DNA of 64,000 nucleotides from Oscillatoria sp. SIO1A7 (GTDB lineage: Bacteria; Cyanobacteriota; Cyanobacteriia; Cyanobacteriales; Laspinemataceae): the NCBI GenBank assembly GCA_010672965.1, contig JAAHFN010000019.1, forward strand, positions 1 to 64,000, read 5' to 3'. A program made the translations under genes and the position numbers. The notes below the pieces were generated by a model. It was given only the letters and a program-made list of their open reading frames with translations. It ran no database searches and was not told where the DNA came from. This document shows positions 1-64,000 of this stretch, piece by piece. How positions within the stretch are numbered: position 1 is the first letter of the stretch; each line of letters starts with the position of its first letter.

Positions 1-197
1 TCGACACCCGACACCCGACACCAGACACCCGACACCGATGGCGGCCCGACACCCGACACCCGACACCCGACACCGATGGCGGCCCGACACCCGACACCCG
101 ACACCCGACACCCGACACCCGACACCGATGGCGGCCCGACACCCCACACCCCACACCCGACACCCGACACCCCACACCCCACACCCGACACCCTAAT
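1..197. repeat. Short tandem repeats (CGACACC / CCACACC heptamers)
   Basis: The stretch consists almost only of 7-8-base units of the type CCCGACA and CCCACAC, interrupted several times by GATGGCGGCC. It lies directly after the stop codon of the TPR-CHAT gene. The pattern matches the short tandemly repeated repetitive (STRR) sequences known from filamentous cyanobacteria. Unit composition is seen directly; the STRR class is recognition from general knowledge. Confidence 0.85.
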
Positions 198-3100
198 TCA
201 AGCCATTCCCTGACAAACAAAAGCAGCCCAATACTGCAGGGCAGCAAAGGGAAAAGGTTCGCGGCATTTCGCCTCTAAGCGTTCCTGGACTTTCTCGAAC
301 TTTCTAATCGCCCGGTGCAGGGAATCGCCGACTTTCTTTAACTCCTCGATTTTTTGCTCCCATTCCTCCCGTTCCGAATCCAGGCTTGATTTTTTCAGAA
401 TCTTCTTGGCTTGCCAAAGCTGTTTTTGCACTTCCTTATATTGAGCCTCCAATTCCGGCAGCTTTTCCCGGCAGCTTTCTTCCAACTTGGCTTTCAGCTC
501 CGAGCCATAGTCGCGGGCAAACTCGTCGCCGGTTAATTGGCGCAAGTCCTGCTGGGCGCGCTGCAGGGCGGCAGAACGAGTAAGGTTTTCTCGCCGATAC
601 TTATAATAAAGAAGAGAAAAAACGGCGGCGGCCAAGTCATCTACTGCCCAGAGAGTGCTGACGACGCTGCGAGCCCCAGCGCATAAGAAGCCAGCAGCGA
701 GAGTCAGAATATCGTCGGTAATTGGGGCAAATCCCAAGCCGGTTTCGCAGCAAGAGAGGAAAACTTCTTCTAGTTCCGGGAGGCGCCAGCCCGGGGTCAT
801 CAGTTGTCCCAAAGTTATATCCCCATCGCCTACAATAAGTTTCGATTCCAGAGGATTGTCCCAACGAGATTGGGCGTGGTGGCTGGAATGGAGCGACTGG
901 ACTTGTCGGGCGAGGCGCTGGTAATTGCTAACAGTAGCTTGGCGGCGACCTTGCAAGCGCTGGGATGCGGGAATGTCGTAGAGCCTCGCAATGCGCTCTC
1001 CTTCAAAACGGGCGCAGGGCAGGTCTTCGGTGGCATCTTCCACAGTGCCGTATTTGGACACTATTGCCGGGGGACGGTTCTGGCAAAACTGCAATACTTG
1101 GCAGCTCGGAACCGTGCGAATGCGAAACCTATCTCCCAAGTATTTAGTAGGACTTACGCCAATTGTTTTATGTGCAGGGGCGATTCGCGAATCGCCCCTG
1201 CCAGATAAAGGGCTAATCCCTAAGTCCTGTTTACAATATTTACCGCCGGTCAAGGGCAAAGCAGCAAAAGGAATTTGGTGTAAATAGAGATGCGGCACCA
1301 GGATTAGTTCTTGGATTCCCGCCAAATGTTCCTCTACCAGTTCGTCTAGCTGCAGCCGCTCCGCCAGTTCCGCCAAAACGCTTTCCATCTGACTCTGCCA
1401 TCGGGGGTTGTCTTCAACATATGCTTTTAACCACTGCTTCAAAATCCAATTTTGAAAATCGTAGCCTCGATCGCCGCAGGAGCGAACAGAAACAGAAACC
1501 CGATCTTCCTCGGGCTGGTAACGGAGGATAAAAATATAACTGTCTTTGCTGGTGCTATAGAAACTGAGAATAGCCGTTTCCCTTTCGCCGCCGAGAAGCT
1601 GCTGCAGTTGGCCGAAGTCGAGAGGATTGACCTGAATTTGTCCCGCCAAAACCGGATCTTTGCGGCGCAGTTGCTGCCAAATTTCCTGTTTCTGGGCTTC
1701 TAGCTCTGCCAAGCGCGGGTCGTCGGGAGCGCGACCCACCCGCTCGCGGCGGCGGCTAGTTCCAAATCCAGCCAGTTCTGGACTATTGTCGATTTCATAG
1801 CGGCGGCGTTCTCGGTCAATTTCTTTTTGCAGATTCTGGTATTGGTTCAGATATTCTTCGACTTCTGAGGGAATTTCCCCGCCTCGATAGAGGTCGTTGC
1901 TGGCCATCAAATCTACCAGGCGTTTGGAACGCGATCGCTCCACCGTTTCTAAAGCGCGATCGAGCTGCCCGCTATTAACGCAGGCTTGCACCATTTGTTC
2001 GTAAACGTCAATAGCATCGGCGATAATTTCTTGGCGGCTCGCGTCTGAAGTCGCCCAGTTGCGGCTCTGCTCCACCGCCTTAATGGCAAGACCATAGCCT
2101 TCTATCGCTACCTCCCAATCTCCAGCAGTAAAGCCCAGATTTCCCAGATTCCGTCCGGCTCTGAGACTGTCGAGGGGAAACGCAGCGGGGGAGTGAATTT
2201 CTAAAGCCAATCGAAAACAGCGGATGGCTGCTGGAGTTTTTCCTAGCTCTTTGTAGGCAGAGCCGAGATTGTTTTGGGTCGCAGCCCATTGCTCGGGAAA
2301 GGTCGAGGGAGTCCTAATTTGCAAGGCTCGCTCGTAGCAGGCGATCGCTCGTTCTAAATTATCGCCTCGCTCTCCTTTTATTCGGTAAAGGTAGGCAGAG
2401 CCAAGATTATTTTGGGTCGCAGTCCATTGCTCGGGAAAGGCCGATGGAGTATATACCTGTAAAACTCCCTCGTAGCAGGCGATCGCTTTTTCTAAATTAT
2501 CCCCTCGCTCTCCTTGAATCCGGTCAGAGTAGGCTAATCCCAGATTATTTTGGGTCATAGCCCAATCCTTGGGAAAGGCTGAGGGAGTTCTAATCTGCAA
2601 AGCTACCTCGCAGCAGCGTATAGCCTGCTCCAAGTTATGCCCTCGTTCTCCTGTTCTCCGGTAAAGGTAGGCGTTACCCAGATTATTTTGGGTCGTAGCC
2701 CAATCCTCGGGAAAGGTCGAGGGAGTTCTAATTTGCAAAGCTCGCTCGTAGCAAGCGATCGCTCGTTCTAAATTATCGCCTCGCTCTCCTTTGATCCGGT
2801 TACTGTAGGCATTACCTAGATTATTTTGGGTCGTAGCCCAATCCTCGGGAAAAGCAGAATAAGTTCTAATCTGCAAAGCTCGCTCAAAACAGGCGATCGC
2901 TTCCTCCAAATCTTCCGCTCGCTCTCCTTTGATCCGGTTACTGTAGGCATTACCTAGATTGTTTTGGGTCATAGCCCATTGCTTGGGCAAGAACCAGGGA
3001 GTCAAAACCTGCAAAGCTCGCTCGCAGCAGGCGATCGCTTCTTCTAAGTTATCGGCTCGCTCTCCTTTTATCCGGTCAAGGTAGATAGAGCCGAGATTAT

Positions 3101-4412
3101 TTTGGGTAATAGCCCATTGCTCGGGAAAGGCCGAGTGAGTACATACCTTCTCGTAGCAGGCGATCGCTTTTTCTAAGTTATGTTCTCGCTCTCCTTTTAT
3201 ACGATTGCGGTAGGCAGAGGCCAGATTATTTTGGATCGATGCCCATTGCTTGGGAAAAGCCGAGTGAGTACATACCTGCAAAACCTTCTCGTAGCAGGCG
3301 ATCGCTTCCTCCAAGTTATCTGCTCGCTCTCCTTTTATCCGGTCAAGGTAGGCAGAGGCTAGGTTATTTTGGGTCGATGCCCATTGCTCGGGAAAGGCCA
3401 ACAGAGCAAAAAACTGCGAAGCTCGCTGATAGCAGGCGATCGCTTCCTCCAAGTTATCTGCTCGCTCTCCTTTTATACGATTGCGGTAGGCAGAGGCCAG
3501 ATTATTTTGGGTCGATGCCCATTGCTCGGGAAAAGCGGAGTGAGTACATACCTGCAAAACCTTCTCGTAGCAGGCGATCGCTTCCTCCAAGTTATCTGCT
3601 CGCTCTCCTTTTATGCGGTAAAGGTAGCCAGAGGCTAGATTATATTGGGTCAATGCCCAATCCTTGGGAAAGGCCGAGGGAGTATATACCTGTAAAGCTC
3701 GCTCGTAGCAGGCGATCGCTAGTTCTAAATTATTTGCTCGCTCTCCTTTTATCCGGTCAAGGTAGGCAGAGGCTAGGTTATTTTGGGTCGATGCCCATTG
3801 CTCGGGAAAGGCCAAAAGAGTCAAAATCTGCAAAGCTCGCTGATAGCAGGCGATCGCTTCCTCCAAGTTATCTGCTCGCTCTCCTTTTATGCGGTAAAGG
3901 TAGGCAGAGGCTAGGTTATTTTGGGTCGATGCCCATTGCTCGGGAAAGGCCAACAGAGTAAAAAACTGCGAAGCTCGCTCGTAGCAGGCGATCGCTTCTT
4001 CTAAGTTATGTTCTCGCTCTCCTTTTATACGATTGCGGTAGGCAGAGGCCAGATTATTTTGGGTCGATGCCCATTGCTTGGGAAAAGCCGAGTGAGTACA
4101 TATCTGCAAAACCTTCTCGTAGCAGGCAATAGCGATTTCCATATTATTGGCTTTGCTGCCCAAGGGAAATTGTCCAATCAGATTGCCGAATTCGTTTATA
4201 ACTGCGGCGGTAAATTGTGCTTGCTTCGGTTCTTGCGTTGGCAGGATGGCGGCTACCCAATTATTGAGGACTCGAATTAGGTTTTCGTCTAAAAAATGTT
4301 GGTGCTGCTGCAGGAGCGGATAGATGACTTGCGGATCTCCCTGGCTTTCTGAGATTTTTTTAAATACGGCGAATATGAAGTAGAGATAGGCTTGGTCTCG
4401 TCGGTCGTTCAT
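198..4412 (-). CDS. TPR repeat / CHAT domain protein
   Basis: Residues about 90-720 form roughly fifteen tetratricopeptide-like units of about 42 residues, each with a core such as NLEEAIACYERAL and a spacer FPEQWASTQNNLASAY. The DNA is a near-identical 126-bp tandem repeat. Residues about 980-1400 are a CHAT (caspase HetF-associated with TPR) peptidase-like domain. The candidate catalytic His lies in HSSHHAQ near 1177 and the Cys in FLSCCETG near 1220. CHAT proteins of this build are caspase-like proteases or scaffolds, abundant in filamentous cyanobacteria. Residues about 1060-1090 derive from an inserted inverted-repeat element and interrupt the usual GKYLGDRF segment. The gene stands alone. 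Substrate unknown; whether the insertion spoils the fold cannot be judged from sequence. Confidence 0.9.
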   Translation of the reverse strand: MNDRRDQAYLYFIFAVFKKISESQGDPQVIYPLLQQHQHFLDENLIRVLNNWVAAILPTQEPKQAQFTAAVINEFGNLIGQFPLGSKANNMEIAIACYEKVLQICTHSAFPKQWASTQNNLASAYRNRIKGEREHNLEEAIACYERASQFFTLLAFPEQWASTQNNLASAYLYRIKGERADNLEEAIACYQRALQILTLLAFPEQWASTQNNLASAYLDRIKGERANNLELAIACYERALQVYTPSAFPKDWALTQYNLASGYLYRIKGERADNLEEAIACYEKVLQVCTHSAFPEQWASTQNNLASAYRNRIKGERADNLEEAIACYQRASQFFALLAFPEQWASTQNNLASAYLDRIKGERADNLEEAIACYEKVLQVCTHSAFPKQWASIQNNLASAYRNRIKGEREHNLEKAIACYEKVCTHSAFPEQWAITQNNLGSIYLDRIKGERADNLEEAIACCERALQVLTPWFLPKQWAMTQNNLGNAYSNRIKGERAEDLEEAIACFERALQIRTYSAFPEDWATTQNNLGNAYSNRIKGERGDNLERAIACYERALQIRTPSTFPEDWATTQNNLGNAYLYRRTGERGHNLEQAIRCCEVALQIRTPSAFPKDWAMTQNNLGLAYSDRIQGERGDNLEKAIACYEGVLQVYTPSAFPEQWTATQNNLGSAYLYRIKGERGDNLERAIACYERALQIRTPSTFPEQWAATQNNLGSAYKELGKTPAAIRCFRLALEIHSPAAFPLDSLRAGRNLGNLGFTAGDWEVAIEGYGLAIKAVEQSRNWATSDASRQEIIADAIDVYEQMVQACVNSGQLDRALETVERSRSKRLVDLMASNDLYRGGEIPSEVEEYLNQYQNLQKEIDRERRRYEIDNSPELAGFGTSRRRERVGRAPDDPRLAELEAQKQEIWQQLRRKDPVLAGQIQVNPLDFGQLQQLLGGERETAILSFYSTSKDSYIFILRYQPEEDRVSVSVRSCGDRGYDFQNWILKQWLKAYVEDNPRWQSQMESVLAELAERLQLDELVEEHLAGIQELILVPHLYLHQIPFAALPLTGGKYCKQDLGISPLSGRGDSRIAPAHKTIGVSPTKYLGDRFRIRTVPSCQVLQFCQNRPPAIVSKYGTVEDATEDLPCARFEGERIARLYDIPASQRLQGRRQATVSNYQRLARQVQSLHSSHHAQSRWDNPLESKLIVGDGDITLGQLMTPGWRLPELEEVFLSCCETGLGFAPITDDILTLAAGFLCAGARSVVSTLWAVDDLAAAVFSLLYYKYRRENLTRSAALQRAQQDLRQLTGDEFARDYGSELKAKLEESCREKLPELEAQYKEVQKQLWQAKKILKKSSLDSEREEWEQKIEELKKVGDSLHRAIRKFEKVQERLEAKCREPFPFAALQYWAAFVCQGMA
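1148..1229. mobile_element. MITE-like element inserted inside the CHAT gene
   Basis: An 80-odd-bp element with ends AGGACTTACGC and CTAAGTCCT and a central palindrome of GGGGCGATTCGCGAATCGCCCC lies within the CHAT reading frame. Related elements occur between genes at 4687-4776 and 23634-23731. On the minus strand it is flanked by near-direct copies of TAAATA (TAAATATTG and TAAATACTTG), which suggests target duplication. It adds about 32 codons without a stop. Confidence 0.75.
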
Positions 4413-5189
4413 AGCATAGGACCATCTTCGGTCTTGGATTTTGGATCTGGGAAACTTTCCCGGCGTTGGGGAAACCCCGTTTTCGCCGAGAACTTGAGGA
4501 CTGATTTTTGCCCCTGGGGTTTATAGGGATTTTGGGACAAAAATTATGCAACTATGCGCCGACTGTGGAGACCGGGAGACTTGGGAACAAGGGGACCAGG
4601 GGATAAGGGAACTGGGGGACCGGGAGACATGGGGTAGGTCTTTCACATTTGGTGTTTTTTAGAGAGGCGTTCGGATATTAACCGAATAGGACTTACGCAA
4701 AATATCCAGATATAGTGTTTTGTAGGGGCAATACCCCCGTGGTTGCCCCGTTAGTAGAGTCAATGCGTAAGTCCTACCGAAGTAGGGGCGACAGCATTCC
4801 TGAGACAGTCTTTGCTCATAGCGCAAAATTAATGTATTGGAATGCTTCGCCCTCTTATGCTTGAAAAAAGCGGGACCAGGAGAATTGGGTACTTGGGGAC
4901 CAGGGTAATTGGGGACTTGGGGAAGGGAGCGATCGCTGCCTAGTCTCGGAAAGCTCGAAAAAATTGGTGGACTAGAAACCCGGATTTTTCAAAAACCCGG
5001 GTTTCTGTGCAACTGGTCAATCCGACTTTAGGTTGATTTGACAAAGACTTAAAATGCGATCGCGTTATAGCGGTTCTCAAATTGACTGTTGGCGCAGCCT
5101 GCGCGGAGCTTCTGAGCTGACGGCTAAAAGCTGACTGCTGACTGCTGATAGCTGACTGCTATAATTCATCACTGGAATCTAAAAAAAAG
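4413..5189. repeat. Gap of repeats, hairpins and one MITE-like element
   Basis: No convincing gene. The gap holds GGGGACNNGG-type purine repeats (about 4570-4635 and 4865-4930), an inverted-repeat element at 4687-4776 (ends AGGACTTACGC and GCGTAAGTCCT), a GAAACCCGG/CCGGGTTTC hairpin at 4974-5006, an isolated left end of the TATAGCGGTTCTCAAATTGA element near 5067, and GCTGACTGCTGA repeats at about 5110-5160. Confidence 0.7.
4974..5006. terminator. AGAAACCCGG hairpin
   Basis: Arms AGAAACCCGG (4974-4983) and CCGGGTTTCT (4997-5006) pair perfectly around an AT-rich loop. The same hairpin type occurs twice at 29.4 kb, so it is a mobile or common terminator-like repeat. It follows no gene closely, so its role here is uncertain. 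Confidence 0.5.
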
Positions 5190-5472
5190 CAAGGAGGTCC
5201 GTTGCTCAAAAAGAAAAAGAAATTCTCCCAAGGGAAACCCACCCGCTGCCGCGAGATCCTGCACGATCGGCCGGGTTTTGGGTTGGGCTATCTGAGCAGC
5301 CGGCCTAGCTATTGGAGTAGGCCACTGGACTATTTGCCGATAGTCCAGGGCTTACTCCGTGCCAGTCCGGTTTTTAAGGGAGAAGTTTCTTTTGTTTGAG
5401 TGAGAACACCTCCCTACTAGGTTTCACTTTTCCACTTTGTCAAGGGTCGCGGCTAGCCGTGGCCCCTTTTTT
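5190..5472 (+). ncRNA. Candidate structured non-coding RNA, unknown class
   Basis: The folding evidence is direct. AGGAGGT (5192-5198) can pair with ACCTCC (5408-5413), and CTCAAA (5205-5210) with TTTGAG (5395-5400). GAAATTCTCCC (5219-5229) pairs with GGGAGAA-G-TTTC (5378-5389). Inside are GGCCGG/CCGGCC (5269-5274 with 5300-5305) and a long hairpin in which GGAGTAGGCC (5314-5323) pairs with GGCTTACTCC (5349-5358), capped by CTGGACTAT/ATAGTCCAG (5325-5333 with 5340-5348). A strong intrinsic terminator follows. The 65-codon frame at 5202 needs a TTG only 3 bases after the AGGAGG, so coding is unlikely. It does not match what I know of 6S, tmRNA, SRP or RNase P RNA. An orphan HEARO/omega-type RNA is possible but unproven. 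Confidence 0.6.
5444..5472 (+). terminator. Rho-independent terminator of the candidate RNA
   Basis: GGGTCGCGGC (5444-5453) and GCCGTGGCCC (5456-5465) form a ten-pair stem with two G-T wobbles and a two-base loop, followed by six T residues (5467-5472). It lies about 30 bases after the closing stem of the structured RNA on the same strand. Confidence 0.85.
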
Positions 5473-5948
5473 ATGCCCCTCTACAGGAGCTATGAAACTA
5501 TAGTAGCACGGCTTTGCTCGAACGTCAACACTAAATCCAAAAATTTTTTTGCACTTCTGCACCTGCCGCAAAACCGCCACTTTCGTATAGTCTAATCTTA
5601 CAGCCTCGGTAGCCGTTACTGGATCCTCGCTCAACAGATTGTAGCTCCACCACAAATATTCGCCCCTGCGCCGAATTCTCTCATTCACGCAATTCAAAAT
5701 TCAAAATTCCTTTGGAGCCGAGTCCTGAGTTTAAGGCAAGCGCTCTGGGTCAACGCCCATCTCTAGCAGCAGCGCCTTCATTTTTGCGTTTTGCTCTTCG
5801 GCAGCGATCGCGCGGGCTGCTCCCTATAAATAAGGTGTTTTTGCATTTTGGCGAAGGCATTGTCCAAAAAACCGGGGTTCTTACCCAAGCAACCAAAGCC
5901 AGAAACCAGAGCCCCGGTTTTTCCTGCAAAACCGGGGCTCTTATATTT

Positions 5949-6090
5949 ATACCAAATCCGGTTAAAGAGTTACAGTATCTGTAGGGGCGGTGCCCCCGGG
6001 AGCGCCCCGGGAGCGCCCATACCAACCGAGGCAACCGGGGCGTTCGCGGGGGGATTGCCCCTACAGGGTGGGTAATTAACCGGATTTTAT
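5949..6090. mobile_element. MITE-like element, CAAATCCGGTTAA family
   Basis: The left end reads ATACCAAATCCGGTTAA and the right end TTAACCGGATTTTAT, enclosing GC-rich TAGGGGCGG...GCCCCTA palindromic DNA. Further copies with the same ends lie at 32951, 40080 and 58416, with partial ones near 37283 and 45990. There is no open frame, so movement would require a transposase supplied from elsewhere. Confidence 0.7.
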
Positions 6091-6123
6091 CTTACCTCAA
6101 ATCAACCTATGACTTGACGAGCC

Positions 6124-6157
6124 AGAACCCCGGTTTTTCCTGCAAAACCGGGGTTCT
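6124..6157 (-). terminator. Terminator downstream of the HlyD-like gene
   Basis: AGAACCCCGG (6124-6133) and CCGGGGTTCT (6148-6157) form a perfect ten-pair stem 13 bases past the stop codon of the minus-strand gene ending at 6170. The same arm type is seen at 5908-5941. Confidence 0.65.
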
Positions 6158-6169
6158 TTCTTATCATTA

Positions 6170-7846
6170 TCAGAGCCAAGGAAAATACTTATCCAAATCC
6201 AAGAGCTTCTCTACTTCGTGCTTCGCCTTCTGATAGACCAGCATCTCGCCAGTCTTGATATGGGCATATCCCTTTTCCCCGGGCAAGAGGATGCGATTGG
6301 AATTATCGATTTTGATTTGAACCGTCCAGACCGGCTTGCCCCCGGGAGTCTCTGGAGCCACAAAAGAAGCCGGCGATTCCACCGTCGCCTTATAGTTGGG
6401 ACTGTCCGGCGTTCGCGACTTAAAAGAAACCGGCTGGTTAACTGCGACTAAATTCTTATCCTCTTGCTCGATTTTCACCGTAGCGGTCAGTTGCTCTAAA
6501 TCCACCAAACTTAGAATTTCCTGACCCGCTTCGAGCCTGGTGTTGTTTTTCAAATCTAGCTCGTCCGTCAGCACCGTGCCCCGATGCTCTGCTATCACGA
6601 TAAGATCTTTCTTTTGCTCTTCCAGGATTTGCAGCTCCGCCTGCCAATCGGCGATCGCCTGATGCTGAGTTTGAATTTCTGCCCTCGCCGCCGTCACCTC
6701 TTTTTCCGCAGAGCGCCGCGCAGCAGAGCGCATCTCCAGCTCGTCCTCCCGCTCCCCCAGACTATCCTGCATTTGTTTTTCTACTTCCAGGATCTGCTCC
6801 GACTTCGCATCGATTTGCCGGTACTTTTGCTCGATTAAACTCTCCCGACTCCGTATCTCATTCTCGATTTGAGCTATTTGCCGTTCCTTCGCCCGGATTT
6901 GATTCCCTTGTTCCTTAATTTGATTCTGGAAATCAGCCCTTTGCATCCGCAAGCCCCTCATCTCCGGGCTATCTTTTGCCAAAGCCCCCTCATCCACCAA
7001 CTCTTGCCGATTCGCTAGGGAATCTTCCACAATTACCAATTGCTCCCGAAAACCGGCGATATTATTTTCGATCGCCGCTATCTCGCTCTCAATCCCCCCA
7101 ATCCGCTCCCGGGTGCCAGCCATCTCATCTTGTATCCCGGCGATTTCCTTATTCATCGCCTCGATTTCATGCTTTATCTGGCGACTCTTGGGCAGACCGT
7201 CGCCATAGGCAACCGCCTCAATTTCTTCGCGTTTTTTTTCCGCACGCCTGCTGGCGATCGCCTCCTCCGAGCGAGCCGAATTTAACCGACTCTCCGCAAT
7301 AGCAAACTTTTGCTCCGCCGCCCTTAGCGCTCCCTCAGCCTGCTGCCACAATCGTTTCGTCTCTGCTATTTGCCTTTCCAACTCCGGACTAATAATATTA
7401 GCAATCGTTTCCCCGGCCTTGACCAACTCATTGCTTTCCACCAGAATTTGCACCGTACCGGCGATCGGCATAGTAAACCGCTGGCGAGCATTGGTCTTAG
7501 AAGTAATCTCCGCCTCCCCCGTCACATAGTTCGTCACTGGCATATTTCCTATAGTCCATCCCCCTGCCACCAAAAACCCCAGCATCAACCAACTCCCCAA
7601 AGAACTACCCGACTTTTTCTTAGGAGCAGCATCCTTAGCTTTATCCTGGGGCTTATCTTGGGGCTTATTCCTCGGCTTATCTTGCGGCTTATTCCTCGGC
7701 TTATCTTGGGGAGGCTTCCGTCCTTTCGGCGGCGGCGCTGCTGCTGGCTTCTCTACCCCGACCTTCTCCGGCACCTGACGGTTGGGCGGCACCACTCTTA
7801 GGGGAGAATTTTTCTTAGCAGTATTTTGGGCATTAGTTGCATTCAT
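6170..7846 (-). CDS. HlyD-like periplasmic adaptor / membrane fusion protein
   Basis: A 558-residue protein of membrane-fusion architecture. Residues 1-80 are a cytoplasmic tail rich in Lys, Pro and Asp (DKPRNKPQ units, encoded by a 24-bp repeat). One membrane span lies at about 84-102 (LGSWLMLGFLVAGGWTIG). A barrel/lipoyl half follows at about 110-160 (AGTVQILVESNELVKAGETI). A long alpha-helical coiled coil spans about 160-410, and the second lipoyl/beta-barrel half is at about 415-540 (EHRGTVLTDELDLKNN). HlyD-family adaptors link inner-membrane exporters to the outer membrane. No ABC or RND pump lies beside it. The neighbour on the same strand is an M50-type protease, a pairing known from peptide-processing clusters, so the two probably act together. 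Confidence 0.85.
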   Translation of the reverse strand: MNATNAQNTAKKNSPLRVVPPNRQVPEKVGVEKPAAAPPPKGRKPPQDKPRNKPQDKPRNKPQDKPQDKAKDAAPKKKSGSSLGSWLMLGFLVAGGWTIGNMPVTNYVTGEAEITSKTNARQRFTMPIAGTVQILVESNELVKAGETIANIISPELERQIAETKRLWQQAEGALRAAEQKFAIAESRLNSARSEEAIASRRAEKKREEIEAVAYGDGLPKSRQIKHEIEAMNKEIAGIQDEMAGTRERIGGIESEIAAIENNIAGFREQLVIVEDSLANRQELVDEGALAKDSPEMRGLRMQRADFQNQIKEQGNQIRAKERQIAQIENEIRSRESLIEQKYRQIDAKSEQILEVEKQMQDSLGEREDELEMRSAARRSAEKEVTAARAEIQTQHQAIADWQAELQILEEQKKDLIVIAEHRGTVLTDELDLKNNTRLEAGQEILSLVDLEQLTATVKIEQEDKNLVAVNQPVSFKSRTPDSPNYKATVESPASFVAPETPGGKPVWTVQIKIDNSNRILLPGEKGYAHIKTGEMLVYQKAKHEVEKLLDLDKYFPWL

Positions 7847-8092
7847 ATTAATGTATTTCCTAACTTATAATTTCCAATAATCACGCAAATCGGAGCAAAA
7901 TTCAAAATTCAAAATTCAAAATTCAAAATTCCTGGCTCCCGGGCAATATCTGGCGAAGCAAGATTATTTTTGCTGCGCTGCACTAGATTCTGGTGCGCGG
8001 TGCGGCACCCTACTAGATTCTGGTGCGCGGTGCGGCACCCTACTGAAAGCTGAAAGCTGAAAGCTGACTGCTGACTGCTGTAATTGCCGCTT
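7847..8092. repeat. Gap between adaptor and metalloprotease genes
   Basis: The gap contains AATTCAAA tandem repeats (about 7899-7931), a duplicated GATTCTGGTGCGCGGTGCGGCACCCTACT unit near 7990 and 8018, and GCTGAAA/GCTGACT repeats. No short precursor-peptide gene was visible. Confidence 0.6.
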
Positions 8093-9943
8093 CTAAGACT
8101 TATCCGAGGGGAAATAAAAATAAATTAACCAAATTATCAGCAGCATCAAAGACGTCGCCGGAATATTAGTCAAGCTCCAGTCCGCGATGCGCCAGACCAA
8201 GAATCCAAAGACGAACCAGATATAAACAAGACTAAAAGGAGCATAGATACCCAAGACCAGAGCATCGCGCCCTTTTTCCTGAGTTGGCTTTCCCCGAAAG
8301 AGATTGCCATAAAAACCAAAAGAACGACTGCGCAGATTGTTAATCCCGCTCAGGGCAACGGCCAAATAATAGCCATCAAACTTAGCTAGAGGATTGAGAT
8401 TGACAGCGACGGTAACCAGAGCCGAGACCATCAGCAGATAGCTGGTTGTTTGCAGCCAACTGGCCGGAGTCGCCCAATTCCACAACCAAAAAGCGATCGC
8501 CCATATTGTGAATTGCACCAAAACCCCAGCGGCGACAACTAGAAACCGCTGCAACCGCTTGACCAAGCAGTAAGAATCCGTTGTATTCGTATAGGCAGCG
8601 GGCATCATCATAATAAAGAGCAAGCCAATTTCGGGAACGATACCGCCATAATTTTTAAGAGTAAAAGCATGACCCAGTTCGTGGAGCCCGACCACCAGCG
8701 CCGAGAGCAAGGCAAAAGGAATCAGCAGAGAACCTCCATGTGCCGCCAACATTTGTTGGCCTTGGTAGAGAACTGCTTCCCAGCGGTTCGTGCCGACTAT
8801 TGCCGAAGAAATTAGAAAAGCGCCAAGCAGGAAAGCAAACGATCGCGTCCAAATCCAGCGCAGGCTATTGATATTTTTTTCCAACCATTGGTCTGGATTA
8901 AACAAAGGGATGCGAAAGAACAACAACTGCATCGGATTAAACTTCTTTTTTGGACGCTCCGGTGGCTTGCTACCTTCCAGCATCGCCGTTGCTGCCAGCA
9001 TTTGCAGCAAGCGTTTGACGTAAGCGGGACTAACCCTAAATTGCTGGGCAATAGCTTCCGGCGGCTGGTTGCCCACTTCGTCGATAATTCTTTTATCGCG
9101 ATCGCCCGCTTGCAAAAAAGTCACGTCCTCTGGATTGCGCAAAATCCAATATCCCTCTGGATGCTCTATCCAATGCACGCAAGGCTTCAATCCTGAAGAA
9201 TTCCTTCCGCTCCCTGCCAGCTCATCTCCCGGATTCTCTTCAGAAGCGGCATTAACTTCCGGCGGCGTCACGTCCGTCTCTTGCAACGGTTCTTGCTCTT
9301 CCTCTGGACTCCAGGCCAATATCCCCAATTGGATTAGTTTTTGCAAAAGTTCTACTAGCAAATTGGCAGGAGAGCGATCGCCCAACTCTTGCTCGCATTT
9401 GGCTTGAATTTCGCCAACGGTATGGTAGCCTACGAAGTAGCGCAGAGCCAGTCCTTCGGCGCTAGAAAACAGGGCTCGCAAAGAACCTTCTTTAGCTTTA
9501 AAAACTATTTGGTCTGAATCGCGAACTTCGGTAATAGTCCAATAAGGGGTCAGGTCGGGACAAATCCATTCCGCGCAATCTTCCCAAATTAACCCGACCG
9601 ATTGTATTTCTATTTCCGGCTCGGCTTCGGGAACGGGCAATTCCAGAATGCCAAGGGCGATAAATTTTTCCAGTAGCTCCACCACCAAATTGGCAGAAAT
9701 CGCATCTCCGAAGCGATCGCGGCATTTGCTTTGGACTTCCGACACCGTAAGGCGATCGGTAAAATGCTGTAGGGCAAAGCCTTCCGCAGCAGAAAACCGA
9801 AATTGTAAGGAACCATCTAGAGAGCGCAGGACAACTCGATCGTCGCCTCGGACTCTAGCCAGCTTCCAGCAGTCCCCGATGCGAGGACAAATCCAGCGAT
9901 CGTAATCCCCTTGAGGGAAGCGTTCTTTAAGATTAGTAGCCAT
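8093..9943 (-). CDS. M50-family membrane metalloprotease with PqqD-like N-terminal repeats
   Basis: The ATG at 9943 is chosen; the frame extends to a TTG at 9988 without a better site. The N-terminal half has two clear copies of a PqqD-like segment (FSAAEGFALQHFTDRLTVSE and FSSAEGLALRYFVGYHTVGE, each ending LGIL) and a third, more diverged one (IIDEVGNQPPEAIAQQFRVS). The C-terminal half is a multi-pass membrane protein. The zinc motif HELGH is near residue 418, and LNPLAKFDGYY lies about 100 residues later, the usual arrangement of M50 / putative peptide zinc metalloproteases. Relatives occur with HlyD proteins in bacterial peptide-processing operons. The HlyD-like gene lies 246 bp downstream on the same strand. 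Substrate unknown. Confidence 0.85.
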   Translation of the reverse strand: MATNLKERFPQGDYDRWICPRIGDCWKLARVRGDDRVVLRSLDGSLQFRFSAAEGFALQHFTDRLTVSEVQSKCRDRFGDAISANLVVELLEKFIALGILELPVPEAEPEIEIQSVGLIWEDCAEWICPDLTPYWTITEVRDSDQIVFKAKEGSLRALFSSAEGLALRYFVGYHTVGEIQAKCEQELGDRSPANLLVELLQKLIQLGILAWSPEEEQEPLQETDVTPPEVNAASEENPGDELAGSGRNSSGLKPCVHWIEHPEGYWILRNPEDVTFLQAGDRDKRIIDEVGNQPPEAIAQQFRVSPAYVKRLLQMLAATAMLEGSKPPERPKKKFNPMQLLFFRIPLFNPDQWLEKNINSLRWIWTRSFAFLLGAFLISSAIVGTNRWEAVLYQGQQMLAAHGGSLLIPFALLSALVVGLHELGHAFTLKNYGGIVPEIGLLFIMMMPAAYTNTTDSYCLVKRLQRFLVVAAGVLVQFTIWAIAFWLWNWATPASWLQTTSYLLMVSALVTVAVNLNPLAKFDGYYLAVALSGINNLRSRSFGFYGNLFRGKPTQEKGRDALVLGIYAPFSLVYIWFVFGFLVWRIADWSLTNIPATSLMLLIIWLIYFYFPSDKS

Positions 9944-10863
9944 TTCCCCAGATAGACGCAGGTCAACCCTCGGGCCAAGGCCCGTCAAACCCCCAATTCC
10001 ACTTGAGGTAAGAAACTCGGGAGAATGGTCTCCCGAGCAGCCAATGAGGATTGGGATGTTAGGAGCAACCTATGCTTGGTTGACTCTTCATATATGTCTC
10101 GGTTGGAAATCCTGTCTTTTTACGAGAATTGCTAGGTTTTGTTACAAAACTTTACATTTACGCGGCCCAGGCGACTAGGGTGTGGGGGGTGTGGGGCCGC
10201 CATTAGTGTGGGGCCGCCATTAGTGTGGGGCCGCCATTAGTGTGGGGCCGCCATTAGTGTGGGGCCGCCATTAGTGTGGGGCCGCCATCGGTGTGGGGCC
10301 GCCATCGGTGTGGGGGAAGACAAGGGGACTTGGGGACCTTTAAGTTTTGAGTTTTAAGTTTTGAGTTTTAAGTTTTAAGTTCTTAGCTTGAGAGTTTTAA
10401 GTTTTAAGTTCTTAGACCAATTCTGTATGAAGCTGCAGGCAATAACGACCTTTATCTACCGTTCGGGCTCAGGGCTCAGCCCGAACGGTGGGTTTGTTGC
10501 ATCTTCATACAGAAATGGTATTAGCTTGAGAGTTTTAGGTTTTAAGTTCTTAGCTTGAGAGTTCTTAGCTTGAGAGTTTTGACTTCTTAGCTTGAGAGTT
10601 TTGACTTCTTAGCTTGAGAGTTTGAAGACATGATAATTGCCAATCTTTAATTGAAAATCTAAACCTCAAAACTCTTTTCAATTCCCAATTCCGCTCTTCC
10701 CAATTCCCAATTCCGCTCTTCCCAATTCCCAATTCCGCTCTTCCCAATTCCGCTCTTCCCAATTCCCTACACCCCACACCCCACACCCCACACCCTACAC
10801 CCCACACCCCACACCCCACACCCTACACCCTACACCCCACACCCTACACCCCACACCCTACCC
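9944..10863. repeat. Repeat-filled gap with one MITE-like element
   Basis: The gap contains seven GTGTGGGGCCGCCATTAGT/CGGT units (about 10180-10315), AGTTTTAAGTTTTGAG and CTTAGCTTGAGAG units (about 10340-10620), the inverted-repeat element at 10416-10519, CCCAATTCCGCTCTT units (10680-10765) and CCCACACC units (10770-10860). The first ~150 bases hold the leader of the metalloprotease gene. No gene is supported. Confidence 0.75.
10416..10519. mobile_element. MITE-like element, ACCAATTCTGTATGAAG family
   Basis: The left end ACCAATTCTGTATGAAG matches the reverse complement of the right end (CTTCATACAGAAATGGT). The core carries CCGTTCGGGCT/AGCCCGAACGG. A second copy lies at 23270-23410 with the same ends and a different, HIP1-containing core. 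Confidence 0.65.
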
Positions 10864-11688
10864 TTACTGTAGAGAACCGAGCATAATTTTGTCATAAATG
10901 CGATCGCCAAGCCATTTCCTCACAAACATGAATGGTTTAGCAAACTTCCCTCCTGCATATCGAGTCTTGGGCTTTTGCGCCTTAACTGCCTTCGAGACCA
11001 ATTTAGCAATAACCGATGGATGAGAACCTCCTCCCTTTTCATAAGATTCTTTGGTCATGTTGACCATTTTTGTCGCCATATCAGAATAGGCAGAATTGCC
11101 CGACCTCTCTATCATTGGTTGGAGCATGACATCGCCAAACTCTGTTTCAATTGCTCCGGGCTCAATAATGACAACATCGATATTAAATGGCGTCAGCTCT
11201 AACCTCAAACAATCCGACCAGCCTTCTAAAGCATGCTTGGTCGCGTGATACCAAGCTCCTAAAGGAGTATAAATTTTTCCTCCCATAGATGACATATTGA
11301 TAATCTTTCCCGATTTCTGGCCTCTCATATAAGGCAGAGCTAACTGAGTTAATCGAGCCAATCCGAAGATATTGACTTCAAATTGCCTGCGAGCATCCTC
11401 GATAGTCGTATCTTCCATAGCACCGTAAATGGCATAGCCAGCGTTGTTGATTAATACATCTATGCCCCCATTACTTTTTTTAATTTCTTCTACGACATAC
11501 TGGATATCTTCTTCCTTGGTGATATCCATTTTTAAAGCAATGGCACCAAGGGCTTCCAGGTCTTTCATTTTCTCAAGTCTTCTGGCAGCGACATAAACTA
11601 CTAAACCATCTTCGAGTAGTTGCTTGGCGATTTCCTTTCCTATTCCCGAAGATGCTCCGGTTACTAGCGCTACTTTGTTGTTTGTCAT
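10864..11688 (-). CDS. Short-chain dehydrogenase/reductase
   Basis: A classical SDR of 274 residues. The NAD(P)-binding motif TGASSGIG is at 10-17, NNAG near 84, the catalytic Ser in NMSSMGG near 136 and the YHATK active-site pair near 150. An Arg pair (AARRLEK) after the second strand favours NADP(H), by family knowledge. The substrate cannot be read from sequence. It lies at the downstream end of a run of minus-strand redox genes, separated from the next by 126 bp, so co-transcription is possible but not shown. Confidence 0.9.
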   Translation of the reverse strand: MTNNKVALVTGASSGIGKEIAKQLLEDGLVVYVAARRLEKMKDLEALGAIALKMDITKEEDIQYVVEEIKKSNGGIDVLINNAGYAIYGAMEDTTIEDARRQFEVNIFGLARLTQLALPYMRGQKSGKIINMSSMGGKIYTPLGAWYHATKHALEGWSDCLRLELTPFNIDVVIIEPGAIETEFGDVMLQPMIERSGNSAYSDMATKMVNMTKESYEKGGGSHPSVIAKLVSKAVKAQKPKTRYAGGKFAKPFMFVRKWLGDRIYDKIMLGSLQ

Positions 11689-11814
11689 AGTTTCTTACCT
11701 CAAATACAAAGACAAGGAGCAGGGCGACCGCTCGTCCTACTCCTATAATTTACCTTCCTAAACAAACCATTGCGGTTAACAATTACTCAGTCCATATCCG
11801 TTATTAACGGTTTA

Positions 11815-12345
11815 TTATTTAGCGGACTTCAAATACTCCAGCATGGTATCGGCATCAGATACTTCAAAAGGATCGGCTGGGGCGTTATCTGCATAATCGG
11901 GCTCGACAAATATTTTCTCAATAGTGCCGTCGTTTACCACCATTGAGTAGCGCCACGATCGCAGTCCAAAGCCGAGATTGTCTTTGGCAACCAGCATCCC
12001 CATTTTGCGAGTAAACTCTCCGGATCCATCGGGCAGAAGGAACACATTTTGAACCCCTTGCTGTTTGCCCCATTGAAACATAACAAAGGCATCATTAACC
12101 GAGAGGCAGATTACATCATCAACCCCAAGGGCTTTGATGTCGTCATAGTTTTTTTCATACCCGGGGAGATGGGTTGAAGAACAGGTAGGAGTAAAGGCCC
12201 CAGGAAGGGCAAACAAAACGACCCGTTTGCCGCCAAACAGCTCCTCGGTCGTGCGGTCTTGCCAGCGGAAAGGATTTGGTCCTTCCACCGATTCGTCGCG
12301 AACCCTGGTTTTAAAAACGACGTCTGGGACTTTATTCGGATACAT
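11815..12345 (-). CDS. Peroxiredoxin, Prx5-like
   Basis: A 176-residue thiol peroxidase that reduces H2O2 or organic hydroperoxides with thioredoxin or glutaredoxin as donor (family knowledge). The peroxidatic Cys55 lies in the Prx5 signature PGAFTPTCS with the following STHLPGYE. A second Cys (DDVICLSVND) lies near residue 83. WRYSMVVNDG near the C-terminus is also typical of the subfamily. No glutaredoxin domain is fused to it. Neighbours are an SDR and a pirin, consistent with an oxidative-stress context. Confidence 0.93.
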   Translation of the reverse strand: MYPNKVPDVVFKTRVRDESVEGPNPFRWQDRTTEELFGGKRVVLFALPGAFTPTCSSTHLPGYEKNYDDIKALGVDDVICLSVNDAFVMFQWGKQQGVQNVFLLPDGSGEFTRKMGMLVAKDNLGFGLRSWRYSMVVNDGTIEKIFVEPDYADNAPADPFEVSDADTMLEYLKSAK

Positions 12346-12588
12346 AGTTGCCAGATTTTGATTGGGATATCGATGGACAACCGATATTCTACCACATATT
12401 AATGGGCTTATTTATGGCTGATTTGATGGGCGATCGCTTCCCCCACCCCAAAGAGATACGCATTTATAGCACTATGGATCCAGGGAACGGACAGCTTAGG
12501 GGCAAGGAAGAGGGCGAATACCGGCTTGAAATATTTATTTAGCCTTTGGTGCGCGGTGCGGCACCCTACAAATAGAGCGGTTGAGCGT

Positions 12589-13314
12589 TTAAGCTAAATC
12601 AAACAAGAGTATTTCTGAATTATCGATCGCCGCTAACTCAATTGATTCGGCTTGACTGACAGCGACTCCGTCCCCGGCCACAAGCAGGCGATCGTCAAGG
12701 TTTAGGCGACCCCGCGTTACTTGCACCCAGAGGTAGCGATCGCCCCTAGCTGAATAAACTACGGATTTACCGGCATCGAGATTAGTCACATAAATATAGG
12801 CATCTTGATGAATTGTCACCGAGCCATCCCGTCCGTCGGGAGAAACTATTACCCGGAGGCGATTGGATTTGTCCGCTTCTGGGAAAAACGTCTGCTCGTA
12901 GCTAGGAGCCAAACCCCTGCGGTCGGGCATAATCCAGATTTGCAGAAAATGGGCATTTTCCGTTGCCGAATAATTGTACTCGCTATGGGCAATTCCCGTA
13001 CCCGCGCTCATCCTTTGTACTTCTCCCGGCTTAATCAAGGCGGTATTGCCGATTGTATCTTTATGTTCCAGGGCTCCCTCTAGCACATAGGAAATAATCT
13101 CCATATCTCTATGGGAATGCCTCCCGAATCCCCTACCTCCTTTAATTCTATCTTCATTAATTACCCGCAAGCTTCGGTATCCCATATGGGCGGGGTCGTA
13201 ATAGTTAGCAAAGGAAAAACTGTGGTAAGAATTGAGCCAGCCATAATTGGCATGACCTCTTTCCTGAGATGGACGAATCGTAATTACTTTTTTTTGCTTC
13301 GCCGTTAAGCTCAT
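12589..13314 (-). CDS. Pirin family protein (YhhW-like bicupin)
   Basis: The frame extends to 13395, but the ATG at 13314 (MSLTAKQKK) has GGAG nine bases upstream and is preferred. About 241 residues. The signature RPSQERGHANYGWLNSYHSF, then the metal-binding cupin His set in GRHSHRDMEII and the GIAHSEYN motif are all present. Pirins of the YhhW type bind iron and some have quercetin dioxygenase activity in vitro (family knowledge); the cellular role is unknown. Confidence 0.9.
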   Translation of the reverse strand: MSLTAKQKKVITIRPSQERGHANYGWLNSYHSFSFANYYDPAHMGYRSLRVINEDRIKGGRGFGRHSHRDMEIISYVLEGALEHKDTIGNTALIKPGEVQRMSAGTGIAHSEYNYSATENAHFLQIWIMPDRRGLAPSYEQTFFPEADKSNRLRVIVSPDGRDGSVTIHQDAYIYVTNLDAGKSVVYSARGDRYLWVQVTRGRLNLDDRLLVAGDGVAVSQAESIELAAIDNSEILLFDLA

Positions 13315-13605
13315 AGTTTTTTTCTCCATTATGGCAATTTGCTTCTTCTGTATCCACTTTACATCCTGTACCAATGAGATGTCAAGTACATACAAAAAAG
13401 TAAGCTACTTACCAAAAAGATACTAATGTCAACAAAGAGTTGGGCATTGGGCATGGGGCATCGGGCATTGAGCCGACTAGGCGAGAGAGATGAGGGAGAG
13501 AGGGGATAATATTTTGCAAGGTTTCTTCCCAAACTTCCCCTCTCTTTCCTACCGCCACACCCCACACAAGAGCACCCTACACCCTACCGCCACACCCTAA
13601 TTCTC

Positions 13606-14187
13606 TTATGCCAAATTCCCGCGCCGCTTCCAAAGTTGCCGCCAAATAGAACGCACTACTTTCCATTGGTCTATAATATGGAGAGCGATAAAGGCGGCAA
13701 AGGTATAGGAAAACCAGAAATGCAGGTTTCTGCCCAAACCGACTAAGTCTGAATTCTGAGGAAAGAGGTCGGGCAGGGTCATGCCGAGAAAGCGGATGTT
13801 ATTGCTTTTGAACGAGCTGGAAAAGAATAAGCCAGAGATGGGGACAGCCAACATAAACAAATACAGAGTCCCGTGCAGAGCCGCTTTTTGCATCCATTTT
13901 TTGGAGAATTTGGGCAAATGTCGCGTGTATTTTTTCCACGACACGCGCAGGAGAATAAAAATTCTTACGATTAATAATGCGATCGCCAGGACTCCCAGTT
14001 GCTTGTGAAAGTCATACATCGAGTTTCTAATCCATATACTCCTAGGCAATTTAGCCATCACCGTCCCAGTCATAAATAGGATTAGATAGCAGTAGGACAT
14101 TGCCCAATGTACTGCCATCAGTTGGAGATAGGCAGATGTTTTTCTGGGTTTATTTTTATTTTTATTATTTGCGCTAGTCTCGCTCAT
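13606..14187 (-). CDS. Cytochrome b561-like membrane protein
   Basis: The start is placed at 14187 (MSETSANN), four bases after the stop of the upstream MOSC gene, rather than at 14238 inside it. About 193 residues with four or five hydrophobic spans. Histidines suited to haem ligation occur in HWAMSY, FHKQLG, LHGTLY, LHFWFSY and LHIIDQW, as in prokaryotic b561/cytochrome b proteins. Such proteins pass electrons across or within the membrane. Tight spacing with the MOSC gene indicates one transcript, so it may supply or take electrons from a partner of that protein; this is inference. Confidence 0.85.
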   Translation of the reverse strand: MSETSANNKNKNKPRKTSAYLQLMAVHWAMSYCYLILFMTGTVMAKLPRSIWIRNSMYDFHKQLGVLAIALLIVRIFILLRVSWKKYTRHLPKFSKKWMQKAALHGTLYLFMLAVPISGLFFSSSFKSNNIRFLGMTLPDLFPQNSDLVGLGRNLHFWFSYTFAAFIALHIIDQWKVVRSIWRQLWKRRGNLA

Positions 14188-14191
14188 AGGA

Positions 14192-15025
14192 CTAATATCC
14201 TCGTTCACTAAGACCAATAATCTGAACTTTGTCTCCAACTTGGACTGTTCTATTGCCTCCAGTATCGGGCGCTATAGTATTGACGCTCAATTTGTAGAAA
14301 TGATTGAAGCGATCGCGCTCTGTCCAAGGAGGCAAAGACTCTTTTCGAGATTGCACGAAGATGTTTTTGAAATTAGGATAAACTTCTCCGGTCCGAGAAT
14401 CCCGTGTGGGCACTATGCAGCGCTGACAGGGATTTATCCCCTCAAAGCAAACTTCTCCTATTTTCAATAGTATCGGCGATCGCTCGCTTTTAGCAAATAG
14501 TCTGTCTTCCCAAAAGGCAGGCACTCCTGCTATCTCCAGATTAGCCCGCAGCCGAAGCCGAATCTCGCCGACAGTCAAGGGAGGAAACCAGCCAGCGACT
14601 TCTTCAATAGTTGCCGTACTAATAACAGTCGGTCCGGGGGATTTTTTATCGTCGGGAAAGCCAGTTAAGGTATTTTGCTCCAACCGAACTGGAAAGCCAA
14701 AATAATCGCTAAACCAACCTTCCAGAGCGGGGCGTTCTCTATCGATATGAAACTTAGCGGTTTTTTCTGTTCCTTCAATCTGGAGAGAAACTATTTTCAG
14801 CTCGCTATCGAATTGCGATCGCAATCGGTGGACTAATGGATTGCGCTTGCCATTAACAAAATTGCCCTTTTCATCAAACAGGGCTAACTGGCGATCGCTT
14901 TCTAGAGCGCCACTCGGCAGCAAGCGGGATTCTGCGATCGCAACCGAGTCTAGAGATTTAATCGGGTAAATATATATTCTGGCCAGATAAGGTAGGCTTG
15001 AATCCGATCGCATATTCGCTGTCAT
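14192..15025 (-). CDS. MOSC domain protein (YcbX-like)
   Basis: 277 residues. The N-terminus carries a MOSC beta-barrel domain (LARIYIYPIKSLDSVAI). The MOSC domain proper includes the conserved NPCQRCIVPTRDSRTGEV segment with the Cys expected to bind the molybdenum cofactor sulphur. Family members handle molybdopterin-bound sulphur or reduce N-hydroxylated compounds. The next gene, a b561-like cytochrome, begins four bases after the stop, so the pair is likely an electron-transfer unit. Confidence 0.9.
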   Translation of the reverse strand: MTANMRSDSSLPYLARIYIYPIKSLDSVAIAESRLLPSGALESDRQLALFDEKGNFVNGKRNPLVHRLRSQFDSELKIVSLQIEGTEKTAKFHIDRERPALEGWFSDYFGFPVRLEQNTLTGFPDDKKSPGPTVISTATIEEVAGWFPPLTVGEIRLRLRANLEIAGVPAFWEDRLFAKSERSPILLKIGEVCFEGINPCQRCIVPTRDSRTGEVYPNFKNIFVQSRKESLPPWTERDRFNHFYKLSVNTIAPDTGGNRTVQVGDKVQIIGLSERGY

Positions 15026-15177
15026 ATTGTTTTCTATTTTATTCAGGCAATAACTAGGGTGTAGGGATAAGAAGGGATAAGAAGGCGGCTTGGAGAATAA
15101 GCTAAAAGCCCTACACCCTACACCCTACACCCCAGTTATTGCCCCATGCCCCATCCCCAATTCTTTTTCTATTATTG

Positions 15178-15759
15178 CTAATTCAATTTGCTTAGAACCT
15201 CGGCCACCTTACTGCCCAGTGCCTCGATCGCTTGCTGTTGCTTGGTATCTTTTAATTGTCCGTCGCTATCAAATGCTTCAAATGCTTTGGGAATTGCTTT
15301 TTGATCTGGTAATACTATGACGCCAATATTGCCTAGAATCGATCGGACGTGGACTAAGCCCCGCAAACCGCCCAAAGCTCCTGGAGAGGTACTCATAATA
15401 GCTGCTACCTTATCTTTATAGTAAGTAGCGATCGCCGATGACGTTTCCGGGTCGGGACGAGATACCCAATCTATCGTATTTTTAAGCAGCGGAGAGATAG
15501 AGCTATTATACTCGGGGCAAGCAATCAGTAATCCTTGATGTTCTTTCATTAAGGCTTTAATTTTTAGAACATTCTCCGGTAATCCTTTTGCTTCTAAGTC
15601 TTCGTCAAATATAGGCATGGGGAAGTCCCGCAAATCTATATAGGTGACTTCTGCACCGGCTGCCTTGGCTCCCGCAGCAGCTATTTTAACCAATTGTTTA
15701 TTCCAAGAGGCTTCGCGGGCGCTACCAGCAAAAGCTAGGATCTTGGGTGGGTTTGCCAT
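15178..15759 (-). CDS. NADPH-dependent FMN reductase
   Basis: About 193 residues from the ATG at 15759, which has GAGG upstream; an alternative start is 15777. The flavodoxin-like fold is shown by FAGSAREASWNKQLVK (phosphate loop) and the family motif CPEYNSSISPLLKNTIDWVS. Members reduce quinones, azo dyes, chromate or free flavin with NAD(P)H; the substrate here is not determinable. It sits upstream of MOSC on the same strand with a 150-bp repeat-containing gap. Confidence 0.92.
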   Translation of the reverse strand: MANPPKILAFAGSAREASWNKQLVKIAAAGAKAAGAEVTYIDLRDFPMPIFDEDLEAKGLPENVLKIKALMKEHQGLLIACPEYNSSISPLLKNTIDWVSRPDPETSSAIATYYKDKVAAIMSTSPGALGGLRGLVHVRSILGNIGVIVLPDQKAIPKAFEAFDSDGQLKDTKQQQAIEALGSKVAEVLSKLN

Positions 15760-16031
15760 CTTTGAGTCCTCAGTCATCTTGCAATTACTATAGTAAATCC
15801 GAGCCGTGCAAGTGCGATCGCGCTTTTTGCCAGACTTTTATCTGCGGCCCTTTTATATGATTGTGCTTCTCGATACTCTTCTCAAAATGCGATCGAGCGG
15901 CAACGATCTGCTAAAAGCTGACTGCCGATCGCCTGAGAGCTGACTGCTTACTAAAAAACCCGGTAACGTTGACGCGCACCGGGTTTCTTGCTTTAATAAT
16001 AGAGCGACTATATTGGGTTGCTAATTGCTAA
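15760..16031. other. Gap upstream of the FMN reductase gene
   Basis: The part near 15760-15850 should hold the FMN reductase promoter. GCTGACTGC repeats occur at about 15910-15950 and a terminator hairpin at 15957-15985. No gene was seen. Confidence 0.5.
15957..15985 (-). terminator. Terminator after the HTH protein gene
   Basis: AACCCGGT (15957-15964) pairs with ACCGGGTT (15978-15985). On the minus strand the stem is followed by a T run (complement of the A run at 15953-15958). It lies 46 bases past the stop of the gene ending at 16032. Confidence 0.7.
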
Positions 16032-17009
16032 TCAATATTCTAATGAATAGACTTGACCGTCAACTAGCAATCTGGTTATTCCCTTTGCTTCGAGGTAAAA
16101 AGCTACCTTTAGGAAAAGCCCTCCATCGGGAATTTTAATTACGCGCTGGTTACGGGTAGAAAAGCGTCGCGCTACTCGATGATTCTCGAAAATAGGCAGA
16201 GTCTTTTGCTTTTGCTCGATGGATGGGATTTTACCGAGATCCCCAAAATCCCCTAGGGGTCGGGTAATCAATTCCGCCCCCCTATCTACCACTAAGTAGC
16301 ACGGACCCAGCAACTCTGCTTGAGATAGGGGTAAAACTTTAACGGCTGTGTTTCTGGGAATAGGGGGTCTGCCGAGTTCGAGGTCATCCTCATCTTCATC
16401 CTCCTCATACTCCCTATCCTCCTCATACTCCCTATCCTCCTCGTCATCCTCCTCGTCGATTTCTTCATCGAGAAGGTCTTCTCCAAGCATTTCATGTAGA
16501 GTGCTGGCTTCTGCTTTATAGCCCTCTTCTAATGGATCCTCTTTACTATCCCCTTCATACTCGGAGATATCTAGCAGTTCTAGTTGGGTATGAGAGACCC
16601 TGGCTACTTTTTTCTCAGCTACCTTTCCCTCAGCTACCTTTTCTTCGACTGCCTTTTCCTCGGAGGGAGCCACAGAAGACCGCGATCGCTTGCGGCGGCC
16701 GACACTTTCGCCGCCGCTTTTTTCTAAAGTCGGCGAGCTTTTTTCTACGGTCGCAGAGCTTAGTTGTTCGGGAGTTTCCGCCTTTGGCTTATCTACTATT
16801 GCGCTGGAGTTGCTCTGAACGCGACCGGCCCGCTTTTCCTGGAGGAGGTTTTCGTATTCTTCTCCCGACAAACTACTTTTGAGTATGCGGCTAATTGTAG
16901 AGCTACTAACCCCATAGCGACTGGCTAGGGTTAAAGTCGTTTCTCCAGGTTGTCGATATAGTTCCAGGATATCCTGTTTGTCAGAGTCAGATAGTTTTCG
17001 AGAACTCAT
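16032..17009 (-). CDS. HTH-domain protein with acidic low-complexity middle
   Basis: 325 residues. Residues 1-62 are a transposase-type helix-turn-helix (LSDSDKQDILELYRQPGETT, then LASRYGVSSSTISRIL). Residues about 65-170 are Ser/Lys/Glu rich with a VAEGKVAEKKVA repeat. Residues about 180-220 are almost solid Asp/Glu (EEDREYEEDREYEEDED, encoded by an 18-bp repeat). The C-terminal ~100 residues form a globular unit ending VDGQVYSLEY. No DDE catalytic domain is present, so it is more likely a DNA-binding regulator than a transposase. Function unknown. Confidence 0.75.
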   Translation of the reverse strand: MSSRKLSDSDKQDILELYRQPGETTLTLASRYGVSSSTISRILKSSLSGEEYENLLQEKRAGRVQSNSSAIVDKPKAETPEQLSSATVEKSSPTLEKSGGESVGRRKRSRSSVAPSEEKAVEEKVAEGKVAEKKVARVSHTQLELLDISEYEGDSKEDPLEEGYKAEASTLHEMLGEDLLDEEIDEEDDEEDREYEEDREYEEDEDEDDLELGRPPIPRNTAVKVLPLSQAELLGPCYLVVDRGAELITRPLGDFGDLGKIPSIEQKQKTLPIFENHRVARRFSTRNQRVIKIPDGGLFLKVAFYLEAKGITRLLVDGQVYSLEY

Positions 17010-17123
17010 GCCGCATTTTGGATGGGAGATACTTTATATTGGCTCTATTATAGAGCCGTTTGGGCCTTATCTTTTGCCTACAATTCTTGCCAAGGTTTGT
17101 AACCTCCTCATAATGGCGGGGTA

Positions 17124-17408
17124 ATGGCTAAATATCGTCCAATCGCTTCCCATGCCGATCGGAAGATACCGCAATTTTTGCAATGCCATTTCTTCAAGGC
17201 CATTTTTTACCAGGCTCTTTTTGCAGGGCCTTTTTTTTTACAAGGCCATTTTTTTGCAGGGCTCTTTTTGCAGCCCCTTTTCAGAATAACCATCTTACAG
17301 GATCCTTGGTTTTTGGTCATTCCTTCAAGGCGATCGCTTCCCAGATTTGGGAATCAGATAGGAGGTTTTTTTGCCGTAGGGCCTTTTTTTTGTTCTGTTT
17401 GGGGATAG
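17124..17408 (+). CDS. Possible small Phe-rich pentapeptide-like protein
   Basis: A 94-codon frame starting MAKYRPIASHADRK. From about residue 21 it shows five-residue periodicity with Phe near the centre of each unit (CHFFK, AIFYQ, ALFAG, PFFLQ, GHFFA, GLFLQ, PLFRI), encoded by 15-bp DNA repeats. This resembles the spacing of pentapeptide-repeat proteins but lacks the usual Asn/Asp, so it could equally be a degenerate DNA repeat. No good ribosome site. Low certainty that it is translated. Confidence 0.25.
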   Translation: MAKYRPIASHADRKIPQFLQCHFFKAIFYQALFAGPFFLQGHFFAGLFLQPLFRITILQDPWFLVIPSRRSLPRFGNQIGGFFAVGPFFCSVWG

Positions 17409-17464
17409 CTGCCTTGCTCGTAGCGATTATAGCATAGACCTGCAGCTTATAATTATAAAATAAC

Positions 17465-17501
17465 GTGTCTGGGGGATAATCCCTCAGACACACCCTTTTT
17501 T
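17465..17501. terminator. Strong hairpin, probably bidirectional terminator
   Basis: GTGTCTGGGGGAT and ATCCCTCAGACAC (17465-17491) form a near-perfect stem followed by T residues at 17496-17501. It lies about 70 bases past the stop of the minus-strand membrane protein gene at 17571. Confidence 0.6.
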
Positions 17502-17570
17502 CATAATATCTAGGCAGCAATTTCATCAACCAGGGCTGCGAGCTGCCACCTTAATGGACTCATACCATCA

Positions 17571-18524
17571 TTAAGACTCGGTTGCAGCGACGCGCCGCTT
17601 GCGCCGGCTTTGGCGAGGACGAGTTGAGATGTGATATTCCAATACTGCTGCTATACCAAATAGAATGGGAGTGAAAACCCAAAAGACTTCAAGGAGGTTG
17701 CCGCTTTGGTAGCTTTCTAGACGGCCGTCAGCGTACCTAAACCACATATCGGCAATATAGAGGGAAAATGTACCCGCTGCGATGATTTGCCAAGATTGCG
17801 AGAAACGTCCGCCCCAAAATGCCAGCAGCAGAGCGGTGGGTACAATCAATAGGAAAACGTCTAGTACCACATACAACAGCCCTACATAATCTGCATACTG
17901 CGAGAGTAGATCGTCCAGAGCCAAAATAGCAGCCGGTGCTGAAGAAGAAACAGTTTCGGAGGCGGCGATCGCGGCGGTTTCCGATGCTGCTTCCACTGCC
18001 CCTCCATCTGGAGAGACGGAAATCCAGAAGGCTAAAGCTACCCCAACTGCAGCGATCGCCGCCAATATTCCCCACTCCCCAATTCTTAAATCCACGCGCT
18101 TTGATAGAACTGCCAGCACCATGCCCCAAATTAGGCCGATATAGCTGATAATATAGCAAACATCTCCCAGACTGACGTCAGGTTCTAAATTCCAAATCAG
18201 TTCCCAACTGGCAAAAAACAAGTCCCCTACAAAATAAGATAGCATCCCTATCCCCAGCGCCAGCCATACTGTGCGTCCGCTTATTATTTGGCTAGAACGC
18301 CAATTCCTCAAGCAGAGTATGCCCGCTGTCAAATTGGCTATCCAGCCAAATACATAGGTGCCAATTGAATACCACATCGGTAAATCTTCATTACCTGGCT
18401 GTGTAATATTAGGAACCAAGAAAAACAATAGGGCGAGAGTAGCCCAGACCATCCCGCAAAGAATTAGGGTAGGAGATGCTAGGATGCCTTGGGAACTGTT
18501 TAATTTTTCTGAGGTCGTACTCAT
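17571..18524 (-). CDS. Multi-pass membrane protein, paralogue of 18899-19942
   Basis: The start at 18524 (MSTTSEKL) is chosen because GGAG lies seven bases upstream; the frame extends to 18563. About 317 residues with around eight hydrophobic segments (LILCGMVWATLALLFFLV, WYSIGTYVFGWIANL, WLALGIGMLSYFVGDLFF and others) and a basic tail (RPRQSRRKRR). An Ala/Ser-rich loop lies near the middle. It is about half identical by eye to the next gene, sharing LEPDVSLGDVCY, AFWGGRFSQSWQ and SLYIADMWF. I do not recognise a functional family. The pair arose by tandem duplication. Confidence 0.75.
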   Translation of the reverse strand: MSTTSEKLNSSQGILASPTLILCGMVWATLALLFFLVPNITQPGNEDLPMWYSIGTYVFGWIANLTAGILCLRNWRSSQIISGRTVWLALGIGMLSYFVGDLFFASWELIWNLEPDVSLGDVCYIISYIGLIWGMVLAVLSKRVDLRIGEWGILAAIAAVGVALAFWISVSPDGGAVEAASETAAIAASETVSSSAPAAILALDDLLSQYADYVGLLYVVLDVFLLIVPTALLLAFWGGRFSQSWQIIAAGTFSLYIADMWFRYADGRLESYQSGNLLEVFWVFTPILFGIAAVLEYHISTRPRQSRRKRRVAATES

Positions 18525-18898
18525 ATCAATCTCCAATCCGTATAACTCGCTACTCGTCAGCATTTTGCCATAACTTAAAATACCCCACTGACAAAGCCAG
18601 AAGGCACTAGGTTCGAGCGCTGACGCTTCTTATGTTATTTTTTTAGGTGTCGTTTTTTTTTGCATGGAGCTGAAGCAATAGCAATATGCTTCCTAACAAT
18701 ATCTAGCGAAGAAGCCAATAGTTATTTGCTTGCTCCCCTTATCCTTATCCAATGCGATCGCCTCATAGACTCTTGCTTATTAATCTTCCCTTCGAGCTTG
18801 GGGGCATAGTCTTGCAATTGCGGCAATCAGTCCTACAGTTCATCGCCAATTCTCGCAAGCGTTAATTCCCGGCCAATTTTTATAACTGTTTTTATAAG
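18525..18898. other. Gap between paralogous membrane-protein genes
   Basis: It holds T-rich stretches near 18640-18660 and HIP1-bearing DNA, and should contain the promoter of the 18524 gene. No gene, repeat array or clear hairpin was seen. Confidence 0.5.
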
Positions 18899-19942
18899 CT
18901 AAGCGCTTGCCCCACCCCGCCTGCGCCTACCCTGACGAGAGCGGTTTCGGGTTGATATCCGATGTTCTAATACCGCACCAATCCCAAACAGTATCGGACT
19001 GAAAACCCAAAATACTTCCAACAGGAAACCACTTTGGTAGTTTTCAAGATAGCTGTCAGCATATTTAAACCACATATCGGCAATATATAGAGAAAATGTA
19101 GCTGCTGCAATCATCTGCCAAGATTGCGAGAAGCGTCCTCCCCAAAATGCTAGGAGTAGAGCGCTGGCAATAATCAACAGCAATACATCTGCCACAGCGT
19201 AAAACAAACCGATTAGATCGGAAAATTCCGATAGTTGTTGGTCTATGGTCTGGATCCACTCTGGCGCCGATGAGACAGTCGATGCAGCCTCTTCCACAAC
19301 CCCTTCAACGGTGCCAACATCAGCAGCACCCGGAGCTATATATAGCCAGACAGCTAACGCAATACCTGCAGCTGCTATACCCCCCAATACTCCCCACTGC
19401 CATTTTTCCAGATTTACTCGCTTTGAGAGAACTGCTAAGATCATGCCCCAGCCAAGACATATATAGCTTAGTAGATAGCAGACATCTCCCAGGCTCACGT
19501 CCGGTTCCAGTTTCCAAACGATTTCCCAAGTGAAAAATAACACGTCACCTATAAAATAAAACAGCATTCCCACCCCTAAAGCCAGCCAGACCGATCGCCC
19601 GCTGACAATTTGAGGAGAACCCCAATTTCTCAAGCAAAGTATGCTTGCTGCTAGGTTCGCTACCCAGACAAAAATATAGGTGCCTATCGAATACCACAGC
19701 GGCCGCGCTGGTGCTTCGCTTGCCACTGTTGCTGGTTCCATCACGCTACTAAATAGCAGAAAAAACAACAGAGCCACTATTGCCCAGGCAATGCCGCTTA
19801 CAATCAGAGTTTGAGCTGATAGTATTGGTTTAGATCTGGTTATGTTTTCCTTTCTTCTGGGCATAGGCACTCCCACAGGCATAACTGGCTCGACCCAGCA
19901 TTCCGAGAAAATTTGGCCGGATTCGCGCGCAACAAATTGCAT
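18899..19942 (-). CDS. Multi-pass membrane protein, paralogue of 17571-18524
   Basis: 347 residues; the ATG at 19942 is supported by AGGAG six bases upstream. The hydrophobic pattern and conserved blocks match the neighbour (WYSIGTYIFVWVANLAASI, LEPDVSLGDVCYLLSY, AFWGGRFSQSWQMIAAATF, SLYIADMWFKYAD, EVFWVFSPILFGIGAVLEH). It has a longer N-terminus of about 40 residues and a tail of Arg and Gly. It has no recognised catalytic motif. The shared DPDVSLGD-like loop and WGGRFSQSW motif could be used to define the family. Confidence 0.75.
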   Translation of the reverse strand: MQFVARESGQIFSECWVEPVMPVGVPMPRRKENITRSKPILSAQTLIVSGIAWAIVALLFFLLFSSVMEPATVASEAPARPLWYSIGTYIFVWVANLAASILCLRNWGSPQIVSGRSVWLALGVGMLFYFIGDVLFFTWEIVWKLEPDVSLGDVCYLLSYICLGWGMILAVLSKRVNLEKWQWGVLGGIAAAGIALAVWLYIAPGAADVGTVEGVVEEAASTVSSAPEWIQTIDQQLSEFSDLIGLFYAVADVLLLIIASALLLAFWGGRFSQSWQMIAAATFSLYIADMWFKYADSYLENYQSGFLLEVFWVFSPILFGIGAVLEHRISTRNRSRQGRRRRGGASA

Positions 19943-20047
19943 TTTTGCTCCTACGCAATTGCAATTTTTATCTTTTTGAGAACCGCTTCAAGGGAACTGC
20001 GAGCATTCTTGCCGGCAGCGCGCCGTTCCTAACCTTTCCACGACCCC

Positions 20048-20731
20048 TCAAACCACTCCCCACATTTTCCCTAAAGGATTTTTATTCATCCAGTCGATGA
20101 ATTGCTTGCGTTCTCCAGCGGGCATATCTTGCAAAACCTCTACAGCTCCTTCTGCAAAACTTGTATTGCCAAAGTATTGTTTGCCAATTTGATACAATTC
20201 TTGTAGCAATGTGGTGATATGGTGTTCTTGCCAATTTGGCACCGATTCTGTCAGAGGATCCATATCGATCAACTGTTTTACAGCACCAGTTGATTCTGCT
20301 TGGGGAAAGTTCCACTTCTGGAATATCTGAGTCATTTCTTTAACAAAAGTCCCAGCCTGCCTCGTTCCCAGCAAGTCTTCTATATCAAAGTACACTGCTT
20401 GAAGCAGTAACAAGCAGGCTTGGGTAAACAACGGCGAGGTCGCTCCGCTGCTACTGCTACTACTACTGCTCCCAGAATCTTCTCCAATCTGTTCTAGTCT
20501 AACTTTGCCCCAAACGCTGTATCGATCGGGTTCTTCGAGCAGCACGCAAGCTTTGCCACGGTTGTCGGTCAAATCCCGCCAGAATGCTTTGGCTTCTTCT
20601 GCTTGGGCCGCATTAAACACTTGAATCAAGCGAAAGTTTTGCCCTTCATATTTTAGGATCGGAATCTGCTGACCCGTTTTGGGGTGCTGAATACCAGCGA
20701 TTTCAACATCCTGCCGTTTCAGAATAAACAT
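20048..20731 (-). CDS. Cyanobacterial conserved protein, Npun_F0813-like
   Basis: 227 residues, soluble. The N-terminus (FILKRQDVEIAGIQHPKTGQ, then ILKYEGQNFRLIQVF) resembles a cyanobacterial family of unknown function that I associate with Npun_F0813. A Ser/Gly stretch (SGSSSSSSSSG, residues about 82-93) links a beta-rich N-terminal part to a helical C-terminal part ending QFIDWMNKNPLGKMWGVV. The function is not known. It stands alone between the membrane-protein genes and the tRNAs. Confidence 0.7.
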   Translation of the reverse strand: MFILKRQDVEIAGIQHPKTGQQIPILKYEGQNFRLIQVFNAAQAEEAKAFWRDLTDNRGKACVLLEEPDRYSVWGKVRLEQIGEDSGSSSSSSSSGATSPLFTQACLLLLQAVYFDIEDLLGTRQAGTFVKEMTQIFQKWNFPQAESTGAVKQLIDMDPLTESVPNWQEHHITTLLQELYQIGKQYFGNTSFAEGAVEVLQDMPAGERKQFIDWMNKNPLGKMWGVV

Positions 20732-21128
20732 GACACTGCCTGAAAGAGTCCTTATGGCAAGCCTTGGGCTTTTGTTTTTTTTGGCTGGGACCCGACCGAT
20801 AGTTTGGTCGTTAGCCAGCGAGTGGATAGGGAACGGAGCGATCGCGCCGAATGCGTCTTTGCAAGGGGTGCGATCGCTCGTTTCGACTTGACCCTATCTT
20901 ACTTCATGCCTCATAATCTGCCATGCACGCTGTATATTTATCATTAAATTGCTCCTTGTGTACCCCCTAGTCACCTTGTTTTTTTGCAATCTAGTCTTTT
21001 TGATGGCAAAAATGGCTCCTGTTTTGATACCATATACCAATGTCGGAGGTAGTGACAATTTTTCCAGTCCCTACCTCTCCAAAACGGCCCCCTTATAATA
21101 GTAAGGTGCCTCCTAGATAGCAACGTTT
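20732..21128. other. Gap upstream of tRNA-Arg
   Basis: It should contain the promoter of the minus-strand gene (right of 20731) and of tRNA-Arg. A TATAAT lies at 21094-21099, about 30 bases before the tRNA, without a clear -35 box. No gene was seen. Confidence 0.45.
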
Positions 21129-21202
21129 GGGCGCGTAACTCAGACGGATAGAGTAGCGGACTTCTAATCCGCTTGTCGCAGGTTCGAGTCCTGCCGCGCC
21201 CG
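21129..21202 (+). tRNA. tRNA-Arg (anticodon TCT)
   Basis: The acceptor arm GGGCGCG (21129-21135) pairs with CGCGCCC (21195-21201). The anticodon arm GCGGA-CTTCTAA-TCCGC gives TCT, and the GGTTCGAGTCC T-arm is present. CCA is not encoded. Confidence 0.95.
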
Positions 21203-21534
21203 TAGAAAGCGATTAGCCGATAGCTATTAGCCTATAGTTGTTGGCGATCGGCTAATCGCGATCCTGCAAAGACGCAAAGGTGCGTAACCAACGCGATCGC
21301 CTTTATACAAACCTAGGGGCTTTCCGGCCCTACGTCCGGAAAGCCCCTACCTCAAAATAGAAAGAGCGATCGCCACCTACCCGTAGCCTATATTCGTTAT
21401 TCCTATATTGGTAATTAGAAATAAAGCTCTATGGGGTATCCGAAATGGCAGAACCCATACAAATAGCTGACTGCTGACAGCTAATCGCCGATATAGCTCC
21501 AGCAGACTGCTATAAACTAAAAGTTTTTTTCAAA
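21203..21534. other. Gap between tRNA-Arg and tRNA-Thr
   Basis: It contains GATTAGCCGATAGCTATTAGC repeats, a palindrome with GGGGCTTTCCGG...CCGGAAAGCCCC (about 21315-21350) and several HIP1 sites. No gene was seen. Confidence 0.5.
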
Positions 21535-21606
21535 AGCCCGTGACGAGGATTGAACTCGTGACCTCACCCTTACCAAGGGTGTGCTCTACCACTGAGCTAC
21601 ACGGGC
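21535..21606 (-). tRNA. tRNA-Thr (anticodon GGT)
   Basis: Read on the minus strand: GCCCGTG...CACGGGC acceptor arm, TAGCTCAGTGGTAGAGC D-arm, and anticodon arm CACCC-TTGGTAA-GGGTG giving GGT. The T-arm GAGTTCAATCC is intact. Confidence 0.95.
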
Positions 21607-21701
21607 CAAAAGATACTTTTCGGTATTTGGTGTTTTTTGTCTATAGATTGCAGACTAGCTTGTTGCTACACCCTACAACCTACACCCTAAAAGATAATTG
21701 T

Positions 21702-21785
21702 GGTGGGCCGAGCTGGATTCGAACCAGCGTAGGCTTAGCCAGCGGATTTACAGTCCGCCCCCATTAACCACTCGGGCATCGACCC
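21702..21785 (-). tRNA. tRNA-Tyr (anticodon GTA), CCA encoded
   Basis: The minus strand starts GGGTCGATGCCCGAGTGG. The anticodon arm GCGGA-CTGTAAA-TCCGC gives GTA. A long variable arm (CTGGCTAAGCCTACG region) is typical of bacterial tRNA-Tyr. The acceptor TCGGCCC is followed by A and then CCA in the genome. Confidence 0.95.
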
Positions 21786-21894
21786 ATTTGTCCACAGTTA
21801 AGTATAGTAGCAGAGAAATTTGGAAATTGACAACCATTTTGGAAAAATTTTTTATTTTTTTTTTGAACTGGCATCCCTAGTTACCAAAAAGCTA

Positions 21895-23178
<1,284 letters not shown>

Positions 23179-23269
23179 TTAAGCCCACAGCCTACAGTCC
23201 ACAGCCTACAGTCCACAGCCTACAGTCCACAGTCTACAATCTATAGCCTACAGTCTATCGACAATTGAT

Positions 23270-23410
23270 ACTATTTCTGCATTAAGATGCAACAAATTCG
23301 CCGTTCGGGCGATCGCTTGTCGAAGCCTATACCTCGGACTGGGACAAAGACCAAGCGATCGCCCGAACGGTGGAAGGTCTTTATTTGTTGCATCTTCATA
23401 AAGAATTGGT
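23270..23410. mobile_element. MITE-like element, ACCAATTCT..ATGAAG family
   Basis: The ends ACTATTTCTGCATTAAGATGCAACAAA and the reverse complement of TTTGTTGCATCTTCATAAAGAATTGGT match. The inner arms CCGTTCGGGCGATCGCTTG and CAAGCGATCGCCCGAACGG are perfect inverted repeats. Sister copy at 10416-10519. Confidence 0.65.
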
Positions 23411-23633
23411 CTGAGAACAGCTCTCTATCCAAGCAATAATTACAGTTGGCAAGCCTTGGTTATAAGGGTCTTTCAAGGCAGTTTTGATTTATTTGCATCA
23501 TTCAGTTATATTGCACAACTTACGAAGGTTTAGGACGTTCTTGTTTGTAGGGGCGTAGGCTCCGCCTGCCCCGAGAAGGGCATATAGCATTCGCCCTGAA
23601 TCCGTAGTGCTATATTCCCTATCTTTCTAAGAC

Positions 23634-23731
23634 AGGACTTACGCATACTCGAAAAGCCAATACCATCCGTAGGGGTCAACGGCCGTTGACCCCTAAACTT
23701 AGGGTGCATCTCTACAATTTGCCTAAGTCCT
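23634..23731. mobile_element. MITE-like element, AGGACTTACGC family
   Basis: Ends AGGACTTACGCA and GCCTAAGTCCT enclose a GGGGTCAACGG/CCGTTGACCCC palindrome. Same family as 4687-4776 and the copy inside the CHAT gene at 1148-1229. Confidence 0.65.
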
Positions 23732-23743
23732 ATAAAATTTAGC

Positions 23744-24544
23744 TCAATCCTTGCTAGTAGCGAATAAGTCTCGCTTGCTAAAAGGCGCTGCTATAAAACG
23801 AGCTAGCGCCTTGCTTTTAGTCAGCCAAGCAATACGCGCTCCATGAGTCTGGTTGGCTAGGACGCGAACCGCCAGCCAGGGGGTTACGGTTTCGACGCGA
23901 TCTGCCAAAATGTTAAAAATACGCTTGACCCGCTGCCAGTCTTGAGAATCGCGCTCGTATTGCCCTACAAGCAAATCGGTTACAACCATTCCCGGGCTAA
24001 GCGCCCCAACTATAATTGGCATTCCTTTAGTTTCTAAAACTAATGATTCTGTTAGGAAGCGGATGGCGCATTTACTCGTACCGTAGAGAGCCAAGTTTAT
24101 TATTTTGCCGCCGTCGCTGCCGGAGCCTTCCATATTATAGATTGCCCCAAATCCCTGTTCGAGCATTCCCGGGATAGCTGCTTTAGCCCCATAGATAGCG
24201 CCGGTTAAGTTAATATCAATTATCGCTTCTATTTGCTCGGGGGTCATTTGCCAAACTGGAACTCTTGGTTGAGTAATGCCAGCATTGTTAATCCAGATAT
24301 CGACGCGCCCAAAGCTTTGTTTGGCTTTATTCCAGAGATCCTGCATTTGCTCGAACTCAGCCACATCGCCCTTAACTGCTAATACTCGTTCGGGAGAATA
24401 CTTGGCCGAGAGTGCGGCCAGGACTGTTTCAAGGCTGGCATCAGTGCGACCATTAATGGCAACTGCACAGCCAGATTTCAGAAATGCGTCTGCAAGACCC
24501 AAGCCGATGCCCCGCGAACTTCCAGTAATTACAACAGTTTTCAT
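23744..24544 (-). CDS. Short-chain dehydrogenase/reductase
   Basis: A 266-residue classical SDR: TGSSRGIG at 7-14, an INGRTD stretch after the second strand (consistent with NADP), NNAGITQPRV near 88, and the YGTSK active-site motif near 154. A C-terminal extension of about 30 residues (WLTKSKALARFIAAPFSKRD) follows the core. The substrate is not evident. Repeats surround it on both sides, so it is probably monocistronic. Confidence 0.9.
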   Translation of the reverse strand: MKTVVITGSSRGIGLGLADAFLKSGCAVAINGRTDASLETVLAALSAKYSPERVLAVKGDVAEFEQMQDLWNKAKQSFGRVDIWINNAGITQPRVPVWQMTPEQIEAIIDINLTGAIYGAKAAIPGMLEQGFGAIYNMEGSGSDGGKIINLALYGTSKCAIRFLTESLVLETKGMPIIVGALSPGMVVTDLLVGQYERDSQDWQRVKRIFNILADRVETVTPWLAVRVLANQTHGARIAWLTKSKALARFIAAPFSKRDLFATSKD

Positions 24545-24819
24545 TGTTTATTTTATGAATTTTTTTCAAAAATTGGGAAGAGCGGAATTGGGCATTGGGC
24601 ATTGGAGAGATGGGGAAGGGTGGGAAGGGTGGGAGGGGTGGGAAGGACTAGAAGTGAAAATTATCCCCGCACTCCTCACGCTCCCCACACTCCCCACACT
24701 CCCCACACTCCCAATGCCCAATGCCCAATGCCCAATGCCCGATGCCCAATGCCCAATGCCCAATGCCCGATGCCCAATTCCCAATTCCCGATGCCCAATT
24801 CCCAATTCCCCATTCAATT
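24545..24819. repeat. CCCAATGCC short tandem repeats
   Basis: GGGAAGGGTGGGA units, CTCCCCACA units and then many copies of CCCAATGCC / CCCGATGCC / CCCAATTCC fill the gap to the channel gene. They open long frames in several phases with no coding value. Confidence 0.85.
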
Positions 24820-26520
24820 TTAATTAGAAGCAACGATCGCTTCGTTAGCTTCGCTAGGGGTCGTTCGCCAGAGTTGGTCGAGGCGATTGGCGAGGATGGT
24901 CAGATGCAAGACATCGCCGGGGACGAGGCGATATTCTAGCAATTCCCAACCGTGGATGGCGCAAGAGTGGTTCTCTATATATAAAGGAACAAAGTCGGAT
25001 TTCATGGCGGCATCTTTGACCCTATCGTTGCAGAAGGGATGGGCAGGAGTAATCAAAGTAGCCAAGGCAACCCAAAGATTACCACCGGTCATGCCATTGC
25101 CGCAAATCCTTCCTCCTAGGGCGGCAGCGGCAAAGGAAGGAGCGGCGATTTCTGTGGGACTGAGTACGGATTCAAACTCAAATACTTTTTGCACCATCAG
25201 GGCAAAATGCGGATCGTGATTGCGCACTACTACCAGCTTGGGCACGATTCCTTTGGCACTTAAAGCTATTTCCAAATTGATTGTATCGTTGCTAGTCACT
25301 GCTAGCAAGGCTTTACAGGTTTTTATTTTGGCAGATTCCAGGGTAGCCGGTATGGTTGCATCCGCTTGAATGACTGGAATTTTTAAAGCATGAGCGGTGC
25401 TGAGAAAGCGACAGTTTTTGTCCCGTTCTATGGCCACCACTTCGTAGCCATTAGCGCGAAGTTGTTTAATAGTTTGAATGCCAATGCCGCCGAGACCGCA
25501 GACAATATAATGATCTCCGTCGGGAATGGGTGGTGCCTTCAATAGCTGTCGGAAGCGGGTGCCGAGAATGAAATCGTTGAGCAAGGCGTAGCAGATGCCA
25601 ATTACTCCGGCTCCGACCAGCATCATTATGGCAGTGAAGACTTTAATAAGCTGCGGGGCGGATTCGGCTACTTTTTCGTTGCCTCCCGCTCCGGTAATCA
25701 TGCCGACAGAAAAATAGAGAGAATCGACGAAGGAAGTTTCTAGATTAATGCAGGTATAAGTTAGAGTAGCAACAAAAATAGTTAGCAATAAGGCGAGGAC
25801 GACCATCGCCGTGGAACGACTGTGCTGCTCGATGCGACGCCAGTTGGCTAGCGTTTTCAGCAATTTTTGCCGCCAAGAAAGTTTTTGGGTCTGGGACAGG
25901 GGCTGGGTGGCGATAATCAGGCGATCGCCCGCTTCTAGGGTCTGCCCTTGTACTACCGCCGATACTAAATCCATCTTTTGGCGAGCGGACAGATAATAAA
26001 TGAGCATCCGGGTCGGCTCTGCCCACAGGTCGCTGATTTCGCGACCGTTCCAGGGATGTTGCTCGTCAATGTATTCTTCGTGAATCGGCCAAGTCTTGTT
26101 GTATAGGCTCAATTGACCGATCGCTTTATTGCCCAAAGCGGCGAAAGCAAAGACCGGGGCCGCTAGGGCGGAGACGCTCATGCTAGTGTGGTCAAGCAGG
26201 GTCCTATCCAGGCGATCGCCCAAGCTAGTATTAAAAAGACGACTTATAATCCTAATTTTGGGATTAAGGATGCGAGCCTGCATCAAAATCTCTAAATTTG
26301 TCGCATCGTCATTGTTGGTCAAGGTTAGAGTGTGGGCCTCTTGAATCCCTGCGGCTAAGAGGGTGGAGGCGGAACGAAGCTCGCCAATAACCACATCGGT
26401 GCTTTCGCCAGGAATAGGGCGATCGCTTATGCCGACTACGAATGCACCTTGTTGTCTGAGCAAGCAAAAAATTTTATAGCCAGTGCGACCCAAGCCGCAA
26501 ACGATTATTCTAGGTTTCAT
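24820..26520 (-). CDS. TrkA-N / ion-channel-like protein with two RCK domains
   Basis: 566 residues. Residues 1-200 are an NAD-binding RCK domain ([17 protein letters not shown]) with a TrkA-C-like segment. Residues about 240-325 contain two membrane spans around a pore-like loop ([15 protein letters not shown]). A second RCK domain starts near 338 ([18 protein letters not shown]) with its own C-terminal portion. The arrangement resembles cyanobacterial potassium channel/TrkA proteins, yet the pore loop reads MITGAGG instead of the potassium filter T(V/T)G(Y/F)GD. The ion is therefore uncertain. No KtrB or TrkH subunit lies nearby. Confidence 0.85.
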
Positions 26521-26643
26521 AGTTTGGGGGATGTTATAGGAAAAGCAAAAATATAAGACGCGCTGTGCTATTGACTATTTTTGTTGCCTGCGATCCTTAA
26601 AACTGTAGCTCACGACACCGAGTTTGTCATCGGGAGAAGAATT

Positions 26644-27513
26644 ATGGCTCAGATTGCGCGGCGGCGGCCAGAAAACGCAGCGGGGAATTTTTATGTAGAT
26701 AGTACCTGTATTGATTGCGATACCTGTAGGTGGATGGCTCCATCAATATTCGAGCGGGCTGGGGAACTATCGGCGGTTTATCATCAACCCTCCGACGAAG
26801 CAGAACGATTGGCAGCCATGCAGGCGCTGCTGGCTTGCCCGACTTCTTCTATTGGTACGGTGGATAAGCCCCGAGATGTCAAAAATGCTCAAGAGAGTTT
26901 TCCTATTCCCATCACCGATTCTGTCTTTCATTGCGGCTACCATTCCCAGAGTTCCTTCGGCGCAGCCAGTTATTTTATTATGCGATCGCAGGGCAACATC
27001 ATGGTAGATTCACCGCGCTTTGCCCCTCCCCTGGTTAAGCGGATAGAAGCTATGGGTGGTATTCGCTATCTCTATCTCACCCATCGGGATGATGTGGCAG
27101 ACCATCAAAAGTTTCGCGACCATTTTGGCTGCGATCGCATTCTTCACGAAGACGAAATTAGCAGTAGCACTCGGGATGTAGAAATTAAGCTCAAAGGCAA
27201 CGTCCCGATAGAACTAGCCAAAGATTTACTAATTATCCCCGTTCCCGGTCACACCAAAGGTCATACAGTTTTATTATATAAAAATTTTCTCTTTAGCGGC
27301 GACCATCTAGCTTGGTCGTATCGCTATGGACACCTGATTGCTTTCCGCAATCACTGCTGGTATTCCTGGCCGGATCTGATTGAGTCAATGCGCAAGCTAG
27401 CCGATTATTCTTTTGAATGGGTGCTACCCGGCCACGGTCGCCGCCATCATGCCGATTCAGACACTATGCGTTTTCAGATCCAGCAATGTATTGAATGGAT
27501 GGAAACTGCTTAG
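26644..27513 (+). CDS. Ferredoxin-MBL fold metallo-hydrolase
   Basis: The start at 26644 is favoured by GGGAGAAG just upstream (the frame opens at 26581). About 289 residues. An N-terminal ferredoxin-like segment (CIDCDTCRWMAP) precedes the metallo-beta-lactamase domain. The metal motif reads THRDDVADH, a variant of the usual HxHxDH; VPGHTKGHT, SGDHLAW and LPGHGRRH supply the other ligands. The fusion is widespread in cyanobacteria and plants; a redox or thiolester role is guessed but not known. It is divergent from the channel gene. Confidence 0.85.
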   Translation: MAQIARRRPENAAGNFYVDSTCIDCDTCRWMAPSIFERAGELSAVYHQPSDEAERLAAMQALLACPTSSIGTVDKPRDVKNAQESFPIPITDSVFHCGYHSQSSFGAASYFIMRSQGNIMVDSPRFAPPLVKRIEAMGGIRYLYLTHRDDVADHQKFRDHFGCDRILHEDEISSSTRDVEIKLKGNVPIELAKDLLIIPVPGHTKGHTVLLYKNFLFSGDHLAWSYRYGHLIAFRNHCWYSWPDLIESMRKLADYSFEWVLPGHGRRHHADSDTMRFQIQQCIEWMETA

Positions 27514-27907
27514 CTATCGCTCTTCGAGTCCACTAAGGTAAGGTAATTTTTATTGCACTAAGCACATTTGGTTAGGGCAAATTATAAAGGGTAACACTTC
27601 AGTTTTGTAATGCGATCGCTCTTCGCTCTGGTAGGTTGGGTTGAGGAACGAAACCCAACGGTAGCGCTATTGTTGGGTTTCGTTCCTCAACCCAACCTAC
27701 TCCTTGCAAAAGTGAAATGCTGGGAGGGGTTGGGGTGGGTTCCCCTCCCAGGAGGGGCTAGGGGTGGGTTGGGATGTTCGATCGGTATCTTTATTATCAG
27801 AAATAACCTAAGCGTAATTTAATATGACAGTGAAAAAACTGTCCACCGCAAGGCAAGGCCGATGCAGATCGGAGCAATAAGATAGGGAAGGCGTGAAGGT
27901 ATTTTAT
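27514..27907. other. Gap with a perfect 29-bp inverted repeat
   Basis: The gap holds an inverted repeat at 27631-27700, a GGGAGGGG-rich palindrome near 27720-27770, and the presumed amidase leader, with GAAGG before the 27908 start. No gene was seen. Confidence 0.6.
27631..27700. repeat. Perfect long inverted repeat (GTAGGTTGGGTT..AACCCAACCTAC)
   Basis: The left arm 27631-27659 and right arm 27672-27700 are exact 29-base reverse complements with a 12-base loop. Related GTTGGGTTTCGTTCC pieces occur near 37140-37165, 39300-39365 and 63850-63980. It is a dispersed element with no coding capacity. Confidence 0.8.
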
Positions 27908-29317
27908 ATGAACCAAACCAATCTTGCATTCGCTCCCGCTCTTGAACTTGCAAGGCTAATCCGCAATAAAGAAATATCCCCTTTGGAAATAACTCAGCTT
28001 TATCTCGATCGCATCGAAAAATACAACAGCAAGCTGGGCAGTTATTTTACTGTTAGCGCCGAGCTGGCGATCGCAGATGCTAGAGCCAAAACTGAAGAAC
28101 TAACAAAAAGCGACCCCTTGGAGCGGCCGCCTTTTTTTGGCGTTCCCACGGCGATTAAAGATCTCAACCCAGTAGCGGGAGTTGCTCGATGCTCCGGCGT
28201 GGCAGCCCTGCAAAACAAAATAGAAGAAAGGGATGACGGGATTGTTACCCGCATCAAGGAGGCAGGTTTTACGATTCTGGGCAAAACTGCGACTTCTCAG
28301 GTAGGAAGCCTGCCCTATACGGAACCTCCAGGATTCCCGCCAGCTCGCAATCCCTGGAACCCGGACTACACCCCTGGCGGGTCGAGCGGGGGCGCTGCAG
28401 CAGCAGTGGCGGCTGGGTTATGCGCGATCGCCCAAGGGTCTGACGGGGGCGGTTCGGTTCGCGGTCCAGCTTTCTGCTGCGGCCTAGTCGGCATCAAACC
28501 GTCTCGGGGTCGCATTTCCTACGCTCCTATGGGCGATTGCCTCAGCGGTATTGCCACTAACGGGATCTTGGCTCGCACCGTCGCCGATGCTGCTGCGATG
28601 CTAGATGCTATTTCCGGTTATGTCACCGGCGACCCCTACTGGCTCCCAGATCCGGATCCTTCCTTTTTAGCTTCTGCTACTAATAGCAATAGCGATCGCT
28701 TGCGAATTGCTTTTTCCACCGCAATACCCCCAGTAGGCGAAGCCGATTCTACCTGCGCCCGACCAGTGGAAAATACCGCGCAACTCTTAGACAGTTTGGG
28801 TCATTATGTAAAACCGGCCTGTCCCGATTTCAGCGGTTTAATAGAACCTTTTATTACCGTTTGGCAAGCCAGCGTCAACTACTCCGGCATACCGGCTCCC
28901 CTCCTAGAGCCAATGAACCAATGGCTCCTAGAGCGAGGCAATGCCGTATCCAGCGGGAAGTATTTAGAAGCAGTATCGAAAATGCAGATTGCTGCCCGAG
29001 AAGTGGTGGCATTTTTTGAAAACTTTGACATTCTGGTGCTGCCGGTTTATCTGCAATCCGCTGTCCGGGTGGGAGAATGGGCGGCGCTCAGTCCCGAAGA
29101 AACCTTAGAAAAAATTATTAATTGGGTGGCTCCCTGTCCTCCTTTTAATGCTTCCGGCCAACCGGCGATCGCTCTCCCCGTTGGTTTTGAATCTGGTTTG
29201 CCCGTCGGCGTCCAGCTAGTAGGACGACCCGCCGCCGAATCAACTCTTTTTGCCCTTGCAGCGGAGCTAGAAGCAGCCAATCCTTGGATTCAGCACCGAC
29301 CGGATTTGGTAATTTAA
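27908..29317 (+). CDS. Amidase (amidase signature family)
   Basis: The start at 27908 has GAAGGT eight bases upstream; a GTG lies at 27893. About 469 residues. The catalytic Lys is in [14 protein letters not shown], and the Ser-cisSer-Lys signature is in [15 protein letters not shown] followed by [19 protein letters not shown]. Length and spacing suit a stand-alone amidase hydrolysing small amides or aryl amides rather than the GatA subunit, whose usual partners are not nearby. The substrate is unknown. Confidence 0.92.
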
Positions 29318-29395
29318 ATATTGGTAATTTAAACATTGGTAATTGGGCATTGGGCATTGGGCATTGGGCATTGGGAATAGTGATATCAAATCCAA

Positions 29396-29482
29396 AGAAA
29401 CCCGGTTTTTTGGAAAAACCGGGTTTCTCGCCCCAAAGCTTGAAACGAAAGAAACCCGGTTTTTTGGAAAAACCGGGTTTCT
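29396..29482. terminator. Two tandem GAAACCCGG hairpins between convergent genes
   Basis: AGAAACCCGG/CCGGGTTTCT hairpins at 29396-29428 and 29450-29482 are perfect, each with a TTTTTTGGAAAAA loop. They separate the plus-strand amidase from the minus-strand gene whose stop lies at 29481, so they can serve both directions. Confidence 0.75.
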
Positions 29483-29939
29483 AACCTTCATCATATCCTT
29501 GCGTCGCCTTCCATTCTTTCATCTCTAACTTAAATATTTCTTCCATAGTCATCGCATCAAACCAAGGCTCGCGGACGCGGATAAAATTGCCACCTTCTGG
29601 GTCGAAAGACTGAATAAATTGCTTCGTTTCTGCCAGCCCGAGAGCTTTCAAGAGCGCCTCCATTCCCATTTGCCGAATCTGCCCCTGAGTCAACTTGCTA
29701 GTATCGATCGCATTCTCAAATCGGCGAAGCGGTAAATCCTCTTGCTCTTTGGCCAGTTCGACAATTTCGTCCAGGGTAATGTCTGCCAGCAGTTTCTCTC
29801 TATCTCTGGTATAGTCGCCGCTCCCGTTGGAAAATTGATGGATAAATCGCATCATTCCCACGGATCCCAAAGCTTCCCTGAGAGCTTCTCTTCCCGCCTC
29901 CATAATCCCTTGGTTGTTTACCGGGCTGACTGCTATCAT
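29481..29939 (-). CDS. Small protein with an internal tandem duplication
   Basis: The start at 29939 has AGGAGGT upstream; the longer frame to 30047 runs into the CRISPR-like repeats. About 152 residues. Residues about 14-62 (GREALREALGSVGMMRFIHQ...DITLDEI) and 93-141 (GMEALLKALGLAETKQFIQS...AMTMEEI) are copies of one domain. I have the impression of single-domain ~70-residue cyanobacterial relatives of the form GREAL..LG..G..RFLQQF, which often look like antitoxin partners. No toxin gene is adjacent, so that role is speculation. A hairpin (29972-29997) sits in its leader. Confidence 0.7.
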   Translation of the reverse strand: MIAVSPVNNQGIMEAGREALREALGSVGMMRFIHQFSNGSGDYTRDREKLLADITLDEIVELAKEQEDLPLRRFENAIDTSKLTQGQIRQMGMEALLKALGLAETKQFIQSFDPEGGNFIRVREPWFDAMTMEEIFKLEMKEWKATQGYDEG

Positions 29940-29971
29940 TCTGCAACCTCCTCGCTCCACCGATAAGAACA

Positions 29972-29997
29972 AAAACCGGGCAACCCTGCCCGGTTTT
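29972..29997 (-). terminator. Hairpin between the CRISPR-like array and the duplicated-domain gene
   Basis: AAAACCGGGCA (29972-29982) and TGCCCGGTTTT (29987-29997) are perfect arms with a four-base loop. On the minus strand the stem is followed by T residues. It would end a minus-strand transcript of the array, or act as an attenuator in the leader of the 29939 gene. Confidence 0.65.
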
Positions 29998-30168
29998 CCA
30001 TTAGCTCGACTTTTGGGAAAGTCAAAAGTTAATTTTGACAATCTCACTGGCGGCCTGACGGCTGGTTTCCATTAGTTCGACTTTTGGGAAAGTCAAAAGG
30101 GTGGAAAGAGTTATTGATTTTGAGCATTATAAGGTTTTCATTAGTTCGACTTTTGGGAAAGTCAAAAG
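29993..30168 (-). CRISPR. Orphan CRISPR-like array: three 36-bp repeats, two spacers
   Basis: Repeats at 29993-30028, 30064-30099 and 30133-30168 share CATTAGTTCGACTTTTGGGA and the following AAGTCAAAAG, with one or two differences in the outer copies. They contain a GACTTT/AAAGTC stem. The two spacers (30029-30063, 35 bp; 30100-30132, 33 bp) are unrelated to each other. On the minus strand the repeat ends in ATGGAAACC, similar to the GAAAC ends of many CRISPR repeats, which sets the proposed strand. No cas gene is in the window, so it may be a relic, an array acted on by distant Cas proteins, or a look-alike repeat. Confidence 0.55.
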
Positions 30169-31022
<854 letters not shown>

Positions 31023-31259
31023 ATGCTTAAAACTGCTCTAATTGTTGGTTCTGTTCTCCTAGGGAGTCTTTATATTGGTTTTGGCGATAAAGTAGAATTT
31101 CTGCCAGAGGAGATGAAGAGCGGAAGTGTCAAGGCGCGCACGACCATAGTAAACTTCGGTGGCAAATTAGTTCCCGGTTGGGTCACCAAAACCAAAGACA
31201 AGCGCGACGGTGCTTTAGAGGAGAATTGGGAAGAAAAACCCCAACCTGTTGAACAATGA
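31023..31259 (+). CDS. Small protein with N-terminal hydrophobic segment, unknown
   Basis: 78 residues. GAGG lies about nine bases upstream of the ATG (ATCGAGGTAATACTATG). Residues 1-20 (MLKTALIVGSVLLGSLYIGF) can form a signal anchor or one membrane span. The remainder is hydrophilic (KVEFLPEEMKSG, then WVTKTKDKRDGALEENWEEK). I do not recognise it. The good ribosome site and clear amphipathic layout favour a real gene. Confidence 0.6.
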   Translation: MLKTALIVGSVLLGSLYIGFGDKVEFLPEEMKSGSVKARTTIVNFGGKLVPGWVTKTKDKRDGALEENWEEKPQPVEQ

Positions 31260-31593
31260 ACCTGCTATTACTTCCCGGCCAGCAGGTGGGAGCTAGGGTG
31301 TTTATAGCAGTAAGCAGTCAGCTATCAGCACTCAGCACAAGCATTGCTCAATGCGAGTGCTTTGGCAAATTTTAAGTGCCCTAACCTTACTGCTATACTC
31401 TGGAAGAGTTTCATCGTTTTTATAGGAGACGGGTTCGTCAATAGCGAAAACCCGAAACCCCTTAACCGTAGGGCTTTCCGGCTCCCGAGAGCGATAGGGA
31501 AAAATAGCAGGAATTCCCCCACACCCGACACCCGACACCCCACACCCTAGGTACACCCTAGGTGAGAGCTATCCACCTGCTTTCTGCCAATAG
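31260..31593. repeat. Gap between small gene and ilvC
   Basis: It includes GCAGTCAGCTATCAGCACTCAGC repeats, a partial copy (31465-31515) of the GTAGGGCTTTCCGGCTCCCGA element found at 39151 and 60720, and ACACCCGACACCC heptamers. No gene was seen. Confidence 0.55.
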
Positions 31594-33205
<1,612 letters not shown>

Positions 33206-33841
33206 ATGGATGAAGTCGTGAAGAAGGTAGCCGCTTTGGGACTGCCCGGGACGATTCTGGTTATTACGATGGCTAGTACCGGCTTGACTGGGATGGCCGC
33301 GATCGCCGCTGCTTTAGCTATCCTGGGCGGCCCGACTGGGGTACTCGGCGGCGTCGGCATTCTGGGATTGACCGGCTTAATAGCCGAATATCTGACTCAG
33401 GAAAATCTCGATAGTTTGCTGACTGCCATCTATCGAGAGCGAGCCAAAAGCACTGCTAAAGAAACTTTGGATGCTGAGATTGATGAATGGATTACTTCCG
33501 AGGAACTCAAAAATAAACTGAAGTGGGAAATTACCCAAGTCCACGGCCATCAATCTAACTTTACGTCGTCTATCTCTGCGATCGCCTCGGAAGCAATTCA
33601 GATTTTGGATAGCGTGCCGGGAATGCTCTATGCTTCTGCCACAGATATCAAAAGCTCCCGACCGATTTTTACCCTTAGAGACGAGACAGTAGTCAGAACT
33701 TGGAAAAATCCTTTTGGCATAGACCATGTGTTTTTAGCAGATCCAAAGGGCAATATCATTTATGGCGGATATACTTTCTGGATTCATGCCGAAGGACTGA
33801 AACAGGCTATATCTCGGATTCGCAGCGACTTGACAGCATAG
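33206..33841 (+). CDS. Protein with Gly-rich hydrophobic N-terminus, unknown
   Basis: 211 residues; AAGGAG lies seven bases upstream of the ATG. Residues about 10-62 are hydrophobic and glycine-rich (GLPGTILVITMASTGLTGMA, then ILGGPTGVLGGVGILGLTGL), like membrane-inserting glycine-zipper segments. Residues about 65-130 are helical and charged. The C-terminal part is globular (HVFLADPKGNIIYGGYTFW). I do not recognise the family. Possible roles in membrane binding or pore formation are inference only. It has no close partner gene. Confidence 0.65.
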   Translation: MDEVVKKVAALGLPGTILVITMASTGLTGMAAIAAALAILGGPTGVLGGVGILGLTGLIAEYLTQENLDSLLTAIYRERAKSTAKETLDAEIDEWITSEELKNKLKWEITQVHGHQSNFTSSISAIASEAIQILDSVPGMLYASATDIKSSRPIFTLRDETVVRTWKNPFGIDHVFLADPKGNIIYGGYTFWIHAEGLKQAISRIRSDLTA

Positions 33842-34198
33842 GCATTTGCAATAGCATTTATAGCACTACATTACATCAAGAGAGCGGATAATTCCAAAGC
33901 TATAGCGGTTCTCAAATGGATGGAGGTTATCTGGGGCGAAGCAACGAGAGTACAGGAATTCCTGCTCTACAGCCTAGATAATCAAGAGGGATGCTGTCGC
34001 CCCTAAGTTTCACATACTACACTTATTTGAGAAACGCTATAGGAACGGCAATAGTAGAGCAATACGCCGAAGAGCTTAGCTTCTGAGCTGACCGCTGACT
34101 GCTGACTGCTTACCGCTATATTGCTAAAAGCTGACCGCTGACTGCCGATCGCTTAGTGCTATATGGCGGTGCAAATTAAAACAGGGGTGTAATTTTTG
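33842..34198. other. Gap containing a MITE-like element
   Basis: It carries the TATAGCG-family element at 33901-34041 and GCTGACCGCTGACTGC repeats at 34090-34160. The amidohydrolase leader lies after 34160. No gene was seen. Confidence 0.65.
33901..34041. mobile_element. MITE-like element, TATAGCG(T/G)TTCTCAAAT family
   Basis: Ends TATAGCGGTTCTCAAATGGA and TATTTGAGAAACGCTATA are inverted repeats. A GATGCTGTCGCCCCTA block near the right end is shared with the copies at 40463, 49878 and 50350; the copy at 56583 keeps only the GTCGCCCCTA part. No open frame. Confidence 0.8.
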
Positions 34199-35368
34199 AT
34201 GTCTGCTAACTTATCTGCCAATTTATCCGTCAAATCCACCAAATTAATTGAAGAGCTTTGGCAAATTCCGGCGCTAGACCAGCACGCTCATAATTTGCTG
34301 AAACCAGAAGCGCTAGCTCGCTATCCTTATTCTGCGTTTTTTTCGGTGTCGGGACAGAGCGATCGCTTTGCTACTGAGACCCTATTCTATCGTCGCAGCA
34401 TTCGAGACATTGCAGAGCTTCTAGACTGTTCCCCCACGGAGCAAGCAATCCTGGCACGGCGGGAAAACTTGGGCTTGGAAAGTCTGAGCGAGCTTTGCTT
34501 CAGCAAGGCCAATCTTGAGGCTGTTTTTCTTGACGACGGCTTTCTAACCAACGAGATATTGCCCGTAGAATGGCACAAAAAAATACTGCCCGCATATAGG
34601 GTTTTGCGTCTGGAAAAGCTAGCAGAAACTCTGATTCCTCAAGCGCTCTCTTTTGATAAATTCCTAGAAGAGTTTCGCAGCGCCATCGACCCGCCGCCAC
34701 CCGGGGTCGTCGCTTTCAAAAGTATTGCCGCTTACCGGAGTGGCTTGAAAATAGAGCCAGTCCCGAAGCAGGAAGCTGCCTCTAGCTTTTATGTAATTAA
34801 AAAGACTTTGGCAGAACAGCCCCTGTATCTCAGGGACAAGTTTTTAATTGATTTTCTAGTCTTGCAAGGGCTGGAAATCGCTGCCAAGCATAAAATACCA
34901 GTCCAATTTCATACTGGATTTGGCGACCGGGACTTAGACCTGCGTCTGGCCAGTCCCCTACACCTGCGCCCTATCCTAGAAGACTCGCGCTATCGCCAAG
35001 CTCCTATTGTTTTGCTTCACGGCTCCTATCCCTTCAGCCGGGAAGCAAGCTATCTGGCTTCCGCTTACGAGCGGGTTTATCTAGACTTCGGTCTGGCCGT
35101 GCCTTTCCTGAGCGTTTCGGGAATGCGATCGACTTTGGCAATGCTCCTGGAGGTAGCACCGATCGCCAAGATAATGTATTCCTCCGACGCTCACTTAATT
35201 CCCGAACTATATTATCTGGCCGCCAAGTGGGGGCGATCGGTACTAGCAGGAGTTTTGGAGCAAGCAGTTTGCGACGGTGACTTAACTGCCGGAGAAGTAG
35301 AAACCGTCGCGATCGCCATTTTGCGCGATAATGCTCGCAGTCTCTATTCCTTAGCTTTTGAATTTTGA
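34199..35368 (+). CDS. Amidohydrolase family protein (COG2159-like)
   Basis: About 389 residues from the ATG at 34199. The TIM-barrel metal sites are visible: DQHAHNLL near residue 28, VQFHTGFGDRDLD near 239, LLHGSYPF near 277, and SSDAH near 330, the terminal Asp of the family. This layout is shared with metal-dependent hydrolases/decarboxylases related to the N-terminal domain of FluG. The substrate is unknown. The C-terminus (LAFEF) abuts a TTTTGAATTTTGAA repeat run. Confidence 0.82.
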   Translation: MSANLSANLSVKSTKLIEELWQIPALDQHAHNLLKPEALARYPYSAFFSVSGQSDRFATETLFYRRSIRDIAELLDCSPTEQAILARRENLGLESLSELCFSKANLEAVFLDDGFLTNEILPVEWHKKILPAYRVLRLEKLAETLIPQALSFDKFLEEFRSAIDPPPPGVVAFKSIAAYRSGLKIEPVPKQEAASSFYVIKKTLAEQPLYLRDKFLIDFLVLQGLEIAAKHKIPVQFHTGFGDRDLDLRLASPLHLRPILEDSRYRQAPIVLLHGSYPFSREASYLASAYERVYLDFGLAVPFLSVSGMRSTLAMLLEVAPIAKIMYSSDAHLIPELYYLAAKWGRSVLAGVLEQAVCDGDLTAGEVETVAIAILRDNARSLYSLAFEF

Positions 35369-35605
35369 ATTTTTGAATTTTGAATTTTGAATTTTGAATT
35401 TTGAATTTTTGAATTTTGAATTTTGACCGGCAACGCTTGTGCTGTTGGCGCGGAGTTTCTGAGCTGAGAACTGACCGCTGACCGCTTACTGCTATAAAAA
35501 TGCAATTGACGCACGATCGCAATTGAGAAATTGGATAATGACTCTAGCCCCTCCAGCGCGCCAAGGTTAAGGTGGAATAGGGATTAGTGTTGGGTGGGGG
35601 CTTTC
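35369..35605. repeat. TTTTGAA repeats and leader
   Basis: Tandem TTTTGAA heptamers (35360-35425) are followed by GCTGACCGC repeats and the leader of the HEAT-repeat gene. Confidence 0.7.
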
Positions 35606-37036
35606 ATGGCATTAGGAAAAAAAATGTTTTTAACAAAATCGAAACGAATAGACCAAGTTCGGGCGGCGGTGCAAGAAGAAAACTGGTCGCAATTAAACCA
35701 GTTATTGACACAACTGGTCGGCGCTCTAGAAAAGCCAGCAGAGGATGGTCCGTCTTCTATAAAAGAGATCGCCTTTAGCAATGGCAATATCAGTGGTAAA
35801 GGCCATAAGTCCCAGAGTCAGGACATTATTGATTTACCACAAATTCTCGACTTAGCATTAAAAATTCTCATTGGCGGCGACTTCCAAGCCCGATGGGATG
35901 CGGCTAAAACTTTTCCTCGCTTGGGGCAGATAGCGATCGCTCCCCTAATGGCCATACTCCAAGACGAGCGAGCCGATAGCGAACTGCGCTGGTTTGCAGG
36001 GCGGATTCTGGGAGAGTTCGAGGACCCCGAAGCAGTCCAAGCCCTAATCCAGCTTTTGGAAACAGACGAAGACGAAGAACTAAGCATAATGGCGGCGGAT
36101 GCCCTCGCCCATATTGGCTTCCGCGCTATTAAAGGACTAGAAAGTCTCTTGGCCGAGCCGTCCTCGCGCCTGTTGGCAGTGCGATCGCTGGCTCGGATTC
36201 GCCGCCGGGAAATCATAAATCCCCTGCTAAGCGTAGTTGGCGACGCCGATCCATCGGTCCGCGCCGCCGCCATTGAAGCCCTGGCTAACTTTGATGAGCC
36301 GCAGATTCTGCCCGCTCTGGTCGCCGCTCTAGAAGACTTGGCTACAGGAGTCCGACGAGAAGCCACCATTGGCTTGGGCTTGTGGGCCGTTCGTTCCTCG
36401 TCGCCCCTGCCCCCAGAGCTAGATATAGTGGAACTGCTCGAAGAAAGGCTCTGGGATTTTAATTTAGAAGTCTGCCAGCAAGCCGCCTTGGCTCTGTCTC
36501 GCTTGCAAACTCTAGGGGCTGCCGCTGCTCTAGCTCGGGTTCTGCAATCCCCCAGTACCCCAGTTCCCCTCCAGTTGAGCGTCCTCCGCAGCTTGGGCTG
36601 GATGGGAACTAAAGAAGCTTTGGACTATTTGCGAGGAGCTATGCTCGACAGCCCGAACCCGGTCTCGGACTCCGAAGCTTTGCCAGAAGCAATTCGGGTT
36701 TTGGGACGAATCGAAAATAAGGACTTAAGACCCAAAGCTACTGAGATTTTGATCGGTCTTTTGCAATTAGAAGAACCGCCAGCAGCGATGCGGCTTGCTA
36801 AGACGAAACAACAGATCGCTTTGGCCTTGGGCTATCTGGGTTCGCAAGAAGCAATCGACCCCCTTATTAATATGTTGGCCGATGCCAATACCGCCGTGAG
36901 GCTCCATACCATCCACGCCCTAAAACGCTTGAATCCTCAAGGACTGCGCCAGCAGTTAGAGCAACTGACCGCCAATGAGAACCTGACTCCAGAAATGAAA
37001 CAAGGATTGGCGATCGCTCTCGTTGAATTGTCCTAA
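35606..37036 (+). CDS. HEAT-repeat protein
   Basis: About 476 residues from the ATG at 35606, preceded by GGTGGGGG; a GTG lies at 35594. From residue about 85 to the end, repeated ~31-residue helical pairs carry the HEAT/PBS-lyase pattern (AIAPLMAILQDERADSELRW, EAVQALIQLLETDEDEELSI, PALVAALEDLATGVRREATI). Cyanobacterial HEAT proteins include phycobilisome lyases (CpcE/F, NblB), but no phycobiliprotein genes are close and the lyase-specific features cannot be identified by eye. The function is left open; protein-protein scaffold is the safest reading. Confidence 0.8.
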   Translation: MALGKKMFLTKSKRIDQVRAAVQEENWSQLNQLLTQLVGALEKPAEDGPSSIKEIAFSNGNISGKGHKSQSQDIIDLPQILDLALKILIGGDFQARWDAAKTFPRLGQIAIAPLMAILQDERADSELRWFAGRILGEFEDPEAVQALIQLLETDEDEELSIMAADALAHIGFRAIKGLESLLAEPSSRLLAVRSLARIRRREIINPLLSVVGDADPSVRAAAIEALANFDEPQILPALVAALEDLATGVRREATIGLGLWAVRSSSPLPPELDIVELLEERLWDFNLEVCQQAALALSRLQTLGAAAALARVLQSPSTPVPLQLSVLRSLGWMGTKEALDYLRGAMLDSPNPVSDSEALPEAIRVLGRIENKDLRPKATEILIGLLQLEEPPAAMRLAKTKQQIALALGYLGSQEAIDPLINMLADANTAVRLHTIHALKRLNPQGLRQQLEQLTANENLTPEMKQGLAIALVELS

Positions 37037-37412
37037 AAAAATTTAGAGACATACCCGATTATAGCAGTCAGCTTTTAGCTGTCAGCGGTCAGCCTTAACC
37101 CAAAGTAAGTAGTAGGGAGCGGCCCGGGAACGAAACCCAACAAAACTGACGCTATTGTTGGGTTTCAGATCCATAAATAAACTCCGTAGGGGTTCCCCGT
37201 GCCCGCCCCGGGAGCGTTTGAGGCGGCCGGGGCGGGCACGGGGAACCCCTACAAACTGTGAATGTTTAACCGGATTTGATATAATTACCCAATTCGTAGG
37301 ACGGGCGTCCTACGAGGAAGCGAGGGAGAGGTATTTATTTAGAAATCCCTTAGCGCGCCTCCTACAACAAGCATTGAAATAGTCAATTTTTTTGCAGTAT
37401 ATAGCTAATATT
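37037..37412. repeat. Gap with interspersed inverted repeats
   Basis: It has CAGCTTTTAGCTGTCAGCGG repeats, a GTTGGGTTTC piece and a GTAGGGGTTCCCCGTGCCCGCC/GGCGGGCACGGGGAACCCCTAC hairpin (37187-37252) followed by TTTAACCGGATTTGATATAA (to 37284), the right end of a CAAATCCGG-family element without a recognisable left end. Confidence 0.65.
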
Positions 37413-38564
37413 ATGACTTCAGCAGAAACCTTAACTAGACAGATAGAGTTTCCGGCTCTGAACGTATCTCCCGCCAGAGTTATCCGTGGTTCTGGAATAC
37501 TTTCTCGGGCAGGAGAAGCGATCGCCGTATTTGGCAGACGTCCATTAATTGTAGGAGGCGATCGCTCTGGAAAACTTCTGGCCAAGAACTTGCAACCGAT
37601 TTTAGAAGAGCAGCAACTGACGGCGAGCCAAGCGGTGCTTAGCCCCGACTGTAGCGAAGCGAGCATTGCTGCTTTAGAAAAAGCGATCGCCGAGCATCAA
37701 GCAGACTTCATTATCGGCACTGGCGGCGGTAAAGCCCTAGATGCGGCCAAGTTAATAGCTAACAAATGCCATCTCGCGATCGTTACTATTCCCACCTCCG
37801 GCGCTACTTGCGCGGCATGGACGGCTCTATCCAACGTTTATTCCGACAAAGGAGCATTTCTATATGACGTTGCTCTGGAAAAATGTCCCGATTTACTAAT
37901 TCTCGACTACGACTTAATCGCCACTGCTCCCCAACGCACTCTCGTTTCAGGCATTGGAGATGCCATAGCCAAATGGTATGAAGCCTCGATAAGCAGCGGT
38001 AGCTCCCAAAAAACTCTACTCATCGCTGCCGTACAGCAAGCCAGAGTTTTGCGAGATATTCTATTTCAAAAATCCGCCCCTGCTCTGGAAGAACCGGGCA
38101 GCGAAGTTTGGCAGGACGTAGTGGATGCCACAGTTTTGCTTGCTGGGGCGATCGGGGGACTCGGCGGCGCGCAATGCCGGACGGTAGCAGCCCATGCCGT
38201 TCATAATGGTTTAACTCATATCGACTCAGAACACCGCACCTTGCACGGGGAAAAAGTTGCCTATGGCATTCTCGTACAATTGCGCCTTGAAGAAATGCTC
38301 CAGGGCAATAAATTGGCTGCCTCCGCAAGACAGCAACTTTTAAAGTTTTATGCCGAAATCGGGTTGCCAGAAACTTTGGAAGCTTTAGGATTGGGCGATA
38401 TTTCCCTAAGCGATTTGCAACGCGCTGCAGAAATTGCCTGCAATCCCAATTCCGACATCCATCGCCTTCCTTTTCCGGTAGTTCCCGAACAGTTAAAGGC
38501 GGCAATGGTTTCCACGACTGCCCCTGTGGAAGGAAATTTTAATAGTCAGCAGATCGAGGCGTAG
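37413..38564 (+). CDS. Iron-containing alcohol / glycerol dehydrogenase family
   Basis: About 383 residues from the ATG at 37413. The NAD-binding GTGGGKALDAAKLIA lies near residue 110. Metal-site candidates are the Asp in GIGDAIAKWYEA, the His in AAHAVHNGL, and the His in HRTLHGEKVAYG. The order and spacing match the GldA-type branch of family III alcohol dehydrogenases. Substrate not determinable; cyanobacterial members are often annotated only as iron-containing alcohol dehydrogenase. Confidence 0.87.
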   Translation: MTSAETLTRQIEFPALNVSPARVIRGSGILSRAGEAIAVFGRRPLIVGGDRSGKLLAKNLQPILEEQQLTASQAVLSPDCSEASIAALEKAIAEHQADFIIGTGGGKALDAAKLIANKCHLAIVTIPTSGATCAAWTALSNVYSDKGAFLYDVALEKCPDLLILDYDLIATAPQRTLVSGIGDAIAKWYEASISSGSSQKTLLIAAVQQARVLRDILFQKSAPALEEPGSEVWQDVVDATVLLAGAIGGLGGAQCRTVAAHAVHNGLTHIDSEHRTLHGEKVAYGILVQLRLEEMLQGNKLAASARQQLLKFYAEIGLPETLEALGLGDISLSDLQRAAEIACNPNSDIHRLPFPVVPEQLKAAMVSTTAPVEGNFNSQQIEA

Positions 38565-38726
38565 GGGGACTGTGGGGACTGTGGGGACTGTGGGGACTGT
38601 GGGGAGAATTTTCACTTCTAGTCCTTCCCACACCTCCCACCCCTCCCACCCCTCCTCCCTACACCCTACACCCCACACCCTACCTCTGCCCCCCCTGCCT
38701 CTTCCTTAAAACTCCCAAATTGAGAA

Positions 38727-38758
38727 AGGTCTAGTCGGCGGCGACTAGACCTTTTTTT
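38727..38758 (+). terminator. Rho-independent terminator
   Basis: AGGTCTAGTCG (38727-38737) and CGACTAGACCT (38742-38752) form a perfect eleven-pair stem with a GCGG loop and a seven-T run. It lies about 160 bases after the dehydrogenase gene on the same strand. Confidence 0.85.
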
Positions 38759-39150
38759 ATATTCAAGTTCAGACAAGTAAGGATAAGATTAGTGAATTTA
38801 GGATTGTACAACAACTAAGGTTTGCCAGAACCGCAATTTCTTTTGCTGGCGCATTCCGATAGTCTCTACCAGACTCTAGCTTTTGGCGGGGTCAGAAACC
38901 CGATTTACCACTTTTTGGGAACGCTGCACAACCTAGAGGTTGCGGGTGGATTGGAGTCGAAGGACACTAACTCCTATTCCCTCTTGTTCTTGGTCAGATA
39001 CTATCTGTTCGTGTCCTATTTATGACTATAGCATCGATTTCCCAAACGTCAACCCTAATTAATAAAACTTTATATAGGTTGATTTTCCGCAACATACCAA
39101 GCCTAAATGAATTATGCAATATAGGGTGTGGGCTGTGGGGTCTGGGGCAG

Positions 39151-39285
39151 GGTGTTGATTCTGAGGCTTTTCACCACTTGGCGTGACATCGCTCGTATCG
39201 TCACGATGAAAAGCAGAAACCTCTGTTGCCGTAGGGCTTTCCAGCTCCCGAAAGCGGTTGGGAAGTAGTATGAAGTTTCCCCACA
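39151..39285. repeat. Interspersed element shared with 60720-60851
   Basis: Both copies start GTGTTGA(T/C)TCTGA, carry CTTTTCAC and GTGACATC, then GGCTTTCC(A/G)GCTCCCGAAAGCG, and end ATGAAGTTTCCC before CACACC repeats. A shorter relative lies at 31465-31515. Confidence 0.6.
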
Positions 39286-39699
39286 CCGTAGTGTAAATGT
39301 AGGTTGGGTTGAACGGAGTGAAACCCAACTATACCAATCGTTGCGCCCTTGTTTCGTTCCCGGGCCGCTCCCTACAATTTTCTTGCTAGACAGTCCAGTA
39401 GTATGAAGTTTCCCCACACCCCAGACCCCAGACCCCACACCCGCTTGTGTGGGGTCTGGGGCAATCCCCCCGCGCACCGTAAGGGAGAGCGTTGCGATCG
39501 CCCCTACCGGCCTAATCGGGGCGCTAGGGGATCCATAAAAGGTTTCCACGAATTATTTATTTAGACGCAGAAACGCTATATAGCGTTTGGTGCGCGGTGC
39601 GGCACCCTACAAATAATGTCTCTGCGTAAGCCCTGGCATATTTATTTGGTCAATTAAATAAATATGCTGCCATACCAAATATAATTATATTCTATTATT

Positions 39700-40029
39700 C
39701 TATTCTTTTGCTTCTGCCCCGGATGCTACAGATTTTTCTGTTTCTAGTTCTGCCTGTATTGCGGAGAGTTCTTCGGGAGTAAGTTCTGCCAAGCGTTTTT
39801 CTAAAACCGCCTCTTTATAATCCTCCACCTGCTGATGAAAAGTCATCTGCCCTGAAATTGCTCGCAATAAATAAGTCAGCAACCATCCTACTAAGCCACC
39901 TACTAAAACAGCTTGACTCCAAATACCAGCCGATACGCTATCTAGGCCAGCTCCTTGGAAGAGCAGATATATTAAGCCCCCAGCCACAAAAACTCCAAGT
40001 CCAATTCCGATCGCATCAATTCTTCGCAT
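39700..40029 (-). CDS. DUF3007 family membrane protein
   Basis: About 109 residues from the ATG at 40029 (MRRIDAIGIG). It has two membrane spans (IGLGVFVAGGLIYLLFQGAG and SQAVLVGGLVGWLLTYLLRA) followed by MTFHQQVEDYKEAVLEKRL and a Glu-rich tail (LTPEELSAIQAELE). This is the layout of the DUF3007 family, conserved in cyanobacteria and plastid lineages, of unknown function. Monocistronic here. Confidence 0.9.
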   Translation of the reverse strand: MRRIDAIGIGLGVFVAGGLIYLLFQGAGLDSVSAGIWSQAVLVGGLVGWLLTYLLRAISGQMTFHQQVEDYKEAVLEKRLAELTPEELSAIQAELETEKSVASGAEAKE

Positions 40030-40079
40030 ATCCAATATGTAATTAAGGTTTGTCGATCGCAAAAGCAATTCTGTAATTC

Positions 40080-40224
40080 ATACCAAATCCGGTTAATCCA
40101 GCCACAAATTCCATAAGGGCAGTCCGAGTGGCGGTGGCTGCCCCAAGCGGAACAAGCAGAACGGGCAGCCACCGCCACTGGGGCTGCCCCTACAAATACT
40201 GGAATTGTTTAAACGGATTTGAGA
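40080..40224. mobile_element. MITE-like element, CAAATCCGGTTAA family
   Basis: Ends ATACCAAATCCGGTTAATCC and TTTAAACGGATTTGAGAT enclose GGGCAG(T/C)C...GGCGGTGGCTGCCC / GGGCAGCCACCGCC inverted arms. Same family as 5949, 32951 and 58416. Confidence 0.75.
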
Positions 40225-40462
40225 TTGCGATATAACAGATTGACTCTTCTATTATATATTGTATGAACGCTAACAAACTCCAAGCTTTTCGTCAAGCTGC
40301 CTATAACTAATTAAATTAATTCAATAATGCAATTATTAAATTAATTACTTTTTATTAGTTACTTGTAATATTTTTTGTTTAGCCCAACTTTCCCTATGCC
40401 CGTTATTCAGACGGAAGTGGCCAAGCGTCACTCTGCCGCGAAAGAACCTATGAGCATCAACC

Positions 40463-40631
40463 TATAGCGGTTCTCAAATTGATGTGAATATAGCGTTTCT
40501 CAAATTGATGTGAGGTTGTCTGGGGCCCGCGCATTCCAGTACGGGGGTTACCGTTCTACGGCCTCGAAAAGTCTCGGGAATGCTGTCGCCCCTACGGTTC
40601 CCGTATTACACTTATTTGAGAAACGCTATAT
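40463..40631. mobile_element. MITE-like element, TATAGCG family, with duplicated left end
   Basis: A first left end (TATAGCGGTTCTCAAATTGA, 40463-40482) is followed 26 bases later by a second (TATAGCGTTTCTCAAATTGA, 40489). The right end TATTTGAGAAACGCTATA finishes at 40631. The core GGGGCCCGCGCATTCCAG and GATGCTGTCGCCCC blocks are shared with other copies. Confidence 0.8.
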
Positions 40632-40690
40632 TTCTACACATCCTCTGGGCGCTGGGTCAATTTTTCATTAGTCTAAACTCCAGTTTTCAC

Positions 40691-42151
40691 TTATAAAAGC
40701 GATCGCATTAAGCTAAAAAGTCCGGCACCCAAAACAGCAGCAACAGGCAGGGTCACCAGCCATGCTAAAGCGATGGATTTTAAAGTTTGCATTTTGATAG
40801 ATTTGGCATTTTGCACTAAACCAATGCCGACGACCCCGCCGACTAGGGCGTGAGAAGTGGAGACCGGCAAGCCGAGATGAGAAGCAATTAAGACTGTGGT
40901 AGCGGTGGCAAGTTCGGCGCAGAATCCGCCACTAGGTTTTAGAGGGATTATGCCTTCGCCCACAGTGCTGATTACTTTTTTGCCCCAGATGGCCAAGCCC
41001 GCGACTATACCAGCGCCGCCCAGGGCTAAAATCCAAAAAGGAATCGCAAAGTCTCCTTGGGGAATGGTTTTCTCTCGCAAAATATAGGCGATCGCTGCCA
41101 AAGGAGCCACAGCATTTCCCACATCATTCGATCCATGTGCAAAAGCCACAAAGCAAGCACTGAGAATTTGGAAGCGGACGAATTGCGATTCTAACAGAGA
41201 GTTTTGAATTGGGCATTGGGCATTGGGCATTGGGCATTGGGCATCGGGCATTGGGCATTGGGCAACCTCCCCCTCCCTGGAGGGGGTTGGGGGGTGGGTA
41301 ATTAGCATTGGGGACTGGGCATTAGGCATTGGACTCCCCTGCTCCTCTGTCCCCATGTCTCCTTGTCCCTCTGTCCCCATGTCCCCCTGTCTCTTGTCCC
41401 CAATGCCCGATGCCCGATGCCCGATGCCCGATGCCCATTCCCCATCCAACTGTCGCCAGCTAATTAGAGTTAGAGAAATGGTGGCGGCGGCTCCAACAGC
41501 GATCGCCAGGTTGTGAACGGGAATGGCTAGAGCGAATTGGTGGTATAGCCATGTATTGAGGGGAGCGATCGCGGAGGGCAAGACAATTGTGCCAAAAACC
41601 CCCAACAGCGCGCTACTCAACCAGGGAATCCACTCTTGTAACTGTCGCTTTGGTTCTGGGTGTTCCAGAATCCAGCGCTTGACTAAACTATAGATAAGAG
41701 CAGCAATTAGACCGCTAACTAATGGGGTGACTACCCATGCTGCGGAGATTAGACCGATCGCCTGCCATTCGACGGCGATCGCTCCTTTTGCCACCCAACT
41801 AAAACCAGCCAAAGCGCCGACAATTGCATGAGAAGAGGCTACTGGCCAGCCTCGACTGGTGGCGGTTTGCAGCCACAAACCGCAAGCAAGCATTACCGAG
41901 ACCATTCCCACCAGCAAGACCTCGGGCTCTGGGGCAAACATTTCAGAGTTAATAACGCCAGTAGCAAGAGTTTCCGAAACCCTGCTGCCAAAAATCGCGG
42001 CACCGGCGAATTCCAATATCCCTGCGATCGCCAATGCTTGTCTCAGGCTTAATGCCTTAGAACCTACAGAAGTCCCCATTGAGTTCGCGACATCATTAGC
42101 CCCTAGATTCAGGGCAACATAGAAGGCGATCGCGGCAAGTAAAAATATCAT
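40691..42151 (-). CDS. Inorganic phosphate transporter, PiT family
   Basis: About 486 residues from the ATG at 42151; a TTG at 42169 is the far start. The two PiT signatures are present: GANDVANSMGTSVGSKAL near residue 17 and AHGSNDVGNAVAPLAAIAY near 330. Ten or more hydrophobic spans follow the PiT pattern, taking up metal-phosphate or phosphate with H+/Na+. Between the halves, about 75 residues (residues about 240-315) are translation of the intergenic short repeats (units such as [14 protein letters not shown] and QGDMGTEGQGD). This lies in the central cytoplasmic loop, so function may be kept. Confidence 0.9.
   Translation of the reverse strand: MIFLLAAIAFYVALNLGANDVANSMGTSVGSKALSLRQALAIAGILEFAGAAIFGSRVSETLATGVINSEMFAPEPEVLLVGMVSVMLACGLWLQTATSRGWPVASSHAIVGALAGFSWVAKGAIAVEWQAIGLISAAWVVTPLVSGLIAALIYSLVKRWILEHPEPKRQLQEWIPWLSSALLGVFGTIVLPSAIAPLNTWLYHQFALAIPVHNLAIAVGAAATISLTLISWRQLDGEWASGIGHRASGIGDKRQGDMGTEGQGDMGTEEQGSPMPNAQSPMLITHPPTPSREGEVAQCPMPDAQCPMPNAQCPIQNSLLESQFVRFQILSACFVAFAHGSNDVGNAVAPLAAIAYILREKTIPQGDFAIPFWILALGGAGIVAGLAIWGKKVISTVGEGIIPLKPSGGFCAELATATTVLIASHLGLPVSTSHALVGGVVGIGLVQNAKSIKMQTLKSIALAWLVTLPVAAVLGAGLFSLMRSLL
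41215..41445. repeat. In-frame short tandem repeats inside the PiT gene
   Basis: GGGCATTGGGCATT units (41215-41270), an AACCTCCCCCTCCCTGGAGG palindromic stretch, CCCCATGTCTCCTTGTCC units (41340-41400) and GATGCCCGATGCCC units (41405-41440) interrupt the coding sequence without a stop. They are indistinguishable from the repeats between genes. Confidence 0.85.
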
Positions 42152-42385
42152 TAAATATAGATATAACAATCAGCAATTAGCTTTCAGCGAAGAGCGCGGC
42201 AAAGGCTGGCGCTTTTGGATTTTACAATTGTCCGCGCCCTGAGTGCTTAGCGCTATAAAACAAAAGCACGGGACAAGGGAGCGATCGCGCCATCGATAAA
42301 TGCAAAAGCGAACCATTAAGGCTCGCCAAACAAAGACATTTCCTACATTTCCGCATTGCTGCGCTACTGCACTAGCTCCTAGTTT
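42152..42385. other. Gap between GH57 and PiT genes
   Basis: It contains CAGCAATTAGCTTTCAGCG, a HIP1 site and AT-rich sequence. It should carry the PiT promoter. No gene or strong hairpin was seen. Confidence 0.4.
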
Positions 42386-43975
42386 TTAGAGAGGTCTATA
42401 GACGCGGTAGTTAATACTGGGGAATATATTGTCAATTTCCTCAACTTTTTCCAGCCAGCCAGAGTCTATTTTGCCGCTGTTAATATCCTCGTAGAGTTTA
42501 TAGAAGCGCATCAGGTGCGATCGCGTCCGCCGTACCGCATAAGGAACCATCGTTCCGGTGCGCATAATAAAAGCCCAGTCAGAAGACTGCGCCAAGAGTA
42601 TTTCCCGCGCAGCTTGATTGAGAGCCCGCCATTCCAATTTGTCTGCCGGTTCTCGTTTGCCCAATTGGATCATGCGTTCGCTAGCTTTGTGCAAATGGGG
42701 ATAAATCCAGGCATTCGTCTCGTTGAGCCAATATTCGTGGAACCCCTTATAGCCCCAGCTCGACTGAGACGGGCGGCAGACTTGCTGATTGGGATTGCCC
42801 CGCAGATAATCTGCCAAATGAGTCATTTCATAAGTACCTTGGTCGTACCAGGACTTGCGGAACAGGTAATCAATAAACCACGGCCCCTCATACCACCAGT
42901 GACCGAACAACTCAGCATCGTAGGGTGAAACTATAATTGGGGCTCGCTGCATAATGCCCTGGAGATGCTCCACTTGGCGCTCGCGATTGAACATGAAGTT
43001 ACTGGCATGTTCCGCTGACTTCTCTCGGGCCCAGTAGGGATCGTAAAGCTGTTTATCTCCCAAGCCCAGTCCGCGACCAGTAATCTTGTGGTATTTTATA
43101 CCCGTATTCTTGCGCTGGCCATTGGGCATGATGTACGGCTTGATATATTCGTACTCTGCTTCCCACCCCAAATCTTTATAGAATTCCCGATATTCTGGAT
43201 TGCCGGGATATCCCACCTTAGAAGACCAAACCTGTTGAGACGATTCGTGGTCCCGACCGAACGCGGCAACGCCAGTTTCTGTAAAGATTGGCGCGTAGGT
43301 GCCAAAACGAGGGCGAGGACGAGCATAGAGAATCCCGTGACCGTCCGAAAGAAAGTAGCGCAAGCCAGCATCTGCTAGCATTCGCTCCAGTCCTTCATAA
43401 TAGGCACATTCTGGCAGCCAAATACCTTTAGGCGGACGGCCAAAATTTTCCTCGTAATGTTCGCAGGCCACTTGGATTTGCGCCCAGACCGCCTCGGGGT
43501 ACATCTTCATCAGCGGCAAGTAGCCGTGAGTAGCCCCGCAGGTTATGATTTCCAGGTTATTACTTGCTTGGAATTTCTTAAAGGCTGCAACCAGGTCGCC
43601 ATCATAGCTCTCCCAAAGTTGCCGCGCTTCATTGAACTCAGTGGCATAATGTTCCGCCAGGTAGCGAATATGGCCATTATGTTCGTTATGCTCGGCTTCG
43701 AGTTCGGCGAGTTCTTCTAGTTTGGCCAGATGTTCGTCATAACGCTCTTGCAGCAGTGGGTCCCTCAGCATCGACACCAAAGGCGGTGTCATGCTCATAG
43801 TAATTTTGAAGTCTATGCCGTCACGCTTTAATCCTTCAAATACCTTCAATAAAGGGATGTAGGTCTCCGTAATGGCTTCATAAAGCCATTCTTCTTCCAA
43901 AACATAGTCACTTTCAGGGTGTCGGACGAAAGGTAGATGCGCGTGAAGGACCAGGGCAACGTAGCCAATAGCCAT
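42386..43975 (-). CDS. Glycoside hydrolase family 57 protein (DUF1957-type)
   Basis: 529 residues starting MAIGYVALVLHAHLPFVRHP. The HAHLPF motif and the catalytic region around ICGATHGYLPL fit GH57, whose nucleophile Glu normally sits in motif 3. GIWLPECAYYEGLE matches motif 3 with that Glu, and SPYDAELFGHWWYEGP supplies the acid Asp of motif 4. The C-terminal helical DUF1957 domain (ILLAQSSDWAFIMRTGTM) is typical of alpha-1,4-glucan branching enzymes of this family. Acts on glycogen-type glucan. It is divergent from the sigma-factor gene. Confidence 0.92.
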   Translation of the reverse strand: MAIGYVALVLHAHLPFVRHPESDYVLEEEWLYEAITETYIPLLKVFEGLKRDGIDFKITMSMTPPLVSMLRDPLLQERYDEHLAKLEELAELEAEHNEHNGHIRYLAEHYATEFNEARQLWESYDGDLVAAFKKFQASNNLEIITCGATHGYLPLMKMYPEAVWAQIQVACEHYEENFGRPPKGIWLPECAYYEGLERMLADAGLRYFLSDGHGILYARPRPRFGTYAPIFTETGVAAFGRDHESSQQVWSSKVGYPGNPEYREFYKDLGWEAEYEYIKPYIMPNGQRKNTGIKYHKITGRGLGLGDKQLYDPYWAREKSAEHASNFMFNRERQVEHLQGIMQRAPIIVSPYDAELFGHWWYEGPWFIDYLFRKSWYDQGTYEMTHLADYLRGNPNQQVCRPSQSSWGYKGFHEYWLNETNAWIYPHLHKASERMIQLGKREPADKLEWRALNQAAREILLAQSSDWAFIMRTGTMVPYAVRRTRSHLMRFYKLYEDINSGKIDSGWLEKVEEIDNIFPSINYRVYRPL

Positions 43976-44586
43976 AGTGGTTCTGGGGTTATGGATAAAA
44001 ATCGATGGATGCAGGCTCGATAGAATTTTACAGTATTTTAAGATTTTATAGTGAAAAAGAAGTTAGGGAAAGGGAAATCCTTAATCAATCGCGTATTGCC
44101 GAGAAATCGGGGCAGGTGTGGGGAGTGTGGGGAGTGTGGGGAGAGGGGGGATAATTTTCACTCCCCACACCTGCCACACTCCCCACACCTGCCACACTCC
44201 CCACACGATCGGGGCTGGCGATGGGGTCCTAAATGTTGCCAATGCTTCCCGTCCCTGTAGAGATATTGCCCCTGCCCTTACCTGATAAGCGAGTTACTCT
44301 TGGAATCCGCTACTCTCCTCCTTGGCAATATGCTACAGTTGATTGCCTTTGAAGCTACAATAGCCCAGCGCGATCGCCTGCCCTAGCTATCTATTCCCTT
44401 AGCAAGATATCTAGCGAACCTTTCCTTGCCTGGTATCGCTCTTCTCTTCGCTCTAGTTGCGGGATTCTTTTTCTTTGGCCAGTATCCGGATTTTTCTGGA
44501 TTGCTCTGCTTGACTTCTAACGGGCTTTAGTTATATAATGAATTTGTATTATGCAATGGACCAATATAAACGTTCGAGAAAAGCAA
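43976..44586. promoter_or_regulatory. Divergent intergenic region, GH57 and sigma-factor genes
   Basis: A palindrome-rich run of GTGTGGGGAGTGTGG / CCACACTCCCCACAC units lies at 44115-44205. A sigma-70 type promoter reading to the sigma-factor gene lies at 44510-44539: TTGACT (44510-44515), an 18-base spacer and TATAAT (44534-44539). Transcription from it would begin near 44546. Confidence 0.6.
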
Positions 44587-45567
44587 ATGACCCGACAAAA
44601 TACAAAGCAATTTAAACAACACCCAGGTGTCTCAACCGATACAGTTCGCACTTATCTGCATGAAATTGGTCGCGTGCCCCTGCTCGACCAAGAACAAGAA
44701 ATTGTTCTCGGCAAGCAGGTACAGGAGATGATGAGGCTGATGGAAGCTCGCAACAGCCGGGAAAAAGAACTCAGTTGCGATTTAACCCAGAAACAATGGT
44801 GCGAAATAGTTGAGCTGAGCGAATCAGAATTACGTCGGAGCTTGCAGGCAGGGGAGCGAGCGAAAAGAAAAATGATTGAGGCCAATTTGCGATTGGTCAT
44901 TACAATAGCAAAAAAATATCAGAACAAAAATCTGGAGTTTTTGGATCTGATTCAAGAAGGAACCTTGGGATTAGTGCGGGCCGTAGAAAAATTTGACCCG
45001 ACCCTAGGGTATCGCTTTTCGACATATGCTTACTGGTGGATAAACCAAGCTATGAGACGAGCGATCGCCCAACAAGCTGGAGCAATTCGCCTGCCCCTGC
45101 CCATCCAGGATAAACTCAACAAAATCAAGAGAGCTAAAAGGAACCTGACTCAAGAGCTAGGGCGCAATCCGACTTTAGATGAAATTGGCACGGAGGTCGA
45201 AATAGAATCCGAGAAAATTCAAGAGTACCTATTAATGGAGAGGCAGCCAATTTCTCTAGAACTCCGGATTGGAGACAACCAAAACACCGAGCTGCAAGAC
45301 TTGATAGAGGACGAGAATACCAATGGGTCGGAGCGCTGGTTGCAAATGGACTTGGAGATTTTACTAAGAAAACTCAAGGCTAGAGAAAGAGAAGTGTTAA
45401 CGCTTCGATTCGGCCTGGGAGGCGAGAAACCTCTATCCTATGCCAAAATCGGCCGACAACTAAATATGAGTTCCGAAAGAGTGCGCCGGATTCAGAATGC
45501 AGCCTTGGCGAAACTGCGTCAATATGGATCTAGCTTTAAAGATTATTTATCGGAGTCCGTTGTTTGA
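44587..45567 (+). CDS. Group 2 RNA polymerase sigma factor (RpoD family)
   Basis: The start at 44587 (MTRQNTKQ) is favoured because the TATAAT at 44534 would place the mRNA 5' end almost on the alternative ATG at 44551. About 326 residues. Region 1.2 is DTVRTYLHEIGRVPLLDQEQE. Region 2 is ANLRLVITIAKKYQNKNLEF, followed by LDLIQEGTLGLVRAVEKFDP and YRFSTYAYWWINQAMRRAI. Region 3 and region 4 (LKAREREVLTLRFGLGG, SSERVRRIQNAALAKLR) are complete. There is no long region 1.1, so it is a non-essential group 2 factor rather than the housekeeping one. The exact Sig letter cannot be assigned. Confidence 0.92.
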   Translation: MTRQNTKQFKQHPGVSTDTVRTYLHEIGRVPLLDQEQEIVLGKQVQEMMRLMEARNSREKELSCDLTQKQWCEIVELSESELRRSLQAGERAKRKMIEANLRLVITIAKKYQNKNLEFLDLIQEGTLGLVRAVEKFDPTLGYRFSTYAYWWINQAMRRAIAQQAGAIRLPLPIQDKLNKIKRAKRNLTQELGRNPTLDEIGTEVEIESEKIQEYLLMERQPISLELRIGDNQNTELQDLIEDENTNGSERWLQMDLEILLRKLKAREREVLTLRFGLGGEKPLSYAKIGRQLNMSSERVRRIQNAALAKLRQYGSSFKDYLSESVV

Positions 45568-46235
45568 CGGGGCGCAGAAGTAGTCTTAGGCGTCCCTAAC
45601 CAAGTTATCTTTAAGCCAGCCAGTCGCCTCTTTGCCAATCGTCTCTAAGCCAGTCGTCTCTTACGTCAGTCGTTTCTCAGGCTAGTTAGATTTAGCTTAA
45701 TTGGAAATAATTCTCGTTCTCATCTAATTCCTTTCGATCGCTCTACAAATCTCGCAAGAAATACCGAGCTAGCCCACCGCTATAATCACCCTAATTGCCC
45801 ACTCCTAATTGCCCGCTCCCTAATTGCCAGCATTTCCTGCCCTACTTTCTGGATGCTTGAATTTCGTAGATGCGGACTTAATAATAGCTATCCCCATCTA
45901 GATTTTGTCAGTTTTTTGCAACATTTTCTCCGAAGCCTGTCCTACGGGGTAATTGCAAATTTTTTGTATGGGTATTTAACCGGATTTGATATAATTCTTG
46001 GAAAGCACGCAACCGCAGCCCCAACCGGCAAGGCACACAAGACTTAATCCCATGCGAACATGCGAACATGCCCAATTCCCAATTCCCAATTTCTTTATAA
46101 TTTCCTAATGTAATGGCCCTAGTGGACGAAAACGATTAGAACTGTTAAATTAGCAATGGTGAATTGTCTTTTTTGTAGGCAATTGACAACAAAGAACTAA
46201 ATAATACGCAACTAGATAAAACAAAGGAGTGTATC
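45568..46235. other. Gap before the 292-residue protein gene
   Basis: It contains CCAGTCGTCTCT and AATTGCCC repeats and a solo right end TTTAACCGGATTTGATATAAT (45974-45994) of the CAAATCCGG element. AAGGAG at 46224-46229 precedes the 46236 start. No gene was seen. Confidence 0.55.
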
Positions 46236-47114
46236 TTGAGCGATTCCATTATTGAGTTACTCGACAAACTACCAGAAGATAACATAACTGTCAAGGTGCT
46301 TAATGCCCTAGATTTTGTCGTGCCCGGAGAATGGACAAACTACGTTGGCGCCGACAGGACGATTGAAGCAATCAGCGGGCAAAGCGATGCCGACGCGATT
46401 ATGGCAATCCGCAGTAAGGCGATCGAGCTTTATAACGATGAAGACAACGGCTACCAGCAAGCAATCTGGATTTATAACACCATCGATAAAGCTGACGCAG
46501 TCCTAGGTGCGACGGCAATGGCGAACAAAGTAGGCGAAAAAATCGGTCTCCTAGGCTTTTTAAATAAACTAACGCCCAAGGCAGATACTATTCAATCCGT
46601 TGACTTGTGCTTGAAAATTGTCGCCGAGTTAATCGCCTACTCCAAAATAAACGGCATTGAACTCAACCCCGCAGATTTTGTATCTAAGCTAGCCGACAAC
46701 TATCAAGGTGCTGCTCTGATGCGGATGGGCGCTTTAGTTTGCATTGATGGCTTGCTTCCCCTGGGTCCAGACTTCCTGCAAAAAGTACAGGAAACCCTCG
46801 AAGGCGAAGGTGAGAGCGCTTTTGAAAGCAATCCCGTCTTTGGAGCTATTGGAAAATTTATTCCCGGCGACGACAAATTTGGCTTCATCGGCAACACCTT
46901 CGGCGCAGTTCAAGGTTGGATGGGCAATTTAGTTGGCTCTGTAGGCTTAACGCCGGAAAAAGTTTTTGATAGCATCGGTAGCTTTGTAGAATTTTCCGAT
47001 GATAGCTTGGACTTTGTGGCGGCTTTTCTCGACCAGAGTACCGACTACTTTCGGCATACCGGCACCCAAAGCGTGGCTCGCAGCTTGATTCTGCGCGCTG
47101 CTGAAGAGGCGTAA
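46236..47114 (+). CDS. Conserved-looking hypothetical protein, 292 aa, TTG start
   Basis: The frame begins at a TTG with AAGGAG seven bases upstream, giving MSDSIIELLDKLPEDN. It is soluble and mostly helical. Blocks such as WIYNTIDKADAVLGATAMAN, NPADFVSKLADNYQGAAL, GALVCIDGLLPLGPDFLQK and FEFSDD-like acidic patches are visible, but no catalytic motif. I do not recognise the family. Codon use (HIP1 sites inside) suggests native, long-resident DNA. Confidence 0.75.
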   Translation: MSDSIIELLDKLPEDNITVKVLNALDFVVPGEWTNYVGADRTIEAISGQSDADAIMAIRSKAIELYNDEDNGYQQAIWIYNTIDKADAVLGATAMANKVGEKIGLLGFLNKLTPKADTIQSVDLCLKIVAELIAYSKINGIELNPADFVSKLADNYQGAALMRMGALVCIDGLLPLGPDFLQKVQETLEGEGESAFESNPVFGAIGKFIPGDDKFGFIGNTFGAVQGWMGNLVGSVGLTPEKVFDSIGSFVEFSDDSLDFVAAFLDQSTDYFRHTGTQSVARSLILRAAEEA

Positions 47115-47408
47115 AATAACTCGGGTGTGGGGTGTAGGGGAAGGGTGGGAGGTGTGGGAAGTGTGGGAGGTGTGGGAAGTGTGGGAGGTAGCATTTCACT
47201 TTTGCACTCCCGCCGCCTCGCCCCTTGGGCGTAAGCCCCGCCTCCCAGGCGGCTGGCGCGGCTACACAAACTCTCGCCCTCTTTGGGCTACTTTTACAAA
47301 AGTGAAACGCTCCCGTGTGGGAAGAAGGCGCAGAATATTCTCCTCCCCATCCTCCCCCTCTCCCCACCCTCCCCCATCTCTGTTTCCCCATACCCCACAC
47401 CCTACACC
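47115..47408. repeat. GTGTGGGAGGTGTGGGAAG repeats
   Basis: The gap has GGGAAGTGTGGGAGGT units (47125-47190), a CTCCCGCCGCCTCGCC / GGCGTAAGCCCCGCC palindromic section, and CTCCCCATCCTCCCC units (47340-47400). It separates convergent genes. Confidence 0.75.
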
Positions 47409-49325
47409 CTAAAGCTCGGGAACGCGATCGCGCAATTCCCGATTCAGCCGTGGCAGTTCGTCGAGCATTTGTAAATACCAGTCGCGGCGCTTGCGGTAAT
47501 GTTGCGAGAGCAAGCGGTTTTGCACAACCCATTGCCAAGCATTAGTAGCGATAGACTGGTGCAGTTGGCGATCGCCAATTAATTCTCGTAGCTTGGTTTC
47601 AAAATCGTTAACCGACCGATAGATTAAACCAGTTTTTCCTTCTATAATCGAGTCTTCGTACACCGTCGGACTGGCTAGGACGGCCGCGCCGCAAGCAGCA
47701 GACTCTAGAAACTTGAGGTCGGATTTCATGCGATTAAAGCGGGTCGGATTCAGCGGCAGCAGGGCAATATCGCAGGAACTGAGGATTTCTAGATAACGCT
47801 CTCGATCGCACAACGGCTCGAATTCTTTGGCTTCGGTTGCCAAAGCATCAAAAAATTTCTTATCGTAAACGACTCGCACCCGAACCTCGGGCAAAGCTTC
47901 CGAGGAAAACCCCCTAGCTTTACCGGAGTCTTTTAGCACTCTATTGAGCGCGGGCATAATTGGTTGCCAGTCTTCTTCTCGGCGAAAGGCTCCAAAGAAT
48001 AAAGTAACAGTATTTTTTAAGTCGCTATTTTGTAAATCGCTAGTTTCTGGGGCAGCCAGAGGCGAGAATCGCGACGGCGGCAAATAGGCAATTTGGTTCG
48101 GGAACACCGCTACATTAGGATTGTGTTGGCGCAAATACTCGGCCAAAGGTTCCGTAGAAGTCTGAACGCAGTGGCAGCCTCGGAAGTTGAGAAACTTGCC
48201 CCGCTCGTATTCGGGACGCCAGAGCGGATCGTCATCGGTTTCCGCCACAATCAGATATCCTTTTTCTAGCAGTCTTTTCAGCTTGGGAATATCTGCTGGA
48301 TATTGGAGCATGGAGCGCTGCCAAATAAAAATTTTTTCTTCTTGGGGCAGAGCGATGCTTAAATCGGCAGATTTTACTGTAGCCAAGGTACGGACGCCGG
48401 GAATAGTGCGACTAAAGCGATCGGGTTCGATAGTCCGAATCCGATAAACCGGCCAGGAACCCATCAGGTTGGTTTGGATTAAAAGTCGTCGCGGGGCAAT
48501 CGGAGACTGAGTGGCGCGGACGATATATTCTCGGGCGCTAGTCTGGGTGGCAAAAGTAGCCCGGTCGATTCCCATAGCATCTATCGCTCCTGCCATCAAG
48601 CGTAGAAACTTTTGAAATTGAAGTTTGATTTCCTCGCTCTTATCTGCCACAGTCTGAATCTCGTAGATTTGCAAACCCGCTGTAGCAAAAATTTCTTGAA
48701 TCCGATTGAGGCTTTTAGCCTGTTGCTGGAGTTGGGCGAAACTAGCTCTGGCTTCCTGCGATCGCCCTTGGATGAGGCGGACAATTCGCTGCCAATATTG
48801 GCCGTTAGCAAATAAGGCCAGAACTTGCCCCTCCTCTTCAAGCCAAGAAATGCCCTCTTCGAGTAGTTTGCCCGGGTCGGGAACTTCAGATAGAACGCTG
48901 TTGTAAACAAGACAATCTACTTTTCCTCGGGGGATTTCTGGATTGGTCTCGTCTGCCAGCGTGTGGTCAAAAGTAGTTGCAGAAGATCCCCCCCAAACCC
49001 CCCTTTTTAAGAGGGGTTTGGGGGGATCGTCCGACTGGGGTATCCCATGACGATCGACGGGTTTTGACCACACCCCTTCTGCCAGAATGTTTGGGGATAA
49101 ACTATCGAAGTCAGAAACGGTAATAACGCGATCGAGTCGGGCGGCGGCGATCGCAGCTTTTTCGCGATCGGTTTCAATGCCAATATACTGACAATGAGGA
49201 TTAATCCTTTTGTACTCTTGCCCCGTAGCACCCGTACCGCAGCCGACTTCCACAATAGTCTTGGCATCAGCGGGGATTAGTTTCAGGAGACTAGATGGAA
49301 AATCTACGCTTAGATCTAAAGTCAT
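47409..49325 (-). CDS. Methyltransferase-glycosyltransferase fusion, paralogue of 60907-62736
   Basis: The start at 49325 (MTLDLSVDF) has AAGGTG upstream; the extension to 49391 is repeat-derived. About 638 residues. The N-terminal class I SAM methyltransferase domain has [19 protein letters not shown] with [16 protein letters not shown]. The C-terminal half is glycosyltransferase-like ([20 protein letters not shown], then [20 protein letters not shown] with GKTGLIYRS near the end, as in GT4/GT1 enzymes). It shares long identical blocks with the gene at 60907. Such fusions decorate extracellular polysaccharide or surface glycans (inference). About 30 residues near 120-150 ([20 protein letters not shown]) come from a palindromic CCCCCCAAACCCC sequence. 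Confidence 0.85.
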
Positions 49326-49513
49326 TTCACCTTTGAGTCCCGTTAATTTATCCGCAATTTCTCTGCCCAATTCCCAATTTCCAATTCCCAAGAAAGCTCT
49401 TAGCTTTCAGCTCTCAGCGGTCAGCTCTGTGCCTTTAGCTGAACGCTGACCGCTGAACGCTGACCGCTTTTGTGCCCAATTCCGCTCTTCCCAATTCCGC
49501 TCTTCCCAATTCC

Positions 49514-49828
49514 CTATTTATAAAATATTGCTAACCAAACAGTGACATTGTTTGGCTCGTCGAACTTAACCTTGTGCTTGGCGTGCGCTGGGATGTTTAG
49601 GAAATCTCCTTTAGCGAGCTTGACTTCGCTCCCATCTTCATAAACAATAACTCCCGAGCCATCCAAGACAATAACCCATTCATTTTCTTCCTGGTCGTAC
49701 CAGTTATCTCCTTGTATTGACTGCCCTTTGGACAGAATTTTTTCAATTCTGAAGCTGTCGCGAACGAGCAAATCCTCAAAGATCTCGGTTGAGATATCTT
49801 CGGGAATTGATGAGAAGATATTTGTCAT
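49514..49828 (-). CDS. Small cupin protein
   Basis: 104 residues; AGGAGA lies upstream of the ATG. The single cupin barrel shows WYDQEENEWVIVLDGSGVIV and LAKGDFLNIPAHAKHKVKF, with the metal-binding Glu and two His of the family largely kept. Predicted to bind a metal and perhaps a small ligand; role unknown. It lies just upstream of a divergent-looking repeat region and follows the MT-GT gene at 180 bp. Confidence 0.88.
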   Translation of the reverse strand: MTNIFSSIPEDISTEIFEDLLVRDSFRIEKILSKGQSIQGDNWYDQEENEWVIVLDGSGVIVYEDGSEVKLAKGDFLNIPAHAKHKVKFDEPNNVTVWLAIFYK

Positions 49829-49877
49829 CTTTTCGGATTCTCCTATGACATAAAGCCTTAGACTGCTAGCGGACTGA

Positions 49878-50030
49878 TATAGCGGTTCTCAAATTGATGT
49901 GAGGTGTCTGGGGGATGCAATATCCCAATATGAGAATACCCGCTTTACAGCAGAGATATAGAGCGGGGATGCTGTCGCCCCTACATTTCCCAAGGCGATC
50001 GTTTATTACGCTTATTTGAGAAACGCTATA
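49878..50030. mobile_element. MITE-like element, TATAGCG family
   Basis: Ends TATAGCGGTTCTCAAATTGA and TTATTTGAGAAACGCTATA. The core is different from other copies except the GGGGATGCTGTCGCCCCTAC block. Confidence 0.8.
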
Positions 50031-50349
50031 TATACTGCCCTAATGCGGCGATGTCAAACTCAACGGCTATGGGAGTTTCTAGATCTCCCCGAGGGTACTC
50101 GATAGTTAGACCTATCAATTCTACAATAGAATCGGACGATCGCAGATATATGCAACTCTCATGGCGTCATGGTGTCCCCCGGCTCCCGTTTCTCTGGTCC
50201 CCCAGTAAACCATCTCCCTGGTCCCCCGGTCTCCTTGTCTCCAAGACTGGCGGCGTCACTTTCTCAGGACTTGCGCAAAGGCTCTGTATGTAGGGTGCCG
50301 CACCGCGCACGGTATGTAGGGTGTCGCACCGCGCACCAAACGCTATATT

Positions 50350-50503
50350 TATAGCATTTCTCAAATTGATGCGAGGTTATCTGGGGCCCGCGCATCCCTG
50401 TAGGGAAATTCCCGTTTGGAGTGCCGAGATAGTCTTGGGGATGCTGTCGCCCCTACGCCCCTCAACCCGATCCGTTCATTACACTTATTGGAGAAACGCT
50501 ATA
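50350..50503. mobile_element. MITE-like element, TATAGCG family, sister of 56583-56716
   Basis: Ends TATAGCATTTCTCAAATTGA and TTATTGGAGAAACGCTATA. The inside is almost identical, in inverted orientation, to the copy at 56583-56716, which lacks about 20 bp around AGATAGTCTTGGGGATGCT. Confidence 0.85.
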
Positions 50504-50557
50504 TAACTGGATCCTGCAGGAAAGCATAAGTCCTATTTCTGATTAAAAACCTAACCG

Positions 50558-53371
50558 ATGAGTTTTAACCTTGGTATCAATATTGCTGGCTATGTAAATG
50601 GTGAATTTGGGATTGGAGAAGGAGTCAGGGCTAACATAAGAGCCCTTAAGGCGGGAAAAATTCCCTTTGTTATCAATAATTTCACCCGCAGTCCCCACCG
50701 CAAGCAAGATAGCACTTATCAAAATTATTTTTCCCCAGACAATCCCTACCCCATCAATCTGATTCAGGTGAATGCCGACCAAGTAAGGGCTTTTCTCAAA
50801 TCGGTAGGAACCAGCTATATAAAAGGAAAATATAATATTGGCTTTTGGGCTTGGGAGCTGCCCAGCTTTCCGCCGGAATGGATGCCAGCATTCTCGGTTT
50901 TTGACGAAATTTGGACTTATAGCAGCTATTGTGCCGACTCCATCTCTCTAGTGTCGCCGATTCCGGTAATTAAGATTGCGCCCAGTATTTCTCTGCCCGT
51001 ACCCACCCAGAGCCGAGAAGCCTTGGGCTTGCCGAGCGATCGCTTTATCTTTCTATTCATGTTCGATTTTTATAGCCGCATCGAGCGCAAGAACCCGGGG
51101 GCAACTATAGCTGCTTTTAAAAAAGCTTTTGGCGATTCGCAGGATGTAGTGCTAATTATCAAGTTTTCCAATAGCAAGCGCTTTCCAGCCCAGCGGCAGC
51201 AACTATACCAATTAGCGGCTAATGCCGAAAATATTAGATTTATAGATGGCTATCTCTCCAAAGACGAGATTAACGCTTTATTATATAGTTGCGATTCTTA
51301 TGTATCCTTGCATCGATCGGAAGGATTTGGCTTGACGATGGCAGAGGCGATGTACTACGGCAAACCAGCGATCGCCACTGGCTATTCCTCTAATACAGAG
51401 TTTATGAATGTCAGCAATAGCTTTTTGGTCAGCTACGAGCTAGCTGCGATCGCAGAGGATTATGGACCGTATAAAAAAGGCAATCTCTGGGCGGAGCCAA
51501 ATATCGAACATGCTTCCTTTTTAATGCGCTATGTTTTCGAGAACTACGACCGAGCGAAGCTAGTAGGAGAGCGAGCTTCTCGGGATATTCGCTCTTTGCT
51601 TAGCCCACAAGCGATCGCTCCCAAAATTAGCAAGCGACTGGAGCTAATTGCACGGGGGACAAGGAGACAAGGGGAGATGGAGACCCAACGACCGGCTCAG
51701 GACGGACAAGGGGACCCAACGACCGGCTCAGGACGGACAAGGGGACCCAACGAACGGCTCAGGACGGACAAGGGGACAAGGGGACACTCTCCAACTCCCC
51801 CGGTTCCCCAGTCCCCAAACTCCCCCATCCCCCGGTCCCCCGGTCTCCCTCTCTCCCCCACAGCCCACACCCCCCACACCCCACACCCCACACCCCAACT
51901 AACGCCCTTAGTCAGTATTTGCATTCCGACTTATAACGGAGCAGAGTATATTGCCGAAGCAATCCAGAGCGCGATCGCCCAAACCTATCCCTATATTGAA
52001 ATTATTATTGCCGATGATGGCTCGACCGACAGAACTGTAGAAATTGCCAAGTCTTTCCAAAGCCAATTTTCAAGGGAATTACCAAGAGAATTGCCAAACC
52101 AATTGTCAAGCAAATTGCCAAACCAATTGCCAAACCAAGCACCTCGGGATTTTCGAGTTATAGCTCACCCCAACTATGGTTTGGTGGGCAATTGGAATTT
52201 CTGCATATCTGAGGCTAAGGGCAAATACGTTAAATTTTTATTTCAGGATGACTTGCTAGAGCCGAATTGCGTGGCAGAGATGGTGGAGCTGGCAGAGAAA
52301 GACGAGGAAATTGGTTTGGTTTTCTCCCCTCGCGCCATTCTGCTATCGGAAAACGCCAAGTCCAATCGCGCTTGTCTGGCGGCTTCTGTGAAAATTGCCA
52401 ATTTACACCAGGGCTGGACTAGCTTGCAGCCAATTCAGTCCGGCCTGACTCTGCTCGCCGATCCGAATTTAGCCGAAGATCCATTTAATAAAATTGGCGA
52501 ACCCACGACCGTTTTGATTAGAAAAGCAGTTTGGCAGCAGGTGGGTTTATTTGACGATCGCTTATGCCAGTTTGTGGATGTGGATATGTGGCTGCGGATT
52601 ATGGGGCATTACAAAATTGGCTTTGTCAATCGTACTTTGTCCAAGCTGCGCATCCATGTCGGCCAGCATACTTGGGAAAATTTCCATTCTGAGAAAAATA
52701 CCAAAGACCTGGTTAGATTTATTCTGGATAAAACTTTAGGAGAATATGCCGCTACTTTTCTGCCCGCAGAAGCCACAGAGCGGATAAAAGAGCGGTTTTT
52801 GATTAAACCCGGTCCGTCGCCACAAAAGATTGCCAGCTACGCCCAGGCGTACCAAAAAGATCCCACAGACTCAGAGGCGATCGCTTTCCTCCGCCAAGCT
52901 CGCCAGACTCTCGCCGATAGATGGTTCTCAGTATTGGAGATTCACCTAGAGTTGGCTTATTCTGGCCAAATCGGTAAAGCCTACAAAGTTTTGCTGGGCA
53001 GCGGCATCAAAAACGAACCCCTCACGGAAGCAGAAAAGCAATTTGCAAACGATATTGCCGATCGCATTGGCCAAGGCTTCGGGCGCAAAAAAGATATTCA
53101 GCATTTCCTGGTCGGCCTGCTCTACCGCTACGCTTACCAGTTGCCCGTCAAGTATGAAAATGCACCTATTCCCCAATGGTTTTTTGAAGATTTTTTAAAG
53201 TTTCTCGTCGAGGCACCGGAGGAATTTCGCGACCCTGGGGAAAGCGATCGCTATTCTGTTTATCTCCAGAAATTGCTCGACTATACGCGCAGCCATATCG
53301 ATCGCGAGCAAAATGCGATCGTTTGGCAGAAGGTAGCCGCCGCCTTCGGGGAATTGGCAAATCGCTATTGA
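50558..53371 (+). CDS. Two-domain glycosyltransferase (GT4-like + GT2)
   Basis: 937 residues. Residues 1-360 are a GT4-like enzyme (GINIAGYVNGEFGIGEGVRA; EGFGLTMAEAMYYGKPAIAT is the acceptor/nucleotide-sugar motif). Residues about 363-450 are a linker made of translated short repeats (QDGQGDPTTGSGRTRG, then PQSPNSPIPRSPGLPLSP). Residues about 452-700 are a GT2 domain (VSICIPTYNGAEYIAEAIQS, IIIADDGSTDRT, VKFLFQDDLLEPNC). The C-terminal ~200 residues are helical and unassigned. Fused GTs assemble surface or extracellular polysaccharide; the sugar is unknown. It stands alone between repeats. Confidence 0.9.
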   Translation: MSFNLGINIAGYVNGEFGIGEGVRANIRALKAGKIPFVINNFTRSPHRKQDSTYQNYFSPDNPYPINLIQVNADQVRAFLKSVGTSYIKGKYNIGFWAWELPSFPPEWMPAFSVFDEIWTYSSYCADSISLVSPIPVIKIAPSISLPVPTQSREALGLPSDRFIFLFMFDFYSRIERKNPGATIAAFKKAFGDSQDVVLIIKFSNSKRFPAQRQQLYQLAANAENIRFIDGYLSKDEINALLYSCDSYVSLHRSEGFGLTMAEAMYYGKPAIATGYSSNTEFMNVSNSFLVSYELAAIAEDYGPYKKGNLWAEPNIEHASFLMRYVFENYDRAKLVGERASRDIRSLLSPQAIAPKISKRLELIARGTRRQGEMETQRPAQDGQGDPTTGSGRTRGPNERLRTDKGTRGHSPTPPVPQSPNSPIPRSPGLPLSPTAHTPHTPHPTPQLTPLVSICIPTYNGAEYIAEAIQSAIAQTYPYIEIIIADDGSTDRTVEIAKSFQSQFSRELPRELPNQLSSKLPNQLPNQAPRDFRVIAHPNYGLVGNWNFCISEAKGKYVKFLFQDDLLEPNCVAEMVELAEKDEEIGLVFSPRAILLSENAKSNRACLAASVKIANLHQGWTSLQPIQSGLTLLADPNLAEDPFNKIGEPTTVLIRKAVWQQVGLFDDRLCQFVDVDMWLRIMGHYKIGFVNRTLSKLRIHVGQHTWENFHSEKNTKDLVRFILDKTLGEYAATFLPAEATERIKERFLIKPGPSPQKIASYAQAYQKDPTDSEAIAFLRQARQTLADRWFSVLEIHLELAYSGQIGKAYKVLLGSGIKNEPLTEAEKQFANDIADRIGQGFGRKKDIQHFLVGLLYRYAYQLPVKYENAPIPQWFFEDFLKFLVEAPEEFRDPGESDRYSVYLQKLLDYTRSHIDREQNAIVWQKVAAAFGELANRY
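51640..51905. repeat. In-frame short tandem repeats in the GT4-GT2 linker
   Basis: GACCGGCTCAGGACGGACAA units (51685-51775), CCCCCGGTTCCCC units and CCCACACC units lie inside the gene between its two domains with no stop codon. They are the same kinds found between genes. Confidence 0.85.
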
Positions 53372-53410
53372 TTAAGAAACTAGCTGTAACCTCCATCCTC
53401 GCTCAATAAC

Positions 53411-54847
53411 CTAATCGCATTTTTTTTGCTGCTGCTTTATTTTGCGATCGATATGTGGCGGAATGCCTAACTGTGCAGTATCGTAAAGCCTTTCAAATTC
53501 GCGGACAAAATGAGCGGCTAGAGTGGGATTGTCGATCGCTAAAACTGTTTCGTCATTCTGGGTATTCGCAGCCTTCGACCAGTTGAGAGAACCGGCGATA
53601 ACTACTTGCGAGTCTAAAATAGCAAATTTATGATGCAGTTTGTCCCCCGGTGGCAATTGGGGCACGCCAACCGTGGCAATTGGATTGGCCCAAGGACGGT
53701 TGCCATCTTCATATCGACAGCGCTTGTCGGCCAGAGCAACCCCGAGCATATCTAGAGCCTCGCTATAACTGCGATAGGCAAAACTGGGGTCTATTAGCGA
53801 TCGCACCCGCACCCCCCTTTGATGGGCATTTTCTAATTCATCTGCCAGAAGTTGTTCTGAAAATACAAACAAGGCCAGATCTATAGATTGCCTTGCTCTG
53901 GCCAAAAAAAGAGCGATCGCCCCATTGGCACTATTTTCCCAAGGCACCTTTCGACCCGTTGCTGCAAACTGCACGGCAATGGTCCCGCTTCCCACCTGGA
54001 TTTGCTGCATTCCTCGATAGGGCTTTTGGATGCCAAACTTGCTATCTCGCTTGCCTCCTGGTCCGTCGCCCCAGAGAATATCGAACTCTTCAGTAAAGAT
54101 AGTCGCCAGTTCGGGGCTTTCTATCTTAATAAGATTGTTGGCATTTCCCATGCTCTCGGCAGATTTAAAATCCCCATGTATCCCGCTGGTGGTGAAGTTA
54201 GCGGAAGTCACGATCGCAGTTTTGCCATCAATAATTACAAATTTGTGATGCATTATACCGCTACCTTTAGAGCCATCAGCGGTATCGTCGAGTACGGGCA
54301 CTTCGGCCTTACGCAACATTACTAAGGCATCGGAGGAGTCTATTTCATCTTGGCTTAGTTGGCCGTCTCCGTTGCTATCTGCTAGATATAGAAATTCTTG
54401 ATAGCCGGATAATTCTCGTCCGGCCAGTTTGCCGACTTCATCGGCCGTTAGATCGCTCCAGGGTCTGCTATAAGTATTTTCTACTATTACTCTAACTCTC
54501 ACTCCTTGAGAGTGGCGCTCGACTAATGCCGCTGCAATCTTAGGCAAGCGCAGTTCCTGAACCGCCACATCAACAGTAGAGGTAGCACTGGAGATCGCCT
54601 TGACTAATATCTGCTCCAAGTCATCTCCAGTTCGCTTTAGCTTTCGGTAAGGCTCCCGATACTCGGCCGCTTGATTGAGATTGAAATAGACTTGCACCAA
54701 AGGATCTTGGGGCAGGGGAGCCAGAAGTTTTGGTTTGCTATTGCTGCTAAGTAACCGACAGCCTTGGCTGCCGATCGCAATGAGTCCCAGCAGGACAGTC
54801 CATATAAAGATGCGTCTGTGAAGTGGCAAGGGTAGATGAAAGCCCAA
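53411..54847 (-). CDS. Phospholipase D-like lipoprotein with EF-hand
   Basis: 478 residues; the only start giving the full signal is a TTG at 54847. Residues 1-30 form a lipoprotein signal (RRIFIWTVLLGLIAIGSQGC, Cys near 30 as lipidation site). Two HKD motifs define a PLD active site: HHKFVIIDGKTAIVTSAN (near 200) and HHKFAILDSQVVIAGSLN (near 410). Between the first helix region and HKD1 is a calcium-loop DSNGDGQLSQDE. PLD-like proteins cleave or transfer phosphodiesters in lipids or nucleic acids. Expected in the cell envelope. Convergent with the GT gene. Confidence 0.9.
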   Translation of the reverse strand: MGFHLPLPLHRRIFIWTVLLGLIAIGSQGCRLLSSNSKPKLLAPLPQDPLVQVYFNLNQAAEYREPYRKLKRTGDDLEQILVKAISSATSTVDVAVQELRLPKIAAALVERHSQGVRVRVIVENTYSRPWSDLTADEVGKLAGRELSGYQEFLYLADSNGDGQLSQDEIDSSDALVMLRKAEVPVLDDTADGSKGSGIMHHKFVIIDGKTAIVTSANFTTSGIHGDFKSAESMGNANNLIKIESPELATIFTEEFDILWGDGPGGKRDSKFGIQKPYRGMQQIQVGSGTIAVQFAATGRKVPWENSANGAIALFLARARQSIDLALFVFSEQLLADELENAHQRGVRVRSLIDPSFAYRSYSEALDMLGVALADKRCRYEDGNRPWANPIATVGVPQLPPGDKLHHKFAILDSQVVIAGSLNWSKAANTQNDETVLAIDNPTLAAHFVREFERLYDTAQLGIPPHIDRKIKQQQKKCD

Positions 54848-55954
54848 CGGGACGGAGATCGCTTGCTGGAAGCTGGATTTAAGAAATCCTATTTAATAAA
54901 TATACGCACGACAGTTAGGAGCCTTTGGCTTGGCGCATCCTTGCAAAAGGTCCGCATTAGGCTAGGCTCCTCAAAGGGATTTTTACTTCGGCTTCAAGCC
55001 GAAATAAAATAGTTGTTTTTTTTATTTTAACACGATTCGCGAGTCACTTCCCATTGTATGCTGAGAAAAGAAATCGGTGTTCTTTTGGAACCAATAATGA
55101 ACGTATCTCTCAAGAGCTTTGCAACTGGCCAAGTACCTCTGCGCAATTCTCTGGGTGCCAGACCCAGCCTGAAAGAAGGCAGAGAAAGGATGAGGGTCTG
55201 CCAATGGTCCCGGAGACAAGACCGAGAAAGAGTCAAAATAACTCTCTCGGCCCAGAGAAAAAACTGGCAAAACGAGTTTCAAGAACCTCTGAATTGCTCG
55301 ACAAGAGGGATAGCTAAGAGCAGGAGACTCAAAAACCTATATTCCAGAAGAGTTAGAAAAAACCCGTTCGGGAGCCTGCTGGCTCTGAGTCTTTCCTGTC
55401 TTAATTCCCTAGCATCCTTGCCAAGAGCTTATGAGGAACTGCCGCGATTGGCAGTAGGGGTCACTCGTGAAAGAGCAAGGTAGGCAAAACTATATAACTC
55501 TCTAGAGATAAAGCTGCCCGCTGGCAAAAAAAATGTAAAGTCCGCTGCGTTGCTTCCAGAGGCAATCGCAAGCGATCGCTCTCTCCAGAGTCCCCTGCGC
55601 CAGGGTGTTACCAGCGCCGCCACGATATTTGTTTGGCGGTCAGTGTGCCTGCATCTCACTGTGACGGGAAAAACTTGTGACGGGAAAACTTGTCATGGGA
55701 AAAACTTGTAACCGGAAGGACTTGTAACCGGAAAAACTTGTCATGGGAAAAACTTGTAACCGGAAAAAGCACAGCCCGGTCGCGGGACTAACCCAAAAAT
55801 AGTTGCCTGGTGCAAGAGCCCCCAGCCGCCTGAAAATTAGAGGTTATTAGCAGGTGCCGGACAGCCGAAAATTTTGGCGATCGAAGAGTAGCCCCGTCTT
55901 CAAGCAGGGCATATGGAGGTATCTGGGTACAAACCGACACCACCAAAATTAGCT
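54848..55954. other. Long non-coding tract with hairpins and 16-bp tandem repeats
   Basis: No convincing gene. A TTCGGCTT/AAGCCGAA hairpin lies at 54989-55006. From 55040 to 55560 sequence is purine-rich on the plus strand, without HIP1 sites, with several possible stems: CTGGGT/ACCCAG (55151-55167) and CCGAGAAAGAGT/ACTCTCTCGG (55222-55250). A seven-unit tandem repeat occupies 55660-55770. GCCC..GGGC near 55893-55912 resembles hairpins at ends of IS605-type elements, but no transposase is present. The 141-codon frame at 55058 lacks signals. Confidence 0.5.
55660..55770. repeat. Seven-unit 16-bp tandem repeat (TGTNACNGGAAAAACT)
   Basis: Seven contiguous units, six of 16 bp and one of 15 bp, read TGTGACGGGAAAAACT, TGTCATGGGAAAAACT or TGTAACCGGAAAAACT. 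They are not made of the heptamers seen elsewhere and have no spacers. Confidence 0.85.
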
Positions 55955-56359
55955 ATGCCAAGAAGAAAAAGAATATGTCCTAGCTGCGGCCGCAAGGGAT
56001 ACGGCAAAATATGCCACTACTGCGAACAACAAAAAGCAGCAATAGAAAGACAAGAACGCACCTTAAATGAAAAAAGACAGAAAAAGAAAGAGTGGGAGGC
56101 CACATTCGAGCAGGATCCGATAGATCTTAGAGCCCTCCCCGACCATGTAGTGGTGAAAGCTCGCAATATTATTATGGGATTAAGCAACGAGCAAAATTAT
56201 AGGTATTTTGGTGGCAAACGCCTGCGTCACAATCGTCAAATCATAAGTATCCCGGTGACTAGAAATTACCGAATGATTTGCCGCAATGATAATGGCAACA
56301 CTCTTCCTCTAGAGGTTTTGTCCCACGAAGACTACAATGTCTGCAAACCGGGCGGCTAA
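55955..56359 (+). CDS. Zinc-ribbon protein with RelE-like C-terminus
   Basis: About 134 residues from the ATG at 55955 (MPRRKRICPSCGRKG); an upstream ATG at 55913 is also open. Two CxxC pairs (CPSCG, CHYCE) form a small zinc finger. A basic helical linker (QERTLNEKRQKKKEWE) follows. The last 65 residues (YFGGKRLRHNRQIISIPVTR, then NYRMICR, LEVLSHEDY) look like the RelE/ParE strand pattern of mRNA-interferase-like proteins. I have the impression of a cyanobacterial zinc-binding family of unknown function. No antitoxin gene is adjacent. RelE likeness is by eye only. Confidence 0.7.
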   Translation: MPRRKRICPSCGRKGYGKICHYCEQQKAAIERQERTLNEKRQKKKEWEATFEQDPIDLRALPDHVVVKARNIIMGLSNEQNYRYFGGKRLRHNRQIISIPVTRNYRMICRNDNGNTLPLEVLSHEDYNVCKPGG

Positions 56360-57177
56360 AAAAAAGTAACGCTCTATATATAAGAGATAGAGAGTATGGA
56401 AAACAATTTTTACAATAGAGAAGATTTTGGCAAGCGGGTGCCAAGTTCCTCGACTTTTATTGTCTTCTCCCCTATTAGATGGCAGTTTTGGAACCTAAGA
56501 CCGAGAAGGTGGAGCGACAAAGCGATCGGCTGTAGGCGTCTAGGTCAGCGCCAGAGAAGAGGAGATCTAGTTCCGCAAGGAATATAGCGTTTCTCAAATA
56601 AGTGTAATGAACGGATCGGGTTGAGGGGCGTAGGGGCGACGGCACTCCAAACGGGAATTTCCCTACAGGGATGCGCGGGCCCCAGATAACCTCACATCAA
56701 TTTGAGAAATGCTATAGTAGCATTCCCCTAGTGGCAAGGCGACGCTTAAAATTGTGGGTTCGATCCGCGACAGCCTATCCCCCCAAACCCCCCGATAAAT
56801 TGGGGGGCTATTGAGGTAGTTTGCCACAATTTTAAGCTGGACGCGCCACTAGAGCGATTGGTATCCGTAGGGGCGTTTGGCAAACGCCCCTACAGAAATT
56901 GGTATCCCTTTGGTGTTCTCCCGGGCGAATGGCATATGCCCTCCGCAGGGCGTAGGCGAATGGCATATGCCCTGCGAAGGGCAGGCTCCGCCTACGCCCC
57001 TACAGAAATTTTTTGGCGAAGGGTTCGCAAGGCGTTGTTTTTGATTCCTCTCGGGGGGTTTGGCAAACGCCCCGGGAGGAAATTGGGTATCCGTAGGGGA
57101 AAGTAGGCTTAAGGGCGAGTGGCGCTATATCCTGGAAGAGAAGTAGCTTCGTCGAGCCGGCTTTTGCTCGAAACAGC
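56360..57177. repeat. Gap with a MITE-like element and palindromes
   Basis: It carries the inverted-repeat element at 56583-56716, a CCCCCCAAACCCCCCGATAAATTGGGGGG hairpin (about 56780-56808), GTAGGGGCGTTTGGCAAACGCCCCTAC (56867-56893) and GCATATGCCCT...AGGGCATATGCC duplicates near 56930-56970. No gene was seen. Confidence 0.65.
56583..56716. mobile_element. MITE-like element, TATAGCG family, inverted sister of 50350-50503
   Basis: Ends TATAGCGTTTCTCAAATAAG and CAATTTGAGAAATGCTATA. The core is nearly the reverse complement of the 50350 copy with an internal deletion of about 20 bp. Confidence 0.85.
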
Positions 57178-58371
57178 ATGCAAATTTATCTGGATCACAG
57201 CGCCACTACGCCATCTCGCAGCGAAGCGATCGCCGCTATGCAAGAAGCCCTTACTCTCCAGTGGGGCAATCCTTCGAGCATTCACGATTGGGGTCAGCGA
57301 TCGGCATATATGGTGGAAATGGCCAGAACTCAAGTAGCCGGATTGTTAAAAGCACCGGAGAGTTCAATAGTTTTCACTGCTAGCGGAACTGAGGCAGACA
57401 ATTGGGCCATAATGGGGGTTGCTCGCCAATACTCTAAGCCACAGCACCTGATTATTTCTAGCGTCGAACATTCTGCTATAGCAAGGCCGGTAGAATTGCT
57501 AGAAAAATGGGGCTGGCAGGTGACTCGCTTGCCGGTAAATCGTCAGGGAAGAGTTAATCCGATAGATTTAAAAAACGCCTTCCAAGCAAATACAGTTTTA
57601 GTCTCTATTATTTATGGTCAAAGCGAGATAGGCACTTTGCAACCGATTCAGAGATTGGCAGAAATTGCTCGGGAGCGAGGAGTGCTATTTCACGCCGATG
57701 CCGTACAGGTAGCAGGGCGATGTCCCCTCGATGTCGAGCAAGTGCCCGTTGACTTGCTCTCCTTATCCAGTCACAAAATTTATGGTCCTCAAGGAGCCGG
57801 AGCCCTCTACATTCGCCCCGGAATAGAGTTAGTGCCCTTGCTGGCCGGTGGGGGTCAAGAAATGGGTCTGCGCTCCGGCACTCAAGCGGTTCCCGCGATC
57901 GCCGGTTTTGGCGTTGCAGCAGAATTAGCAGCGCAAGAAATAGCAACAGAAACTCCTCGCTTAATTCAATTGCGCGATCGCTTATTCGACTTACTGGCAG
58001 ATACTCCGGGATTGCAGCCAACAGGCGATCGGCTTCACCGCTTGCCCCACCACGTCAGCTTTTGCCTCGCCAATTTTGCCAATACTGACAGGGGCGAACC
58101 GATTAGCGGCAGAACTTTAGTCCGTCAATTGAATATGGCAGGAATTGCGGTTAGTTCTGGTTCTGCTTGTAGCAGTGGCAAACTCAATCCGAGTCCCGTA
58201 CTCCTAGCAATGGGATATTCCAAAACAGAGGCGACGGCTGCCATCCGCATGACTCTCGGGCGCAAAACCACCCAAGCCGATATCGACTGGACGGCAATGG
58301 TACTCAAGCAGGTTCTGAAACGGTTGATGCCAATTGAATGTGGGGTGTCGGGTGTAGGGTGTGGGGTGTAG
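57178..58371 (+). CDS. Cysteine desulfurase (NifS/IscS family)
   Basis: 397 residues. MQIYLDHSATTPSRSEAI starts the class V aminotransferase fold. The PLP lysine is in SLSSHKIYGPQGAGALY (near 206), FHADAVQ precedes it, and the catalytic Cys is in SSGSACSSGKL (near 328). The enzyme takes sulphur from cysteine for Fe-S clusters or thiocofactors. No isc, suf or tRNA-thiolation genes are adjacent. The last ~13 residues (PIECGVSGVGCGV) are translated from the GTGTGGGGTGT repeat, so the native stop seems to have been lost or overrun. Confidence 0.92.
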   Translation: MQIYLDHSATTPSRSEAIAAMQEALTLQWGNPSSIHDWGQRSAYMVEMARTQVAGLLKAPESSIVFTASGTEADNWAIMGVARQYSKPQHLIISSVEHSAIARPVELLEKWGWQVTRLPVNRQGRVNPIDLKNAFQANTVLVSIIYGQSEIGTLQPIQRLAEIARERGVLFHADAVQVAGRCPLDVEQVPVDLLSLSSHKIYGPQGAGALYIRPGIELVPLLAGGGQEMGLRSGTQAVPAIAGFGVAAELAAQEIATETPRLIQLRDRLFDLLADTPGLQPTGDRLHRLPHHVSFCLANFANTDRGEPISGRTLVRQLNMAGIAVSSGSACSSGKLNPSPVLLAMGYSKTEATAAIRMTLGRKTTQADIDWTAMVLKQVLKRLMPIECGVSGVGCGV

Positions 58372-58629
58372 GGAATCAGGGAAAGTTTTAAGTTTTGAGT
58401 TTTAAGTTTTGAGTTATATCAAATTGATTAAACAGTTATAGTATAGTATTTGTAGGGCAGCCGAGTGCCGCTGGCTGCCCTACCCTAATCCGTATGGGGC
58501 AGCCACCACTCGGCTGCCGCTAAGAGATTTATGGGTAATTACCGGATTTGATATTAGCTTGAGACTTTAGCTTAAAACTCAAAACTCAAAATTAAAACCT
58601 TTCCCCAACTCCCAATGCCCAATGATCTT
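58372..58629. repeat. Gap with MITE-like element
   Basis: A TTAAGTTTTGAG repeat, the inverted-repeat element at 58416-58554 and another AAAACTCAAAACTC run fill the space before the methyltransferase gene. Confidence 0.7.
58416..58554. mobile_element. MITE-like element, CAAATCCGGTTAA family
   Basis: Ends ATATCAAATTGATTAAAC and GGTAATTACCGGATTTGATAT with GGGCAGCC...GGCTGCCC arms. Fourth full copy of the family in the window. Confidence 0.7.
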
Positions 58630-59952
58630 ATGACACAAACCGTAGAAGGCGATCGAATTGCCTACCGACATATTCAAGGAGATATTCCTCTAGACCTGGC
58701 AGATGGAACTTTTATTTCTATTACCAGAAACCCAGCGCTGAGGATTTATGCTCTGGGCTTTCAGCCAGCCAAATCAATACCAGAAATTCCCCGCTGGTTT
58801 TTGCATAAGTATGCCGGCGAGCCGAAAGTTGTCCTGGATCCGTTTGCTGGCTCTGGAACCACGATTATTGAGGCGCTGCAACAGAACTGTCCGGCTTATT
58901 GGCTGGACTATCACCCTCTTAGTCGTCTAATTTGTCGAGTTAAAACAACTGAGATTTCGCCGGAGGAGGTTTTAGAGGCAGCCTCAAAGACGATAGGCAA
59001 TGCAGCAGGTAGGGACAATGCGCCAACAACGGTAAATTTTAGCAACAAAGATTTTTGGTTCCAAAAACCAGTGCAAGAAGGACTGGAACTACTTAAGCAT
59101 TATATTCTCAAAGCTAGCCCGAGAAATCAGCCCTTGCTTTGGCTGGCTTTTGCCTCCACCGTGAGAAAAACTTCAAACATGAATGATGGGATGCTGCTTG
59201 CGGCTCGTCGCCCTCACATAGAGAAGATACCCGAAAGGTCTCGGGAGGATGTGCTTGAATATTTTAAGTTTTACGTTAATAAGGCTATAGAGGCTGCGGT
59301 AGAGTGGTATCCTTTTTTGCAAAAATCTAGAGGCGAGGCTAAGGAATTGCCTTTGGGAGATGCTAAAAGCCTGGATGGTCTTTTTCGCTGCGATGCGATC
59401 GCTACCTCTCCTCCTTATATCAATGCGATCGATTATGTCTGGGCTTCCAAATTTGAACTTCATTGGTTGGGACTGGTCAAAAATGACGCCGAGAGACTGG
59501 AGCTATATTCTAGGGAAATTGGAACGGAAAGAATTCCCAGAAAAGAATGTAAAGAGCTAGGTAAGACTGGGCATAGCTATCTAGATAGCTTAATAGAGGA
59601 TATTTATACCGGCAGGAAGTACAAAGCCAGTAGAGGTCAAAACGAATTGAGAGCGCGAGTGGTCTATAAGTATTTTACAGATATGAGAAACCACTTTATT
59701 TCTAGTTGGGCGCATTTGCGTTCGGGGGGATATTACTGTTTTTCTATCGGTGATGCGAGTCGGATTTGTGGAGTAGAAATTCCAGTTGCTTCGCTGCTGG
59801 CTGAAATAGCCTGCGAGTTAGGGTTTCGGGAAAAAGAGCGCTTTCACATTCTCTTGAAAAATCGCAGATTGAATATTCCCAGAAATGTCGATTGGGCGCG
59901 AACGATTAAACACGATACCACCATAGTATTGGAGAAGCCCGATGAATCCTAA
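58630..59952 (+). CDS. DNA methyltransferase (N6_N4 type), restriction-modification
   Basis: About 440 residues from the ATG at 58630; the ATG at 58615 lies in a CCCAATGCCC repeat. The SAM-binding motif I is LDPFAGSGTTIIEAL near 75. The catalytic motif IV is ATSPPYINAIDYV near 258, whose TSPPY form points to N4-cytosine (less often N6-adenine) methylation by family rules. Motif I comes before motif IV, with a long intervening region that could recognise DNA. The stop overlaps the start of a restriction-endonuclease-like gene, a typical type II pair. Confidence 0.88.
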   Translation: MTQTVEGDRIAYRHIQGDIPLDLADGTFISITRNPALRIYALGFQPAKSIPEIPRWFLHKYAGEPKVVLDPFAGSGTTIIEALQQNCPAYWLDYHPLSRLICRVKTTEISPEEVLEAASKTIGNAAGRDNAPTTVNFSNKDFWFQKPVQEGLELLKHYILKASPRNQPLLWLAFASTVRKTSNMNDGMLLAARRPHIEKIPERSREDVLEYFKFYVNKAIEAAVEWYPFLQKSRGEAKELPLGDAKSLDGLFRCDAIATSPPYINAIDYVWASKFELHWLGLVKNDAERLELYSREIGTERIPRKECKELGKTGHSYLDSLIEDIYTGRKYKASRGQNELRARVVYKYFTDMRNHFISSWAHLRSGGYYCFSIGDASRICGVEIPVASLLAEIACELGFREKERFHILLKNRRLNIPRNVDWARTIKHDTTIVLEKPDES

Positions 59953-60037
59953 TGAATTCAACAATTCTTTAGATGATATTCTGGAGGAGTATAAGCGTTT
60001 TCCGAAAAAGTTTTTGGCGAGGAATCTTCAGAGATAG
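59942..60037 (+). pseudogene. N-terminal piece of the endonuclease gene, ended by a frameshift
   Basis: An ATG at 59942 overlaps the methyltransferase stop by 11 bases and opens a 31-residue frame (MNPNEFNNSLDDILEEYKRF..). It ends at TAG 60035-60037. The -1 frame reads through from 59998 (SEKVFGEESSEIDDLM) into the ORF at 60046, so the intact gene would have been one protein of about 190 residues. The shift falls at a GAAAAAGTTTTTGG tract (60004-60017). One missing base, a sequencing error, or a programmed -1 shift would all explain it. Confidence 0.7.
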
Positions 60038-60045
60038 ACGATTTA

Positions 60046-60525
60046 ATGTTGGTCTTTGGATTAACTCAAGATATGAAGGCAGCCAATAAGCAATATTGGG
60101 GAACGCAGTTAGGACGTTGCTGGGAGAGGCTGGTAAAAGAATTGTGCAGGCAAAAATGCCATAATTTCAGGGAGGCGATTCGAGAAGGAAACGACGAGCT
60201 TTGCGACTTGGCGATCGGGGATGATGCGATTGATACCAAATACAGAGTTGGATCGGGAGATGCTGGAACTTTGAAGAAATTCAAACAGTACGGAGCTAAA
60301 TTACAAGAAAGGGATTTAAAACCAGTTATGCTAATCTTGCGAACTGACAACTTGCCGAATGCTATACGGGCTTGCGTATCTGGCGGTTGGACGGTAAAAA
60401 TTGGTATCGAAACTTACGAGTATCTTAGGGAGAGAACAGGAGTCAATTTGCAAGATTGGTTACAAAGTAGAAAAAATCGCTATGCTGTAGAGCCTCGATC
60501 TCGCCTGGGCGAGGAAAGGGTGTAG
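60046..60525 (+). CDS. Type II restriction endonuclease-like protein (PD-(D/E)xK), truncated 5' end
   Basis: 159 residues from the first ATG after the frameshift; no ribosome site is seen there, so translation from the true start at 59942 is expected in an intact allele. LCDLAIGDDAIDTKYRVGSG contains a candidate nuclease site: Asp in DLAIGDDA and the DTK triad (D-x-K). GRCWERLVKELCRQKC near the start resembles the first helix of such enzymes. It follows the methyltransferase directly, which implies a matching specificity. The C-terminus reaches into a GTGTAGGG repeat (GEERV). Confidence 0.7.
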   Translation: MLVFGLTQDMKAANKQYWGTQLGRCWERLVKELCRQKCHNFREAIREGNDELCDLAIGDDAIDTKYRVGSGDAGTLKKFKQYGAKLQERDLKPVMLILRTDNLPNAIRACVSGGWTVKIGIETYEYLRERTGVNLQDWLQSRKNRYAVEPRSRLGEERV

Positions 60526-60906
60526 GGTGTAGGGAATTGAAAATAGTTTTAAGTTTTGAGTTTTAAGTTTTAAATTAAAGAGCAACCTCGATAGAAAGTC
60601 AAAAGTCAAAAGTCAAAAGTCAAAATTCAAAACTTTCCCGGCTCTCCTTGTCCCCTAGTCTCCTTGTCCCCTTGTCTCCCGAAGCACCCCACACCCCACA
60701 CCCCACACCCCACACCTAGGGTGTTGACTCTGAAACTTTTCACGCCAATTGGTGACATCCGGGGATCGTTGCCGCTTGAAACCTGAAAGCACCTAAATGT
60801 AAGACTTTCCGGCTCCCGAAAGCGATCGCGAAAATAGGATGAAGTTTCCCTACACCCTACACCCTACACCCAACACCCTACCCCACACCCCACACACCAC
60901 ACCCTA
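60526..60906. repeat. Repeat-rich gap with interspersed element
   Basis: GTTTTAAGTTTTGAG, AAAGTCAAAAGTC and CCCCACACC units surround an interspersed element at 60720-60851 shared with 39151-39285. No gene was seen. Confidence 0.7.
60720..60851. repeat. Interspersed element shared with 39151-39285
   Basis: Shared blocks in order: GTGTTGACTCTGA, CTTTTCAC, GTGACATC, GACTTTCCGGCTCCCGAAAG and GATGAAGTTTCCC. Both copies lie in CACACC-repeat surroundings. Confidence 0.6.
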
Positions 60907-62736
60907 ATGACTAATATTGACAACAATAATCTACTGCTGAAACTTCTGCCACCGGATGCCAAGGTTATTCTGGAAATTGGCTGCGGCACCGGCAATACCG
61001 GAGAAGAGTATAAGCGTATAGCTCCCGATAGCGAATATATCGGTATAGAAAGAAATCCAGAGCGAGCCAAGCTGGCTGAAGAAAAACTCGATCGCGTTAT
61101 AGTCGGCGATGCAGTAGAAGTTTTAGCGACAAAACCTTCGTCGGAAGATGCCAGCAGCGCCATTGCAGAAAAATCGGTGGATTGCATAGTTTTTAATCGC
61201 ATTCTATCCCAGGTTGCCGACCCAGAAAAACTGCTAGCGCGATCGCAGGAATTGCTGCGGGAAAATGGCCAAGTTCTCGCCCTCGTTCCCAACGCCCAAC
61301 ATTGGCACCGAATTGTCAATCTGCTGCGAGGAGATGGGGGGAGATGGGGGGAGATGGGGGGAGATGGGGAGAGATGGGGAGAGATGGGGAGAGATGGGGA
61401 GAGTTCTCCAACTCCTCCCACACCTCCCACACCTCCCACCCTTCCCACCCTTCCCACACCTCCCACCCTTCCCACCCTTCCCACTCAACAACATTACTTT
61501 TTGCTCGACGAGATTAAAGCGCTATTTGCCCGGGCGGGATTGCTGGTTTACGAGATTCAGACTTTGGGCAGTCAAACTGAGGCTTTTGGAAAGTTCCAGA
61601 AAATAATGCAGCCGATAGTGCAAGGGTTGGCGATCGCTCCCAAAACTTTCGCAACCAAAACCGTAGCTCGGGAATATATAGTCCGCGCCATTAAAGCGGA
61701 GAAGCTGCCGCGACGGTTGTTAATCCAAACTTTGCTCGCCGCTCCGACTGGTTGCGATCGCGTTCGAGTTTACGAGCCAGACCGTTTCAGCGCCACTATC
61801 CCCGGAGTCAGAACTTTTTCCGAGGTCAAAGCTGCCAATCCTAATGCGGCAATGGCTGGAGAAGAAAAAGTATTTATCTGGCAGCGCTCTATTATGAAGT
61901 ATCCCAAATCGCTGGCTCAATTACAAGAACTGTTGCAGCGGGGCTATCTAATCGTGGCGGAAATCGACGACGATCCTTTGCGCCGTCCCGAATACGAGCT
62001 AAATAAGTTTCTTAGTTATCGAGGATGTCACTGCGTCCAAACTTCTACGGAACCTTTGGCAGAGTATTTGCGGCAACATAATCCTAATGTCGCCGTCTTT
62101 GGGAACCAGCTTGCCTATCTGCCGCCAGTGAAATTGGGCGATCGCGACACCGCAACCATATTTTTTGGAGCGCTGAATCGAGAGCAAGATTGGCAGCCGA
62201 TAATGCCGGCGCTAAACCGAGTGCTAAATCGAGTTTTGGCTAAAAACTCCGACCTAGTTCGCGTGCGAGTCATCCACGATCGCAAATTCTTTGACGCTCT
62301 GGAAATAGAAGCAAAAGAATTCGAGCCCTTTTGTCCCCCAGAAAGATATCGCGAAATCCTGTATGCTTGCAATATTGCCTTGCTGCCCCTGATTCCCAAT
62401 CGCGTCAATAGCATGAAGTCCGACCTCAAGTTTCTCGAATGCGCCGGTCACGGTGCCGCCGTCCTCGCCAGTCCCATCGCCTACGAAGATTCGATTGCCG
62501 ACGGAGAGACTGGTTTGATTTATAGAGATCCAGACGAATTTGAAGCAAAGCTAACGGAATTGATTGAAAATCGCGAGCTGCGGCAGCGACTTGCGGCGAA
62601 TGCCTACCAATGGGTAGCCGAAAACCGCTTGCTATCGCAACATTACCGCCAGCGTCGAGATTGGTATTTGCAAATGCTAGACGACTTGCCCCGCTTGAAT
62701 CAGGAATTGCGCGATCGCGTTCCCGAGCTTTTTTAG
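60907..62736 (+). CDS. Methyltransferase-glycosyltransferase fusion, paralogue of 47409-49325
   Basis: 609 residues. The N-terminal SAM methyltransferase (VILEIGCGTGNTGEEYKRIA, with GIERNPERAKLAEEKL) is followed near residue 138-198 by a repeat-derived stretch (GDGGRWGEMGGDGERWGE and [17 protein letters not shown]). The GT-like C-terminal half has [20 protein letters not shown], then [20 protein letters not shown], and ends [19 protein letters not shown]. It is colinear and largely identical with the 49325 gene. Predicted surface-glycan synthesis; donor and acceptor unknown. Confidence 0.88.
   Translation: MTNIDNNNLLLKLLPPDAKVILEIGCGTGNTGEEYKRIAPDSEYIGIERNPERAKLAEEKLDRVIVGDAVEVLATKPSSEDASSAIAEKSVDCIVFNRILSQVADPEKLLARSQELLRENGQVLALVPNAQHWHRIVNLLRGDGGRWGEMGGDGERWGEMGRDGESSPTPPTPPTPPTLPTLPTPPTLPTLPTQQHYFLLDEIKALFARAGLLVYEIQTLGSQTEAFGKFQKIMQPIVQGLAIAPKTFATKTVAREYIVRAIKAEKLPRRLLIQTLLAAPTGCDRVRVYEPDRFSATIPGVRTFSEVKAANPNAAMAGEEKVFIWQRSIMKYPKSLAQLQELLQRGYLIVAEIDDDPLRRPEYELNKFLSYRGCHCVQTSTEPLAEYLRQHNPNVAVFGNQLAYLPPVKLGDRDTATIFFGALNREQDWQPIMPALNRVLNRVLAKNSDLVRVRVIHDRKFFDALEIEAKEFEPFCPPERYREILYACNIALLPLIPNRVNSMKSDLKFLECAGHGAAVLASPIAYEDSIADGETGLIYRDPDEFEAKLTELIENRELRQRLAANAYQWVAENRLLSQHYRQRRDWYLQMLDDLPRLNQELRDRVPELF
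61325..61490. repeat. In-frame GAGATGGGGG and CCCACCCTT repeats
   Basis: Ten-base GGAGATGGGG units (61330-61403) followed by CACCTCCCA and CCCTTCCCA units (61413-61483) lie in the coding sequence. The paralogue has [18 protein letters not shown] in the corresponding place. Confidence 0.85.
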
Positions 62737-62936
62737 GGTGTGGGGTGTAGGGTGTGGGGTGTAGGGTGGGTAAAAGTGAAGAGTAAATCGGAGCCTTGTT
62801 TTCACTGTTCACTTTTCACTCTTCCCTACACCCCACACCCCACACCCTACACCCTAACTTTGTTTTCACTTTTCACTGTTCACTTTTCACTCTTCCCTAC
62901 ACCCCACACCCCACACCCTACACCCTAACTATTGCC
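62737..62936. repeat. GGGTGTGG repeats and CACTTTTCACTGTTCA units
   Basis: Two nearly identical CACTTTTCACTCTTCCCTACA...CACCCTA segments (about 62810-62855 and 62880-62925) separate the two glycan genes. They add a false 47-codon leader to the next frame. Confidence 0.75.
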
Positions 62937-63803
62937 ATGAAAATTTTATTTACTATTGCCCATTACTTTAATCCCGAAGGCAGCGGCAAGCACGGCTCTC
63001 TTAGTAAAGACCCGCGCCCGCGCCTGATTGCCTTGAGCAATTGCTTGAGTGCTTTGCGCGCAGCCTTTAATTCTTCGTCTCAATGCTGGATTGATATTGC
63101 TCAATGCCTTGGCCAACCAGCTAATCAGGGGCAAGCCTACGAAATTGATATAGTCGTCTGCACCACTCAAGACCGACATCTGATCGCCAAACTGCCAGTA
63201 CCCGCTAATTTCTATACTCACCATGCCACTAACGCCGAACCGATGATGTTGGGTTTTGAATGTCAGGCAGTGCTGCGAGATGCTTTGGGTAAGTATGACT
63301 ATTACTGCTACCTAGAAGACGACCTGGTTTTGCGAGACCCTTGGTTTTTTATCAAGTTAGGTTGGTTCAGCAAACAAGCCGGCGATCTAAATCTGCTCCA
63401 GCCCAACCGCTATGAAGTATCGCCCCAAAACCCAATTTGCAAAGCCTACATTGATGGCGATTTAATTCCTGAAGCTACTGCCCAATTCCAAAACGTGGCA
63501 GAGCAACCCGAACTAAAGGGCTTTATATTAGAACAGCCGGTTTTGTTCCGCCGCACCTATAATCCCCATTCTGGTTGCTATTTTCTGAATGCTAGACAAA
63601 TGGCCTACTGGGCGGGGCAGCCCTATTTTTTAGACCGCGATACGAGTTTTGTCGGACCCTTGGAAAGCGCGGCAACTCTGGGCATTATGAAAACTTTTCG
63701 AGCCTACAAGCCGGCTCCCGATCGTGCCGGATTTCTGGAAATTCAGCATTTCGGCAATGCTTTTATAAATTTGATTGGCTCCACGGTTCGCTTGGAAGAA
63801 TAA
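62937..63803 (+). CDS. Glycosyltransferase-like protein
   Basis: About 288 residues from the ATG at 62937; the frame opens at 62796 inside repeats. MKILFTIAHYFNPEGSGKHG and YDYYCYLEDDLVLRDPWFF show a nucleotide-sugar type fold with an EDD (DxD-like) motif near residue 125. LQPNRYEVSP and GCYFLNARQMAYWAGQP are the other conserved-looking blocks. I cannot name the family. Its position 200 bp after the MT-GT gene on the same strand suggests one surface-glycan unit. Confidence 0.75.
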   Translation: MKILFTIAHYFNPEGSGKHGSLSKDPRPRLIALSNCLSALRAAFNSSSQCWIDIAQCLGQPANQGQAYEIDIVVCTTQDRHLIAKLPVPANFYTHHATNAEPMMLGFECQAVLRDALGKYDYYCYLEDDLVLRDPWFFIKLGWFSKQAGDLNLLQPNRYEVSPQNPICKAYIDGDLIPEATAQFQNVAEQPELKGFILEQPVLFRRTYNPHSGCYFLNARQMAYWAGQPYFLDRDTSFVGPLESAATLGIMKTFRAYKPAPDRAGFLEIQHFGNAFINLIGSTVRLEE

Positions 63804-64000
63804 GTTCTTAGCTTAAGAGTTCTTAGCTTGAGAGTTTTGAGTTTTGAGACGCTATTGTTGGCTATTGTTGGGTTTCGTTCCCGGGCCCAACCTACTCTGC
63901 GTAGGACGGGCTTCCGAAAAGTCCCTACCTGGCGCTTCGGACAGACGCTATTGTTGGCTATTGTTGGGTTTCGTTCCTGATGCTGTTGGCGAAATATTTC
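63804..64000. repeat. Terminal repeats (GTTGGCTATTGTTGGGTTTC)
   Basis: CTTAGCTTGAGAGTT units and GCTATTGTTGGCTATTGTTGGGTTTCGTTCC units, related to the inverted repeat at 27631-27700, continue to the window edge. No gene was seen. Confidence 0.65.

Follow-up and report, generated by a model that had tools for sequence, protein, structure and literature searches.

About 120 diverged and dispersed copies of one structured element are present in the genome of Oscillatoria sp. SIO1A7, and these almost certainly represent a real, conserved RNA gene family. The copies retain a compensated fold, as shown computationally, and carry between this fold and a terminator hairpin a short linker which very probably diverges faster than neutral sequence. 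Both strands of the element are likely to be transcribed, the economical reading of the opposed promoters from which this is predicted. One copy occupies positions 5190-5472 of the window, i.e., the entire 64,000-nucleotide stretch analyzed. The first-pass annotation had described it as a stand-alone, orphan RNA, a description that gave way once 120 matches scoring 62 bits or more were found within its own genome.

The 283-nt window element folds at -121.3 kcal/mol, compared with a mean of -91.6 (sd 5.15) for 200 shuffled versions, none of which was as low (z -5.76). In the predicted fold, the nested complementary segments noted earlier close the structure (GGAGGU pairing with ACCUCC), its arms are long, and a terminator hairpin of nine pairs is followed by six T residues at 5467-5472. 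Both the folded RNA and its strong plus-strand terminator were borne out. Conserved sequence extends ~200 nt 3' past the terminator and contains a predicted opposing promoter. The parts of the window copy are listed below.

5157-5165, plus strand: predicted extended -10 box TGCTATAAT, from sequence; start expected near 5172
5189-5198, plus strand: 5' strand of closing helix P0, GCAAGGAGGT; complements 8 of the 10 bases of 5408-5417
5222-5384, plus strand: structured core, with helix P1 (5223-5229 with 5378-5384) enclosing two arms; R2 match of 161.1 bits
5408-5417, plus strand: 3' strand of closing helix P0, ACCTCCCTAC; ACCTCC ranks with the most highly conserved blocks
5426-5440, plus strand: hypervariable linker ACTTTTCCACTTTGT, U-rich on this strand, defined by column entropies and lying between highly conserved blocks
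5444-5472, plus strand: terminator hairpin HP1 (5444-5465) and T run (5467-5472), from plus-strand folding preference and G.U wobbles
5500-5528, minus strand: predicted promoter, with -35 box TTGACG (5528-5523), 17-nt spacer and extended -10 box TGCTACTAT (5508-5500); start expected near 5493
5473-5665, no strand assigned: downstream block, from conservation, with an AT-rich tract beside the minus-strand -35 box, then partly repeated TTCTGCACT units and GTATAGCCTAATNTTACAG

The TTCTGCACT units are direct repeats of ~9 bp that lie upstream of the minus-strand promoter in the family consensus (window 5550-5600 and equivalents), and they possibly form a regulator array. A possible small minus-strand protein encoded by the downstream block looked conserved in a few copies but was rejected, because by inspection stops or frameshifts interrupt most of the 35 translations obtained from 41 copies.

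A covariance search against Rfam, as the first-pass annotation had recommended, identified no known family. At the gathering thresholds the whole window gave three tRNAs only and no family over the element, and around the element a threshold of E 10 gave 14 matches, the best at E 0.088 and none near the cut-off of its own family. Nine further loci of the family gave 28 matches up to E 1 (best E 5e-7). All were sub-gathering matches to families of miRNAs or UTRs, and the strongest was located ~1.1 kb away from the element. The earlier impression that the RNA differs from 6S, SRP, RNase P and tmRNA is supported, Rfam having given the window element no match near the cut-off of any catalogued family. 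The window element is supported as a structured RNA of no catalogued class.

Among the ORFs of at least 150 aa in positions 1-27000 of the window, all 16 lie on the minus strand, once those overlapped by longer ones are dropped; plus-strand ORFs do exist inside longer minus-strand ones (e.g., 3239-3961, 240 aa). The nearest plus-strand feature found 3' of the element is a tRNA at 21129-21202, ~15.7 kb away. The element had been said to precede no plus-strand gene for 20 kb; no protein gene is in fact nearby, and the distance is slightly too long because of this tRNA. The conclusion that it does not serve as riboswitch of a neighbor is supported by the same observations.

A blast search of the genome gave 44 matches to the element. 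The covariance model R2, built from 41 copies, gave 124 at E 1e-3 or better, of which two are opposite-strand shadows, one is weak (28.8 bits) and one is truncated where its contig stops (37.6 bits); the other 120 are those that reach at least 62 bits. In the regions extracted from the genome 122 copies (108 + 14) were found again, and the 117 with readable linker and terminator were retained, five lacking one of these being dropped. Truncated copies are present in the family, and C96 carries five tandem copies, ~300-500 nt apart. Several contigs begin or end at RNA copies (L089:41, L092:41, L159:1 and L161:6084), and the true copy number may therefore be higher.

The consensus order on the plus strand starts with a promoter-like box (TATAAT or TAGAAT), followed by the 5' strand of P0, GCAAGGAGGT, and the core, closed by P1 and bearing two arms. 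On the 3' side of the core come the other strand of P0, ACCTCCTTGC, the hypervariable linker, HP1 (often with a T run) and the conserved downstream block, which contains the opposing promoter. Where P0 matches in at least 9 of 10 positions (45 copies), its 5' strand lies 89-525 nt from the core in 40 copies and 23-37 nt from it in the remaining five. By inspection, many copies (e.g., L022, L031 and L034) contain G-rich and then C-rich low-complexity repeats of copy-variable length between P0 and P1, which could form a long hairpin.

As far as searched, the family is restricted to one lineage. Leaving aside the own genome, R2 detected no relative in the remaining 98 of 99 related genomes or, at E 0.01, in the remaining 387 of 388 members of the class (both under stricter filters), nor, at E 0.01 under laxer filters, in the remaining 13 of 14 members of the taxonomic family; these sets overlap and contain no second genome of the same genus, and weak homologues could be missed. 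Two weak matches in members of the taxonomic family (E 0.196 and 0.924) resemble protein-coding repeat DNA and were discarded. Blast searches with the window copy gave no match in plasmids or phages; among 59 relatives, two genomes gave matches, which spanned just 25-28 bases. Exact motifs were absent from a viral contig collection, and a genome contig collection contained no relative, although, like the plasmid and phage collections, these may omit records of the own genome. Twelve loci of the genome contig collection that fitted the motif pattern were unrelated on inspection, and R2 gives them at most 20.6 bits. Seven of these (L163, L164, L165, L167, L170, L172 and L173) are Corynebacterium palindromes; Corynebacterium genomes contain repeated nested palindromes around AACCCACCC...GGGTGGG, which constitute a separate multi-copy hairpin.

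A covariation test had originally been proposed on cyanobacterial homologues. Compensatory changes were indeed found, among paralogues, since other genomes provided no homologue. Alignment A2, which holds 107 copies and was fitted to R2, has 85.0% of its cells paired and double changes in 32 of its 47 pairs; the 229 double-change cells compare with 84.2 +- 6.8 after shuffling (0 of 500 as high), which does not keep the relatedness of the copies, and with at most 56 when the structure was slid. A plain MAFFT alignment, not fitted to the structure, contained 153 such cells against 89.1 +- 8.3 (0 of 200 as high) and at most 104 in slid versions. HP1, likewise unfitted, has 10 double-change cells of its own, where shuffling gave 2.0 +- 1.3 and in none of 500 trials as many. 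Support from the earlier 41-row alignment A1 with its manual structure was weak: its 35 double-change cells were equalled or exceeded in 11 of 500 shuffles (25.6 +- 4.1), and two slid versions reached 38 and 35.

HP1 folds better on the plus strand in 116 of 116 copies (-15.7 versus -9.3 kcal/mol), and its wobbles number 207 G.U versus 6 A.C; HP1 therefore fits the plus strand. A run of at least four T follows it in 81 of the 117 copies only. The strand of the core, judged by wobbles and energy, is undecided and leans toward minus. Its wobbles favor A.C over G.U (361 versus 210), yet 23 pair columns lean plus and 21 lean minus; single energies are nearly equal (-73.5 on the plus and -74.6 on the minus strand, p 0.08), and the consensus energy favors the minus strand (-93.1 versus -82.7).

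On the minus strand, the combination of TTG at -35 and TG before the -10 box occurred in 112 of 117 copies. Among the controls it was seen in 4 of 115 stretches taken 400-530 nt further on and, for the opposite strand, in 2 of 117. The minus-strand promoter score exceeded all 20 shuffles in 81 of 117 copies (controls, 6 of 115 and 0 of 117); a score above 5 is unspecific, as 84% of shuffles pass it, and the controlled box count was used instead. In all but one of the 117 copies, the -10 box has its end at a distance of 51-66 nt from HP1, and the promoter boxes coincide with conservation peaks, adjoined by the AT-rich tract. The plus-strand promoter is the weaker prediction. P0 matches in at least 9 of 10 positions in 45 of 114 copies and in at most 7 in another 45, in which the plus-strand promoter is therefore doubtful. 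In 42 of the 45 copies with the better P0, a TANRAT box lies within ~50 nt upstream of it, and the promoter score of these 45 averages 6.3, versus 3.2 after shuffling (one shuffle each).

In 98 of the 111 copies parsed, CCTC and HP1 are 34-37 nt apart, and within this near-fixed interval the sequence of the linker varies almost freely. Its 15 columns have entropies of 1.39-1.92 bits over 117 copies, where 1.76 is expected from composition alone (51% T and 11% A on the plus strand, ~51% A on the minus strand). Among 40 pairs of copies with core identity of at least 95%, identity amounted to 7001/7253 in the core (96.5%), 885/941 in HP1 and 6090/6779 downstream, and to 334/600 in the ungapped linker (55.7%). 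In 12 of these pairs homology continues into an outside flank of at least 30 nt, where 1561/1690 positions agree, versus 108/180 in the ungapped linker; with gaps allowed, the linkers of these pairs differ by 74 edits over 325 nt, compared with 43% for random pairs. The 12 pairs share members and are not independent, and Fisher p values thus overstate the evidence. In the clearest pair (L034 and L035), the flank agrees at 166 of 167 positions and the ungapped linker at 3 of 15, with 10 edits in 27 nt. Edits range from 1 to 11 across the 12 pairs, and three pairs have just 1-3, so that the acceleration is real but uneven.

The linker is also comparatively open (0.535 on the plus and 0.645 on the minus strand, versus 0.364 and 0.384 for the rest of the RNA and ~0.47 for random linkers). 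Most of this openness derives from composition, since shuffled linkers come close (0.526 and 0.608). Sharing of linkers between distant copies, as by conversion, was rejected: dissimilar pairs agree at ~5.4 of 15 positions on average, versus 5.1 by composition, and five dissimilar pairs reach 12 of 15.

By analogy with known antisense systems, we tentatively favor, at less than even confidence, a self-specific sense-antisense control in which pairing through the linker would be specific to each copy. Each locus would yield a sense RNA that terminates at HP1 and, overlapping it, an antisense RNA that initiates ~50 nt past the HP1 start and is transcribed back across HP1 and the linker. Because much of both RNAs is tightly folded, pairing would begin at the linker, U-rich in the sense and A-rich in the antisense RNA. 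In this the family would differ from RNAI and RNAII of ColE1, whose recognition uses loops; here the linker is the putative pairing site. Since both strands share one DNA, the linker would be free to change and yet remain self-complementary, and its divergence would be driven by selection against cross-talk among the ~120 paralogues. The outcome would be private antisense control per locus, in the way antisense RNAs set plasmid incompatibility. Such a reading suggests itself because it joins the opposed promoters, the strong folding of both strands, the open complementary stretch and its fast change in the face of few clear outside targets. Pairing between the constant regions of paralogues could weaken the copy specificity. 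In wider terms, the family might be a dispersed repertoire of ~120 RNA genes, with a constant compensated scaffold and a private, diversifying tag of ~15 nt read from both strands, operating as an RNA-only system of self-recognition or guidance; this is possible, if doubtful. No nuclease, diversifying reverse transcriptase or protein partner has come to light for the RNA family.

The sense-antisense proposal is modeled on RNAI and RNAII of ColE1, overlapping opposed RNAs of one locus, as predicted here, whose interaction decides plasmid coexistence (PMC9458437). ColE1 differs in that its RNAs control plasmid replication from one locus per plasmid, whereas the present copies are ~120 in number, dispersed and associated with no known replicon. 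In Campylobacter jejuni, the structured small RNA CJnc190 is antagonized by CJnc180 from the opposite strand of the same locus, an arrangement like the one predicted here; that pair has a known mRNA target, and the accessible portion of the report describes neither a multi-copy family nor a hypervariable stretch (PMC8687705). No report of such an RNA family was found in the open-licence PubMed Central literature, within the portions of text it made available. The parts are of known kinds; we know of no other case in which ~120 copies combine a constant scaffold with a private diversifying tag. If the copies are transcribed, this is to our knowledge one of the largest paralogous RNA gene families in a bacterium, and it would provide a natural set of ~120 possibly orthogonal RNA pairs. 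The family would allow a test of diversifying selection on RNA-RNA recognition inside one genome.

Alternatively, the copies may act in trans as small RNAs, the constant fold being a handle for a shared protein and the U-rich variable stretch a seed with different targets in each copy. The linker is indeed seed-like, being variable, of near-fixed length and placed before an intrinsic terminator, and the ~120 dispersed copies bear plus-strand terminator hairpins. Matches to the linkers in their own flanks nevertheless stayed close to chance; of twelve comparisons, a single one was raised (15 versus 9.1 matches, on the same strand 1.8-5 kb upstream, with tandem copies unmasked). In 1.35 Mb (~15% of the genome), linker matches of 12-13 nt were near chance and none of 16 nt occurred; a small excess was confined to complements of 14 nt (7 versus 3.8-6.9 expected) and 15 nt (3 places versus 0.65-0.9, all from one linker). 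A scarcity of outside targets is expected if the partner of each RNA is its own antisense, and action in trans alone leaves the conserved opposing promoter unexplained. We consider it unlikely.

Similarly improbable is an arrangement in which the minus-strand RNA is the main product and HP1 is a plus-strand terminator shielding its promoter from incoming transcription. This would account for the near-constant minus-strand boxes, for a plus-strand 5' end that is often not found and for the lean of core wobbles and consensus energy toward minus, and it agrees with the neighboring genes, as the nearest upstream ORFs of at least 200 aa point at the element in 76 cases versus 34. The wobble lean is uneven among the pair columns, however, and the 3' end of a minus-strand RNA would need P0 plus a U run as terminator, whereas P0 was not found in many copies. 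Convergent settings around the copies outnumber divergent ones (37 versus 12).

A spreading repeat, non-autonomous and mobile or selfish, whose fold serves its own spread and whose linker is mutation-prone and functionless, is rather unlikely. The dispersal of ~120 copies in one genome, the truncated copies and the contig ends at copies would fit such an origin, as would the location of related copies mostly in unrelated flanks. Against it, fixed ends of the kind seen in MITEs were absent: homology stopped at varying places in 26 pairs, with no common ends (boundaries were judged by inspection, also for target-site duplications). Diverged copies, moreover, keep compensated pairs and opposing promoter boxes, as under selection per copy, and the linker changes faster than flanks copied alongside it. 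In some pairs the homology ends beside another repeat, GGATTTGATAT / ATCAAATCCG, at duplication breakpoints (e.g., L044, L053 and L103).

Diversity-generating retroelements produce targeted local hypervariability in genomes of multicellular bacteria, a feature shared by the linker, and have protein-coding targets and a dedicated reverse transcriptase, unlike the family here (PMC10907252). That the linkers are targets of such an element is very improbable: the ~51% A of their minus strand is reminiscent of adenine mutagenesis, but the genome has only six reverse-transcriptase (RVT_1) matches, and the two proteins scanned, neither of them recognized as the retroelement type, best matched a group II intron maturase model, below its cut-off. 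One RNA copy is adjoined by a two-frame reverse transcriptase with an HNH-like end (L105:4240-5935), which is nearest to group II maturases.

The omega RNAs of IscB (HEARO) and TnpB are likewise large structured RNAs with a variable part, and the first-pass annotation had suggested a guide RNA of this type from the large, multi-branched fold; this can practically be dismissed, given no IscB above the model cut-off, two TnpB-type (OrfB_IS605) matches in the genome versus ~120 copies, no Rfam HEARO match (at gathering over the window, up to E 10 around the window copy and up to E 1 in nine further loci) and a variable stretch that is internal, between helix and terminator, rather than at the end of the element. 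The seven sub-threshold IscB matches cover model positions 176-248 of 314 only, presumably the HNH part.

No common neighbor stood out among ORFs of at least 110 aa within 5.5 kb of the copies. The largest cluster of neighboring ORFs (98 members at 65 loci) suggested a link to TPR-CHAT proteins, one of which neighbors the window copy; it was judged to reflect single-linkage chaining over repeat domains and was rejected. The next-largest clusters span 13 and 8 loci. The 78 CHAT matches in the genome are not enriched near the copies: the observed and expected numbers are 5 and 5.8 within 3 kb, 12 and 9.4 within 5 kb, and 17 and 14.5 within 8 kb. The window itself encodes a TPR-CHAT protein of 1404 aa on the minus strand (198-4412). 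It also contains 103 HIP1 octamers, where ~1 would be expected from equal base use; an abundance of HIP1 octamers is a cyanobacterial trait.
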